NCBI RefSeq assembly: GCF_000803215.1
Contig: NZ_JSXC01000042.1
Coordinates: 1-51,051, forward strand
Length of the DNA: 51,051 bases
DNA from: Pectobacterium fontis
Lineage (GTDB): Bacteria; Pseudomonadota; Gammaproteobacteria; Enterobacterales; Enterobacteriaceae
Direction: 5' to 3'
Under the pieces are notes generated by a model, which was given only the letters and a program-made list of their open reading frames with translations, was not told where the DNA came from and made no database searches. Each line of letters starts with the position of its first letter. The stretch's first letter is position 1. A program made the translations under genes and the position numbers. Positions 1-51,051 of this stretch are shown here, piece by piece.

Positions 1-48
1 AATTAAGCAGTAAGCCGGAGTAATCTGGTGGTTGTAGAGAAATTCGGT

Positions 49-125
49 GGAGCGGTAGTTCAGTTGGTTAGAATACCTGCCTGTCACGCAGGGGGTCGCG
101 GGTTCGAGCCCCGTCCGTTCCGCCA
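49..125 (+). tRNA. aspU: tRNA-Asp (GUC)
   Basis: A full 77-nt cloverleaf with encoded CCA and anticodon GTC at 83-85. It is identical over its whole length to the second tRNA-Asp at 5617-5693, and the match continues about 9 nt past the CCA. No promoter is visible in the 48 bases before it. In E. coli the tRNA next to yafD is aspU, the last gene of an rRNA operon, so this copy is probably processed from an rRNA transcript that begins left of the window (inference). Confidence 0.95.
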
Positions 126-135
126 CTTATTATAC

Positions 136-167
136 AAAAAGCCCTAAGCTGATGCTTAGGGCTTTTT
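136..167 (+). terminator. Intrinsic terminator after tRNA-Asp
   Basis: A perfect 14-bp stem (136-149 with 154-167) around a TGAT loop, ending in five T. It would end the rRNA/tRNA transcript. The remaining bases up to the yafD start at 364 are AT-rich and show no convincing gene. Confidence 0.9.
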
Positions 168-363
168 GTATATTTAGACATGAGGATTTTTAGATGACCC
201 TCTCTTTTTCTCTTCCTCCTACTTTTTATTTTTGCCCATCATGTCGTTTTTTCCTCCCCTATCTCTACGCGTGCATTCAAAGTCTGCGATAAAATTTTTA
301 TAACAGAAGTGGACTCTTTTTTGATAGGGTATTTGGTGTATTGCAACTGATAGTGGATGAGGC

Positions 364-1161
364 GTGCGGAAAAGAACTTATGCAATGAGGTATGTTGCTG
401 GTCAACCAGTCGAACGTATCTTCCCGCCGGGGGAAATGCATTATCCGGGACAAGCGTTACCGACAGGCTCATTATTGTTGGAGGGCGATGTTTTACGCGT
501 AATGGTGTGGAATATTTTCAAGCAACAAAGAATGGACTGGCTTTCTGTATTGCAAAATTTCGGTAAGGATACCCAGTTGGTCCTGTTGCAGGAAGCGCAA
601 AGCACGCCAGATCTCATCCGTTTCGCCACCACGAATTACCTCTCTGCCGATCAGGTCCCTGCCATTATCCTCCCGCAACATCCATCTGGGGTGATGACGC
701 TATCAGCGGCCCAGCCAGTATATTGCTGTCCTTTACGTGAAAGGGAACCTCTATTGCGCTTGGCTAAGTCTTCTTTAGTCACGGTCTATGCGCTTCAGAA
801 TGGTCAGAGGCTGATGATTATTAATATTCATGCGGTTAACTTTAGCTTGGGTGTAGAGGTTTATACCAAGCAACTGGCCACGGTTGGAGAACAACTTATA
901 CATCATCAGGGGCCGGCTATTATGGCTGGGGATTTCAATGCATGGAGTCGGCAGCGTATCAATGCACTTAATCGGTTTGCGATAAGAATGGGATTGCAGG
1001 AAGTACATTTTGCTGATGATCAGCGGCGTAAAGCGTTTGGTCGGCCGCTGGATTTCGTCTTTTATCGTGAACTGGCTGTTAATCAATCTTCTGTATTCGT
1101 GACTCAGGCATCCGATCATAATCCACTGCTTGTCGAGTTTAGCCTGATTGCATCGCCATAA
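364..1161 (+). CDS. yafD: YafD, endonuclease/exonuclease/phosphatase family protein
   Basis: A 265-residue protein closely matching E. coli YafD, including the opening [15 protein letters not shown]. The family fold is the Mg-dependent EEP phosphodiesterase. Visible family motifs are LLQEAQ (about residue 75), GDFNAWSR (about 190) and the C-terminal [10 protein letters not shown]. The biochemical substrate is not established. The start is GTG at 364, chosen because the seven residues before the in-frame ATG at 385 are conserved in E. coli. It faces mltD and shares a bidirectional terminator with it. E. coli yafE, which usually follows, is absent. Confidence 0.9.
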
Positions 1162-1198
1162 AAAAACAGCCCTCTACAACGGTAAGAGGGCTGTTTTT
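1162..1198. terminator. Bidirectional terminator between yafD and mltD
   Basis: A 14-bp stem (1162-1175 with 1185-1198), A-rich on the left and ending in five T on the right. The hairpin can terminate yafD rightward and mltD leftward, since the two genes converge here. Confidence 0.9.
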
Positions 1199-1220
1199 CG
1201 TTACTGATTCATATATGACG

Positions 1221-2594
1221 TTAAGAATCAGGCTTTACCGTGCTGCTAACATAGAGTGTCAGACGATCGCCTGGCTGTATGTTGGCATTCTTGTTGATAA
1301 CAGTATTCCATCGCATTACATCAGCAATATTTACGCCGTGGCGTTTAGCAATACTTGCCAGCGAATCACCTTTTCGTACCTGATAGGTGATAGAACCGCT
1401 ATTGCCTGAGGCTTTAGCCACTTGCAGTGTCTGGCCAACTTTGAGCGCACCCGCGCTACGCATATTGTTCCAGTTCTGCAACTCTTTCGTGCTGACATTA
1501 AGCCGCGCCGCGATTGCCGATAAAGTATCTCCTGAGCGCACCTTATATTGCTGTGGCGCAGACGTTGGCTGCGTTTGCGCTAAGCGTGTTGGTTGAATCG
1601 CAGCGATGTCACCATCAGCCAGTGAGTCTTTCAACTGCTCAACGTGAGCTTTAGGAACCATAATGTAATGTGGCCCATTAGGTGCGGTTACATTACGTTT
1701 ATAGCCCGAGTTATAGCTCTTCAGCTTATTCAATGACAGGCCAGCCATCTCGGCGGCTTGCGTTAGCTCTATCTGCTGACCCAGTTCAACCTTTGCTAAT
1801 GCCCGGCTTTCATTGGGTTGCGGCAGACTCACGCCATACTTCTTACTGTTTTTAAGAATATCGCTCAAGGCCAGCATTTTAGGAACATAGATTGACGTTT
1901 CACGCGGTAACGCCAGTGCCCAAAAGCTGGTTGATTTCCCTTTTGCTTTATTCGCTTTCATCGCCTGCATGACGCGACCTTCGCCACTGTTATAAGCGGC
2001 GACAGTTAATAGCCAGTCACCATCAAACATAGTGTTAAGCCGCTGCATCATATCCAGCGCAGCCGTCGTGGACGCAATCACGTCGCGACGCCCGTCGTAC
2101 CATTGGTTTTGTTTCAAACCATAATTGCGTCCTGTACCAGGCACAATCTGCCATAGCCCTGCGGCATTGGCGGATGATGTGGCACTTGGATCAAAAGCGC
2201 TCTCCACTATGGGTAGCAGTACCAGTTCCATCGGCATCTTACGTTGCTTAATCTGCTCGACTATCCAGTACATGTACGGCTCTGCCCGTAATGTTACATC
2301 GTGGAGATAGCTCTTATTTTTCAAATAACGCGTTTTTTGCTCGCGGATCCGGGCGTTATCCGGAACCTCCATCTTCAGCTCGTCGCCAATGAAGTTCCAC
2401 AGATCTCGTTGCGCGAGGCTATCGTCATCTAGCCATCGCGCGGAGGCCTCTCGACCATCTGTGTACTTTCCTGCTTCACTTTGACTTGCCGAAGACAAAC
2501 TCTGTGCATGCTGTTTAGGTTGCGAGGTGTCATAGGGGGAAACCTGACAACCTGCCAGCAAGACTGAGGCGATGATCATCGCTTTAGCCTTCAT
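1221..2594 (-). CDS. mltD: Membrane-bound lytic murein transglycosylase D
   Basis: A 457-residue lipoprotein that cleaves the glycan strand of peptidoglycan at MurNAc-GlcNAc links, forming 1,6-anhydro ends. A signal peptide ends in lipobox LLAGC (Cys16). The SLT domain spans about 105-260, with catalytic Glu131 in PIVESAFDP followed by AAGLWQIVPGTG and AAYNSGEGRV. Two LysM peptidoglycan-binding modules follow, at about 347-391 and 399-448. E. coli MltD has the same architecture. It lies 70 bp downstream of gloB in the same direction, as in E. coli. Confidence 0.96.
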   Translation of the reverse strand: MKAKAMIIASVLLAGCQVSPYDTSQPKQHAQSLSSASQSEAGKYTDGREASARWLDDDSLAQRDLWNFIGDELKMEVPDNARIREQKTRYLKNKSYLHDVTLRAEPYMYWIVEQIKQRKMPMELVLLPIVESAFDPSATSSANAAGLWQIVPGTGRNYGLKQNQWYDGRRDVIASTTAALDMMQRLNTMFDGDWLLTVAAYNSGEGRVMQAMKANKAKGKSTSFWALALPRETSIYVPKMLALSDILKNSKKYGVSLPQPNESRALAKVELGQQIELTQAAEMAGLSLNKLKSYNSGYKRNVTAPNGPHYIMVPKAHVEQLKDSLADGDIAAIQPTRLAQTQPTSAPQQYKVRSGDTLSAIAARLNVSTKELQNWNNMRSAGALKVGQTLQVAKASGNSGSITYQVRKGDSLASIAKRHGVNIADVMRWNTVINKNANIQPGDRLTLYVSSTVKPDS

Positions 2595-2664
2595 ATGTTG
2601 GTCAATAGTTGCTTAAAAGACGAGCAAGGATACTTTGATTAGAGGAACAGTACAACCTAAACCT

Positions 2665-3420
2665 TCAAAAGCCGTCTTTCTTACGGCGTAGTATCTCAAA
2701 AGCTTGCCAATTCTCTATATTTTCAGGTTCATCTGATAATTTTCTTTTTAAATCAATTTCATGGCAGCGAAGGAACAGGTTGATTTTTCTCTCCAGACCT
2801 AGTGTTGTGGGTAAACTAGATTGTGATTTTTCTCGTATCTGACTGATTTTATAAAGATAAGATGCAATATCAGGATCTTCAGGCCATATTGCATTAGAAA
2901 ACTTTAAGTTTGATAGCGTATATTCATGGGCACAGCACACTACAGTGCTATCAGGGAGTTTTGCTATTTTTTGAATTGATTCATGAAGTTGATTTGGTGT
3001 TCCTTCGAAGGTACGGCCGCATCCTGCAGAAAATAGTGTGTCGCCACAGAACAAAAAAGGCTCATTATAGTAAGCGATATGACCCGATGTGTGCCCTGGC
3101 ACCGCCATTACAGAAAATTCCGAATTTAACAAAGAGACGGTATTTCCTTCTGTTATCAGCCGGGTTGCGCCGCATTTAGCGGTTTCTTTTGGGCCAAAAA
3201 CGGGCAGGTTAGGGTAATGTTTGAGGATCTCACTGACACCTCCTACATGGTCGTTATGATGATGAGTGAGCAAAATTGCTTCGGGAAAAAATGAATTTTG
3301 TTCAAGAGCATGAAGCACTGGGCTTGCTTCACCGGGGTCGACAATCACACAGTGATTTTCTTTATTGCTCAATAGCCAAATGTAGTTGTCCTGAAGTGCG
3401 GGGATACTGATAAGATTCAT
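2665..3420 (-). CDS. gloB: Hydroxyacylglutathione hydrolase (glyoxalase II)
   Basis: A 251-residue metallo-beta-lactamase-fold enzyme that hydrolyses S-lactoylglutathione to lactate and glutathione, the second step of methylglyoxal detoxification. The metal motif [10 protein letters not shown] lies at residues 52-61 (His53, His55, Asp57, His58), with further ligands in VPGHTSGHI and [13 protein letters not shown]. Length matches the family. The 3' half is strikingly AT-rich: 2701-2760 is about 27% G+C by direct count, against roughly 50% in mltD and dnaQ, although the protein is a normal GloB. It is divergent from yafS. Confidence 0.95.
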
Positions 3421-3463
3421 TCATCACCTCTTTTTGCGAGTAGCCTGAGGACGGGAACAGAAG

Positions 3464-4177
3464 ATGAAATCGGCACGAATCCCTCAGACCCTTGTTGCAC
3501 CTGATTCATGGGATGATATCACCTGTGGGCAGTTTTATCGCGAGTCGCTTGAGCTGGCTTTGCTACCATGGTGGCCAAAACTCTTTGGTTTCCATCTTCT
3601 TAAGATAGGTGCCCTGAGCGCGGAAATTGACGTCACAGACTGTGCAATCGCGCATCAGGTTAGTGTTGCACCTCACGGTGAGAATCTTCAGGTTGTGGCC
3701 GATGCGCATCAGTTGCCTTTCTCTGAAAAGTCGATCGATGCTTGTTTGCTAGCCCAAACGTTATCTTATTCATCGGATCCGCATCGTATTTTGCGGGAGG
3801 TGGATCGTGTTTTGATCGATGATGGTTGGTTGATCCTGAGTACGTTTAATCCGATCAGTCTGGTTGGTCTGGGGAAACTGATTCCCTGGCTCAATAAAAA
3901 GCATCCTTATTGCGGCCGTATGTTCACGCAAATGCGCATCACGGACTGGCTGGGATTATTGAACTATGAGGTGATCCATCAGACCCATTTTCACGTTACG
4001 CCATGGCGAAGAAACACTGGGAGGTTGAATAAACATATTCCAATGCTGGGATGCCTGACCCTGATTATTGCCCGAAAACGCACGATTCCGCTGACGTTTA
4101 TGCCGATGAGGGCGCGGCGGTTGAGGAAAGCCTCTGTGCGCCGCACGGTGGGCGCAACAAAGTTCTACCGGCGATAA
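3464..4177 (+). CDS. yafS: YafS, class I SAM-dependent methyltransferase-like protein
   Basis: A 237-residue protein matching E. coli YafS in length and position between gloB and rnhA. The middle resembles a methyltransferase-11 domain: an acidic DAHQLPFSEKSIDACLL stretch (about residues 81-97), then the ILREVDRVLIDDGWLILSTFNP segment of SAM methyltransferases. The usual glycine-rich SAM loop (ExGxG) is degenerate here (LLKIGALSAEID), so activity is uncertain. The C-terminus is strongly basic. The substrate is unknown. It converges on rnhA with 20 bp between the genes. Confidence 0.85.
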   Translation: MKSARIPQTLVAPDSWDDITCGQFYRESLELALLPWWPKLFGFHLLKIGALSAEIDVTDCAIAHQVSVAPHGENLQVVADAHQLPFSEKSIDACLLAQTLSYSSDPHRILREVDRVLIDDGWLILSTFNPISLVGLGKLIPWLNKKHPYCGRMFTQMRITDWLGLLNYEVIHQTHFHVTPWRRNTGRLNKHIPMLGCLTLIIARKRTIPLTFMPMRARRLRKASVRRTVGATKFYRR

Positions 4178-4197
4178 GGCGAACGCCCTGAGGTGCT

Positions 4198-4662
4198 TTA
4201 CTCAGCCTGATAACCCGTATCATCAAGCGTTGGCGCACTGGCGGCGGCGCGAGCGAGTTCATCGCAGCGCTCGTTTTCTGGGTGACCCGCGTGCCCTTTT
4301 ACCCATTCCCAGCGCACGGTATGGCGTTGAATCGCGGTATCCAGCCTTTGCCAGAGATCGACGTTTTTGACCGGTTTTTTGTCGGCGGTTTTCCACCCCC
4401 GCTTTTTCCAGTTATGAATCCAACTGGTGATTCCCTGACGAACATATTGGCTGTCGGTGCAAAGCACCACATCGCACGCGGTAGTCAGTGTTTCAAGCGC
4501 TGCAATCGCGGCCATCAGCTCCATTCTGTTATTCGTCGTGAGACGGTAGCCTGCGCTTAGCGCTTTTTCATGCTGCTTGTAGCGCAGCAGAGCACCATAA
4601 CCGCCGGGGCCGGGATTACCGAGGCACGATCCGTCGGTGAAAATTTCTACCTGTTTGCGCAT
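4198..4662 (-). CDS. rnhA: Ribonuclease HI
   Basis: A 154-residue nuclease that degrades the RNA strand of RNA-DNA hybrids such as R-loops and primers. Catalytic carboxylates are visible in [11 protein letters not shown] (Asp10), NRMELMAA (Glu48), CTDSQYV (Asp70) and NERCDELA (Asp134). The open frame continues 34 codons further upstream to 4764, but that part overlaps dnaQ and is not conserved, so the ATG at 4662 was chosen; the length then matches E. coli (155). It is divergent from dnaQ with 55 bp between start codons, so promoters must overlap. Confidence 0.96.
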
Positions 4663-4717
4663 CTCTGGTAGACTCTCCCTTATGGTAAAAACGGCAAGTC
4701 TGACATAAACGAAAACG

Positions 4718-5455
4718 ATGAGCACTGAAATTACGCGACAAATCGTCCTGGATACAGAAACCACCGGTATGAATAAGCTGGGGGTTCACTACGAGGGGCA
4801 TAAAATTATCGAGATCGGTGCGGTCGAAGTGATTAACCGCCGCCTGACAGGTCGTCATTTTCACGTCTACATCAAACCCGATCGTTTAGTGGATCCAGAG
4901 GCCTATAACATACATGGTATCAGCGATGAGTTTCTTGCTGATATGCCGACGTATGCCGACATCGTGGATGATTTTCTCGAGTTTATCCGTGGCGCGGAGT
5001 TGGTCATTCACAACGCGACGTTTGATATCGGCTTTATGGATTACGAATTTCGGCTGCTGAACCGGGACATTCCCAAGACGGAGACGTTCTGTAAGATCAC
5101 CGATAGCTTGCTTATGGCGCGGAAGATCTTCCCCGGCAAGCGGAACAGTTTGGATGCGCTTTGCGACCGCTACCAGATAGATAACAGCAAGCGTACGCTG
5201 CACGGCGCATTGCTTGATGCCGAGATTCTGGCAGAAGTTTATCTGGCGATGACCGGTGGCCAAACGTCTCTGACTTTTTCGATGGAAGGTGAAACGCCGC
5301 AGAAGAGTGAGGATAGTCAAACTATCCAGAGAATTGTCCGTCCTCAATCGGCGTTAACGGTGCTTTATGCGGATGAGGCAGAGCTGTTAGCGCATGAGCA
5401 GCGTCTGGATTTGATTGCGAAAAAAGGCGGTAGCTGCCTGTGGCGAGCTGAATAG
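4718..5455 (+). CDS. dnaQ: DNA polymerase III epsilon subunit (proofreading 3'-5' exonuclease)
   Basis: A 245-residue proofreading subunit of the replicative polymerase core. The DEDDh exonuclease motifs are intact: Asp12/Glu14 in LDTETTG, Asp103 in NATFDIGF, and His162/Asp167 in [11 protein letters not shown]. The C-terminal tail from about residue 190, ending [12 protein letters not shown], is the alpha-subunit-binding segment. The rnhA/dnaQ divergent pair followed by a tRNA-Asp is the same arrangement as in E. coli. Confidence 0.97.
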
Positions 5456-5563
5456 AGATGGGCCTTGCCATCGTGACATGGTGAGGCCGATCACCTCGCA
5501 GGTGAGAGAATCGTCAGTAAGATGAAATTATAAGCAAACAGAAACGGTTAGTTATAAAAAGCG

Positions 5564-5592
5564 TTGACGTAATAGTGCCATCATCTTAGTAT
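5564..5592 (+). promoter_or_regulatory. Predicted sigma-70 promoter of tRNA-Asp
   Basis: TTGACG (5564-5569), a 17-bp spacer, then TAGTAT (5587-5592), followed by GC-rich bases before the tRNA at 5617. This fits an independently transcribed, stringently controlled tRNA gene. It is a motif match only. Confidence 0.7.
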
Positions 5593-5616
5593 TCATCCCG
5601 CTCAGTGAGCATGAGT

Positions 5617-5693
5617 GGAGCGGTAGTTCAGTTGGTTAGAATACCTGCCTGTCACGCAGGGGGTCGCGGGTTCGAGCCCCGTCCGTTCCGCCA
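5617..5693 (+). tRNA. aspV: tRNA-Asp (GUC), second copy
   Basis: A 77-nt tRNA with encoded CCA, identical to 49-125. It lies directly downstream of dnaQ, the place of aspV in E. coli, and has its own promoter at 5564-5592. Identity with the first copy is consistent with gene conversion between the two. Confidence 0.96.
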
Positions 5694-5702
5694 CTTATTA
5701 TG

Positions 5703-5735
5703 AAAACCCTGAATCAGCAATGATTCGGGGTTTTT
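5703..5735 (+). terminator. Intrinsic terminator after second tRNA-Asp
   Basis: An imperfect stem pairs the segment beginning AAAACCC with the segment ending GGGGTTTTT around a GCAA loop, and is followed by a T run. It ends the monocistronic tRNA transcript. Confidence 0.85.
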
Positions 5736-5789
5736 CATTTATGCGATTGTAAAAATCGCTGCATCGCAGCGTTTGTCGTGCAAGTGTGG

Positions 5790-5816
5790 CCACCGCGAAA
5801 AGCGGTGGTTATTTTT

Positions 5817-5818
<2 letters not shown>
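5790..5818 (+). terminator. Rightward-oriented hairpin with T tract at the nrdF 3' end
   Basis: A 7-bp stem CCACCGC/GCGGTGG with GAAAA loop is followed by TTATTTTTTT on the plus strand. The polarity suits transcription arriving from the tRNA side. For the leftward nrdF mRNA it is a hairpin just beyond the stop codon without a U tract, so it may act as an mRNA end stabiliser. Confidence 0.55.
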
Positions 5819-6803
<985 letters not shown>

Positions 6804-8969
6804 TTATAGCGCACAGGACACACAGCCCTGAACTTCAGTGCCTTCCAGCGCCATCTGCCGTATGCGAATGTAATAAATAGTTTTAATACCTTTGGTCCAG
6901 GCGTAGATCTGCGCTTTATTGATGTCGCGCGTGGTGGCGGTGTCGCGGAAAAACAGCGTCAGCGATAGCCCCTGATCGACATGCTGTGTGGCGGCAGCAT
7001 AGGTGTCGATAATCTTCTGCGGCCCAATTTCGTAGGCATCCTGGTAATACTCCAGATTGTCATTGTTCATGTAAGGGGCAGGGTAGTAGACGCGGCCAAT
7101 CTTGCCCTCTTTACGAATCTCGATACGTGACACAATCGGGTGGATACTGGACGTCGAGTGGTTGATATACGAAATCGACCCGGTTGGCGGAACAGCCTGC
7201 AAATTCTGATTATAAATACCGTGTTCCATTACGGATTCGCGTAGCGCCGCCCAGTCCTGTTGGCTAGGAATATGGATGCCTGCCTGTTCAAATAGCTCGC
7301 GTGTGCGCGCCGTTGTCGGTTCCCAACGCTGTTCGATGTATTTTTCAAAATATTCGCCCGTCGCGTATTTGGAGTGCTCGAAGCCTGAGAAGCGCTGGTT
7401 CCGCTCTACTGCTAACGCATTCGATGCCCGAATCGCATGGAAGGCGACGGTGTAGAAATAGATATTGGTGAAATCAACGGCTTCTTCTGTGCCGTAAAAA
7501 ATACGCTCTTTCGCCAGATAGCCGTGCAGGTTCATCTGACCCAAACCAATGGCGTGTGATTCGTCGTTGCCTTTTTCGATCGATGGCACGGAACGGATGT
7601 GGCTCATATCGGAAACGGCGGTCAGGGCGCGGATCGCCATTTCAACCGTTTGACCAAAATCGGGTGAGGCCATCGCGTTGGCAATATTCATTGAACCGAG
7701 GTTACAGGAGATATCTTTGCCGATATGGCGATAACCAAGATCGTCGTCGTACAGGCTGGCGTCGTTGACCTGCAAAATCTCAGAGCACAGGTTACTCATA
7801 TTGATGCGGCCGTGAATCGGGTTCGCTCGGTTCACGGTATCTTCAAACATCATATAAGGATAACCGGACTCGAACTGGATTTCGGCGAGGATCTGGAAGA
7901 ATTCGCGCGCCTTGATTTGAGATTTACGAATGCGTTTGTCGTTGACCATCTCGTGGTATTTTTCGGTCACGCTGATTTCCGACAGCGGCACACCATAAAC
8001 CTGCTCGACATCATACGGTGAGAACAGGTACATCACCTGGTTATTCTTCGCCAACTGGAATGTGATATCGGGGATGACGACCCCCAAAGACAGCGTTTTG
8101 ATGCGAATTTTCTCATCGGCATTTTCCCGCTTGGTATCCAGAAAACGCAGAATATCTGGGTGGTGCGCATGCAGGTACACCGCGCCTGCACCCTGACGCG
8201 CCCCAAGTTGGTTAGCGTAAGAAAAGGCATCTTCCAGCATTTTCATGATAGGGATAATACCGGACGACTGGTTCTCAATGCGCTTGATTGGCGCGCCGGT
8301 TTCGCGGATGTTGCTAAGCATGAAAGCCACGCCGCCGCCGCGTTTTGAGAGCTGAAGCGCGGAGTTAATCGCTCGACCAATCGACTCCATATTATCTTCA
8401 ATGCGCAGCAGGAAGCAGGACACCAACTCACCGCGTTGTTTTTTACCGCAGTTGAGGAAGGTGGGGGTGGCTGGCTGGAAACGTCCACTGATGATCTCGT
8501 CGACCAGCGCGCTAGCCAGTACGGTGTCCCCCTTGGCGAGGGTCAATGCCACGAGACAGACGCGATCTTCGTAACGTTCCAGATAGCGTTTGCCATCAAA
8601 GGTTTTGAGCGTATAGCCGGTGTAGTATTTGAACGCGCCTAAAAAGGTCTGAAAGCGGAACTTGTGAGCATAAGCTTGCTGGAAAAGGCTTTTGATGAAA
8701 TCAAAGTGATATTGGTCCAGCACTTCCGCTTCGTAGTAGCCTTCTTCCACCAGATAACGCAGTTTTTCCTCCAAATTATGGAAGAACACCGTGTTCTGGT
8801 TGACGTGTTGCAGGAAATAACGGCGGGCTGCGAGCTTATCCATCTCAAATTGGATGTTCCCCTCGGCGTCGTAGAGGTTCAGCATCGCGTTGAGTGCATG
8901 GTAATCGAGCGTGTGGGCATCCGTATTGGTCTTGGTTGCCTTGGCGCTCACATGGTCTGTTGTTGCCAA
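6804..8969 (-). CDS. nrdE: Class Ib ribonucleoside-diphosphate reductase, alpha subunit
   Basis: A 721-residue catalytic subunit converting ribonucleoside diphosphates to deoxyribonucleotides. It has the [20 protein letters not shown] region, NLCSEI with the thiyl-radical cysteine, the [12 protein letters not shown] loop, and a C-terminal CVSC pair (GCVSCAL) that is re-reduced by NrdH. It lacks a long N-terminal ATP cone, as is usual for class Ib enzymes. The start overlaps nrdI by 22 bp, so translation is probably coupled. E. coli NrdE is slightly shorter (714) because of the N-terminal extension here. Confidence 0.97.
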
Positions 8970-9355
8970 AATTCAGTTACTCCTTTACGCACGTTTGCAA
9001 CGTCTTCTGCCGTGCCGAGCAATTCAAAGCGGTACAGGTAGGGCACCTGACATTTTTGCGCAATGATGTCGCCAGCAAGACAATACGCCGCACCGAAATT
9101 GGTATTGCCTGCGGCAATCACGCCGCGCAGATAAGCGCGATTGTGCGGATCGTTGAGAAAGATGATGACCTGACGCGGCACCGCCCCTTTCGCGCTGCCT
9201 CCGCCGTAGCTGGGGACAACCAGAATATAGGGGCGATCAACTTTCAATGCAGGCTGTTCTGTCGCTATCGGGATTCTCAGGGAGGGTAAACCCACCCTGG
9301 AAATGAAGCGATGCGTGTTTTCCGACTGGCTGGAGAAATAGACCAGCGGGTTCAT
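8948..9355 (-). CDS. nrdI: NrdI flavodoxin-like activase
   Basis: A 135-residue flavodoxin-like protein that supplies an oxidant to assemble the manganese cofactor of NrdF. Family features visible are [12 protein letters not shown] near the N-terminus, [17 protein letters not shown] in the FMN region, and [15 protein letters not shown]. Length matches E. coli NrdI (136). It lies between nrdH and nrdE and overlaps the start of nrdE. Confidence 0.96.
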
Positions 9356-9365
9356 ATTGCCCCCC

Positions 9366-9605
9366 TTACTGCAATTGCAGGGCGGCGTTCAGAGTACTGA
9401 TCTTATCCGGGCGGAAGCCGCTCCAATGATCATCGGCCGTCATCACGACAGGCACCTGCTGATAGCCCAACGCTCTTACCTGCTGTAACGCCTGTTCATC
9501 TTCAGTTAAGTCCACCAGTTGATAGTGAATCCCTTGCTTATCCAGCGCACGACATGTGGCGTTGCATTGAACACAATCTGGCTTAGTGAAAATAGTAATA
9601 CGCAT
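9366..9605 (-). CDS. nrdH: Glutaredoxin-like protein NrdH
   Basis: A 79-residue redoxin serving as electron donor to NrdEF. The active-site dithiol is Cys11-Val-Gln-Cys14 in [15 protein letters not shown]. The C-terminal WSGFRPDKI motif distinguishes NrdH from ordinary glutaredoxins. It is the first gene of the operon, 10 bp before nrdI, with a leader of roughly 110 nt from the predicted promoter. Confidence 0.97.
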
Positions 9606-9720
9606 GATTCGTATTTACCCTTTGGCGTGAAAGAAGTCTGTCGGAGCGGCTATCTTCAGGGCATGTGTGCCCGAACCGATCCACTGGGTAGCGACCCGTT
9701 ATGCGATGGCTACAAAAAGA

Positions 9721-9767
9721 ATACTAGATGTAGACATTTCATATTTCAACCACACAAGATATATGAT
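9721..9767 (-). promoter_or_regulatory. nrdHIEF promoter with two NrdR-box-like sites
   Basis: On the minus strand TTGAAA (9744-9749), a 17-bp spacer and TAGTAT (9721-9726) form a sigma-70-like promoter. Two 16-bp near-palindromes resembling the ACACwATATATwGTGT NrdR box lie at 9721-9736 (ATACTAGATGTAGACA) and 9752-9767 (ACACAAGATATATGAT). They are 31 bp apart, three helical turns, as known for NrdR tandem boxes. One covers the -10 and the other lies just upstream of the -35, so ATP/dATP-dependent repression by NrdR is expected. Confidence 0.75.
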
Positions 9768-10064
9768 TTTTAGTTGACCTTATGTAAATTTACGCAAACC
9801 CAGATGCCGCAAGGGAGGCAGGGAATGCAAGTAGAAAATGCAGAAATAAATAAATGTGATAAATATCATTTTTGACGAAATAGTGTGCGACGAGATGAAA
9901 GGGGAAGACGGAGATAAGAGAGAAGGCGGCTCTGATCGATGACAATCCCTGATAATAGGGGATGCACGGTGATGAGGTTCCCGTAGAGCTTCCTCCACTC
10001 TATTATCGTCGACTCTTTGCCGCTTGCACGGTCAAATTTCAGTCAGTGCGGAGGAGGATAAGGG
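9768..10064. other. Intergenic stretch between the nrdHIEF promoter and yacC
   Basis: No credible gene is seen. The segment 9972-9996 (GCACGGTGATGAGGTTCCCG and following bases) is a partial copy of the palindromic repeat found at 13879-13982 and 51002-51051. The rest is AT-rich on the nrdH side and otherwise unremarkable. Confidence 0.6.
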
Positions 10065-10412
10065 TTATTGAGCGTAGGAAAGTAAACCGAGCGAGTTACG
10101 CGCCAGAGACTGACACTTCTTCGGCGTAGGGAGCGCGATTTTACTGAGATCACGATAGCTATCTTCGCCCATCGCCGTCATGTCATAAGCGCTGTAATTG
10201 CTGAGATCCCAGCGGTTCTGCTGAGCAAAGGCAACCAACGTCCGACGAATTTGATCATTCGGCAGATCCTGATAGCCACAGTGGTTTTTCAGATAAACAA
10301 AGATCGCGGTCAGATCGGCGAGATCTTCCGCCTCAAATTCATTCAGCGCCTTGCTGGCGGAAGAGAAGCTCATCAGGCTTAGCAGAAGCAGAGCCAGCGC
10401 AGAGTTTTTCAT
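10065..10412 (-). CDS. yacC: YacC family pilotin-like exported protein
   Basis: A 115-residue protein with a cleavable signal peptide (about residues 1-22, ending SASKA). The mature part matches E. coli YacC, with EAEDLADLTAIFVYLKNHCGYQDLPN, RWDLSNY and EDSYRDLSKI. Two cysteines (in NHCGY and KKCQSL) could form a disulfide. The family resembles AspS-type pilotins of type II secretion, so a periplasmic role in secretin assembly is possible but unproven. In E. coli it lies near speE, which is absent here. Confidence 0.85.
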   Translation of the reverse strand: MKNSALALLLLSLMSFSSASKALNEFEAEDLADLTAIFVYLKNHCGYQDLPNDQIRRTLVAFAQQNRWDLSNYSAYDMTAMGEDSYRDLSKIALPTPKKCQSLARNSLGLLSYAQ

Positions 10413-10581
10413 GGTTGAACCTGTTCTAAATGTTGTCGGATGACGTTATCACAGATATCCCATGAGGTTCCAAGTTTTCTTACAGGAAACATCTGATTGC
10501 GATAAAAAATGACGGTTGAAAAGGTAGAGAGGCGATAATCGTAATACATTGAAATGGCTATTTTTTATTTTATTACCGTTC

Positions 10582-10678
10582 GGTGATGGAAATCACCTTG
10601 GGTTAATCGCAGGATTAAAGCCTCTTTATCGCGGTTTGATACGATGACGCCGCCGTCAGGCTCTGTTATTAATAACAG
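10582..10678 (+). promoter_or_regulatory. Palindromes upstream of the iron-type ABC operon
   Basis: An inverted repeat GGTGAT-N4-ATCACC lies at 10582-10597. A perfect 16-bp palindrome CTGTTATTAATAACAG lies at 10663-10678, 28 bp before the ATG at 10707. Either could be an operator. A Fur-box comparison at 10545-10563 gives only a weak match. No clear Shine-Dalgarno precedes the ATG. Confidence 0.4.
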
Positions 10679-10706
10679 CGATCTTATCTAATACAGTTTT
10701 GATTCT

Positions 10707-12329
10707 ATGATCTCCGGTGTCTGGCGCGTCAGTAGTGGGTTGTTGGCGGGACTGTTGTTGCTTCCTTTAGCAACGGTTTTCTATCAGGCTTTTTTCGCCG
10801 GCGGGTTGGGGTTCACCCAACTGTGGCAAATCGGGTTACCCACCTACCTGATACATTCTGCGGTTATCGTACTGGGTACGCTTTTCTTCAGTTTACTGTT
10901 TGGATTGCCGTCAGCCTGGTTTATCGCCATGTACCGCTTTCCCGGCCATCGCGTGTTGCAATGGGCGCTTTGCCTGCCGCTTGCCATGCCCGCATTCCTG
11001 CTCGCCTATCTTTATACCGATGCATTACGGCACTTTTCCCAGTTGCTGCAAGAAGGTGGGCTGTCGGTAGTTTCATCATGGCGAGTATCCCATGTTGCCG
11101 GATTACCCGTTTCGCTTGTGGGCGTGAGCCTGATACTGGCGCTGGTGTTGTATCCCTATATCTATCTGCTGGTACGTGAAGCGCTGGTAAAACAGCCCGC
11201 GAGCCTCATCCATTCGGCTCGTTTGCTGAATCAGACACGCACTCAGGTATTCCGCCGCTTATGTTTGCCTCTTGCATGGCCAGCGATTGCCTGCGGTGGG
11301 GCGCTCGTGGTTGTGGAAACGCTGGGGGATTATGGCGCGGCGTCTTACCTTGGTATTCCCACCATGACAACCCAGGTGCTGGATATCTGGCAGGAGCAGG
11401 GCGATGTAGGAGCGGCAGCACGTCTTGGCGTGTTGATTTTGCCCGCGATCTTTCTCTTGATGTTTTTGGTTAATGTCTGGCGTCGGAAGCAACGAATTTA
11501 TCAGGCACAGGCTAATACTTCCCCGGTGGTGCCGCCCGTGTTGAATGGGTGGCGTAGCAGGATGGTTCGCGGCTACTGCTGGGGAATCGTTTGTCTGTCG
11601 TTTCTGTTCCCGGCTCTGTCTCTACTCTTTTTGGCTCTCCGCCACATGGTGTCGTTATGGGATATGGCGTTCCTCCACGCGGTGATTAATAGCCTGTTAG
11701 CGTCTGCCACGGCGACCGCCATCATTACGCTGATGTCACTGTCATTTATCTTCTACACGCGCACGGCCGGGATATTTGCCAATCAGACACCGGTTAGGTT
11801 AGTCAGCCTTAGCTTTGCCTTGCCTGGCACAGTACTGGCCGTTGGGCTGTTTACTCTACTGTCGCTGGTGGATAGCGGGATTACTCTGTTTGCCAACGCT
11901 ACGGGGTTACCTACAACGGATGCCTTGCTGGCGGGATCGTTGTTTATTCTCATCCTCGCTTATAGCGTTAAATTTGGACGCCTGATGCTAGACAGTCTTG
12001 AGCGCAGCATGGACGCTATTCCGTCGTCGCTGGACAGCGCAAGCCTCGTGTTGGGGGCTTCTCCCTCCAGCCGTTGGTCACGCGTGCATATCCCGCTATT
12101 GCGCCGCAGCCTGTTTATTGGGGCGTTGCTGATTCTCACGGAAAGCATGAAAGAGCTGAACGTTTCGCTGCTGCTGCGCCCTTTCGGGGTTGATACCTTA
12201 GCAACCTATGTTTTCCGCTTTACGGCGAGTGAGCAAATAGCGTCATTGGCGTTTCCTGCTCTAATGCTGGTGGCGGTGGGGCTGATCCCGGTTTTCTGGC
12301 TGCATCGCGTACTGAATATAAAAGGATAA
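10707..12329 (+). CDS. Iron(III)-type ABC transporter permease
   Basis: A 540-residue polytopic inner-membrane protein of the FbpB/SfuB/ThiP type, in which two permease domains are fused in one chain. Each half has an EAA-like loop: about 165-190 (SARLLNQTRTQVFRRLCLPLAWPAI) and about 440-470 (ASLVLGASPSSRWSRVHIPLLRRS). Hydrophobic segments run throughout and suggest about 12 helices. An in-frame stop at 10689 restricts the start to the ATG at 10707, which lacks a good ribosome site. No substrate-binding protein gene is adjacent, so ferric iron as substrate is inferred from the family only. Confidence 0.75.
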   Translation: MISGVWRVSSGLLAGLLLLPLATVFYQAFFAGGLGFTQLWQIGLPTYLIHSAVIVLGTLFFSLLFGLPSAWFIAMYRFPGHRVLQWALCLPLAMPAFLLAYLYTDALRHFSQLLQEGGLSVVSSWRVSHVAGLPVSLVGVSLILALVLYPYIYLLVREALVKQPASLIHSARLLNQTRTQVFRRLCLPLAWPAIACGGALVVVETLGDYGAASYLGIPTMTTQVLDIWQEQGDVGAAARLGVLILPAIFLLMFLVNVWRRKQRIYQAQANTSPVVPPVLNGWRSRMVRGYCWGIVCLSFLFPALSLLFLALRHMVSLWDMAFLHAVINSLLASATATAIITLMSLSFIFYTRTAGIFANQTPVRLVSLSFALPGTVLAVGLFTLLSLVDSGITLFANATGLPTTDALLAGSLFILILAYSVKFGRLMLDSLERSMDAIPSSLDSASLVLGASPSSRWSRVHIPLLRRSLFIGALLILTESMKELNVSLLLRPFGVDTLATYVFRFTASEQIASLAFPALMLVAVGLIPVFWLHRVLNIKG

Positions 12330-12333
12330 TTAC

Positions 12334-13419
12334 ATGCCCGTATCGATAGATATTCTGAGCGTTCAGGCAGTCAGTTGTACGTTGCAGCAGTCTCCCGTGT
12401 TGGAGAACATTTCCTTTACCGTGCGCGACGATGAGACGATCTGCCTGCTGGGTAAAAATGGCTGTGGTAAAACGGCGCTATTACAGGTGATCGCTGGCCT
12501 GCTGCCGATTACTCAGGGAAAAATCGTGCTGGAGGGTGAGCCTGTCAGCTCACCGCAAGAGTATGTTTTACCTGAACTGCGCCAGGTTGGCCTGATTTTT
12601 CAGGACTATGCGCTCTTTCCGCATCTGACAGTGGAAGGCAATATTGCGTTTGGGTTATATGGCCGCCCGGAAAGTGAAGTCAAGCCAATCTGTACGGAGA
12701 TGCTGGCGCTTTTACAACTGGATGAGGTTGCCGCACGTTATCCACACGAGCTATCGAATGAGCAGCAACAGCGTTTGGCGATTGCCCGCGCGCTGGCCTG
12801 TGAACCGAAACTGCTGTTGCTGGACGAACCCTTTCCTGGGCTGGACAGTCAGACTCGCTATCGCCTGATCACCGAATTACGGCAGGTTCTCAAACAGCGT
12901 CATGTCGCGGCGGTTTTCGCCACGCATAGCCGTGAGGAGGCTTTTGCCTGTGCCGATCATCTGATTCTGCTGGATGAAGGGAAAATTATGCAGCAGGGCT
13001 ATCCTTCCGAGCTATACCATCGTCCGAATAGCCGCTTTGTCGCTGATTTTATGGGGAATACGAACTATTTTCCGGTGAAAATTATGAGTGACCACCAATG
13101 GCAAAGCCCATTGGGCGATCACCATGCGACACATCCGCTCAATCAACCGATTGATTCCGCGTGTGATTGGATGGTGCGCCCCGCAGATGTGGCGCTGGCG
13201 CTCGATCCCGATGGTCCGGCCTCGATCGAAGATCGGCTGTTTATGGGCACATCAAATTTGTATCGGGTGCAGATGGGGGAACTGACGCTGCTGGTGCAGA
13301 CCAGCAACTGGTTTGAGCCAGGGCAGCAGGTACGTTTAAGTGTTAAAACGGATCCTCCGGTTTTGTATCCTGCTTTACCGGCCGTCAGCCATACGGATGA
13401 TGGCTCTGAAAAGCCATGA
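12334..13419 (+). CDS. ABC transporter ATP-binding protein, iron/thiamine/spermidine type, with altered signature motif
   Basis: A 361-residue ATPase, 4 bp after the permease gene and surely its partner. Walker A is GKNGCGKT (residues 40-47), the Q-loop is LIFQDYALFPHL, Walker B is LLLDEPFPGLD (about 161-171) and the H-loop is FATHSREEA. The ABC signature, usually LSGGQ, reads LSNEQ at 140-144, so both glycines are replaced. The C-terminal 120 residues form a TOBE-like regulatory domain. The stop codon abuts the stop codon of the convergent acetyltransferase gene. Confidence 0.8.
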   Translation: MPVSIDILSVQAVSCTLQQSPVLENISFTVRDDETICLLGKNGCGKTALLQVIAGLLPITQGKIVLEGEPVSSPQEYVLPELRQVGLIFQDYALFPHLTVEGNIAFGLYGRPESEVKPICTEMLALLQLDEVAARYPHELSNEQQQRLAIARALACEPKLLLLDEPFPGLDSQTRYRLITELRQVLKQRHVAAVFATHSREEAFACADHLILLDEGKIMQQGYPSELYHRPNSRFVADFMGNTNYFPVKIMSDHQWQSPLGDHHATHPLNQPIDSACDWMVRPADVALALDPDGPASIEDRLFMGTSNLYRVQMGELTLLVQTSNWFEPGQQVRLSVKTDPPVLYPALPAVSHTDDGSEKP

Positions 13420-13851
13420 TTATGCCTCGTGCAGATCTGCTGCTGGGATCAGCCAGGCGCTGTTGTGCTTTTCAAAGCCTAATTTTGGGTAGTAATCCAC
13501 CGCCAGCGGCGCGGCCAGCAAAATGATTTTGCAGCCTTTTTCAAGCTGCTGAGCGGTTTGTTGAATCAGCTTCTTACCTATTCCCGCCTGTTGACACTCC
13601 TCTGATACCGCCAGATCGGACAGATAACAGCAAAAGTGAAAATCCGTCACGCTGCGCGCAATCCCCACCAGTGTCTCCCCTTGCCAGGCAGAAACCAGCA
13701 GGTTGGCATGTTTCAGCATACCGGCAATCGCTGTCTCATCATCCAGCGGGCGGCGCGGCCCCAATGAGGTTTTCCTTAACAGTTCAATGAACTGCTGGCT
13801 GGAAAGCGGGGCGTTCACTTTGTAGCAAACATCCACGGATGCTGTGCTCAT
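13420..13851 (-). CDS. GNAT family N-acetyltransferase
   Basis: A 143-residue acetyltransferase-fold protein. The acetyl-CoA binding motif A is visible as LSDLAVSEECQQAGIGKKLIQQT, with the Q/R-x-x-G-x-G/A loop as QQAGIG. Motif B is YYPKLGFEKHNSAW, common in YhbS/YjaB-like GNATs. The frame extends to 13881, but AAGGAGA lies just upstream of the ATG at 13851, so that start was chosen. The substrate is not predictable. It converges on the ABC operon with no spacing. Confidence 0.8.
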   Translation of the reverse strand: MSTASVDVCYKVNAPLSSQQFIELLRKTSLGPRRPLDDETAIAGMLKHANLLVSAWQGETLVGIARSVTDFHFCCYLSDLAVSEECQQAGIGKKLIQQTAQQLEKGCKIILLAAPLAVDYYPKLGFEKHNSAWLIPAADLHEA

Positions 13852-13878
13852 GATGTCTCCTTCGTAGTTAATACCATT

Positions 13879-13982
13879 CACTTAAGCGTGGATTTAGGGG
13901 GAAACACGGTGATGAGGTTCCCGCAGGGATACCTCGCACCGTGGTAGCCCCCGGTATCTCGATTCTTAAACAATCGGCATTA
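13879..13982. repeat. Palindromic dispersed repeat, full copy
   Basis: A 104-bp element bounded by CACTTAAG and a CTTAAAC-containing end. Its core is a long hairpin: CACGGTG pairs with CACCGTG, inside that AGGT with ACCT, and inside that CCC with GGG, while outer GGGG and CCCC blocks extend the stem. The same core recurs at 51002-51051 and, partly, at 9972-9996. The ends recur without the core at 42173-42214. This resembles REP or miniature-transposon families of enterobacteria; the family name is not known to me. Confidence 0.75.
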
Positions 13983-14000
13983 CTCCTTCGTGGTGTGGTT

Positions 14001-14060
14001 TCTGATATACTTTGCGCGCCTGGGCGTTGCCCGGACGGATGTAAACGTCTGTATTTTTAA
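14001..14060 (+). promoter_or_regulatory. Predicted hpt promoter and leader hairpin
   Basis: The extended -10 TGATATACT (14003-14011) is convincing, while the -35 is poor, as is usual for extended -10 promoters. The leader then holds GACG-N8-CGTC followed by TGTATTTTT (about 14033-14057), a small hairpin with a T-rich tail that might attenuate. This is motif evidence only. Confidence 0.5.
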
Positions 14061-14144
14061 ACATCAGCATGGGTGCATCATCGAGAACGAGTCTGTCATT
14101 TGCCGATGGTGCTGAATACCTTATTTCAAAGAGTTATCAGTATG

Positions 14145-14678
14145 ATGAAACATACCGTGGAAGTCATGATTTCTGAGCAGGAAGTGATGGCGCGGGTTAC
14201 CGAACTGGGGCAACAGATCAGCGAACACTATCGTGACAGCGGCAGCGATATGGTGCTGGTGGGGTTATTGCGCGGTTCGTTTATCTTTATGGCCGATTTA
14301 TGCCGGGCGATCGATGTCCCTCACGAAGTGGATTTCATGACGGCATCCAGCTATGGCAGCGGTATGAACAGCACACGCGATGTGAAGATCCTAAAGGATC
14401 TGGATGAGGACATTCGCGGTAAAGACGTGCTGATCGTTGAAGACATCATCGATTCAGGTAATACGCTGAGCAAGGTGCGGGAAATTCTGCAACTGCGCCA
14501 GCCGAAATCGCTGGCTATCTGTACGCTGCTGGACAAACCCGAGCGCCGTGAAGTGGCAGTGAAAGTCGAGTGGGTTGGGTTCTCGATCCCCGACGAATTT
14601 GTCGTGGGTTACGGTATCGACTATGCCCAGCATTATCGCCATTTACCTTACGTCGGCAAGGTTGTTCCACAGGAATAA
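14145..14678 (+). CDS. hpt: Hypoxanthine phosphoribosyltransferase
   Basis: A 177-residue purine-salvage enzyme transferring phosphoribose from PRPP to hypoxanthine (and guanine), giving IMP/GMP. The PRPP-binding motif [13 protein letters not shown] spans residues 95-107, the flexible loop contains [12 protein letters not shown], and the C-terminal part has [19 protein letters not shown]. The frame is open to 14073, but the conserved beginning MKHTVEVMI places the start at 14145; the adjacent ATG at 14142 is an alternative. It converges on can. Confidence 0.96.
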
Positions 14679-14705
14679 CGCGTAAAACAAGGCTGATGCC
14701 GTGAA

Positions 14706-14726
14706 CGACGCCCAGCGAGTGGGCGT
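14706..14726. terminator. Hairpin between convergent hpt and can
   Basis: A perfect 8-bp GC-rich stem GACGCCCA/TGGGCGTC with GCGAG loop lies between the two stop codons. There is no strong T tract on either side, so termination efficiency is uncertain. Confidence 0.55.
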
Positions 14727-14736
14727 CAGGCAGCAA

Positions 14737-15378
14737 TTAAGACAGGGTGGAAATCGCGCGGCGATAACGCTGTTCCAGCGTCTCCCGGTTGGTCGCGGTG
14801 ACTTCCAGATCGCGCAGACGGCCATCCTGAATCCCGTATACCCAACCGTGGATCGTCACTTTCTGCCCACGCTTCCAGGCAGATTGCATGATGGTGGAGT
14901 GGCCGAGGTTATACACCTGCTCGACAACGTTGATCTCACAGAGCGTGTTCAGACGCTGTTCGGGAGGCAATTCCCCCAGCAGCGAACTATGCTTGTACCA
15001 CAAATCACGAATATGCAGCAGCCAGTTGTTAATCAAACCCAGCTCCGGGTTTTCCACCGCGGCCTGAACACCGCCGCAGCCGTAGTGGCCGCAGATGATG
15101 ATATGTTCGACTTCGAGAACCTCGACGGCATATTGCACGACAGACAGGCAATTGAGATCGGTATGAATAACCAAATTGGCAACATTGCGGTGAACAAACA
15201 GTTCACCAGGCTCAAGGCTGGTCAGACTTTCAGCAGGTACGCGACTGTCCGAGCATCCAATCCATAGAAAACGGGGTCGTTGTGCCTGCGCCAGACGTTC
15301 AAAGTAGCCAGGATCCTCTTCCACCATCGTTTTAGACCAAAGCTGGTTATTGGCGATGAGCGTTTCGATTTCTTTCAT
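14737..15378 (-). CDS. can: Beta-class carbonic anhydrase
   Basis: A 213-residue zinc enzyme interconverting CO2 and bicarbonate, which supplies bicarbonate to carboxylases in air. Zinc ligands and catalytic residues are Cys42 and Asp44 ([10 protein letters not shown]) and His98 and Cys101 (CGHYGCGGV). It matches E. coli Can (YadF, 220 residues) along the chain. It is divergent from yadG with 137 bp between them. Confidence 0.96.
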
Positions 15379-15515
15379 GAAAGTAAATGACCTGTAACAA
15401 ACAAGGGGCAGTGGGGAGTAATATAAGGCAACATGCGTCGTTTGAAAAACGATAGTTTATCTCCGTCACACTTCAAATCTGTAGAACTCACTGATAATAA
15501 GGCAATCCATTTCTT

Positions 15516-16445
15516 ATGACATATGCACTGGAACTGGCGCAATTAACCAAGACCTATCCGGGAGGCGTCAAGGCGTTACGGGGGATCGACCTGAACGTGG
15601 AAGCCGGCGATTTCTATGCGCTGCTGGGGCCGAATGGCGCAGGAAAATCCACCACGATTGGGATTATCAGCTCGTTGGTGAATAAAACCGCCGGTAAAGT
15701 TCGTGTCTTCGGCTATGACCTTGAGCTGGATAAAGTGAATGCGAAACGCCAACTGGGGCTGGTTCCGCAGGAATTTAACTTCAATCCCTTTGAGACGGTA
15801 TTGCAGATTGTGGTTAACCAGGCGGGCTACTATGGCGTGAAACGTCAGGATGCGTTGCAGCGCGCGGAAAAATACCTGAAACAACTGGATCTATGGGAGA
15901 AACGTGGCGAAAAAGCGATGATGTTGTCCGGTGGGATGAAGCGTCGCCTGATGATTGCGCGTGCATTAATGCATGAGCCTAAGCTGCTGATTCTTGACGA
16001 ACCCACCGCCGGTGTGGACATCGAATTACGTCGTTCCATGTGGGGTTTTTTGAAAGCGCTGAACGCGCAGGGCACCACGATTATTCTGACTACGCACTAT
16101 CTGGAAGAAGCGGAAATGCTGTGCCGCAACATCGGGATCATCCAGCGCGGAGAGCTGGTGGAAAATACCTCGATGAAGCAGTTGCTTGGCAAGCTGAAGT
16201 CAGAGACGTTTATTTTCGATCTGGCGGTGAAAAGCCCGCTGCCGCAGTTGGAAGGCTACGCATTCCGCCTGACGGACACGTCAACGCTGGAAGTGGATGT
16301 CATGCGTGAGCAAGGCCTGAATGCGTTATTTAGCCAGCTCAACGCGCAGGGGATAACGATATTGAGTATGCGTAATAAAGCGAACCGGTTGGAAGAGCTG
16401 TTTGTCACGCTGGTGAATGGGGCAAACGGGGGAGAAAAGGCATGA
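15516..16445 (+). CDS. yadG: ABC-2 type transporter ATP-binding protein YadG
   Basis: A 309-residue ATPase of the ABC-2 exporter class. Walker A is GPNGAGKS (38-45), the signature is LSGGM, Walker B is LLILDEPTAGVD and the H-loop is LTTHYLEEAEML. It pairs with yadH, whose ATG overlaps the yadG TGA as ATGA (16442-16445), so translation is coupled. The substrate is unknown in E. coli as well. Confidence 0.94.
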   Translation: MTYALELAQLTKTYPGGVKALRGIDLNVEAGDFYALLGPNGAGKSTTIGIISSLVNKTAGKVRVFGYDLELDKVNAKRQLGLVPQEFNFNPFETVLQIVVNQAGYYGVKRQDALQRAEKYLKQLDLWEKRGEKAMMLSGGMKRRLMIARALMHEPKLLILDEPTAGVDIELRRSMWGFLKALNAQGTTIILTTHYLEEAEMLCRNIGIIQRGELVENTSMKQLLGKLKSETFIFDLAVKSPLPQLEGYAFRLTDTSTLEVDVMREQGLNALFSQLNAQGITILSMRNKANRLEELFVTLVNGANGGEKA

Positions 16446-17212
16446 TGCATTTGTATTGGGTGGCGCTACAGAGTATCTGGGTTAAAGAAGTGACCCGGTT
16501 TGGGCGGATCTGGATCCAGACGCTGGTGCCGCCCGTGATCACCATGACGCTGTATTTTATTATTTTTGGCAACCTGATCGGTTCACGTATCGGCGAGATG
16601 CACGGTTTTACCTACATGCAGTTTATTGTGCCGGGTTTGATCATGATGGCGGTGATCACCAACGCCTATGCCAACGTCGCGTCCTCCTTTTTCAGCGCTA
16701 AGTTTCAACGCAATATTGAAGAACTGCTGGTTGCACCCGTGCCGACCCATGTGATTATTGCGGGTTATATTGGCGGCGGTATCGCGCGCGGCCTATGCGT
16801 GGGGGTTTTGGTGACGGCGGTGTCGCTGTTCTTCGTCCCGTTGCATGTTCATGCCTGGTGGGTGATTGTTCTGACGCTATTGCTGACGGCGATGCTGTTC
16901 TCGCTGGCAGGATTACTGAATGCCGTATTTGCGAAAACCTTTGATGATATCAGTCTGATTCCGACATTTGTGTTAACGCCGCTGACCTATCTGGGTGGGG
17001 TGTTTTACTCACTGACGCTGCTGCCACCGTTCTGGCAAGCCGTATCTAAACTGAACCCGGTGGTGTACATGATCAGCGGCTTCCGTTACGGTTTTCTCGG
17101 GATTCAGGACGTGCCGCTGCTGTTCACGATGTCGGTGCTGACTGCCTTTATCGTGGTGTTTTATCTGCTGGTCTGGTGGCTGATTGAACGCGGGCGCGGG
17201 TTGCGAACGTAG
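16442..17212 (+). CDS. yadH: ABC-2 type transporter permease YadH
   Basis: A 256-residue inner-membrane protein with about six hydrophobic segments and the ABC-2 permease pattern (PGLIMMAVITNAYANVASSFFSAKFQRNIEELLVAP, then TYLGGVFYSLTLLPPFWQAVSKLNPVVYMI near the C-terminus). It forms the membrane half of the YadGH exporter. E. coli yadI and yadE, which usually follow, are missing, and panD comes next. Confidence 0.94.
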   Translation: MMHLYWVALQSIWVKEVTRFGRIWIQTLVPPVITMTLYFIIFGNLIGSRIGEMHGFTYMQFIVPGLIMMAVITNAYANVASSFFSAKFQRNIEELLVAPVPTHVIIAGYIGGGIARGLCVGVLVTAVSLFFVPLHVHAWWVIVLTLLLTAMLFSLAGLLNAVFAKTFDDISLIPTFVLTPLTYLGGVFYSLTLLPPFWQAVSKLNPVVYMISGFRYGFLGIQDVPLLFTMSVLTAFIVVFYLLVWWLIERGRGLRT

Positions 17213-17224
17213 TCGGTAAATGAG

Positions 17225-17248
17225 AAGGCGGTGGTAACACCGCCTTTT
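17225..17248. terminator. Bidirectional terminator between yadH and panD
   Basis: A 9-bp stem AAGGCGGTG/CACCGCCTT with GTAA loop, followed by T residues on the plus strand and leading A residues. It serves the convergent ends of yadH and panD. Confidence 0.8.
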
Positions 17249-17263
17249 GCTTATCTAAAGCGA

Positions 17264-17644
17264 TCAGGCGACCTGAACTGGAATCGCTTTGGCCTGACGT
17301 TGCAGTTCGTTATCACCCGAGAAATAGGCCACTTTCGGGCTGTGGCTTCTGGCTTCCTCGTCGGACATCTGTACGTAGGAGCAGATAATCAGCTTGTCGC
17401 CCACGCAGGCAAGGCGAGCCGCGGCACCGTTTACAGAGATAATGCGTGACCCCCTTTCGCCCACAATCGCGTAGGTAGAGAAACGCTGACCGTTATCAAC
17501 GTTATAGATATCAATCGCTTCGTATTCCAGAATGCCGGCGGCATCCATAAAATCCTGATCGATGGCGCAAGAGCCTTCATAATGCAAGTCAGCCTGAGTC
17601 ACTTTCACCCGGTGCAGCTTGCCTTGCAGCATGGTACGTATCAT
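17264..17644 (-). CDS. panD: Aspartate 1-decarboxylase (pyruvoyl enzyme)
   Basis: A 126-residue proenzyme that makes beta-alanine from aspartate for pantothenate synthesis. Self-cleavage occurs between Gly24 and Ser25 (HYEGSCAID), leaving a pyruvoyl group on the alpha chain. The frame extends to 17665, but [16 protein letters not shown] is the conserved start and GAGGT lies upstream of it. It is adjacent to panC; E. coli yadD, which normally separates them, is absent. Confidence 0.96.
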
Positions 17645-17661
17645 CGCTTTGTTACCTCGGT

Positions 17662-18516
17662 TCATACAGTCAAATCGACCTGGTGGTTATCAATCAATCT
17701 GGCTTTGCCTAACCAGGCAGCCATCAAAATCACGGCGCGTGTGCTGGCCGCACTCAGCGGTTGTAGCGTATCCGCATCGCGGATAAACAGCTCATCAGGC
17801 GTAAAGCCCGCGTCCCGCAGCTTCTCTGCCGCTTGTTCCAACAAGATATCTATCTGGCGATCGCCGTTGTCCAACTGCGTCGAAAGCGCCATCATCACCT
17901 GATAAAGCGTCGGTGCCCGTTGGCGTTCTTCAGCAGTGAGATAGCCATTACGTGAACTCAATGCCAGCCCATCTTTTGCCCGCACGATAGGCACGCCAAT
18001 GATATCAATGTCATAGCCCATATCGCGAACAAGCTGGCGAATCAGCGCGAGCTGCTGGTAATCTTTCTCACCGAAGCAGGCTACATCCGGTTGTACCAGA
18101 TTGAACAGCTTGCTGACAATGGTGGCGACGCCCCGGAAATGGCCGGGACGGCTGGCGCCTTCCAGCATGGAAGACAGGCCGGGCACATCGACAAACGTTT
18201 GCGATTCCAGCCCATTCGGGTATATCACATCCGGGCTAGGCGCGAAAACCAGATCGGCACCGCGGCGATTCAATTTCTCGCAGTCTTCCTGCAATGTTCG
18301 CGGGTAGCGGGCTAAATCATCTGGCCGCTCAAACTGCATGGGATTGACAAAAATGCTGACAATGACGATGTCGGCGTGCGCTCTGGCTTCATCCACCAGC
18401 GTCATATGTCCGTCATGCAAATTACCCATGGTGGGAACCAAAGCAATACGTTTCCCTTCCTGACGCCAGCGACGAACTTCACGGCGCAGCAGCAGAGGGG
18501 TTTCGATTATTAACAC
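17662..18516 (-). CDS. panC: Pantothenate synthetase
   Basis: A 284-residue ligase that joins pantoate and beta-alanine with ATP. The HIGH-like motif is MGNLHDGHM (about residues 30-38), with [28 protein letters not shown] and the KMSK-like [10 protein letters not shown]. The GTG at 18516 was chosen because it sits 7 nt after TAAGGAGT and gives the E. coli-like beginning M-LIIETP. The longer TTG-started frame to 18534 begins upstream of that ribosome site. It follows panB by 66 bp. Confidence 0.96.
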
Positions 18517-18564
18517 ACCCGTACTCCTTAACAAAAACAGCCTGATGAGTGGAATGCCCGTTCT

Positions 18565-18600
18565 TTAATGAAACGAGTGTTCTCAATGAAATGAATGTTC
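18565..18600 (-). repeat. 18-bp tandem duplication of the panB 3' end
   Basis: On the minus strand the panB end GAACATTCATTTCATTGA (18583-18600) is followed at once by GAACACTCGTTTCATTAA (18565-18582). The two match at 15 of 18 positions. All three differences are synonymous third-position transitions or a stop-to-stop change, so both copies spell EHSFH-stop. Confidence 0.9.
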
Positions 18601-19377
18601 TTCGGCCGGATAAATACCCTGTTCGACCTCTTGTGCGTACAACCGGACAGCCGTACGGATGTCGCCGCTTTGCGCCAGAAAATTCTTGGCAAACTTAGGT
18701 GTGTTGTCACCGGTAATGCCGAGAGCATCATGCATGACCAGAATCTGCCCGTCGGTCACGTTACCGGCGCCAATGCCAATCACGGGTATCGACAGCGCGT
18801 CCGTGACACGTTTGGCCAGCGCAACCGGTACGCATTCCAACACCAGCAACTGCGCGCCTGCTTCTTCAAGCGCAAGGGCATCGGCCAGCAGTTGATTGGC
18901 ATCGTTTTCGCTGCGTCCCTGAATTTTATAGCCACCGAAAATGTTAACGGACTGCGGCGTCAGCCCCAGATGACCACACACTGGCACCGCGCGTTCGGTC
19001 AGCATTTTTACCGTTGGCGCAAGCCAGCTTCCGCCTTCCAGCTTTACCATATTCGCACCGGCACGCATCAGCTCTGCCGCCTGACTGAACGTTTGTTCCG
19101 GCGTGGCATAAGTCATAAAAGGCATATCGGAGAGAACCAGCGCCAGCGGTGCGCCGCGGCGAACACACTGTGTGTGATACACGATATCGTTTGTGGTGAC
19201 GGGCAAGGTGGAATCGTGACCCTGTACGGTCATTCCCAGCGAGTCACCCACCAGCATCACGCGGATACCCTGTTCAAAAAACAGGCGGGAAAAACTGGCA
19301 TCGTAAGCGGTGATCGTAGCGAATTTTCGCTGCTCTTGTTTCCATTGGCGCAAATGGGAGATAGTCGTCGGTTTCAT
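18583..19377 (-). CDS. panB: Ketopantoate hydroxymethyltransferase
   Basis: A 264-residue Mg-dependent TIM-barrel enzyme that transfers a one-carbon unit from methylene-tetrahydrofolate to alpha-ketoisovalerate. The N-terminal [17 protein letters not shown] and [12 protein letters not shown] carry metal and substrate ligands. Further family stretches are [18 protein letters not shown] and [15 protein letters not shown]. It is the first gene of panB-panC-panD. Its last six codons (EHSFH-stop) are followed directly by a near-identical 18-bp copy. Confidence 0.96.
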
Positions 19378-19439
19378 GACGGCCTTCCTATGTCAATAGG
19401 GCGAAGAATTGAGGAGAACATTCTAATGTAAGCTGACGT

Positions 19440-19475
19440 GTAGCGATATACCCGTCATGCTTCAAGTTACCGATG
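19440..19475. repeat. Fragment of a dispersed enterobacterial repeat
   Basis: The phrase ATACCCGTCATGCTTCAAGT, between panB and folK, matches a short repeat phrase recalled as common between genes in Pectobacterium, Serratia and Yersinia. Only a short fragment is present in this window. The identification rests on memory of the motif. Confidence 0.4.
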
Positions 19476-19526
19476 TGAGAGGGGCTGATAAGCGGGATGG
19501 TCAGTAGGCCTCGCCATTCCAACTGT

Positions 19527-20015
19527 TTATTGTCTGTCCCACAATGTCAGACCGTTGCGATCGACGTGGGTTAGCCGCTGGGCAAGCGTTTCACCATCGG
19601 GGAACGCCAGTTGAGGGGCGATTTCTGCCAGCGGGTAGAGCATGAATTCACGATTCTTCATGTCGTAATGCGGTACGGTCAGACGGTCGGTGTGGATCAC
19701 GGCATTACCGAACAGCAGAATATCCAGATCCAACGTGCGCGGCCCCCAACGGTGCGCCTTGCGTTCGCGGCCTTGTTCCAGCTCGATGGCCTGTGTGCGA
19801 TCGAGCAGCGACTCGGCGGCGAGTTCGGTTTCCAGTTCAACGACAGCATTGAGATAGTCTGGCTGATCCTGCGGGCCGAGCGGGCGACTACGGTAAAACG
19901 AAGAGCAGCGAACGACGCGAGTATGCGGGATCGCATCCAGCGCAGACAAGGCGGCGCGCACCTGTTGCAAAGGCTGAGCAAGATTGCTGCCCAGCGCCAG
20001 ATACACGCGTGTCAT
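19527..20015 (-). CDS. folK: 6-hydroxymethyl-7,8-dihydropterin pyrophosphokinase
   Basis: A 162-residue folate-pathway kinase that moves pyrophosphate from ATP to hydroxymethyldihydropterin. It has the N-terminal YLALGSNL, the pterin-binding FYRSRPLGPQDQPDYLNAV and the signature RWGPRTLDLDILLFG (about 89-103). Its ATG shares one base with the pcnB stop (TGATG), so translation is coupled to pcnB as in E. coli. Confidence 0.97.
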   Translation of the reverse strand: MTRVYLALGSNLAQPLQQVRAALSALDAIPHTRVVRCSSFYRSRPLGPQDQPDYLNAVVELETELAAESLLDRTQAIELEQGRERKAHRWGPRTLDLDILLFGNAVIHTDRLTVPHYDMKNREFMLYPLAEIAPQLAFPDGETLAQRLTHVDRNGLTLWDRQ

Positions 20016-21427
20016 CAGGCTTGATCCCGGCGTGGCACCGTAGGTTTACGCGGTCGACGAGGACGAGAACGACGATGTGGCGTCGGGCCATCATCCAGCG
20101 ATCGCAGCATGACCTGCTGACGCGGCGGAGCAGCAACCTGAAATTCTCCCCACCATTGCGACAGACGCAGCAATTCCTGATGGTTTTCAATTTCGGCCCG
20201 CAGACAAAGCAGGTCGTATGCGGCGCGGAATTTAGGATGTTCCATCAGCTTATAAGCGCGTTTACCCTGACGGCGAGACAGGCGCGTTTGCAGTTGCCAG
20301 ATATCACGAACTAAAGAGGTAATGCGCTTAGGGATCGCCAGAGAACGGCACTGTTCATCCAGTACATCGTTCATCGCCAGCGAGAAGGCATCAAAGTAAG
20401 CCAGACCGCTTTCCTGCGCCAGCTTTTGTGCATGCTCAACCAGCGGATACCACAGCATGGCAGAGAATAAGAAGGCCGGATTCACCCGCATATCGTTTTG
20501 CAGGCGCTGGTCGGTATTTTTCAGCACCTGGGCAACCATGCGCTCCAGCGTGGAATCACCGTTTGGTGTGAAATAGCGGCTCAGCAGCGGGAAAAGCGGC
20601 TGGAACAACTGATATTCACACAGCATTTTATAGGTTGGGTAGCCATAGCCTGACTGAAGCAATTTCAGCGATTCTTCAAACATACGCGCCGCAGGGATGT
20701 CGTGCAGCAGCGAAGCGAGACGAGGAATCGGTTCGGCGGTTTCCGGGCTGACCGTCATGTTAAGTTTGGCAGCGAAACGGACGGCGCGCAGCATCCGCAC
20801 GGGATCTTCACGGTAGCGTGTTTCAGGATCGCCAATCATACGAATGACGCCCTGACGCAGATCGTTCAGGCCACCGGTGTAGTCGCGTACGCTGAAATCA
20901 GAAATGCTGTAATAGAGGCTATTGATCGAGAAATCGCGACGCTGGGCGTCTTCTTCAACCGAGCCGAAAATGTTGTCGCGCAGCAACATGCCGCTTTGAG
21001 CCTGCTGTGAGGAATTCTTGGTTTCCTGCTGTTCCTGATGCTGATCGTGGTGACCACGGAACGTGGCAACTTCAATCACCTCTGGCCCGAACATGATATG
21101 AGCGAGACGGAAACGACGCCCAACTAAACGACAGTTGCGGAATAGCTTACGCACCTGATCGGGTGTGGCGTTAGTGGTGATATCAAAATCCTTCGGCTTT
21201 TTGCCCAGTAGCAGGTCGCGTACGCCGCCGCCAACCAGATAAGCCTCATAGCCAGCTTTGTTCAGGCGATAAAGTACTTTCAGCGCGTTATCGCTGATGT
21301 CGCTGCGTGAAATAGTGTGTTGGTCACGCGGGATGACGGTCAGATGCTGACGCGGTTCCTCAGATTCGACCATTTCGTTCTCACGATTCAGTACTTTACG
21401 ACAAAAATTAGCAACTCGGGAAAAGAT
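20015..21427 (-). CDS. pcnB: Poly(A) polymerase I
   Basis: A protein of about 470 residues that adds 3' poly(A) tails and so promotes RNA decay and plasmid copy-number control. The nucleotidyltransferase core shows [37 protein letters not shown] and [11 protein letters not shown]; the C-terminus is strongly basic. The conserved N-terminus [12 protein letters not shown] has no ATG before it. The preceding codons are ATT-ATC, with GAGG 6 nt before the ATC (21425-21427). E. coli pcnB is known to start at AUU at this place, so a non-AUG start is proposed. The open frame continues to an ATG at 21484 without a ribosome site. Confidence 0.9.
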
Positions 21428-21533
21428 AATACACCTCGATAGTGATGGATAAATCAACAGCATAGCATGGGCGTCGCCCCCCAAAGGGGCGGCTAAGGAT
21501 GGCGCGCCACGAAAAATAGCGGCTAATCATAGC

Positions 21534-22484
21534 TCACCAATGCCCCTTTGAGAATGCTGATGTGATCGTGGACGCGTTTATTGCCGCCTGTAGCGGGACG
21601 CTATCAAGCGACCAGTGCGTGACAGACCATGCCAGCAGTGCGGAAAGCGTCATATCCTGGCCATTTTCCGGCAGCGGTTGATGCAGAAATTGCAGTGCGG
21701 CAAGCAGCACAGGACGCGGATCGCTGTGCGGTAGCGCGGGGGCATGATTCTGTTTGGAAAGCTTATTTCCCTCGGTATTCAGCACCAGCGGCAGATGCAC
21801 ATAGGTGGGGATCGCGTAGCCCAATTGCTGATAGAGCGAAAGTTGCCGTACCGTTGGCTCGATAAGGTCGGCGCCGCGCACGATCTCTGTCACACCCTGA
21901 TCGTTATCGTCGATCACCACGGCCAGATTATAGGCAAATAGCCCGTCGCGGCGGTGGATGATGAAATCTTCCTGAGCGAGCGCGGTGTCAGCATATAGCT
22001 CGCCACGCAATCTATCGTGAAAGTGAAATACCGGCGTCGTTTGGCGCAGGCGTAGCGCGGCATTGTCGGCAGGCAGGTTACGCGTTCGGCAATAGCCGTC
22101 ATAGTGCCCGCCCAACTGCTGAATACGGCTACGCGTACAGGTGCAATAATAGCTCATTCCCTGCTGTTGAAGCTGCTGGAGGATCTCGCGGTAACGCGCA
22201 TGGCGCTGTGACTGGTAAACCACATCGCCATCCCAATACAGGCCGTAGTGTTCTAATTGCGCGAGTATACGAGAGGCGGCACCGGGAATTTCCCGTGGAG
22301 GATCGATATCTTCAATGCGTACCAGCCAGCGCCCTTGTTGGGAGCGCGCCTGGAGGTAACTACCCAGAGCGGCAATCAGAGAGCCAAAATGCAGGTCACC
22401 AGAGGGAGAAGGGGCAAAACGCCCGATATAACGGCTAGAGGCAGAAAAACGATTAATTTCAGTAAAACCAGCAGTTCCAGACAT
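21534..22484 (-). CDS. gluQ: Glutamyl-queuosine tRNA(Asp) synthetase
   Basis: A 316-residue paralogue of the GluRS catalytic domain that attaches glutamate to queuosine-34 of tRNA-Asp. The HIGH-like motif is LHFGS (31-35) in [14 protein letters not shown] and the KMSK-like motif is KLSKQ (about 245). Zinc ligands are Cys114, Cys116, Tyr128 and Cys132 (CTCTRSR...YDGYC). The anticodon-binding domain of GluRS is absent, as expected. The target tRNA-Asp is encoded twice in this window. It follows dksA and a hairpin at 22570-22600. Confidence 0.95.
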
Positions 22485-22569
22485 AAAAAGGCAGCTACTA
22501 TCTCGTCAGCGTGTTATCCAGACAAAAGATAGACTAATGAATACTATTCATCAGCGGTCGGCGAATCAC

Positions 22570-22600
22570 AATCGACCCCTGCGGGTGGCAGGAGTCGATT
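22570..22600 (-). promoter_or_regulatory. Hairpin between dksA and gluQ
   Basis: Arms AATCGAC and GTCGATT enclose a second stem CCTGC/GCAGG with one mismatch between them, 13 bp downstream of the dksA stop. No T tract follows on the minus strand. A terminator at this position that lowers gluQ expression is known in Shigella (from memory), so this hairpin may do the same or mark a processing site. Confidence 0.55.
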
Positions 22601-22613
22601 CAGGGTAGGAAAA

Positions 22614-23069
22614 TTATCCCGCCATTTGCTTTTCGCGTATCTCTGCCAGCGTTTTGCAGTCGATACACAGGTCGGCAGTCGGACGTGCTTCCAGACGGCG
22701 GATGCCAATCTCGACGCCACAGGATTCGCAGAATCCGAAATCCTCTTCTTCGATTTTCACCAGCGTTTTGGCGATTTTCTTGATCAGTTTGCGCTCACGG
22801 TCACGGTTACGCAGTTCGAGACTGAACTCTTCTTCCTGCGCTGCACGATCTACGGGATCGGGGAAGTTAGCGGCTTCATCGCGCATGTGCGATACCGTTC
22901 GATCCACTTCATCCATGAGTTGGTTGCGCCATGCTTCAAGAATACGCTTGAAATGAGCTAACTGAGCATCGTTCATATACTCTTCGCCCGCTTTCTCCTG
23001 GTATGGCTCTACTCCAGCAATTGCGAGAATGCTCAGAGAAGATGTCTTACGATTTTGCCCTTCTTGCAT
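22614..23069 (-). CDS. dksA: RNA polymerase-binding transcription factor DksA
   Basis: A 151-residue factor that enters the polymerase secondary channel and, with ppGpp, reprograms rRNA, tRNA and biosynthetic promoters. The coiled-coil tip residues Asp71, Asp74 and Ala76 are intact ([13 protein letters not shown]). The zinc finger has Cys114, Cys117, Cys135 and Cys138. The frame extends to 23099, but [15 protein letters not shown] with upstream GGAG gives the conserved start. It belongs to the minus-strand run from thpR to folK. Confidence 0.97.
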
Positions 23070-23335
23070 GTTGCTTCTCCTACATAACACGACACGCATA
23101 ATACCCTTTTTGCAGTGAAGTAGCGGCGTTGTTGACCATAACTTCAGCTATCTGGGTATATCGGCCCCCAAAGGGGGAAAAAACAGGCCGCTATAAATAG
23201 CAGATGGAGATAGGGTTGGCAATGCTTCCTGACACCGGCCTGATAAAGTGTGAGGAACAACCTGCATACATTAAATAATAAACAATGTGTTACGCCTTTA
23301 GTGGTACGTTAGGCGTGTTATGCAATGTTTTTACT

Positions 23336-24040
23336 TCATCCTAATAACGGTAGCTTATGCGTCAATTTAATACCGTCAGGGCATAATGTGGAGCCGTAAC
23401 ATAAAATTTCAACCCCTGCTTGCTGTGCTTCGATAAATAATTCCGCATAGCGTGAATCAATATGCCGGGCGGGAGAAACCTGTTGTATCCCTGAATGGAG
23501 CACGGCAAAAAAAAGTACAGCGCGTTTTCCGCTAGAAACCATCTGTTGCAGCTCACGCAGATGCTTTTGCCCTCTGAGTGTAACCGCATCGGGAAAGTAA
23601 CCACATTCATGTTGCAGTAATGTGACGGATTTCACCTCAATATAGCAGTCAATCCTGTCCGGTGCCTGTAAAAGCAGGTCGATTCGGCTGTTTTCCGTAC
23701 CATATTTGACCTCCGTTTTTATATCTGAGTAGCCAGCCAGTTCTTCTACACGATTTTCCACCAAGGCTTCATACAATAATGTGTTGGCACGCAGAGTATT
23801 GATACAAATCCAGTGATTTTGTTGCGTTTCAGTCAGTTCCCAGCTCTGCGGATACTTACGCTTAGGGTTATCAGACGTTGAGTACCACACGGTATCGCCG
23901 GGCGTGGCGCAGCCTGTCATCGCACCGGTATTGGCACAGTGCAACGTGAGGACGTCGCCGTGCGGGGTCACGACATCGGCCAAAAAGCGTTTATAACGTT
24001 TAATCAACCGGGCAGGTTGTAAACGTGGGATATAGTCCAT
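23336..24040 (-). CDS. sfsA: SfsA family protein
   Basis: A 234-residue protein colinear with E. coli SfsA. Shared blocks include [74 protein letters not shown] and [19 protein letters not shown]. SfsA has been linked to maltose-gene regulation and DNA binding. Its fold contains a PD-(D/E)xK nuclease-like core (RIDLLLQ...YIEVKS), so the true role is unsettled. It lies 12 bp after thpR. The 266 bp between it and dksA hold the dksA promoter region and a CCCCC-AAA-GGGGG hairpin near 23170. Confidence 0.93.
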
Positions 24041-24052
24041 GAGGATCCTGTT

Positions 24053-24583
24053 CTATTTAATCAATGACCAGCTTTCCAACTGTTGATAGCGCGTTTTGCC
24101 ATTGTCGAATAGCGACGCGTAAAGCGAAAAGTGTGTCATGTCGATTTGCCAGCTAAAGGTGGCGGGGGGAATAGCCACGGGGCGAGTCGCGCCACGTAAT
24201 AACGTAATGTGCGGATGAAACGGCAAGGCCGTTTGATAGCAGCCGTTGCGCGCGGCCTGAGAACGCAGCAGTTCCGCCAACTGTAACAGCCCGCGCGGTG
24301 CACGACGGCAGCCCAGCCAGACTACGCCGGGACGTGGCCAGTGTCCGGCGTCATCCAGCGTTAACGTAAACGCGGGTTGGCGGATACGGGCTGCTAAGGT
24401 TTGTAACACCTGCGCTTTTTGCTCGCTGACATCGCCCAAAAACGCCAGCGTCAGGTGGAGATTGGCGGCGGCAACCGGGCGTCCGGCTTCCTGAGGGAAG
24501 TGTGCGGCACGCCAGCGGATGATCTCTTGCTGTGTGCTTTCCGGCAGTGGTAAAGCAAAAAACAGGCGGCGGGTGGCGGGCAT
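24053..24583 (-). CDS. thpR: RNA 2',3'-cyclic phosphodiesterase (LigT family)
   Basis: A 176-residue 2H phosphoesterase that opens 2',3'-cyclic phosphates and, in vitro, ligates tRNA halves through a 2'-5' bond. Both HxTx motifs are present: His43-Leu-Thr45 (LHLTLAFLG) and His125-Ile-Thr127 (PHITLLRG). Spacing and length match E. coli ThpR. It is divergent from hrpB and first in the minus-strand run thpR-sfsA. Confidence 0.95.
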   Translation of the reverse strand: MPATRRLFFALPLPESTQQEIIRWRAAHFPQEAGRPVAAANLHLTLAFLGDVSEQKAQVLQTLAARIRQPAFTLTLDDAGHWPRPGVVWLGCRRAPRGLLQLAELLRSQAARNGCYQTALPFHPHITLLRGATRPVAIPPATFSWQIDMTHFSLYASLFDNGKTRYQQLESWSLIK

Positions 24584-24675
24584 GACGATCTCTCTATTCT
24601 GATTCCATCCGATGCGACATTTATCCAGATGCTACAATGCTCGTCGCTGAAAGTTAACCTTATACGGAGATGCCT

Positions 24676-27138
24676 GTGATTTTACCGCCCGTCAGCGCCG
24701 TGCTGGATGATGTGATAACGGCGTTACATACTGCGCCTCAGGTGCTGCTCAGTGCCCCAACGGGGGCGGGGAAATCGACCTGGTTGCCGTTGCAATTGCT
24801 ACAACAGGGTAACGTGAACGGGCGCATCATCATGCTGGAGCCGCGTCGTCTGGCGGCGAAGAGCGTAGCCTGGCGACTGGCGCAGCAATTGGGTGAAGAA
24901 CCGGGGCAAACCGTAGGCTATCGTATGCGGTCGGAAAGCTGCGTGAGTAATGCCACGAAGCTGGAGGTTGTCACCGAAGGGATGTTGACCCGTTTGCTGC
25001 AACAGGATGCGGAACTGCAAGGCGTTTCTCTAATCATCCTTGATGAGTTTCATGAACGTAGCGTGCAGGCCGATGTGGCACTGGCGCTTTTGCTCGATGT
25101 GCAGCAGGGGCTACGCGAAGATGTAAAATTGCTGATTATGTCTGCGACGCTGGACAATGCGCGGCTGGCGGCGCTATTGCCCGAAGCCGTCTGCGTGGTT
25201 TCCGAAGGTCGCAGCTATCCGGTCGAGCGGTGTTACGCCCCGTTGAACAGTCAGGAACGGTTGGAAGAGGGCGTAGCGCGACAGGTGCGACGCATACTCA
25301 CTGAAGAAGATGGCTCGCTGCTGCTGTTTTTGCCCGGCGTCGCGGAGATCCGTCGTGTACAGGCGTTGCTGGAACATTGTGTGTCGAGCGACATCGATCT
25401 CTGCCCTTTATACGGTGCGTTGACGTTGGCGGAGCAGCAAAAAGCGATTCTGCCTGCGCAGCCGGGTCGTCGTAAGGTGGTGTTAGCCACGAATATTGCC
25501 GAAACCAGTCTGACGATTGAGGGAATTCGGCTGGTGGTGGACAGCGGCCTTGAACGTGTCGCCAGTTTTGATGTGAAAAGCGGCATGACTCGGCTGGTCA
25601 CACAGCGCATCAGTCAGGCCTCCATGGTGCAGCGTGCCGGACGTGCCGGACGCTTAAGTCCCGGCATTTGCTGGCATCTGTGCTCTCGCGAACAGGCCGA
25701 ACGCGCAGCGGCGCAAAGCGAGGCTGAGATACTGCACAGCGATTTAAGCAGCGTCTGGCTGGATTTATTACAGTGGGGCTGTACCGATGTGGCGCAGTTA
25801 ACCTGGCTGGACACGCCGCCCGCCCCCGCGCTGTATGCCGCCTGCCAGTTGCTGCGCCAGCTCGGTATTACCGATGAACAGCAGCGATTGACTACCGAGG
25901 GGCGGAAGATTGCGGCGTTAGGCAGCGATGCCCGTTTGGCGACAATGTTATATGCCGCGTCACAGCAAAGTTCAGAGGCGTTGGTTACTGCCGGGTGTCT
26001 GGCGGCGATACTGGAAGAGCCGCCGCGTAGCGGGTCGATCAATCTGGCCGACTGGCTGCATCGTCCACTGCCGCACTGGTTGCGGCGGGCAAAACAGCTT
26101 GTGCGCCGTTTATCGACGACCTCGGCGCGTGTCGCGGATGTTAATCATCTTGATAGCGGAGAGGCCGACTGGCTGTTGGCACAGGCTTTCCCTGACCGTA
26201 TCGCCCGGCGGCGGAGTCAGGACGGACGCTATCAGTTGGCTAACGGCAGCGGTGCAATGATGTCGGCTGATGAAGCGTTGTCAGGTTCAGAGTGGCTACT
26301 GGCTCCGGCACTGCTGCAAAATAATCTCACGGCGGATGCACGGATCCTGCTGGCGTTGCCGCTGGATATTGAACGGCTGGAACGGCGGCTACCCGGATTA
26401 ATAAATGAGCGTAACGTGGTGCACTGGGACGAAGAAAAGGGTACTCTGCGCGCCAGCCAGCGCGACCAGATAGGTTGCCTGACGCTGCGAACACGGCCAC
26501 TGAATAAGCCATCCGATGAGGCTTTGCAGCAGGCGATGTTATCCTGGATTCGGGAGCAAGGAATGGATGCATTAAACTGGGATGCAGCGGCGTTGCAGCT
26601 ACGCGCCCGGTTACAGTGCGCCAGCCAGTGGTTGCCTGAGGTTGACTGGCCGCGAGTGGATGACGACACGCTGTTGGCAACGCTGGACATCTGGTTACAG
26701 CCGTCCCTGTCCGGCGTGCGTGATTTACGGGCGTTGCATCAGATTAATTTGAGTGAGGCGCTGCTGCGGTTGCTGGACTGGTCGCTGCGTCAGCGGCTGG
26801 ATAGTGCGTTGCCCACGCACTACACTGCACCCGGCGGCAGTCGCTTGCCTATCGCCTATTATGACGATAAGGCACCCGTGCTATCGGTACGGATGCAGGA
26901 AATGTTTGGTGAGCAGCAAAGCCCGCTGCTGGCGGAGGGGCGTGTGGCGCTGGTATTGGAACTGTTATCGCCAGCGCAGCGTCCACTACAGATTACGCGC
27001 GATTTAGCGGCATTCTGGCAAGGTACTTATCGCGAAGTACAAAAAGAGATGAAGGGGCGTTACCCCAAGCATGTCTGGCCGGACGATCCGGCGAATACAG
27101 CGCCGACGAGACGTACCAAGAAATATCAGAATCACTAA
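24676..27138 (+). CDS. hrpB: ATP-dependent RNA helicase HrpB (DEAH-type)
   Basis: A superfamily 2 helicase of about 820 residues. Numbered from the in-frame ATG at 24670, Walker A is APTGAGKST (29-37) and the DEAH-type box is LDEFHER (125-128), with SATLDN (motif III), TNIAETSLTI and QRAGRAGR (motif VI). The C-terminus MKGRYPKHVWPDDPANTAPTRRTKK is characteristic of HrpB. GGAG (24666-24669) touches the ATG but lies 6 nt before GTG 24676, and the GTG start aligns residue for residue with the E. coli beginning, so GTG is preferred. The RNA target is unknown. Confidence 0.93.
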   Translation: MILPPVSAVLDDVITALHTAPQVLLSAPTGAGKSTWLPLQLLQQGNVNGRIIMLEPRRLAAKSVAWRLAQQLGEEPGQTVGYRMRSESCVSNATKLEVVTEGMLTRLLQQDAELQGVSLIILDEFHERSVQADVALALLLDVQQGLREDVKLLIMSATLDNARLAALLPEAVCVVSEGRSYPVERCYAPLNSQERLEEGVARQVRRILTEEDGSLLLFLPGVAEIRRVQALLEHCVSSDIDLCPLYGALTLAEQQKAILPAQPGRRKVVLATNIAETSLTIEGIRLVVDSGLERVASFDVKSGMTRLVTQRISQASMVQRAGRAGRLSPGICWHLCSREQAERAAAQSEAEILHSDLSSVWLDLLQWGCTDVAQLTWLDTPPAPALYAACQLLRQLGITDEQQRLTTEGRKIAALGSDARLATMLYAASQQSSEALVTAGCLAAILEEPPRSGSINLADWLHRPLPHWLRRAKQLVRRLSTTSARVADVNHLDSGEADWLLAQAFPDRIARRRSQDGRYQLANGSGAMMSADEALSGSEWLLAPALLQNNLTADARILLALPLDIERLERRLPGLINERNVVHWDEEKGTLRASQRDQIGCLTLRTRPLNKPSDEALQQAMLSWIREQGMDALNWDAAALQLRARLQCASQWLPEVDWPRVDDDTLLATLDIWLQPSLSGVRDLRALHQINLSEALLRLLDWSLRQRLDSALPTHYTAPGGSRLPIAYYDDKAPVLSVRMQEMFGEQQSPLLAEGRVALVLELLSPAQRPLQITRDLAAFWQGTYREVQKEMKGRYPKHVWPDDPANTAPTRRTKKYQNH

Positions 27139-27240
27139 TTTCAGACGTTTCCGCTTTCCCAAAAAAGAGGCTGGAAACAGAGTAGGCGGCTTGAGCGCAG
27201 AGCAGATAGCCGTGAACAACCTGATGGAGAAGTTATTGTA

Positions 27241-29709
27241 ATGTCTCGGGATGACCGCGAACCTATCGGACGCAAAGGGAAAGCGCCAAAACGTAAACCT
27301 GAACGCAAACAGGCTATACGACGTCGCAGGGATGACGACTATGATGATGACTACGACGATTATCAGGACGACTATGACGACGATGATGATGACGATGGTG
27401 ATGAGACCATGACGCGTAAATCGCAGAGAAAACGGCGATGGCTCGGGCTGGCGATCAAGCTGTTTCTGGTCTTCGCCGTGGCGATGGCGATCTATGGCGT
27501 GTACCTCGACAGCCAGATCCGCAGCCGTATTGAAGGGAAGGTTTGGCAGTTGCCTGCCGCCGTCTATGGTCGCATGGTCAACCTTGAACCCGGTATGGCC
27601 TATAGCCAGAAAGAGATGATCAGTCTGCTGGAAGGCATGCAATACCGTCAGGTGAGCCGCATTACCCGTCCGGGTGAATTCAGCGTGCGCGGCAACAGCA
27701 TCGACATGCTGCGCCGCCCGTTTGATTTCCCCGATGGCAAAGAAGGACAGATTCAGGCGCGTCTGACGTTTGCCAACGATCGCTTGTCACAGATCCAGAA
27801 TCTGGACAACCAGCGTAACTTTGGCTTTTTCCGTCTCGATCCGAAACTGATCACCATGATGCAGTCGCCGAATGGCGAACAGCGTTTATTCGTGCCGCGT
27901 TCCGGCTTCCCTGATTTGCTGGTTGATACGCTGGTTGCGACCGAAGACCGCCATTTCTATGAGCACGATGGTATCAGCTTGTACTCCATTGGCCGTGCAT
28001 TTTTAGCCAACATCACGGCGGGACGGGCGGTACAGGGCGGCAGTACGCTGACGCAGCAGTTGGTGAAGAACTTGTTCCTGACTAACGAGCGTTCGCTGTG
28101 GCGTAAAGCCAATGAAGCCTACATGGCGCTGATCATGGATTACCGTTACAGCAAGGATCGTATCCTTGAACTGTACCTCAACGAGGTGTACCTCGGTCAG
28201 AGCGGTAACGATCAGATCCGCGGTTTCCCGCTCGCCAGCTTGTACTATTTCGGCCGTCCGGTGAATGAACTGAGCCTTGACCAACAGGCGTTACTGGTGG
28301 GGATGGTGAAAGGGGCGTCGCTGTATAACCCGTGGCGTAACCCGCAGATTACGTTAGAGCGACGCAATCTGGTGCTGCGTTTGTTACAGAATCAGCAGGT
28401 TATTGATGCTGACCTGTACAACATGCTGAGTGCGCGTCCACTGGGTGTGCAGCCGAAAGGCGGTGTCATCAGTCCTCAACCTGCCTTTATGCAACTGGTG
28501 CGTCAGGAACTGCAACAGCGTCTTGGCGACAAGGTTAACGATCTCTCCGGCGTGAAGATCTTTACCACGCTCGATCCGGTTTCTCAGGACGCGGCGGAAA
28601 AAGCGGTGGAAGTAGGCGTGCCAGCGCTGCGCGCAGGGCGTAACGTCAGCGATCTGGAAGCGGCGATGGTGATTGTCGATCGCTTTAGCGGTGAAATTCG
28701 CGCGATGGTCGGCGGTTCGCAAACGCAGTACGCCGGGTTTAACCGTGCGCTACAAGCTCGTCGCCCCGTTGGGTCATTGGCGAAGCCGCCGACCTACCTG
28801 ACGGCGCTGAGCCAGCCGGACAGTTATCGTCTGAATACGCTGCTGGCGGATGAACCGCTGTCGATCAAGCAGTCTAATGGGCAGCTATGGCAGCCGAAGA
28901 ACTACGACCGCGAATTCCGTGGCCGCGTCATGCTGGTGGATGCGCTGGCGAACTCGCTAAACGTCCCGACGGTTAATCTGGGGATGGCGGTAGGGCTGGA
29001 TCAGATATCGGCGACCTTGCAGCGTTTGGGGATCCCGGCAAATGTCATTCAACCTGTACCGGCAATGTTGCTGGGCGCGATCAGCCTGACGCCGATGGAA
29101 GTGGCGCAGGAATACCAGACGATCGCCAGCGGCGGTAACCGTGCGCCACTCTCCTCGCTGCGTTCGGTGATTGCGGAAGATGGCACGGTACTGTATCAGA
29201 GCTTCCCGCAGGCTGAACGCGCGGTTCCGGCGCAGGCGGCCTACCTGACGTTGTATGGCATGCAGCAGGTGGTTGAACGCGGTACGTCGCGTTCGCTGGC
29301 GGTGAAATTCCCGAATTATCATCTGGCAGCGAAAACCGGTACGACGAACGACCTGCGTGACAGTTGGTTTGCCGGGATCGACGGTAAAGAAGTGGCGATT
29401 AGCTGGGTCGGACGTGACAACAACGGCCCGGCCAAGCTGACCGGGGCGAACGGGGCGCTGACAATTTATCGTCGCTATCTGGAAAATCAAACGCCGCTGC
29501 CCTTACTGCTGACGCCGCCGGAAGGGATTACGACCATGACGGTGGATGGCAGCGGTAACGTTGTCTGCAACGGCAGCAGCGCCGGACGGGTATTGCCAGT
29601 CTGGACGGATAACCCGCAAGCGCTGTGTCAGGCCAGCCAGCAACAGCCTTCAGCGCAGCAGGATGGTGAAGGTGTCGCTGACTGGATCAAACAAATGTTT
29701 GGTCAATAA
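27241..29709 (+). CDS. mrcB: Penicillin-binding protein 1B (bifunctional peptidoglycan synthase)
   Basis: An 822-residue class A PBP that polymerises glycan strands and cross-links peptides. The cytoplasmic tail has a basic segment and an Asp/Tyr tract (31-56); one transmembrane helix follows at about 67-89, then a UB2H-like domain to about 200. The GT51 domain has catalytic Glu235 ([13 protein letters not shown]) and [12 protein letters not shown]. The transpeptidase has Ser512-x-x-Lys515 (GSLAKP), SLN and KTGTTN. An in-frame ATG at 27409 (Met57) lies where E. coli initiates its shorter gamma form. A terminator follows. Confidence 0.97.
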
Positions 29710-29722
29710 TCTCTTCTCACTG

Positions 29723-29750
29723 CCCCCGGTTAATCCGGGGGTGTTTTTTT
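29723..29750 (+). terminator. mrcB terminator
   Basis: A perfect 7-bp stem CCCCCGG/CCGGGGG with TTAAT loop is followed by TGTTTTTTT, 13 bp after the mrcB stop codon. Confidence 0.92.
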
Positions 29751-29815
29751 GTGTCTGCCATTCCTTCTAATATTGGAATAACGCGAGCGCTAGCGGGGAG
29801 GGCACCGCCGTGTGA

Positions 29816-30406
29816 TTAGTTGGAAAGCGTGATGGCTTCCGCCAGCATCCAGCATGTAGTGACCACCAGAGAAAGCGCCATAATGCCGTTGAAGGCCTTC
29901 AGTTTCCACGGTTCCTGAAGATGTTTACCGATGCGATCGCCGAGTAAGGCCCACACTAAAATGCAGGGCAAGTTTAGCGCCATAAAGCCAATCACCGTGG
30001 TGAAAAGGCCGCCGCTGGCGGCATAAAGCAGCGCGATGTTGCTGGACATCAACCAGGCTTTCGGGTTTACCGCTTGAAAGAGTGTCCCTTGCAGTACCGT
30101 CATCGGCTGTACTCGTCCTTGTAGTTCTGGTGCCGATGAGCGCACGATTTTCCACGATAGCCATAATAAATAAATGCACCCCAGCACGGTGAGGGGAAGA
30201 CGAACCATGCTCATCCAGCTTAGTAAAAGTTCCAATGCCACGCCCATCATCGCGGTTTGTATCCCACAGCCGATTGAAATGCCCATCATCATCGGCAAGG
30301 TGCGACGCAGGCCAAAATTGACGCCGGACGTTGCCAGCAGCAGGTTATTAGGGCCCGGCGTAATTGACATCACGGTGACGTAACTGAAAAAAGAAGGATC
30401 GAGCAT
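29816..30406 (-). CDS. LysE/RhtB family amino-acid exporter
   Basis: A 196-residue inner-membrane protein with about six hydrophobic segments. The N-terminal family signature SITPGPNNLLLATSGVNFG is clear, and NPKAWLMSSNIALLY is the second conserved block. The family exports amino acids or related compounds; the substrate is not predictable. It is divergently transcribed from a MocR-type regulator 135 bp away, a classic regulator-transporter pairing. In E. coli the space between mrcB and hemL is held by fhuACDB instead. Confidence 0.88.
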   Translation of the reverse strand: MLDPSFFSYVTVMSITPGPNNLLLATSGVNFGLRRTLPMMMGISIGCGIQTAMMGVALELLLSWMSMVRLPLTVLGCIYLLWLSWKIVRSSAPELQGRVQPMTVLQGTLFQAVNPKAWLMSSNIALLYAASGGLFTTVIGFMALNLPCILVWALLGDRIGKHLQEPWKLKAFNGIMALSLVVTTCWMLAEAITLSN

Positions 30407-30455
30407 GGTGTTATCCTGATGGTGGGAAAGAACACTATGGTAGGCAGAAAAAAGA

Positions 30456-30525
30456 AATGGTTACAGATACACAAAATGATTATTGTAATGGGTACAAATT
30501 GCTTTAATCGTTAACTGTACTCATT
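30456..30525. promoter_or_regulatory. Three candidate MocR half-sites between the LysE and regulator genes
   Basis: AATGGTTACA (30456-30465) and AATGGGTACA (30487-30496) are direct repeats exactly 31 bp apart. TGTACTCATT (30516-30525) is the inverted form with one mismatch to the second site. Paired direct sites plus an inverted site on one face of the helix are typical of MocR/GabR regulators. The last site ends 16 bp before the regulator GTG. Confidence 0.6.
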
Positions 30526-30541
30526 GGCTGGCGGGGGAACT

Positions 30542-32002
30542 GTGTCCATTATCGACTCACAAGAAAGTACGTTGTATCAACAGCTCGCGGAAACCTTCGC
30601 TGCCGCTATTCATCAAGGGACGTTAGCACCGGGAAGCCGCTTGCCCTCAATTCGCCGTGTCGCTGGATCGCATCAGGTCAGCGTGAACACGGTGTTGAAC
30701 GCCTGGCGTATTCTCGAAGATCGTGGGCTGATTGAAGCGCGCCCCCAGTCTGGCTATTTCGTGCGAGGCCGTTTGCCGTCGCTGACGGAGAGCAGACCTC
30801 ATCGCGCCCAGGTCATTGTGCCGGGCAGCGAAAAATTGGATCTGATTAATACCGTGTTTGCGGCTCAGACGCACCCCGACTACATCAATATTTCTTTGGC
30901 ATGCCCGCAGCATGCGGATTTCTACCCTACCGAAAAGATCGGTCGTATTGTCGCTTCCTTGCTGCGGCGAGAACCCGGTCTGATTGGCCGTTATGCGCTG
31001 CCGCCAGGCAGTGAGCGACTGCGACGTGAAGTGGCGCGGCGAGCGATGGATCTCGGCATGACATTGACCCGTGAGGACATCACGATCACCCACGGCTGTA
31101 TGGAAGCGCTACAGTTGGCGCTACGTGCGGTGACGCAGCCGGGCGACTGTGTGGGGCTGGAAACGCCAACCTATTTTTATCTCTTTCCTCTGCTGGCCAG
31201 TCTGGGATTGAAAACGGTAGAGATTCCCACCGATCCGCAACGCGGCCTCGCGCTGGATGCGCTGGAAATGTTGCTGTCAGAGGGACGGCTACAGGCGATG
31301 ATCGCCATGCCGAACGCACAGAATCCACTGGGGTGCAGCATGACGCTGGCGGATAAAAAGCGGCTGGCAAAGCTAGTGAACGACTATCAGGTGCCGCTCA
31401 TTGAGGATGGATTATACGGTGAACTTCAGTTTAGCTGGCCGTTGTCGCCAGCGGTAAAAGCTTTCGACCGCGAAGGGTGGGTGATTTACTGTTCCAGCTT
31501 CACGAAAACGCTGGCACCCGATTTTCGCATCGGTTGGATGGCGTCGGGCCGTTTCCGGGAAAAAGTGGCGCGGCTGAAAGCGGTATCGTCAATGGCGGAA
31601 TCGGCGTTGCTCTCGGAAACGCTGGCGCAGTTTCTGGAATCCGGCGGGTACGATCACCATCTGCGCACGCTACGTCGTCGGTATGCTGCGCAGATGGATG
31701 AAGCGCGTGGGTTGATTGCCCGATATTTTCCTCAGGGAACGCGCGCGACGCAGCCGCAGGGCGGTTTTGTCTTCTGGCTGGAATTACCGGGCAATGTGGA
31801 TGGGGTTGAGTTATTCCATCGCCTGTTGCAAGAGCGCATTTGCGTCACGCCCGGTGAGCTTTACACCTTGAGCGACCGTTGTAAGCACGCACTGCGGCTC
31901 TCGTGCTGCTACCCGTTTGATGAACGTCACACCTATGCGCTTAAACGTGCCGGGGCGCTGGCGTGTGAGATGAGCGGTATCGGGCCGGGTAGCATCGTGT
32001 AG
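30542..32002 (+). CDS. MocR-type transcriptional regulator (GntR HTH plus aminotransferase-like domain)
   Basis: A 486-residue fusion of an N-terminal winged helix-turn-helix (about 8-75, LYQQLAETFAAAI...GSRLPSIRRVAGSHQVSVNTVLNAW) and a fold-type I aminotransferase domain. The PLP-binding lysine is Lys322 (CSSFTKTLAPDFRIGW), with Asp289 in IEDGLYGEL and the NAQNPLG block. It resembles E. coli YdcR. The GTG at 30542 follows GGGGGA; the frame opens 6 codons earlier at a TTG. It probably controls the divergent LysE-type exporter in response to a PLP-reactive amino compound. Confidence 0.88.
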   Translation: MSIIDSQESTLYQQLAETFAAAIHQGTLAPGSRLPSIRRVAGSHQVSVNTVLNAWRILEDRGLIEARPQSGYFVRGRLPSLTESRPHRAQVIVPGSEKLDLINTVFAAQTHPDYINISLACPQHADFYPTEKIGRIVASLLRREPGLIGRYALPPGSERLRREVARRAMDLGMTLTREDITITHGCMEALQLALRAVTQPGDCVGLETPTYFYLFPLLASLGLKTVEIPTDPQRGLALDALEMLLSEGRLQAMIAMPNAQNPLGCSMTLADKKRLAKLVNDYQVPLIEDGLYGELQFSWPLSPAVKAFDREGWVIYCSSFTKTLAPDFRIGWMASGRFREKVARLKAVSSMAESALLSETLAQFLESGGYDHHLRTLRRRYAAQMDEARGLIARYFPQGTRATQPQGGFVFWLELPGNVDGVELFHRLLQERICVTPGELYTLSDRCKHALRLSCCYPFDERHTYALKRAGALACEMSGIGPGSIV

Positions 32003-32014
32003 GGAAGTCTAGCA

Positions 32015-32037
32015 ACGGCGTCAGTCAGTGACGCCGT
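32015..32037. terminator. Hairpin between convergent mocR-type gene and hemL
   Basis: A perfect 9-bp stem ACGGCGTCA/TGACGCCGT with GTCAG loop, 12 bp after the regulator stop. It lacks a T tract on either side but lies between two convergent genes. Confidence 0.55.
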
Positions 32038-32049
32038 CGAGATACACGT

Positions 32050-33330
32050 TTACAGACGTGAGAAGCAGAGTTGCGCGGCTTCGATGGTGCGTTCGATATC
32101 CTGTGGCGTGTGCGCCACTGACATAAAGCCCGCTTCAAATGCCGATGGCGCGAGATAAACCCCTTCTTCCAGCATCATGTGGAAGAACAGCTTAAAGCGC
32201 TCGACGTCGCACTTCATTACATCCTGATAGCTGGTGACGCTCTCTGCATCGGTGAAGAACAGCCCGAACATCCCCCCAGCCTGATTCACGACCAGCGGAA
32301 TGTTTTCGGCTTTTGCGGCGGCCAGCAGCCCCTCAGCCAGTTGATTCGTCAACGCGGTCAGTTTTTCATGTACGCCAGGTTTCGCGACTTCTGTCAAACA
32401 AGCTAAGCCTGCGGCCATCGCGATCGGGTTGCCAGACAGTGTTCCCGCCTGATAAACCGGGCCAGTGGGTGCCAGTGCCTGCATGATTTCACGCTTGCCG
32501 CCGAATGCGCCGACCGGCATACCGCCGCCGATGATTTTCCCCAGACAGGTCAGATCCGGCACCACGCCGTAGTGCGACTGTGCGCCAGCCAGCGCAACGC
32601 GAAAGCCTGTCATCACTTCATCGATGATGAACAGGGCGCCAAACTCATCACACAGCGCGCGCAGGCCGGGAAGGAAATCGGGCAGTGGTGGAACACAGTT
32701 CATGTTACCGGCGACGGGTTCGACAATAATCGCGGCGATATCGTCAGGGTATTGTTCAAATGCGGCACGTACGGACGACAGATCGTTATAGACACAGGTC
32801 AGAGTATGGCGGGCGAAATCGGCTGGAACGCCGGGGGAGTTAGGTTGCCCCAGCGTCAACGCGCCGGAACCGGCTTTCACTAACAGGCAGTCGGCGTGAC
32901 CGTGATAGCAGCCTTCAAATTTGATGATCTTATCGCGACCCGTGTAGCCACGCGCCAGACGGATTGCGCTCATGGTCGCTTCCGTACCGGAGTTGACCAT
33001 TCGCACCATATCCATACTGGGCACCAGTGACGTAACCAGACGCGCCATCTGCACTTCGCTCTCTGTCGGCGCGCCAAAGCTCAGACCGCGTTCTGCGGCG
33101 GCAATCACGGCATCACGAATCGCCGGATGATTGTGCCCCAGTACCATCGGCCCCCACGAGCCCACGTAATCAATATACGCTTGCTCGTCGGCATCGTAGA
33201 GATAAGCGCCATCTGCCCGCTCGATGAACAGCGGTGTGCCGCCGACGCCATTAAAAGCACGAACGGGTGAGTTCACCCCGCCTGGAATAAGTTGCTGTGC
33301 CGCAGCATACAGGCTTTCAGATTTGTTCAT
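32050..33330 (-). CDS. hemL: Glutamate-1-semialdehyde 2,1-aminomutase
   Basis: A 426-residue PLP enzyme making 5-aminolevulinate, the first committed tetrapyrrole precursor in the C5 pathway. Lys265 in [18 protein letters not shown] binds [14 protein letters not shown] carries the ring-contacting Asp. Further blocks are [33 protein letters not shown]. Length and sequence match E. coli HemL. It is divergent from erpA with 269 bp between; E. coli clcA, usually there, is absent. Confidence 0.97.
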
Positions 33331-33599
33331 TACGCGGTCCTGACTGGTCTTGATCGTAGAATGTAGGGGTATTCTAATGAACTGACCGCCGTTATGAAAT
33401 CACCGTGCGGGTTTTCACTTGAAAACGCGCGGTAATCAATACCCACTGAGAATACTGGTTGTGCGGTATAAGAGACGGCATAATGCGGCGATTATTTAAA
33501 CACCGGCCGTCAAATCTTGAACGTTTTCGCAGACTGCCGGATAATAAGCGTATGAATATGGGTCTATCACCTGATAAGCCCTGAGTTGGGAGTAAAAAT

Positions 33600-33947
33600 A
33601 TGAGCGACGATATAGCAGCACTGCCTCTGCAATTTACCGATGCGGCGGCAAGCAAGGTGAAAAACCTGATTGCTGATGAAGAAAACCCAGAGCTGAAACT
33701 GCGTGTGTATATTACGGGCGGTGGCTGTAGCGGTTTCCAGTATGGTTTTACCTTTGATGATCAAATCAACGACGGCGATATGACTATTGAGAAGCAAGGG
33801 GTGTCGCTGGTGGTTGACCCGATGAGCCTGCAATATCTGGTTGGCGGTGCGGTGGATTATACCGAAGGGCTGGAAGGTTCTCGCTTTGTCGTGACGAACC
33901 CAAATGCGAAATCGACCTGCGGCTGTGGTTCCTCTTTCAGCGTGTAA
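33600..33947 (+). CDS. erpA: Iron-sulfur cluster insertion protein ErpA
   Basis: A 115-residue A-type carrier that delivers [4Fe-4S] clusters to targets such as IspG/IspH. The three cluster cysteines are Cys43 ([11 protein letters not shown]), Cys107 and Cys109 ([11 protein letters not shown]). It has a good ribosome site (GGGAG) before ATG 33600. The upstream 269 bp were searched for an IscR type 2 site without a convincing match. Confidence 0.97.
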
Positions 33948-33973
33948 TCCTGCATTGCGGTTATTCTCGAATA

Positions 33974-34010
33974 AAAAAAAACCGTGTCTTGGCTGGACAC
34001 GGTTTTTTTA
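33974..34010. terminator. Bidirectional terminator after erpA
   Basis: A perfect 8-bp stem ACCGTGTC/GACACGGT (33981-33988 with 33996-34003) is flanked by a run of A on the left and seven T on the right. It serves erpA and the convergent small secreted-protein gene. Confidence 0.92.
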
Positions 34011-34038
34011 CATGTAGCAGATGGACGTTTTACGGTGA

Positions 34039-34317
34039 TTACCATTCGACCGTAATCAAACGCGTTTCCGTACCCTGCGTCGTTTTTGCCGCGGCAGCAG
34101 CGTATTTGGGCTGTTCGACCTGAATGCGTGATTCCGTAATTTTAGGTTGCGGGGCAGAGGCGACGTTACATGTCAGTTGATATTGACCGGATTGCGGCGT
34201 GATGCCACACGACGGTAATATCGTCAGTTGAGCATTAATTTGCCCGCCGCTACTTCCTGCATGGGCAGTAGCACAAGCTGCGATCAGCAGGCTTGCGCAA
34301 AGCAACGCACTTTTCAT
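34039..34317 (-). CDS. Small exported protein of unknown function
   Basis: A 92-residue protein starting MKSALLCASLLIAACATAHA. The N-terminus is a signal peptide, cleavable after ATAHA. Alternatively IAAC (Cys15) could be a lipobox. The mature part GSSGGQINAQLTILPSCGI resembles the first strand of spore-coat-U/fimbrial-type domains, with cysteines 37 and 50 able to form a disulfide. The frame is open to 34410, but AGGT upstream of 34317 and the signal peptide support this start. It occupies the place of E. coli yadS between erpA and btuF. Function is not recognised. Confidence 0.7.
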   Translation of the reverse strand: MKSALLCASLLIAACATAHAGSSGGQINAQLTILPSCGITPQSGQYQLTCNVASAPQPKITESRIQVEQPKYAAAAAKTTQGTETRLITVEW

Positions 34318-34548
34318 GTTTATTTTACCTGGTGTCAAAGGAACCGATATCGGTTCGAAATTTTCTAACATTGTCTTGCTTTGGCTATATTGCCGAGCGG
34401 TAACCGACACCTTTTCATGGCGTCTATGATCCCACCGTTACGCTCAAATTATCGGCAAGAATGGGTGAAATAAAAGTCTGTGAGTGTTACAAGTTGTATA
34501 TTAATAAAGCTATTGTTATCGGTATGATTTCACAATGTTAATTGCAGG

Positions 34549-35388
34549 TCATTGCGTTGACGAAGACGGGGATTGTAATTCTGTTAATTGAGCACAAAGC
34601 TGTTGGGCGGCCAATAGTAAACGCGGGCCGCTACGGCTGAACCAGTCCTCATTGACGGTAATGACCGGAACCGCTAACTGAGGCTGCCAAAATGCCTGCG
34701 TACTGGCAATATTATCTGGTGTACCGCTGACAATGATGGCCTGCGGTTGCCGTCTTAATACTTGTTCACGGCTTACCTGTGGCCAGGGAACCGGGCTGTC
34801 GCTAAAGACATTTTCTGCGCCGCACAGTGAAACGATCTGGCTTTGCAGCGTGGCGTTCGAAGAGGTAAACAGTGGCTGAGTGCCGAATTGAATAAAGACT
34901 CTCAACGGCGCGGCATGTGTCGCGCTCTCCTTCTCGCCAGCGTGCTGTAGCGTGCTTATTCCCTGCTGAAACCTTGTTGCTGCCTGTTCCGCTTGCTCAG
35001 GATGGCGGCTGTATGTCGCCAATTGTCGCAGTGACGCAGGAATATCGTCTAACGTTTTTGCATCCAGATACACGATAGGAATTGAGAAGTTGGCGAGCTG
35101 TTCCAGCGGCCGCTGCGGGTTCCCCTCGCGCCAGGCCAAAATCAGATCGGGCTTGAGGGCGAGGATCCGCTCCAGATTGATGCCCTGCCAGGAGGCAACC
35201 TGCTCCAGCTTTTTCGCTTCCGGCGGGTAATCAGACCAGGCGCTGACCGCAATCAATTGTTCGCCCATGCCAGCCGCATAAGCCATTTCCGTCGCGTGTG
35301 GCGCAAGACTGATCACCCGCTGGGGAATGGCATACGCGGTGGCGCACAGGAATAACCCTGTCAGCCAGCAGAAAAGCCTGACGATCAC
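34549..35388 (-). CDS. btuF: Vitamin B12 periplasmic binding protein
   Basis: A 279-residue periplasmic protein that delivers cobalamin to the BtuCD importer. A signal peptide ends at about ATAYA (residue 20). Family stretches are [44 protein letters not shown] and [24 protein letters not shown]. The start is GTG, 2 bp after the mtnN stop (TAAtcGTG), which suggests translational coupling. The mtnN-btuF order is as in E. coli; btuCD are elsewhere. Confidence 0.93.
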
Positions 35389-35390
35389 GA

Positions 35391-36089
35391 TTAGCGTACG
35401 GCCAGTTTGCTCAGGATCGTTTCCACCATTCGCGTGGATTGCTGCGCGGCAACGCTCAGGAACTCATCGAAACTCAGGTGTGACGCTTTATCGGCCACAT
35501 CAGAAATGGCCCGCACAACCACAAACGGGACGGCGAACTGGTGGCAGACATGCGCAATGGCGGTGGCTTCCATTTCTACGGCAATCGCCTTCGGGAAGGT
35601 CGCGCGGATGCGAGCTAACGGCTCTGCGCCGTTAATGAAAGCATCGCCGCTGACAACCAGACCGCGTACGGCGTTCAATTGTAAATCCGCAATCGCTTCT
35701 TGCGCCACGGCGATGAGTTTTTCATCAGCAGGGAAAGCGGCAGGGCAACCCGCCATTTGGCCGGGTTCATAGCCAAAGGCGGTGACGTCAGCATCGTGGT
35801 AGCGTACTTCATCGGACACGACAATATCACCGACGTTCAAGGTAGGAGCCAGCCCACCAGCGGAACCGGTGTTAATCACGACATCCGGCGTGCTGTGTTC
35901 CAGCAGCAGCGTGGTGCCGAGTGCGGCGGAGACTTTGCCGATACCGGATTTCAGTAGCGCGACCTCGATGCCGTTGATGTGTCCGGTGTAGATTTCGCAA
36001 CCTGCGCGCTGGAAGGTCTGACGGTTTTCAATCCGATCGCGCAGCAGCGTTACTTCTTGTTCCATCGCGCCGATAATACCGACTTTCAT
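35391..36089 (-). CDS. mtnN: 5'-methylthioadenosine/S-adenosylhomocysteine nucleosidase
   Basis: A 232-residue enzyme removing adenine from methylthioadenosine, S-adenosylhomocysteine and 5'-deoxyadenosine; its SRH product feeds LuxS and AI-2. Catalytic Glu12 (AMEQE), Glu174 ([10 protein letters not shown]) and Asp197 (AISDVADK) are present. The frame is open to 36233, but [12 protein letters not shown] with upstream GGGGAA gives the standard start and the E. coli length. It is divergent from dgt, 121 bp apart. Confidence 0.96.
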
Positions 36090-36210
36090 AAGGTTCCCCG
36101 CAAATTCTGTTATAAATGGAAGGCATGTTGTTGGGGGTAGTCTATCATGGCTAGCAGGATGAGATGGAGTGTCCATCATGGTGCTGTAGCGGGATGACAT
36201 GGAGAACCGT

Positions 36211-37722
36211 ATGTCTGATATTGATTTCGCCAAAAAAATGAGTTTTCAGCGGCATTCCGGCCGACCTAAAACGGTTGATAATGAATATGCGATTGTGCGC
36301 CAGTTTGAAAGCGACCGTGGCCGTATTATTAACTCCGCCGCTATCCGTCGCTTACAACAAAAAACCCAGGTCTTTCCGCTGGAACGCAATGCGGCTGTCC
36401 GTTCACGTCTGACGCATTCGATGGAGGTGCAGCAGGTGGGACGCTACATCGCCAAAGAGATCTTGCACCGCTTCCAAACCGAGGGGCTGTTGGAAGCGCT
36501 GGGTCTGGATGGCAGGCAAACGCCGTTTGAAAGTATGGTCGAAATGGCGTGCCTGATGCATGACATCGGCAATCCGCCATTTGGACACTTTGGCGAATCT
36601 GCTATTAATCAATGGTTTAGAAAATTTCTGGATAGCTACTATCTGGACAGCGAATCCCCAGAGCGTGTCGATGACTGTAAGGTCCCCCTGCTGCGGATGC
36701 AGCAGGACGGCTTAGACAAACTGCGTGGGCAGATTCGCCAGGATCTCAGCCACTTTGAAGGCAATGCGCAGGCGATCCGTCTGGTGCATACGTTGCTCAA
36801 ACTCAATCTGACCTACGGGCAGGTAGCCTGCATCCTGAAATATACCCGCCCCGCGTATTGGAACGGCGAGCTTCCTGCGGATTACCGCTATTTGATGAAG
36901 AAGCCGGGCTACTATCTGTCGGAGGAAGCCTTCGTTGCCAAACTGCGTGAAGTGCTGGAGATGGGCGAATTTCATCGTCACCCGCTGAGCTATATCATGG
37001 AGGCGGCGGATGATGTGTCCTACTGCATCGCGGATCTGGAAGATGCCGTTGAGAAGGAAATTCTCACGATCGAGGAGCTTTACGACCTGTTACGCGAAAA
37101 TTGGAGGGATGGAACAGAGAAAGACATTTTCGCCAAAACGATTGAACGAGCCTACAAAGAACGTGAGCGTTTTCAATGGCGCAGCCATGATGATCAGTTC
37201 TTCATGAATCTTCGGGTTTATACTGTGGGGCAAATGGTGCCGCACGCCGCGAAGCGTTTTATCGACAATCTGCCCGCGATTTATGCCGGATCGTTCAATC
37301 AGGCCTTGCTTGAGGACGACAGCCCGCAGAACCGGCTGTTAGGCATTTTCAAGCATGTCGCTTTGAAACACGTTTTTAATCATCATGAAGTTGAGCAACT
37401 GGAACTTCAGGGGGATCGCGTCATTCGCGGCCTGCTGGATATTTATAGCCCGCTGCTCGATATGCCCTATCAGGATTTCACCCAGCTTGTCAGCGAGGAT
37501 ACGCATCGGCGCTATCCGATTGAGACGCGGCTTTACCACAAACTATCCAGGAAGTACTGTCTGGCCTATTGTGAAGCGGTTGCTGAGTTGGAAACGTTGC
37601 CTGAAACCGAGCGGATCGTCCGTGAATATTATTATCGGGCACGTCTGATTCAGGATTACATCAGTGGGATGACGGATTTATACGCCTACGATGAATACCG
37701 CAAGCTGATGGCGGCGGATTAG
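36211..37722 (+). CDS. dgt: Deoxyguanosinetriphosphate triphosphohydrolase
   Basis: A 503-residue HD-domain enzyme that releases triphosphate from dGTP, controlling dGTP levels. The metal-binding set is His69 (RLTHSMEV), His117-Asp118 ([15 protein letters not shown]) and a distal Asp in EAADDVSYC. The ATG at 36211 was chosen over 36199 because GGAG lies 6 nt before it and the start aligns with E. coli. The C-terminus [18 protein letters not shown] is typical. Confidence 0.96.
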
Positions 37723-37801
37723 CGATGTACAGACCGCAATGGAAATCGCGAGTTTTGTAAAGCCATTCAATATTTCCTTACGCTTCACGATCTTCCCCTC
37801 G

Positions 37802-37829
37802 GGAACATTGTTGATCCATATTTATCTCA
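37802..37829 (+). promoter_or_regulatory. Candidate sigma-E promoter of degP
   Basis: GGAACAT (37802-37808), a 16-bp spacer and TCTCA (37825-37829). The spacing is the same as in the E. coli degP sigma-E promoter (GGAACTT, 16 bp, TCTGA). This predicts induction by envelope stress. Confidence 0.7.
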
Positions 37830-37846
37830 TACAGCACGACCACTGA

Positions 37847-37868
37847 GTGTACCCGGTGTCGGGTACAC
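37847..37868 (+). promoter_or_regulatory. Hairpin in the degP leader
   Basis: A perfect 8-bp stem GTGTACCC/GGGTACAC with GGTGTC loop begins roughly 10 nt after the start site predicted from the sigma-E motif. No T tract follows, so it is a leader hairpin and not a terminator. Confidence 0.6.
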
Positions 37869-37911
37869 GGGCCGTAAGACTTGCGTGTTGGTTACTATGA
37901 GATCGATTCCT

Positions 37912-39357
37912 ATGAAAAGAAAATCATTGCTTCTGAGTGCGCTGGCGTTAAGTCTGGCGATGGCCATGGGGACTACCACTGCCTATGCCGCTGAGTCAGC
38001 GGCGTCTGCTGCGTCATCGGGTCAACTCCCTAGTTTGGCGCCTATGTTGGAAAAGGTGATGCCTTCTGTCGTGAGCATCTACGTTGAAGGGCATACCACG
38101 AACACAGGAAAAGAGAATATCCCGCCGCAGCTTCAGCCGTTTTTTGGGGAAAACTCGCCTTTCTGTCAGGAGGGATCGCCGTTCCAGTCATCACCGATGT
38201 GTCAGGGAGAGGATGACGATGAAGAGGGGCAGCCGCAGACAAAACAGGAGAATTTCCAGGCGCTGGGCGCGGGTGTCGTGATTAATGCGGAAAAAGGCTA
38301 CGTCGTGACCAATAGCCACGTAGTGGATAACGCCGATAAGATTCAGATTCGACTCAGCGATGGTCGCAAGTATGACGGTAAAGTGTTAGGCAAAGACACG
38401 CGTTCCGATATCGCGTTGGTGCAGTTGAAAGACTTTAAAAACCTGACGGCCATCAAGGTCGCCGATTCTGAACAACTGCGGGTCGGTGACTACACGGTCG
38501 CGATTGGTAATCCGTATGGTTTGGGGGAAACCGCGACATCGGGCATCGTGTCTGCGCTGGGGCGTAGTGGGCTGAATATCGAAAACTACGAAAATTTTAT
38601 TCAGACCGATGCGGCGATCAACCGGGGGAATTCCGGTGGGGCGCTGGTTAACCTGAATGGGGAACTGATTGGCCTCAATACTGCGATTCTTGCCCCAGAT
38701 GGCGGCAATATCGGGATTGGCTTTGCTATTCCCAGCAATATGGTGCAAAGCGTCGTAGCGCAAATTGTCGAATTTGGTGAAGTGAAGCGCGGCGAACTGG
38801 GTATCACCGGTACGGAACTGAACTCTGAACTGGCACAGGCGATGAAGGTTGATGCACAGCGCGGTGCGTTTGTGAGTCAGGTGAGACCGAAATCAGCGGC
38901 AGATGAAGCGGGCATTAAGGCGGGTGATGTGATCGTGACGTTGAATGGTAAAGCGATCAGCAGCTTCTCCGCGCTGCGGGCGCAGGTCGGATCGCTACCC
39001 GTGGGCAGCAAAGTGGCGCTGGGACTGCTGCGTGAGGGGAAACCGCTGACGGTCAATGTCACGCTGCAACAGAGCAATCAGGCTCAGGTGGCTTCTGGCA
39101 ATCTCTACTCTGGTATTGAAGGTGCTGAATTGAGCAATACCCAGGTGGAAGGCGAAAAAGGCATCAAGGTGGATAACGTCAAACCCGGCTCCGCTGCGGC
39201 TAAAATTGGCCTGAAGAAAGATGACATTATTCTCGGCGTGAACCAGCAGGCGGTGCAGAATATTGGCGAGTTGCGTAAAATTCTGGATAGCAAACCCGCC
39301 GTATTAGCCTTGAACGTGCGCCGTGGTGACAGCACGATTTATCTGCTGGCACAATAA
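37912..39357 (+). CDS. degP: Periplasmic serine protease/chaperone DegP
   Basis: A 481-residue HtrA protease that degrades or refolds damaged envelope proteins. The signal peptide ends at AYAA (about 27). Catalytic triad: His136 (NSHVVDN), Asp166 (RSDIAL), Ser241 (GNSGGAL). Two PDZ domains follow, at about 290-370 and 395-480. The LA loop has FCQEGSPFQSSPMCQG but then an acidic DDDEEGQ segment where E. coli is glycine-rich. Start ATG 37912 gives the conserved MK-rich signal; a GTG-started frame reaches 37885. It sits between dgt and cdaR as in E. coli. Confidence 0.96.
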   Translation: MKRKSLLLSALALSLAMAMGTTTAYAAESAASAASSGQLPSLAPMLEKVMPSVVSIYVEGHTTNTGKENIPPQLQPFFGENSPFCQEGSPFQSSPMCQGEDDDEEGQPQTKQENFQALGAGVVINAEKGYVVTNSHVVDNADKIQIRLSDGRKYDGKVLGKDTRSDIALVQLKDFKNLTAIKVADSEQLRVGDYTVAIGNPYGLGETATSGIVSALGRSGLNIENYENFIQTDAAINRGNSGGALVNLNGELIGLNTAILAPDGGNIGIGFAIPSNMVQSVVAQIVEFGEVKRGELGITGTELNSELAQAMKVDAQRGAFVSQVRPKSAADEAGIKAGDVIVTLNGKAISSFSALRAQVGSLPVGSKVALGLLREGKPLTVNVTLQQSNQAQVASGNLYSGIEGAELSNTQVEGEKGIKVDNVKPGSAAAKIGLKKDDIILGVNQQAVQNIGELRKILDSKPAVLALNVRRGDSTIYLLAQ

Positions 39358-39421
39358 TCAGGCTATTACAGCCTGTCAGTGGATAATTACCTTTTAAGAC
39401 AAGTTGTTACGTCGATTGACT

Positions 39422-39449
39422 GGTCGGGTACGTCGGTGCCCGACCGTTT
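39422..39449 (+). terminator. Probable degP terminator
   Basis: A 7-bp stem GGTCGGG/CCCGACC with a 10-nt loop is followed by GTTT. A second small hairpin CAGGCT/AGCCTG lies at 39359-39375. The T tract is weak. Confidence 0.5.
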
Positions 39450-39590
39450 CTCGCTTCTCCATGAAAGCGCTTTTGTGAGTTCTTCCACAGATTTAATCTA
39501 ATTCCCGATTCTTTGTTAATTTGCACAATGTGTGGCGCACCGTGTGGCGATATGCTGGTGCAATTGTCAATGTTCCTCTCAGGGGTAAAA

Positions 39591-40748
39591 ATGGCGTCGT
39601 ATCATCTCAATGCCAAGATGGCACAGGATATTGTCGCGCGAACCATGCAGATCATTGATAGCAATATCAACGTGATGGATGCGCGCGGTAAAATTATCGG
39701 CAGTGGCGATCAGGAGCGATTGGGGGAACTGCATGAAGGGGCACTGCTGGCGCTCTCGCAGGGACGAGTCGTTGATATTGATGATGCTGTGGCACGCCAC
39801 CTGCACGGCGTGCGTCCGGGTATCAACTTACCTCTTCGCATTGATGGTGAAATCGTCGGCGTTATCGGCCTGACGGGGAACCCTAGCCAGCTACGGCAAT
39901 ATGGTGAGCTGGTCTGTATGACGGCGGAAATGATGCTGGAACAGGCGAGGCTATTGCACATGCTGGCGCAGGATAGCCGCCTGCGTGAAGAGCTGGTGTT
40001 GAACCTGATCCGTACCGACGATCTCTCTCCCGCTCTCATGGAGTGGGCGCAGCGCTTAGGCATCGATCTGAATAAGCCCCGTGTTGCGGCGGTGATCGAA
40101 GTGGACAGCGGGCAGCTCGGCGTCGATTCCGCCATGGCGGAGTTACAGCAGTTGCAGACGCTACTGACCACGCCGGAGCGTGACAACCTGATCGCTATCG
40201 TTTCGCTGACGGAAATGGTGGTGTTAAAGCCTGCGTTGAACAGCCACGGGCGCTGGGATGCGGAAGAACACCGCAGGCGTGTGGATACGCTGATGTCGCG
40301 CATGGCGGAAAGCAGCCGGCTGCGGGTGCGGCTGGCGTTGGGGAACTATTTTGCTGGCCCCGGCAGTATCGCACGGTCTTACCGTACCGCGCGCACGACC
40401 ATGAGCGTGGGCAAACAGCGTATGCCTGCTCAGCGCTGTTATTACTATCAGGATCTGATGTTGCCTGTACTGCTGGATAGCCTGCGTGGCGGTTGGCAGG
40501 CAAACGAACTGGTGCGCCCGCTCGCGAAGCTCAAGGCAATGGACGGCAATGGTCTGCTGCGTCGGACGCTGGGAGCCTGGTTTCGTAACAATGTTCAACC
40601 GGGTGCGACGGCGAAGGCTCTGTTTATTCATCGCAACACGCTGGAATATCGTCTTAACCGTATTTCTGAACTGACGGGATTAGATTTGGGGAATTTTGAC
40701 GATCGTCTGCTGTTATACGTGGCGTTGCAACTGGATGAAGAAGAGTAA
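39591..40748 (+). CDS. cdaR: Sugar diacid regulator CdaR
   Basis: A 385-residue activator of glucarate, galactarate and glycerate utilisation genes. The N-terminal diacid-recognition domain (AQDIVARTMQIIDSNINVMDARGKIIGSGDQERLG, then GVIGLTGNPSQLRQYGELV) spans about 1-135. The C-terminal PucR-type helix-turn-helix reads GATAKALFIHRNTLEYRLNRISELTGLDL. The frame is open to 39513, but AGGGG before ATG 39591 and the 385-residue length fit E. coli. Plant cell-wall uronate breakdown makes such a regulator sensible in a soft-rot species (inference). Confidence 0.95.
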   Translation: MASYHLNAKMAQDIVARTMQIIDSNINVMDARGKIIGSGDQERLGELHEGALLALSQGRVVDIDDAVARHLHGVRPGINLPLRIDGEIVGVIGLTGNPSQLRQYGELVCMTAEMMLEQARLLHMLAQDSRLREELVLNLIRTDDLSPALMEWAQRLGIDLNKPRVAAVIEVDSGQLGVDSAMAELQQLQTLLTTPERDNLIAIVSLTEMVVLKPALNSHGRWDAEEHRRRVDTLMSRMAESSRLRVRLALGNYFAGPGSIARSYRTARTTMSVGKQRMPAQRCYYYQDLMLPVLLDSLRGGWQANELVRPLAKLKAMDGNGLLRRTLGAWFRNNVQPGATAKALFIHRNTLEYRLNRISELTGLDLGNFDDRLLLYVALQLDEEE

Positions 40749-40797
40749 AAGAAGCAGAGAAATCGCGTTTACGCTGCCTGTTCTCTACCGTATCCCT

Positions 40798-40817
40798 CTG
40801 ATGCCGTGCGGCATCAG
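40798..40817 (+). terminator. Hairpin after cdaR
   Basis: A perfect 8-bp stem CTGATGCC/GGCATCAG with GTGC loop, about 50 bp after the cdaR stop. The downstream T tract is weak. Confidence 0.5.
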
Positions 40818-41081
40818 GGCTGTCTATTTCAGCCGTGAGCGGTAACAGCATGGTTTATGTAACAACATTGCTTAGACTGAAAATTATGACATAATCATTA
40901 ACAATATAACGCGATAGCATAAATTATCGCGAAACAATATTTTTGCCCCTTCCTCATATCCACTATTGTCACTCCCATATTGTCGTTGTCAGTGAGATAA
41001 CCGCATAAACGGCTTAACCAGCCACATTCATCATTATTTTATCTAAATACTTTTAAGCATTAAGGTTAGGGAGTGATAAGA
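40818..41081 (+). promoter_or_regulatory. Upstream region of the sulfate operon
   Basis: An AT-rich region without a gene. It holds an inverted repeat CGCGATA-N8-TATCGCG (40910-40931) and a small dyad ATTATGACATAAT (40883-40895). CysB control would be expected for a sulfate importer, but CysB sites are too degenerate to call by eye. Confidence 0.45.
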
Positions 41082-42092
41082 ATGTCAATACGTCGTCTGG
41101 GGTTATCTGTTGCTACGGCAGCACTGTTATTTTCTGGTGTGGCCTCGGCGGCTACCGAACTATTAAACGTGTCTTACGATCCAACGCGTGAGCTGTATCA
41201 GCAATACAATGCGGCGTTTATTAAGCATTGGAAAGCCACCACGGGTGAAGATATCACTATCAAAAATTCGCACGGTGGCTCAGGAAAGCAGGCACGTTCG
41301 GTGATTGATGGTTTGCAAGCGGATGTGGTTACGCTGGCGCTGGCAGGCGATATTGATGCATTGAATCTGAATCAGCCACTGATCGATCCTAAGTGGCAGG
41401 CGCGTTTGCCTGATAACAGCACGCCCTATACTTCCACTATTGTTTTCCTGGTGCGCAAAGGCAATCCAAAGCAAATCAAAGACTGGAACGATCTGGTGAA
41501 GCCGGGCGTTGAAGTGATTACGCCAAACCCGAAAACCTCCGGCGGCGCACGTTGGAACTTTCTGGCAGCTTGGGCATATGCCAAAGCGCAACCGGGCGGC
41601 AATGATGAGACCGCACTGAAATTTGTCACCGAACTGTATCGTCATGCACCCGTACTGGATACCGGTGCGCGTGGGGCAACCATCAGCTTTGTACAGCGTC
41701 AGTTAGGTGATGTCCTGCTGGCATGGGAAAATGAAGCATACCTGTCTCTGAAAGAGCAGGGGGGCGATCAGCTTGAGATTGTCACCCCATCTCTGTCGAT
41801 TCTGGCTGAACCGCCAGTTGCCGTTGTCGATAAAGTCGTTGAACGTAAAGGGACACAGAAACAGGCTGAAGCCTATCTGCAATACCTCTACAGCGATGAA
41901 GCACAGCGCATTATTGGTAAAAACTTCTATCGCCCACGTAATGCCAAGATTGCAGAGGAGTTTAAAGATCAGTTTGCGCCAGTGAATCTGGTGACGATTG
42001 ATAAGGATTTCGGTGGTTGGAAAGCGGCACAGGACAAATTCTTTAACGATGGCGGCGTATTTGACAAAATCTTTAAAGAGATCAACAAATAA
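41082..42092 (+). CDS. sbp: Sulfate-binding periplasmic protein (Sbp type)
   Basis: A 336-residue periplasmic receptor for sulfate ABC import. The signal peptide ends at about VASAA (residue 26). The mature beginning [19 protein letters not shown] and [26 protein letters not shown] match E. coli Sbp better than CysP, which has SSYDVSRELF and SHAGSSKQA. The ATG at 41082 follows GGGAG at 8 nt; the frame opens at GTG 41073. It heads a cysTWA cluster, the position held by cysP in E. coli. A terminator follows at 42113-42140. Confidence 0.92.
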
Positions 42093-42112
42093 ATTTTAAT
42101 GTCTGACAGATT

Positions 42113-42140
42113 AAGGCCGCTATCATCAGGCGGCCTTTTT
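42113..42140 (+). terminator. Terminator between sbp and cysT
   Basis: An 8-bp stem AAGGCCGC/GCGGCCTT with a 9-nt loop runs into a T tract. It lies inside the presumed operon, so it should reduce cysTWA transcription relative to sbp. Confidence 0.85.
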
Positions 42141-42172
42141 CAGGTTAAAAGGTTGGCGATATTAATACTGGT

Positions 42173-42214
42173 CACTTAAGCTCGTGTATCTCGATGCTTA
42201 AACGATTGGCATTA
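42173..42214. repeat. Short copy of the palindromic dispersed repeat, core missing
   Basis: CACTTAAG is followed after three bases by GTGTATCTCGATGCTTAAAC and ATTGGCATTA. These match both ends of the element at 13879-13982, but the roughly 60-bp hairpin core is absent. It resembles an internal deletion or an excision remnant. Confidence 0.7.
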
Positions 42215-42304
42215 GGCGACAGCCGTCTGGAACCTTCTGTCAGGTAGCGCGCGTCGGCAAGCAGTTGTTGGCTGGATAGTGAGTATGAAAATGAAAGGCA
42301 CGGT

Positions 42305-43117
42305 ATGTCACAGCGTTCTTCCTCAGTGATTCCCGGTTTCGGGCTAACGTTAGGGTTTAGCCTGAGCTATTTAGGATTAATTGTTCTCATCCCGTTGGCG
42401 GGGATGTTTTTGTATGCCAGCCAACTCACGTTTGGCCAGTTTTGGGATCTGATAACCAGCCGCCAGGTGCTTTTCTCCCTGCGGCTTTCGTTTGGTACGG
42501 CGCTGGCAGCGGCATTTATTAACGGTATTCTCGGTACGCTGCTGGCGTGGGTGCTTGTGCGGTATACCTTCCCCGGCCGCAAAGTGATTGATGCCATGAT
42601 AGATATGCCCTTCGCGCTGCCAACCGCGGTGGCGGGGATTGCCCTGACGGCGCTGTATGCGCCGAATGGCCTGATTGGCTCGCTGTTTCCGTTCAAAATT
42701 GCTTACACCAGCATTGGTATCACACTGGCATTAATCTTCGTTACGTTGCCTTTCGTGGTCAGAACGCTGCAACCGGTGCTGGCCGATATTCCTAAAGAAG
42801 TGGAAGAAGCGGCGGCATGCCTTGGCGCGCGCCCGCTTCAGGTTTTCCGCCATGTGCTGCTTCCTGCGGTGTTGCCCGCGTGGTTGACGGGCTTCGCGCT
42901 GGCTTTTGCCCGTGGCGTTGGGGAATACGGTTCCGTGGTGTTTATCGCGGGGAATATTCCGTTTAAAACCGAAATCCTGCCGTTGCTGATTGTCTCCAAG
43001 CTCGATCAGTATGACTATAAGGGCGCCACCGGGATCGGCGTATTTATGCTGCTGGTTTCTTTCATTATGCTGCTGCTGATTAACGTGTTGCAGCGTCGCA
43101 TCCAACCGAAACTGTAA
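42305..43117 (+). CDS. cysT: Sulfate/thiosulfate ABC transporter permease CysT (CysU)
   Basis: A 270-residue inner-membrane permease with about six helices. The EAA loop is EVEEAAACLGARPLQVFRHVLLPAVLPAWLTG, with the family block GVGEYGSVVFIAGN after it. It partners CysW and CysA. It lies 212 bp after sbp, a gap that contains a terminator and a repeat remnant, so a local promoter or readthrough must drive it. Confidence 0.95.
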   Translation: MSQRSSSVIPGFGLTLGFSLSYLGLIVLIPLAGMFLYASQLTFGQFWDLITSRQVLFSLRLSFGTALAAAFINGILGTLLAWVLVRYTFPGRKVIDAMIDMPFALPTAVAGIALTALYAPNGLIGSLFPFKIAYTSIGITLALIFVTLPFVVRTLQPVLADIPKEVEEAAACLGARPLQVFRHVLLPAVLPAWLTGFALAFARGVGEYGSVVFIAGNIPFKTEILPLLIVSKLDQYDYKGATGIGVFMLLVSFIMLLLINVLQRRIQPKL

Positions 43118-43129
43118 GGGCTGGTCGTC

Positions 43130-44011
43130 ATGGAACAGGTTATTTCCGCTCAGGCCAGCGCGGCTAAAAGAAAAAAACAGCCCGCAGCCTATTACATTCT
43201 GGTCTCTCTGGCGTGGATCGTCTTTTTCCTGATTCTGGTGCTGCCGCTGATGATGGTGGTCACTCAAGGGCTGGATAAAGGCGTCGGCGCATTTTGGGAG
43301 GCAATTAGCGAACCGGATGCGATCTCGGCATTGAAGCTGACGCTACTGGCTACCGTCATTTCCGTGCCGTTAAACGTGGTTTTCGGGCTGGCGACAGCGT
43401 GGTGTGTGACGAAATTTGAATTTCGTGGTAAGAGCCTCCTGCTGGCGCTAATCGATTTGCCTTTCTCCGTGTCACCAGTGGTCGCGGGGCTGGTGTATGT
43501 GCTGCTGTTTGGGGCGCAAAGCAAAGTCTATCCCTTCCTGCTCGAACACGATCTGCAAATTGTTTACGCTGTTCCGGGTATTGTTCTGGCGACGATTTTC
43601 GTTACGCTGCCTTATGTTGCTCGTGAACTGATTCCGCTGATGGAAGAGCAGGGTTCGCAGGAAGAAGAGGCGGCGCGGCTGCTCGGGGCGAATGGCTGGC
43701 AGATGTTCTGGCATATCACCCTGCCGAATGTGAAGTGGGCGCTGATTTACGGCGTCGTGCTGTGTACGGCACGCGCGATGGGGGAATTCGGGGCCGTTTC
43801 CGTCATTTCCGGTCATATTCGCGGCATGACTAACACGCTGCCACTGCATATCGAAATTCTTTATAACGAATACAACATCGTTGCGGCTTTCAGCGTGGCG
43901 ATTCTGCTGCTGGTGATGTCGCTGGTGGTGCTGCTACTGCGCCAGTGGAGTGAAGGTCGATTGACGAAGCAAATACAGAAACAACAGGAGTTGGCCAAAA
44001 ATGAGCATTGA
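43130..44011 (+). CDS. cysW: Sulfate/thiosulfate ABC transporter permease CysW
   Basis: A 293-residue permease paralogous to CysT. It has about six helices, the EAA loop [32 protein letters not shown] and the block [19 protein letters not shown]. It is 12 bp after cysT and its end overlaps cysA by 11 bp, supporting coupled translation. Confidence 0.95.
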
Positions 44012-44993
44012 GATTCGCAATATTAATAAACAATTTGGCCAGTTCCGCGCGCTGAACGAGATTAATTTGTCGATCCACAGCGGTGAGTTGGTGGCGCTGC
44101 TGGGGCCATCTGGCTGCGGTAAGACGACGTTACTGCGTATTATCGCCGGGCTGGAGCAGCCGGATAGCGGCAGCATTATCTTTCATGGGCAGGATGTATC
44201 CGTTCATGATGTGCGCAAACGTAACGTCGGGTTTGTGTTTCAGCACTACGCGCTGTTCCGCCATATGACGGTGTTCGATAATGTCGCGTTTGGCTTGCGC
44301 ATGAAGCCGAAAAATATCCGGCCATCAAAAAGTGAAATTGAAAAGAAAGTGCATGAGTTGCTCAATCTGGTGCAATTGGACTGGCTGGGGGATCGCTATC
44401 CTGAACAGCTTTCCGGTGGTCAGCGCCAGCGTATCGCACTGGCGCGCGCACTCATCGTTGAGCCGAGTATTCTGCTGCTAGATGAGCCTTTTGGCGCGTT
44501 AGATGCCAAAGTGCGTAAAGAACTGCGCCGCTGGTTGTCTCAACTGCATGAAGATATCGATCTCACGTCGGTATTTGTGACGCACGATCAGGAAGAAGCG
44601 ATGGAAGTCGCCGACCGTATCGTACTGATGAACAAAGGTGTGATTGAACAAATCGGTACACCAGCGGAAGTGTATAACAACCCGGCCAGCGAGTTTGTTT
44701 ACCATTTCCTTGGCGACAGCAACCGACTGAAAGTGGCGCAAACGGAAGAAACGATTCTGTTCCGCCCGCATGAAGTGTCGTTATCGGTACAGGCTCAGGA
44801 TGGCTATCAGGCGGTGACGGTGCGTGATATTCGCCCACTCGGTGCCTTAACGCGACTGTCTCTGAAACTGGGTGAACAGTCGGAGCTGATCGAAGCGGAA
44901 GTCGCTAAAGATGATGTGAGCTTACAAGGGCTTCAGAAAGGCGATGTGATTCAGTTCAAACCGAAACGTTATAGTCATGATTGGGAAATCTGA
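44001..44993 (+). CDS. cysA: Sulfate/thiosulfate import ATP-binding protein CysA
   Basis: A 330-residue ATPase driving CysTW. Walker A is GPSGCGKTT, the signature is [15 protein letters not shown], Walker B is [13 protein letters not shown] and the H-loop is [14 protein letters not shown]. The C-terminal TOBE region is shorter than in E. coli CysA (365 residues). No cysM follows; the operon ends in a strong terminator at 45015-45043. Confidence 0.96.
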
Positions 44994-45014
44994 TCGAGAG
45001 TGTGTTCAGGTATG

Positions 45015-45043
45015 AAAAAACCCGCGAAATTCGCGGGTTTTTT
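45015..45043 (+). terminator. Terminator after cysA
   Basis: A stem AAAAAACCCGCGAA/TTCGCGGGTTTTTT forms an almost fully palindromic hairpin with a T run. It also lies beyond the convergent doxX-type gene and is symmetrical enough to serve both. Confidence 0.93.
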
Positions 45044-45076
45044 CTTTTGTCGTCAATACCTGCTGGATGGAAAGGA

Positions 45077-45511
45077 TTAACGATAAGCGGGATTAGAAGC
45101 GACAGAATAACGGCCACTACCAACCAGCATGATGATAATGCCAGCGAAGAAATAGAGTGCTTCTACTTCCAGCGCCCAGGCACCTACTTCAGTCAGGGTG
45201 AAGAATTTGCCCGTACCCACCATCAGCGTCGCCACAACCAGCGTCAGCGCAGCAATCAGGCCAGAAATGCGGGTAAACACCCCCAGAATAATCAGGATCG
45301 GGGCAACGACTTCGCCCACATAAACGCCATAAGCGATAAAACCAGGCAGGCCAGCGCCTTGCAGCATCTGCACGATCCAACCCACACCGTGCTCAATTTT
45401 TGCTACGCCGTGAAACAGCAGCAGAATACCAACGGTTAAACGCAGTAAAAGTTTACCAGCATCAGGATGATCGGTTAAACGTGTGAACCACTGGTTCAAT
45501 TGAGAAATCAT
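45077..45511 (-). CDS. DoxX family membrane protein
   Basis: A 144-residue inner-membrane protein with four hydrophobic helices. DoxX features visible are LLLRLTVGILLLFHGVAKI near the start, YGVYVGEVVAPILIILGVFTRISGLIAAL in the middle and EVEALYFFAGIIIMLVGSGRYS near the end. The family is linked to redox or quinone-associated processes, but no reaction is assigned. It is probably monocistronic. Upstream 45512-45860 is a 349-bp AT-rich stretch in which no gene or clear signal is seen. Confidence 0.85.
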   Translation of the reverse strand: MISQLNQWFTRLTDHPDAGKLLLRLTVGILLLFHGVAKIEHGVGWIVQMLQGAGLPGFIAYGVYVGEVVAPILIILGVFTRISGLIAALTLVVATLMVGTGKFFTLTEVGAWALEVEALYFFAGIIIMLVGSGRYSVASNPAYR

Positions 45512-45860
45512 GATAGATGTCCTTATTAATGAGAAACAATGTTTATTGGCATGGGGCGCAGTGTCGTCGATTTAGGGGCAGAATAGAAAACCAATAAATT
45601 TGATATTTTCTGTCAAAAAATTACGTGAAGCGCGCGAGCATCGATAAGCATAGCACTATGGCTGTGGTAGTCTAGGGAATGAAATAATACGTTATGAAAT
45701 GGTTATGGCAGCATTTTTCAATTCGCATACTGAACTGGAATAATGGCGAGTCCCAAATGAAGAGACTCGCGTCATCCTATCCAAAAATAATAATATTTAA
45801 TGCTGAGTAGTAAATTATCTATGGGGCGTCACTGAATCAAGTGAACCCTGTATAAGCATA

Positions 45861-46313
45861 TTATTTTTCAGCAATGAAATGATCGTTGTTATTGATGATG
45901 GGGATATAGACCCTTACCCATTCATTGCCGTCAATGATATCCCAACTATGACCTTCACCTTTGGTATCATCTGCAATGAGTACCGTACCAGGTTCAATAA
46001 TAAACGTTGAGCCATCGCTGACTTTGAATTTCAATTTGCCTCGCATGGTGACGACATATTGTGTTCTTGGGGCAGGGTGTACACCTTTTTGCCATTCTTC
46101 AAAGGTATTGCTGAAATAGATATTTTCCGAGGAAAATTTTTCCAGTGAAGGAATACTACCTCTGACGAAAGCAGAATGATTATCCGGCGTATTGATGAGT
46201 TTTATCGCGGGAAGGCGATGCAGGCTATTCTCTTTTGTGATAGTTTCGCTGTGTGCCGTCATTGATATAAATAGGCCGATGACAGCGAAGAAAAACACGT
46301 TAGATCTTTTCAT
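45861..46313 (-). CDS. Exported cupin-domain protein
   Basis: A protein of about 150 residues with an N-terminal signal peptide (MKRSNVFFFAVIGLFISMTAHS) and one cupin barrel. The barrel shows the HPAPRTQYVVTMRGKLKFKVSDG and FIIEPGTVLIADDTKGEGHSW stretches typical of small cupins. The ligand is unknown. An in-frame ATG at 46331 would add six residues; neither start has a strong ribosome site. The gene and its flanks are markedly AT-rich compared with the cys operon, suggesting horizontal acquisition. Confidence 0.72.
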   Translation of the reverse strand: MKRSNVFFFAVIGLFISMTAHSETITKENSLHRLPAIKLINTPDNHSAFVRGSIPSLEKFSSENIYFSNTFEEWQKGVHPAPRTQYVVTMRGKLKFKVSDGSTFIIEPGTVLIADDTKGEGHSWDIIDGNEWVRVYIPIINNNDHFIAEK

Positions 46314-46533
46314 TTGCGATTTTACATCCATAATGTTGGTTTTTGTTAAGTTTTTTAAATGATTAAATAAAATTGTTGATTATGATTTTTTATTTTGTAG
46401 GATTCAGCGTGCGGTAATCTACTTGTCTGTAGATAATGCCGTCAATTATTTTTTTTAAAATAAAAAACACCTGAGATAGATGATATCCTTTGCAATATTA
46501 GGGGATTTTCTAAAGTACAATGGATGGAAATGG

Positions 46534-48192
46534 ATGAATAGGTTAAAAAATGCACGCCTTGGCACTATGCTGGGACTAGGTTTTGCTTTTGTTATTCTTA
46601 TTGGATTATTAGTTGCAATATTTGCGCGAATACAGTTGAGCACGGTAGGACATAATTTTGATTATGTCGCGAAGACGAGGTTATCCAATTTACTGTTGAT
46701 CATGGCGATAAAAGATAAGATTACTGACAACGCCTACGAAACTCGTGACATGGTACTTTACACTACTCAGCCGCACAGTGAGCAGGAGATGCGGGAGTAT
46801 GTACAAAGTAAACTAAAAATATTAGAGCAACGTATCGTTGATAATAATTCATTATTAAAACAATTAGATGCGTCATTGAAAATTAAGCATTCGCGTGAAC
46901 TGTTTGATAATTTAAATCGTGTTCGTCCTCCTTATTCGAATGTATTACGTAAAGCGATGTCTCTCAGTGCGTCTGGACAGTATGACGAAGCGCGAGCGGT
47001 TGTGATCAATGAGGTATTAGAGAAACAAGATCATGTGCTGGAAGCACTGAATCTGCTCATCAGCGAACATGCAAAAGATACCGCTAGTATGTCTCAGAAT
47101 TACATGGAGGATGCTAATGAGGCTGGAGCGTTGCTGTTAATGATGATTGCGTTGAGTATTGTGCTGGGGGTCTTGGTTTCCTGGGGAATCAGTCGCACGG
47201 TTAAGGGGCTACTCGGAGGTGAACCGGCTTATGCTGCTTCAATGGCGAAGCAAGTGGCTGATGGGCAACTGTCTTTCCCTGTTGAACTGCGTAAGGGAGA
47301 CACCAGCAGTCTATTATCGACGATGGACAATATGCGTGAACGCTTGCGAGGTATGGTTCAGCAAGTACGCAACAGTAGTGAATCCATCGCCACTGGTGCG
47401 AGTGAAATTGCAGCAGGTAGTACGGATTTAAGCCAGCGTACAGAAGAGCAAGCTGCCAGTTTGCAAGAAACCGCAGCGTCAATGGAGCAAATTAGTCAAA
47501 CTATCCAGCAGAATGCAAATACCGTGCGAACCGCCATACAGTTAGCGAACACCACCAGCGATACCGCTGTGAAGAGTGGTGATGCGGTGCATGATATTGT
47601 GCATACTATGCAGGAAATCAATACCAGTTCGCAGAAAATTGGTGACATTATCGGTGTAATCGATGGTATTGCATTCCAGACCAATATCCTGGCGCTGAAT
47701 GCTGCTGTAGAAGCTGCCCGTGCGGGTGAACAAGGGAGAGGGTTTGCTGTTGTTGCCGGAGAAGTCCGATCATTAGCTCATCGTTCTGCTTCCGCTGCGA
47801 AGGAAATTAAAATGCTTATCGGTGAAAGCCTCAGTACAGTAGAGAAAGGCTCAACAAAAGTCAGTGCTGCGGGCAGTACTATCGATGAATTGGTGCAGCA
47901 GGCTCGCCATGTGGCTGAGTTAGTCGGAGAAATCGGTGTGACTACCGCCGAACAAGAAAATGGTATTGACCAAATTAGCACGGCCATCATCCAGATGGAT
48001 CAAGTCACACAGCAAAATGCTACTTTGGTCGAAGAGTCTGCAAGTGCCGCGCATAGCTTAAGCGAGCAGGCAGCTAAATTGGTAGAACTGATGAGCGCCT
48101 TTAAAATTGGACGCACCGGTAAGGCCTTAGTCTCGAATACGGAAAAAATCGCACCGCTCACCTTGGCCTTATCTTCTAGCCAGAACAATTAG
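46534..48192 (+). CDS. Methyl-accepting chemotaxis protein
   Basis: A 552-residue transmembrane chemoreceptor. TM1 lies at about 9-32 ([23 protein letters not shown]), then a four-helix-type periplasmic domain to about 190, then TM2 ([21 protein letters not shown]), HAMP and a long coiled-coil signalling domain. The hairpin tip [44 protein letters not shown] is perfectly typical. The C-terminus (SSSQNN) lacks the NWETF-type CheR-binding pentapeptide. The N-terminal third is AT-rich and the signalling third is not. The frame opens at 46480; [10 protein letters not shown] was preferred. The ligand is unknown. Confidence 0.88.
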
Positions 48193-48231
48193 GCGTCAAT
48201 CACTAACCTTATAGCTTATAGATAGCTCTCC

Positions 48232-48262
48232 ATTTGTAGGGCCGATGTGTGGTCCTACAAAT
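48232..48262 (+). terminator. Hairpin after the chemoreceptor gene
   Basis: Arms ATTTGTAGG and CCTACAAAT, extended to 12 pairs with one G-T, enclose a 7-nt loop 40 bp after the stop. No T tract follows, so it may be a weak terminator or an mRNA end stabiliser. Confidence 0.5.
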
Positions 48263-48396
48263 ATGTTTATGCTGGCGTGATGGCATTTACAGATAGGATA
48301 CTCAACGTTATTCCACATGATAACGGAATATAGGCGATGCTCAGCCAACGTCAATGCGACTTAAAGCATGAACAATATATCCATGACAGTACGGAC

Positions 48397-48802
48397 ATTA
48401 AAAAAGAGATAGTATTTGGTGGATTTACTTCAAAGAGGATTCACTTTGCGGAAGTGGTGGGTCGTGCAGGATGACTCGGCCTTTGGCCTCGCCCCTTCGG
48501 GGTCAACGCTGGCGCGTTGCTGTCTCACTTCGCTCGACTCGAACCTGAACGCAGGTTCTCACCTACTCGACACGAGTAATCGATAATGTTTGGTGGATTT
48601 ACTTCAGAGAGGATTCACTTTGCAGAAGTGGTGGGTCGTGCAGGATGACTCGGCCTTTGGCCTCGCCCCTTCGGGGTCAACGCTGGCGCGTTGCTGTCTC
48701 ACTTCGCTCGACTTGAACCTGAACGCAGGTTCTCACCTACACGACACGAGTAATCGATAATGTTTGGTGGGTTTACTTCAGAGAGGAATCACTTTGCGGA
48801 AG
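48397..48802 (-). ncRNA. Possible structured RNA released from the 3' part of the tRNA operon transcript
   Basis: If the tRNA-Val/tRNA-Lys transcript reads on, it contains two copies of the hairpin-rich repeat and reaches TCTCTTTTTT (plus-strand 48397-48407). Processing after each CCA would release repeat-derived RNAs, as described for rtT RNA in E. coli. This is inference from structure; no promoter of its own was seen. Confidence 0.45.
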
Positions 48803-48820
48803 TGGTGGGTCGTGCAGGAT
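48415..48820 (-). repeat. 174-bp tandem repeats carrying the 3' end of tRNA-Lys
   Basis: Two full units (48415-48588 and 48589-48762) differ at only 4 of 174 positions. A third partial unit (48763-48820) runs into the real tRNA-Lys gene. Each unit holds the last 18 nt of tRNA-Lys including CCA (48455-48472, 48629-48646 and, in the gene, 48803-48820). Read in the tRNA direction, each full unit then folds into successive hairpins: GAACCTG/CAGGTTC, CAACGC/GCGTTG, CCCC/GGGG and GGCC/GGCC. The layout matches the E. coli tyrT (rtT RNA) repeats, but on tRNA-Lys. Confidence 0.9.
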
Positions 48821-48878
48821 TCGAACCTGCGACCAATTGATTAAAAGTCAACTGCTCTACCGACTGAGCTAACGACCC
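48803..48878 (-). tRNA. lysV: tRNA-Lys (UUU)
   Basis: A 76-nt tRNA with encoded CCA and anticodon TTT in the ACTTTTAA loop. It is the last tRNA of the operon, 7 bp after a tRNA-Val. The order val-val-val-lys divergent from gltX equals E. coli valUXY-lysV. A small hairpin CACTT/AAGTG begins directly after the CCA. Confidence 0.97.
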
Positions 48879-48885
48879 GCAGAAG

Positions 48886-48961
48886 TGGTGGGTGATGACG
48901 GGATCGAACCGCCGACCCCCTCCTTGTAAGGGAGGTGCTCTCCCAGCTGAGCTAATCACCC
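48886..48961 (-). tRNA. valY: tRNA-Val (UAC), copy 3
   Basis: A 76-nt tRNA with anticodon TAC and encoded CCA. It is identical in sequence to the two other tRNA-Val genes upstream in the same transcript. Confidence 0.97.
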
Positions 48962-49021
48962 ACTTCTGTACTACATTTGTACTACGTTTACTTCTAATAA
49001 GAAGACCAGCTGGTATGAGAT

Positions 49022-49097
49022 TGGTGGGTGATGACGGGATCGAACCGCCGACCCCCTCCTTGTAAGGGAGGTGCTCTCCCAGCTGAGCTAATCACCC
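49022..49097 (-). tRNA. valX: tRNA-Val (UAC), copy 2
   Basis: A 76-nt tRNA with anticodon TAC and encoded CCA, identical to its neighbours. Spacers of 60 and 64 bp separate the three copies. Confidence 0.97.
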
Positions 49098-49161
49098 AAT
49101 CTCAAATCTTCTTACTCTACACAGCGAGCGACTCTTACTTAACATTCGTAAACGTAAAGAG

Positions 49162-49237
49162 TGGTGGGTGATGACGGGATCGAACCGCCGACCCCCTCCT
49201 TGTAAGGGAGGTGCTCTCCCAGCTGAGCTAATCACCC
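49162..49237 (-). tRNA. valU: tRNA-Val (UAC), copy 1
   Basis: The first tRNA of the operon, 76 nt, with anticodon TAC and encoded CCA. The promoter lies directly upstream at 49255-49282. Confidence 0.97.
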
Positions 49238-49254
49238 CCGCTGTGTGGAGTCGC

Positions 49255-49282
49255 ATTATAGGGATCCTTGAATGTGAGTCAA
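49255..49282 (-). promoter_or_regulatory. Promoter of the tRNA-Val/tRNA-Lys operon
   Basis: On the minus strand TTGACT (49277-49282), a 16-bp spacer and a perfect TATAAT (49255-49260), followed by a GC-rich GCGACTCC discriminator. This is the hallmark of a strong, growth-rate and ppGpp/DksA-controlled stable-RNA promoter. Confidence 0.88.
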
Positions 49283-49426
49283 CGCTTTTTAAAACTAAAA
49301 TGATTGTTCGTTGCAAAATTAGGCAAGGCGTCGTATTTATCGCCGTTGACGCTGCATCCTTGCGCAATTCAGCCGGTTATCTGGTTATTTCCATCAGAAT
49401 AAAAGCCCGTGCGGCATGTTACGACG

Positions 49427-49454
49427 TTGAGGAATCGAAGCAGAGTGATAGAAT
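49427..49454 (+). promoter_or_regulatory. Predicted gltX promoter and leader
   Basis: TTGAGG (49427-49432), a 16-bp spacer and TAGAAT (49449-49454). The leader up to 49528 holds a hairpin TGTCGG/CCGACA near 49484-49501 and a weaker CAGCC/GGCTG pair after it. No strong ribosome site precedes the ATG. Confidence 0.6.
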
Positions 49455-49528
49455 GTTGCCCACTTTTGTTCTCTGAGCTTATGTCGGTCTGTGCCGACAG
49501 CCGTTGCGTAATAAGGCTGTAATCCCAA

Positions 49529-50944
49529 ATGAAAATCAAAACCCGTTTCGCGCCGAGTCCTACTGGCTATCTCCACGTCGGCGGCGCTCGTACCGCACTT
49601 TACTCTTGGCTCTTTGCCCGTCATCAGGACGGCGAGTTTGTGTTGCGTATCGAAGATACCGATCTGGAGCGTTCAACTCAGGACGCGATTGATGCCATTA
49701 TGGATGGTATGAACTGGCTAAGCCTGAACTGGGATGAAGGCCCGTACTACCAGACTAAACGTTTTGACCGTTATAACGCGGTTATCGACCAGATGCTGGA
49801 GAACGGTACGGCATATAAGTGCTACTGTTCTAAAGAGCGTCTGGAAGCGCTGCGTGAGCAGCAGATGGAAAATGGCGATAAGCCTCGTTATGACGGCTGT
49901 TGCCGTGGTTCTCATGAGCACCATGCGGATAATGAGCCGCACGTTGTGCGTTTCCTTAACCCGCAGGAAGGTTCGGTCATCTTCAATGACCGCATTCGTG
50001 GGCCGATCGAATTCAGCAATCAGGAACTCGACGATCTGATTATTCGCCGTACCGACGGTTCACCAACTTACAATTTCTGTGTCGTTATTGATGACTGGGA
50101 TATGGAAATCACGCACGTTATCCGTGGTGAAGACCATATCAACAACACGCCACGTCAGATCAATATCCTGAAGGCGCTGGGCGCACCGGTGCCGGAATAT
50201 GCGCATGTGTCGATGATTCTGGGTGATGACGGTAAGAAATTGTCCAAGCGTCACGGTGCGGTCGGAGTAATGCAATACCGCGATGACGGCTATCTGCCGG
50301 AGGCACTGCTGAACTATCTGGTGCGTTTAGGCTGGTCATCTGGCGATCAGGAAATCTTCTCTATTGATGAGATGAAATCTCTGTTCTCTTTGGATGCGGT
50401 CAGCAAATCGGCAAGCGCTTTCAATACGGAGAAGCTGCAATGGTTGAACCATCACTATATTAACCATCTGCCCGCAGAATACGTGGCGACGCATCTGTCA
50501 TGGCATATTGAGCAGGCTGGCATTGATACCCGTACCGGGCCACAGTTGAGTGAACTGGTTGGCTTGTTGGGCGAACGTTGCAAGACGCTGAAAGAAATGG
50601 CGGATTCTTGCCGTTATTTCTATGAAGATTTTGCCGAGTTTGACGCTGATGCGGCGAAGAAACATTTGCGTCCGGTTGCTCGTCAGCCGCTTGAACTGGT
50701 TCGCGAGAAACTGGCTGCGATTACAAGCTGGACGGCGGAGAACATCCACCACGCCATTCAGGGCACGGCGGATGAATTGGGTCAGGGCATGGGTAAAGTC
50801 GGTATGCCGCTGCGCGTTGCAGTCACGGGGGCAGGCCAGTCTCCAGGTGTTGACGTGACGGTACAGGCGATTGGTCAGCAGCGTTCGTTGGCGCGTATTG
50901 ATAAAGCGCTGGCGTTCATCGTTGAACGTGAAGCCCAGCAGTAA
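49529..50944 (+). CDS. gltX: Glutamyl-tRNA synthetase
   Basis: A 471-residue class I synthetase that charges tRNA-Glu; its product also feeds the C5 haem pathway through HemA and HemL. The HIGH motif is LHVGG (15-19) in [17 protein letters not shown], and the KMSK motif is KLSKRH (about 237-242). Zinc-type cysteines CYC...YDGCC lie at about 98-127. The anticodon-binding helical domain is complete to the terminal EREAQQ. It is near colinear with E. coli GltX and divergent from the tRNA-Val operon, as there. Confidence 0.97.
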
Positions 50945-51001
50945 TTACTCGCGTGAATAGCGTTATATAAAGCAGACCCCGGCACCATACCGTCATACTG
51001 T

Positions 51002-51051
51002 TGGATTTAGGGGGAAACACGGTGATGAGTCCCGCAGGGATACCTCGCACC
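51002..51051. repeat. Palindromic dispersed repeat, copy cut by the window end
   Basis: Matches 13889-13940 almost base for base (TGGATTTAGGGGGAAACACG and onward) except for a 2-base deletion in GATGAG-TCCC. The element continues past the window end, so its far arm is not seen. Confidence 0.8.

Follow-up and report, generated by a model that had tools for sequence, protein, structure and literature searches.

Behind the lysV gene of Pectobacterium fontis lies a tandem array whose full units each end in the tail of a tRNA-Lys. Where does such a repeat come from, and why does it carry part of a tRNA? We analyzed the whole stretch of DNA that contains the array (51,051 nt of contig NZ_JSXC01000042.1; the window), together with related genomes. 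Our results suggest that the array is a tRNA-linked repeat (TLR) whose core is probably a non-autonomous mobile cassette, inserted at GA^A (^ indicates the junction) of hairpin-forming sequences.

The array behind lysV and its relatives

We found that the array has a period of 174 nt, with 2.4 copies and 96% matches at 48408-48820 (TRF; Table 1). A preliminary description of this DNA had reported two full units and a partial third, and this is the arrangement that we see. The two full units differ at five positions rather than the four that had been counted, and the partial unit is alike to them over ~40 nt. Unit 1 begins immediately 3' of the CCA of lysV. The last 18 nt of tRNA-Lys, also reported previously, are at the 3' end of both full units (18/18 in each). 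As described, the array is 3' of lysV in a tRNA-Val/Lys cluster, with three tRNA-Val genes preceding lysV (ARAGORN). We take the ORF adjoining this cluster to be gltX, which would make the neighborhood the same as that of valUXY-lysV in Escherichia coli K-12.

Table 1. Positions of lysV and of the parts of the array behind it, in window coordinates.
Feature	Positions	Strand	Basis or remark
lysV, tRNA-Lys(UUU)	48803..48878	minus	ARAGORN; repeated tail is 48820-48803, 18 nt at the 3' end
TLR unit 1, 174 nt	48629..48802	minus	TRF, Rfam
P1 5' strand, unit 1; antisense to tail, 10 pairs including one G-U	48736..48745	minus	
P2 hairpin, unit 1 (GAACCTG/CAGGTTC)	48715..48732	minus	5' arm is the site of the extra cassette in genome G1031
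Core, unit 1; 66 nt between GGTTCAA and ATCC	48647..48712	minus	R1 match 48643-48712, 74.8 bits
Tail, unit 1; tRNA-Lys nt 59-76	48629..48646	minus	
TLR unit 2, 174 nt; 5 differences from unit 1	48455..48628	minus	TRF, Rfam
P1 5' strand, unit 2; one mismatch	48562..48571	minus	
P2 hairpin, unit 2	48541..48558	minus	
Core, unit 2; 66 nt between GGTTCGA and ATCC	48473..48538	minus	R1 match 48469-48538, 74.8 bits
Tail, unit 2; tRNA-Lys nt 59-76	48455..48472	minus	
Partial third unit, trailer part only	48408..48454	minus	TRF

Each full unit is predicted to form P1 and P2 (see below) and four more hairpins, in agreement with the four-hairpin train noted before, and the folds are strong (z = -4.84 for unit 1 and -3.32 for unit 2; 200 shuffles each). 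A sigma-70-like site with 11 of 12 matches is upstream from the first tRNA-Val gene (two sites were found, versus 1.0 in shuffles), and no intrinsic-terminator pattern was found in 48250-49400. The array would presumably be transcribed with the tRNA operon and processed at its tRNA-like end. We also considered a CsrA site (AGGAUGA) and rejected it; according to the excerpts of PMC8144298 available to us, a CsrA predictor scores tRNA TLRs below 0.01. Elsewhere in the window, 27331-27404 contains short tandem GAC/GAT repeats with periods of 12, 15, and 21.

Both full units matched the Rfam family RF00391 (RtT), unit 1 with 98.4 bits (E 7.8e-20) and unit 2 with 93 bits (E 1.7e-18), both over the full model (positions 1-130), compared to a gathering score of 45. 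These two matches exclude a chance origin of the repeats, and they bear out the resemblance to the E. coli tyrT/rtT system that had been noticed. Like the TLRs of the excerpted PMC8144298, whose last 18-19 bp repeat the 3' end of the tRNA or 5S gene before them, the array sits directly behind a tRNA gene and has an 18-nt tail identical to the 3' end of that tRNA. TLRs were first described in 1978 by Egan and Landy, as cited in those excerpts, and there are 22 of them at ten loci in K-12 (same source). In the part seen of PMC2658671, rtT RNA is one of the repeats that vary between Salmonella serovars. Judged by sequence comparison, the window array is homologous to rtT and its Lys host is not special.

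Tail copies are found behind several kinds of tRNA gene. The own genome has 65 tRNA genes, with tail copies (at most three mismatches) behind Tyr (one), Lys (four, two of them in the window), and Arg-ACG (two). One three-mismatch match to a Val tail is upstream of the tRNA and looks like chance. In the stretches of K-12 that were examined, there are four tail units at tyrTV, five in the lysT operon, one at lysV, one at proK, and three at argVYZQ, and none behind proM and proL; only rttR is marked there as an RNA of the TLR kind in the RefSeq annotation. The units at K-12 lysV and proK have a terminator-like hairpin on both sides, before the unit and again after it.

At E <= 0.001, RF00391 matched 85 of the 394 order-level genomes, 65 of them above the curated cut-off, and 66 of the 369 class-level genomes, 24 of them above it, all counted with the stricter search filters for large sets. 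At the order-level loci, 115 of 132 tail copies (including one whose tRNA is cut by a contig end) were identical to the last 18 nt of their own tRNA. The hosts were Lys, Tyr, Pro, and Ser, and the wider set adds Arg, Gln, and Glu tRNAs. Exact tail copies were 18 or 19 nt long among the matches listed, that is, they start at tRNA nt 58/59. Among the matches listed for the class and for named genomes, 79 of 138 loci had a tail unit; many of the other 59 had a core and no tRNA upstream in the fetched stretch, and some were cut by locus or contig ends. Short TLR units (~98-102 nt) that are missing P2 and the first core hairpin were seen in lysT-type operon spacers (L072, L073, L075, L076, L078, L080, L087, and L098).

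The number of units behind lysV varies within the genus. Of 25 Pectobacterium genomes, five (including the own genome) have two units, nine have one, ten have no exact tail copy, and one was unreadable. The preliminary description had pointed to close relatives as the place to look for the unit: it is behind lysV in 14 of the 25, and Lys-tRNA units are also present in K-12 and across the order. Nine of the ten zero-unit loci keep the trailer (about seven with P1 remnants), and the tenth has a different, terminator-like trailer.

Pairing between the antisense arm and the tRNA tail

Long units consist, in order, of an antisense arm, GGTTCGA (tRNA nt 52-58), the core, and the tail. The antisense arm pairs twice, with the tail (P1) and with GGTTC (P2), and P1 is already part of the Rfam RF00391 structure.

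We found that P1 tracks the identity of the host tRNA. We started with 149 units and dropped 11 that were unanchored. The remaining 138 gave 108 distinct rows, and leaving out nine rows of a type that we call 'antiT' left 99. The own tail beat the mean of each of four other isotypes at P1 in 77 of these 99 distinct units; ~20 would be expected if the isotypes were equal. The mean energy of P1 was -12.9 kcal/mol, compared to -9.2 (sd 0.30) for permuted windows and -6.5 for shuffled windows. None of 5000 permutations was as low, a figure that is not a probability because the units are related by descent and are not independent. By host, the own tail was preferred in 18 of 21 long units for Tyr, 18 of 22 for Lys, 9 of 12 for Ser, and only 12 of 24 for Pro. 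Variants of the tail within an isotype were compensated in P1 at L019, L066, L092, and L038 and uncompensated at proK, L039, and L089.

Two other versions of this comparison were discarded. A whole-unit duplex test, in which the own tail was best in 41 of 83, let too much through, as tails also pair with other portions of the unit. An initial anchored test (4.02 pairs of 8 versus 3.45 permuted, 0/5000; 102 distinct rows) was replaced because many Tyr units were mis-anchored (Tyr, 2.95 versus 3.08). The antiT type comprises 11 of the 138 units, most with hardly any P1. The sequence GATTCGAACC, an exact antisense of the T-arm, replaces the long P1 in some units, namely at L036, L065, L076, L080, L082, L086, L090, L098, and L135.

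Cores in tRNA genes and in other palindromes

Similar cores are found inside tRNA genes. We located cores preceded by GGTTCGA, or by one of two single-letter variants of it, and followed by ATCC, and then used ARAGORN to look for tRNAs in the joined flanks. The 268 flank joins yielded 55 tRNAs across the junction. Of these, 37 were an intact tRNA plus the next tail, one was a duplicate, and 17 were counted. These 17 tRNA genes, at eight loci in seven genomes, are split between nt 58 and 59. Those for tRNA-Lys are from Photorhabdus akhurstii (10, of which some have altered acceptor stems) and Photorhabdus tasmaniensis (2); tRNA-Tyr is interrupted in P. heterorhabditis, in Kosakonia oryziphila, and in a MAG of the Rhodanobacteraceae, and tRNA-Ser in two MAGs, of which one is Sedimenticola. 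One Photorhabdus akhurstii locus (L181) is a tandem array of eight tRNA-Lys copies, each with a core in the T-loop. At L146, L158, and L326, an intact copy of the tRNA is beside the interrupted one. A self-splicing intron was considered and rejected based on these intact copies and on the absence of intron family matches in window positions 46000-51051.

The boundary of identity at tRNA nt 59, together with like cores inside tRNA genes, argues that the tRNA tail may be the flank of an insertion rather than the designed decoy that had been suggested. Alternatively, the interrupted tRNA genes could be products of recombination of a tRNA gene with a TLR rather than of insertion.

We compared cores using two models with rough E-values: R1, built from 41 tRNA-linked cores only (the window units were outside its alignment), and R2, built from dispersed Pectobacterium cassettes only. 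Nine of 11 predicted core pairs in R1 are kept through changes on both sides. R1 recognized both window units (Table 1), and its best match elsewhere in the window was a chance match (E 0.92). It also matched all eight interrupted-tRNA loci (weakest E 0.0011) and, at E <= 1e-4, 46 of 299 genomes of the phylum. Of these, 26 are in one family outside the class, with Ser or Gln tRNAs upstream in many of the R1 loci seen. In five further genomes, R1 had 17, 34, 2, 3, and 26 matches at E <= 0.01. Those inspected were mostly away from tRNA genes, with L307 and L326 at tRNA genes. R1 also found the dispersed cassettes (E 7.6e-7 to 0.02).

R2, in turn, matched the Lys TLR on C24 of the own genome (2.8e-10), an interrupted tRNA-Tyr (1.1e-5), the own Tyr TLR (6.9e-5), K-12 proK (2.2e-4), a Thiohalobacter REP (5.2e-4), and K-12 arg (5.4e-4). 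Weaker matches (0.001-0.1) included other TLRs and interrupted tRNAs, some of the latter at 0.005-0.06. At E <= 0.1, R2 did not match the two window units, K-12 lysV, or the interrupted tRNAs L146 and L202. The link from window-type to CAAAA-type cores therefore runs through R1 and intermediate units. At gathering thresholds, Rfam found nothing in eight dispersed loci. Taken together, the two models give good but not complete support for the notion that TLR cores and dispersed cassettes are one family.

In Thiohalobacter thiocyanaticus, cores are inside a palindrome that we take to be REP-like. Of 19 filled loci that were fetched, 15 fit an expression that itself demanded ATCC after the core. 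The core follows GGA in 14 of these; in the remaining one (L287), the split fell within the core. The empty palindrome reads GGCCGGAATC in 9 of 11 fetched short matches. In a scan of named genomes, many cores had no upstream tRNA in the fetched stretch, among the matches listed; these loci are a biased set, selected by a pattern ending in ATCC. We also looked for a link to the Y1 genes that we take to be RAYT transposases and found no support for it: in three cassette-rich genomes, the cassette was in the fetched flanks of 1 of 12 PF01797 loci (some overlapping).

In Pectobacterium, the cassette CAAAA..TTTTGAAC..GGCCC occurs in 25 of 25 genomes, at 4-42 per genome (counts that include TLR units and nested matches), and the backwards pattern had no matches. 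In the loci read, it is in an element that we take to be ERIC-like and in two other palindromes. The junctions are GA^A; one host type fits this only when its final base, which is ambiguous, is assigned to suit. At L450 and L452, a copy within a tandem of cassettes does not obey this rule. In the window, the junction of unit 2 is GGTTCGA^ATCC, as expected for GA^A, and that of unit 1 is GGTTCAA^ATCC. A Lys TLR in genome G1032 (L460) has a core with CAAAATCGG..GAGTA that is intermediate between TLR cores and dispersed cassettes.

The T1-T2 spacer of K-12 rrnB (NC_000913.3; L471:644-716) contains GAGTAGGA, a cassette, and AACTGCCAGGCAT, that is, a 5S 3' end around a cassette-like core (R1 E 6e-4). 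The rrnB T1-T2 terminators are in wide use on plasmids (PMC8144298, in excerpt). In the part seen of PMC12306157, rttR is one of the E. coli sRNAs for which a REP is predicted, in keeping with a link between TLRs and palindromic repeats.

Two sites in the genus are filled in some genomes and empty in others. In the P2 hairpin of the lysV unit, G1031 has an additional 74-nt cassette at GTGAGA^ACCTGC; P2 is plain in the own genome, G1027, and G1018. In the first lysV unit, 13 genomes have an uninterrupted P2 site and one has it filled. A like cassette is at the same place in G1036 and in the partial unit of G1027, so P2 may have been filled in a single event that was then inherited or spread by conversion. 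At the ERIC-like site, G1034 has an insert of 71 nt at GCGTGA^ATCCCC that is recognized by R2 (E 2.3e-5); G1016, G1018, and G1019 read GCGAGAATCCCC. There was no target duplication at either pair, and the direction of change is assigned by parsimony from few genomes. Among the lysV loci of the genus, we saw losses of the unit but no orthologous site that lacks just the core of the window units.

A proposed inserted cassette, its rivals, and known systems

Based on these results, we infer that the cassettes, including the window's own, are homologous, that the changes were insertions rather than deletions, and that the cassette has been mobile. A unit would consist of tRNA-Lys nt 59-76, preceded by a multi-hairpin cassette of ~50-80 nt and by an antisense arm (P1, P2). 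The cassette would insert at GA^A in hairpin-forming sequences without duplicating the target, and its targets would include the tRNA T-arm (GGTTCGA^ATCC), REP-like and ERIC-like palindromes, and the hairpins of TLRs themselves. TLRs would then be 3' ends of tRNA or 5S that received a cassette, with the portion after the junction becoming the 18-nt tail, and arrays would have grown and shrunk in tandem by unequal recombination. P1 might be kept by selection on the RNA, or by a need for a hairpin at the site.

A different reading, which we consider unlikely, is that the unit is mainly a functional RNA, either a processed trailer sRNA (rtT) or a regulator, with the dispersed look-alikes as a by-product. 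The tail would be a signal for RNase E or 3' maturation, and P1 would be required for folding. P1 pairing that follows tRNA identity, two-sided changes that keep 9 of 11 predicted core pairs, and the strong folds of the window units all fit such an RNA. In the excerpts of PMC8144298, processing and binding to Hfq and CsrA are described for the 5S members RrA/B/F, and recognition by RNase E has been proposed for 5S members. However, the same excerpts give no known function for TLRs and say that an earlier starvation claim for tyrT was withdrawn, and RttR is marked 'no change' in one table row of PMC4606813. In addition, 10 of 25 genomes of the genus have no exact tail copy behind lysV, and R1 matches many places that are not tRNA genes.

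The filled and empty sites could also reflect loss, if the cassette were ancestral in palindromes and removed precisely, for example by palindrome-induced deletion. Losses do happen, as most zero-unit lysV loci retain the trailer and P1 remnants, and long ERICs with ~70-bp inserts have been discussed in the literature as a deletion system. But the filled copies are most likely younger than intact tRNA genes and plain REPs, and the P2 site is filled in one genome and uninterrupted in 13; we find this reading improbable. The preliminary description had suggested an analogous, convergent design at a different tRNA. The tRNA host and the trailer are indeed different from those of tyrT, but the repeats belong to the same Rfam family and fit the same core model, and the homology of the cores contradicts an independent origin. 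Lys versions are found in K-12 and across the order, and with Lys, Pro, and Arg versions in K-12 itself, convergence at another tRNA fails. We regard it as very improbable.

A mobile core, if this is what it is, would account for the tRNA tail as the flank of an insertion and would unite TLRs, filled REPs, ERIC inserts, and the spacer of rrnB T1-T2 in one testable problem. We put at about even the chance that these elements (for ERICs, the long ones) are a single cassette family: nested, palindrome-seeking, entering GA^A sites of palindromes, the tRNA T-loop among them, without duplication, present in Gammaproteobacteria and at least one further class, and possibly moved as folded single-stranded DNA or RNA. 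The coupling between P1 and the tRNA also offers a specific way to ask whether the trailer RNA has acquired a use. In the literature searched, the phrase 'tRNA-linked repeat' occurs in PMC8144298 and the editorial PMC9245011 alone, both seen in part; this literature omits most subscription journals, so the cassette link may already be published.

The cassette resembles parts of several known systems. Like REP/BIME elements, the Thiohalobacter copies involve a REP-like palindrome; unlike them, the cassette is a guest in the REP, and Y1 (RAYT) genes are not regularly adjacent. ERIC elements have internal inserts of ~70 bp, and the ERIC-like sequences of the genus carry a cassette of ~70 nt at two internal sites. 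In contrast to ERIC, whose insertion duplicates TA, there was no duplication in the two pairs seen, and the cassette is found beyond ERIC. The TLRs of PMC8144298 carry, as here, an exact 18-19-nt copy of the 3' end of the tRNA or 5S that precedes them, whereas the tracking of tRNA identity by P1, the interrupted tRNA genes, and the REP- and ERIC-like copies are not part of the description in the excerpts available. Finally, the window units share P1, the hairpin train, and the tRNA tail with RtT RNA (rttR of E. coli tyrTV), but their tail and P1 are those of tRNA-Lys, and the other hosts found here include Pro, Ser, Arg, Gln, and Glu tRNAs.
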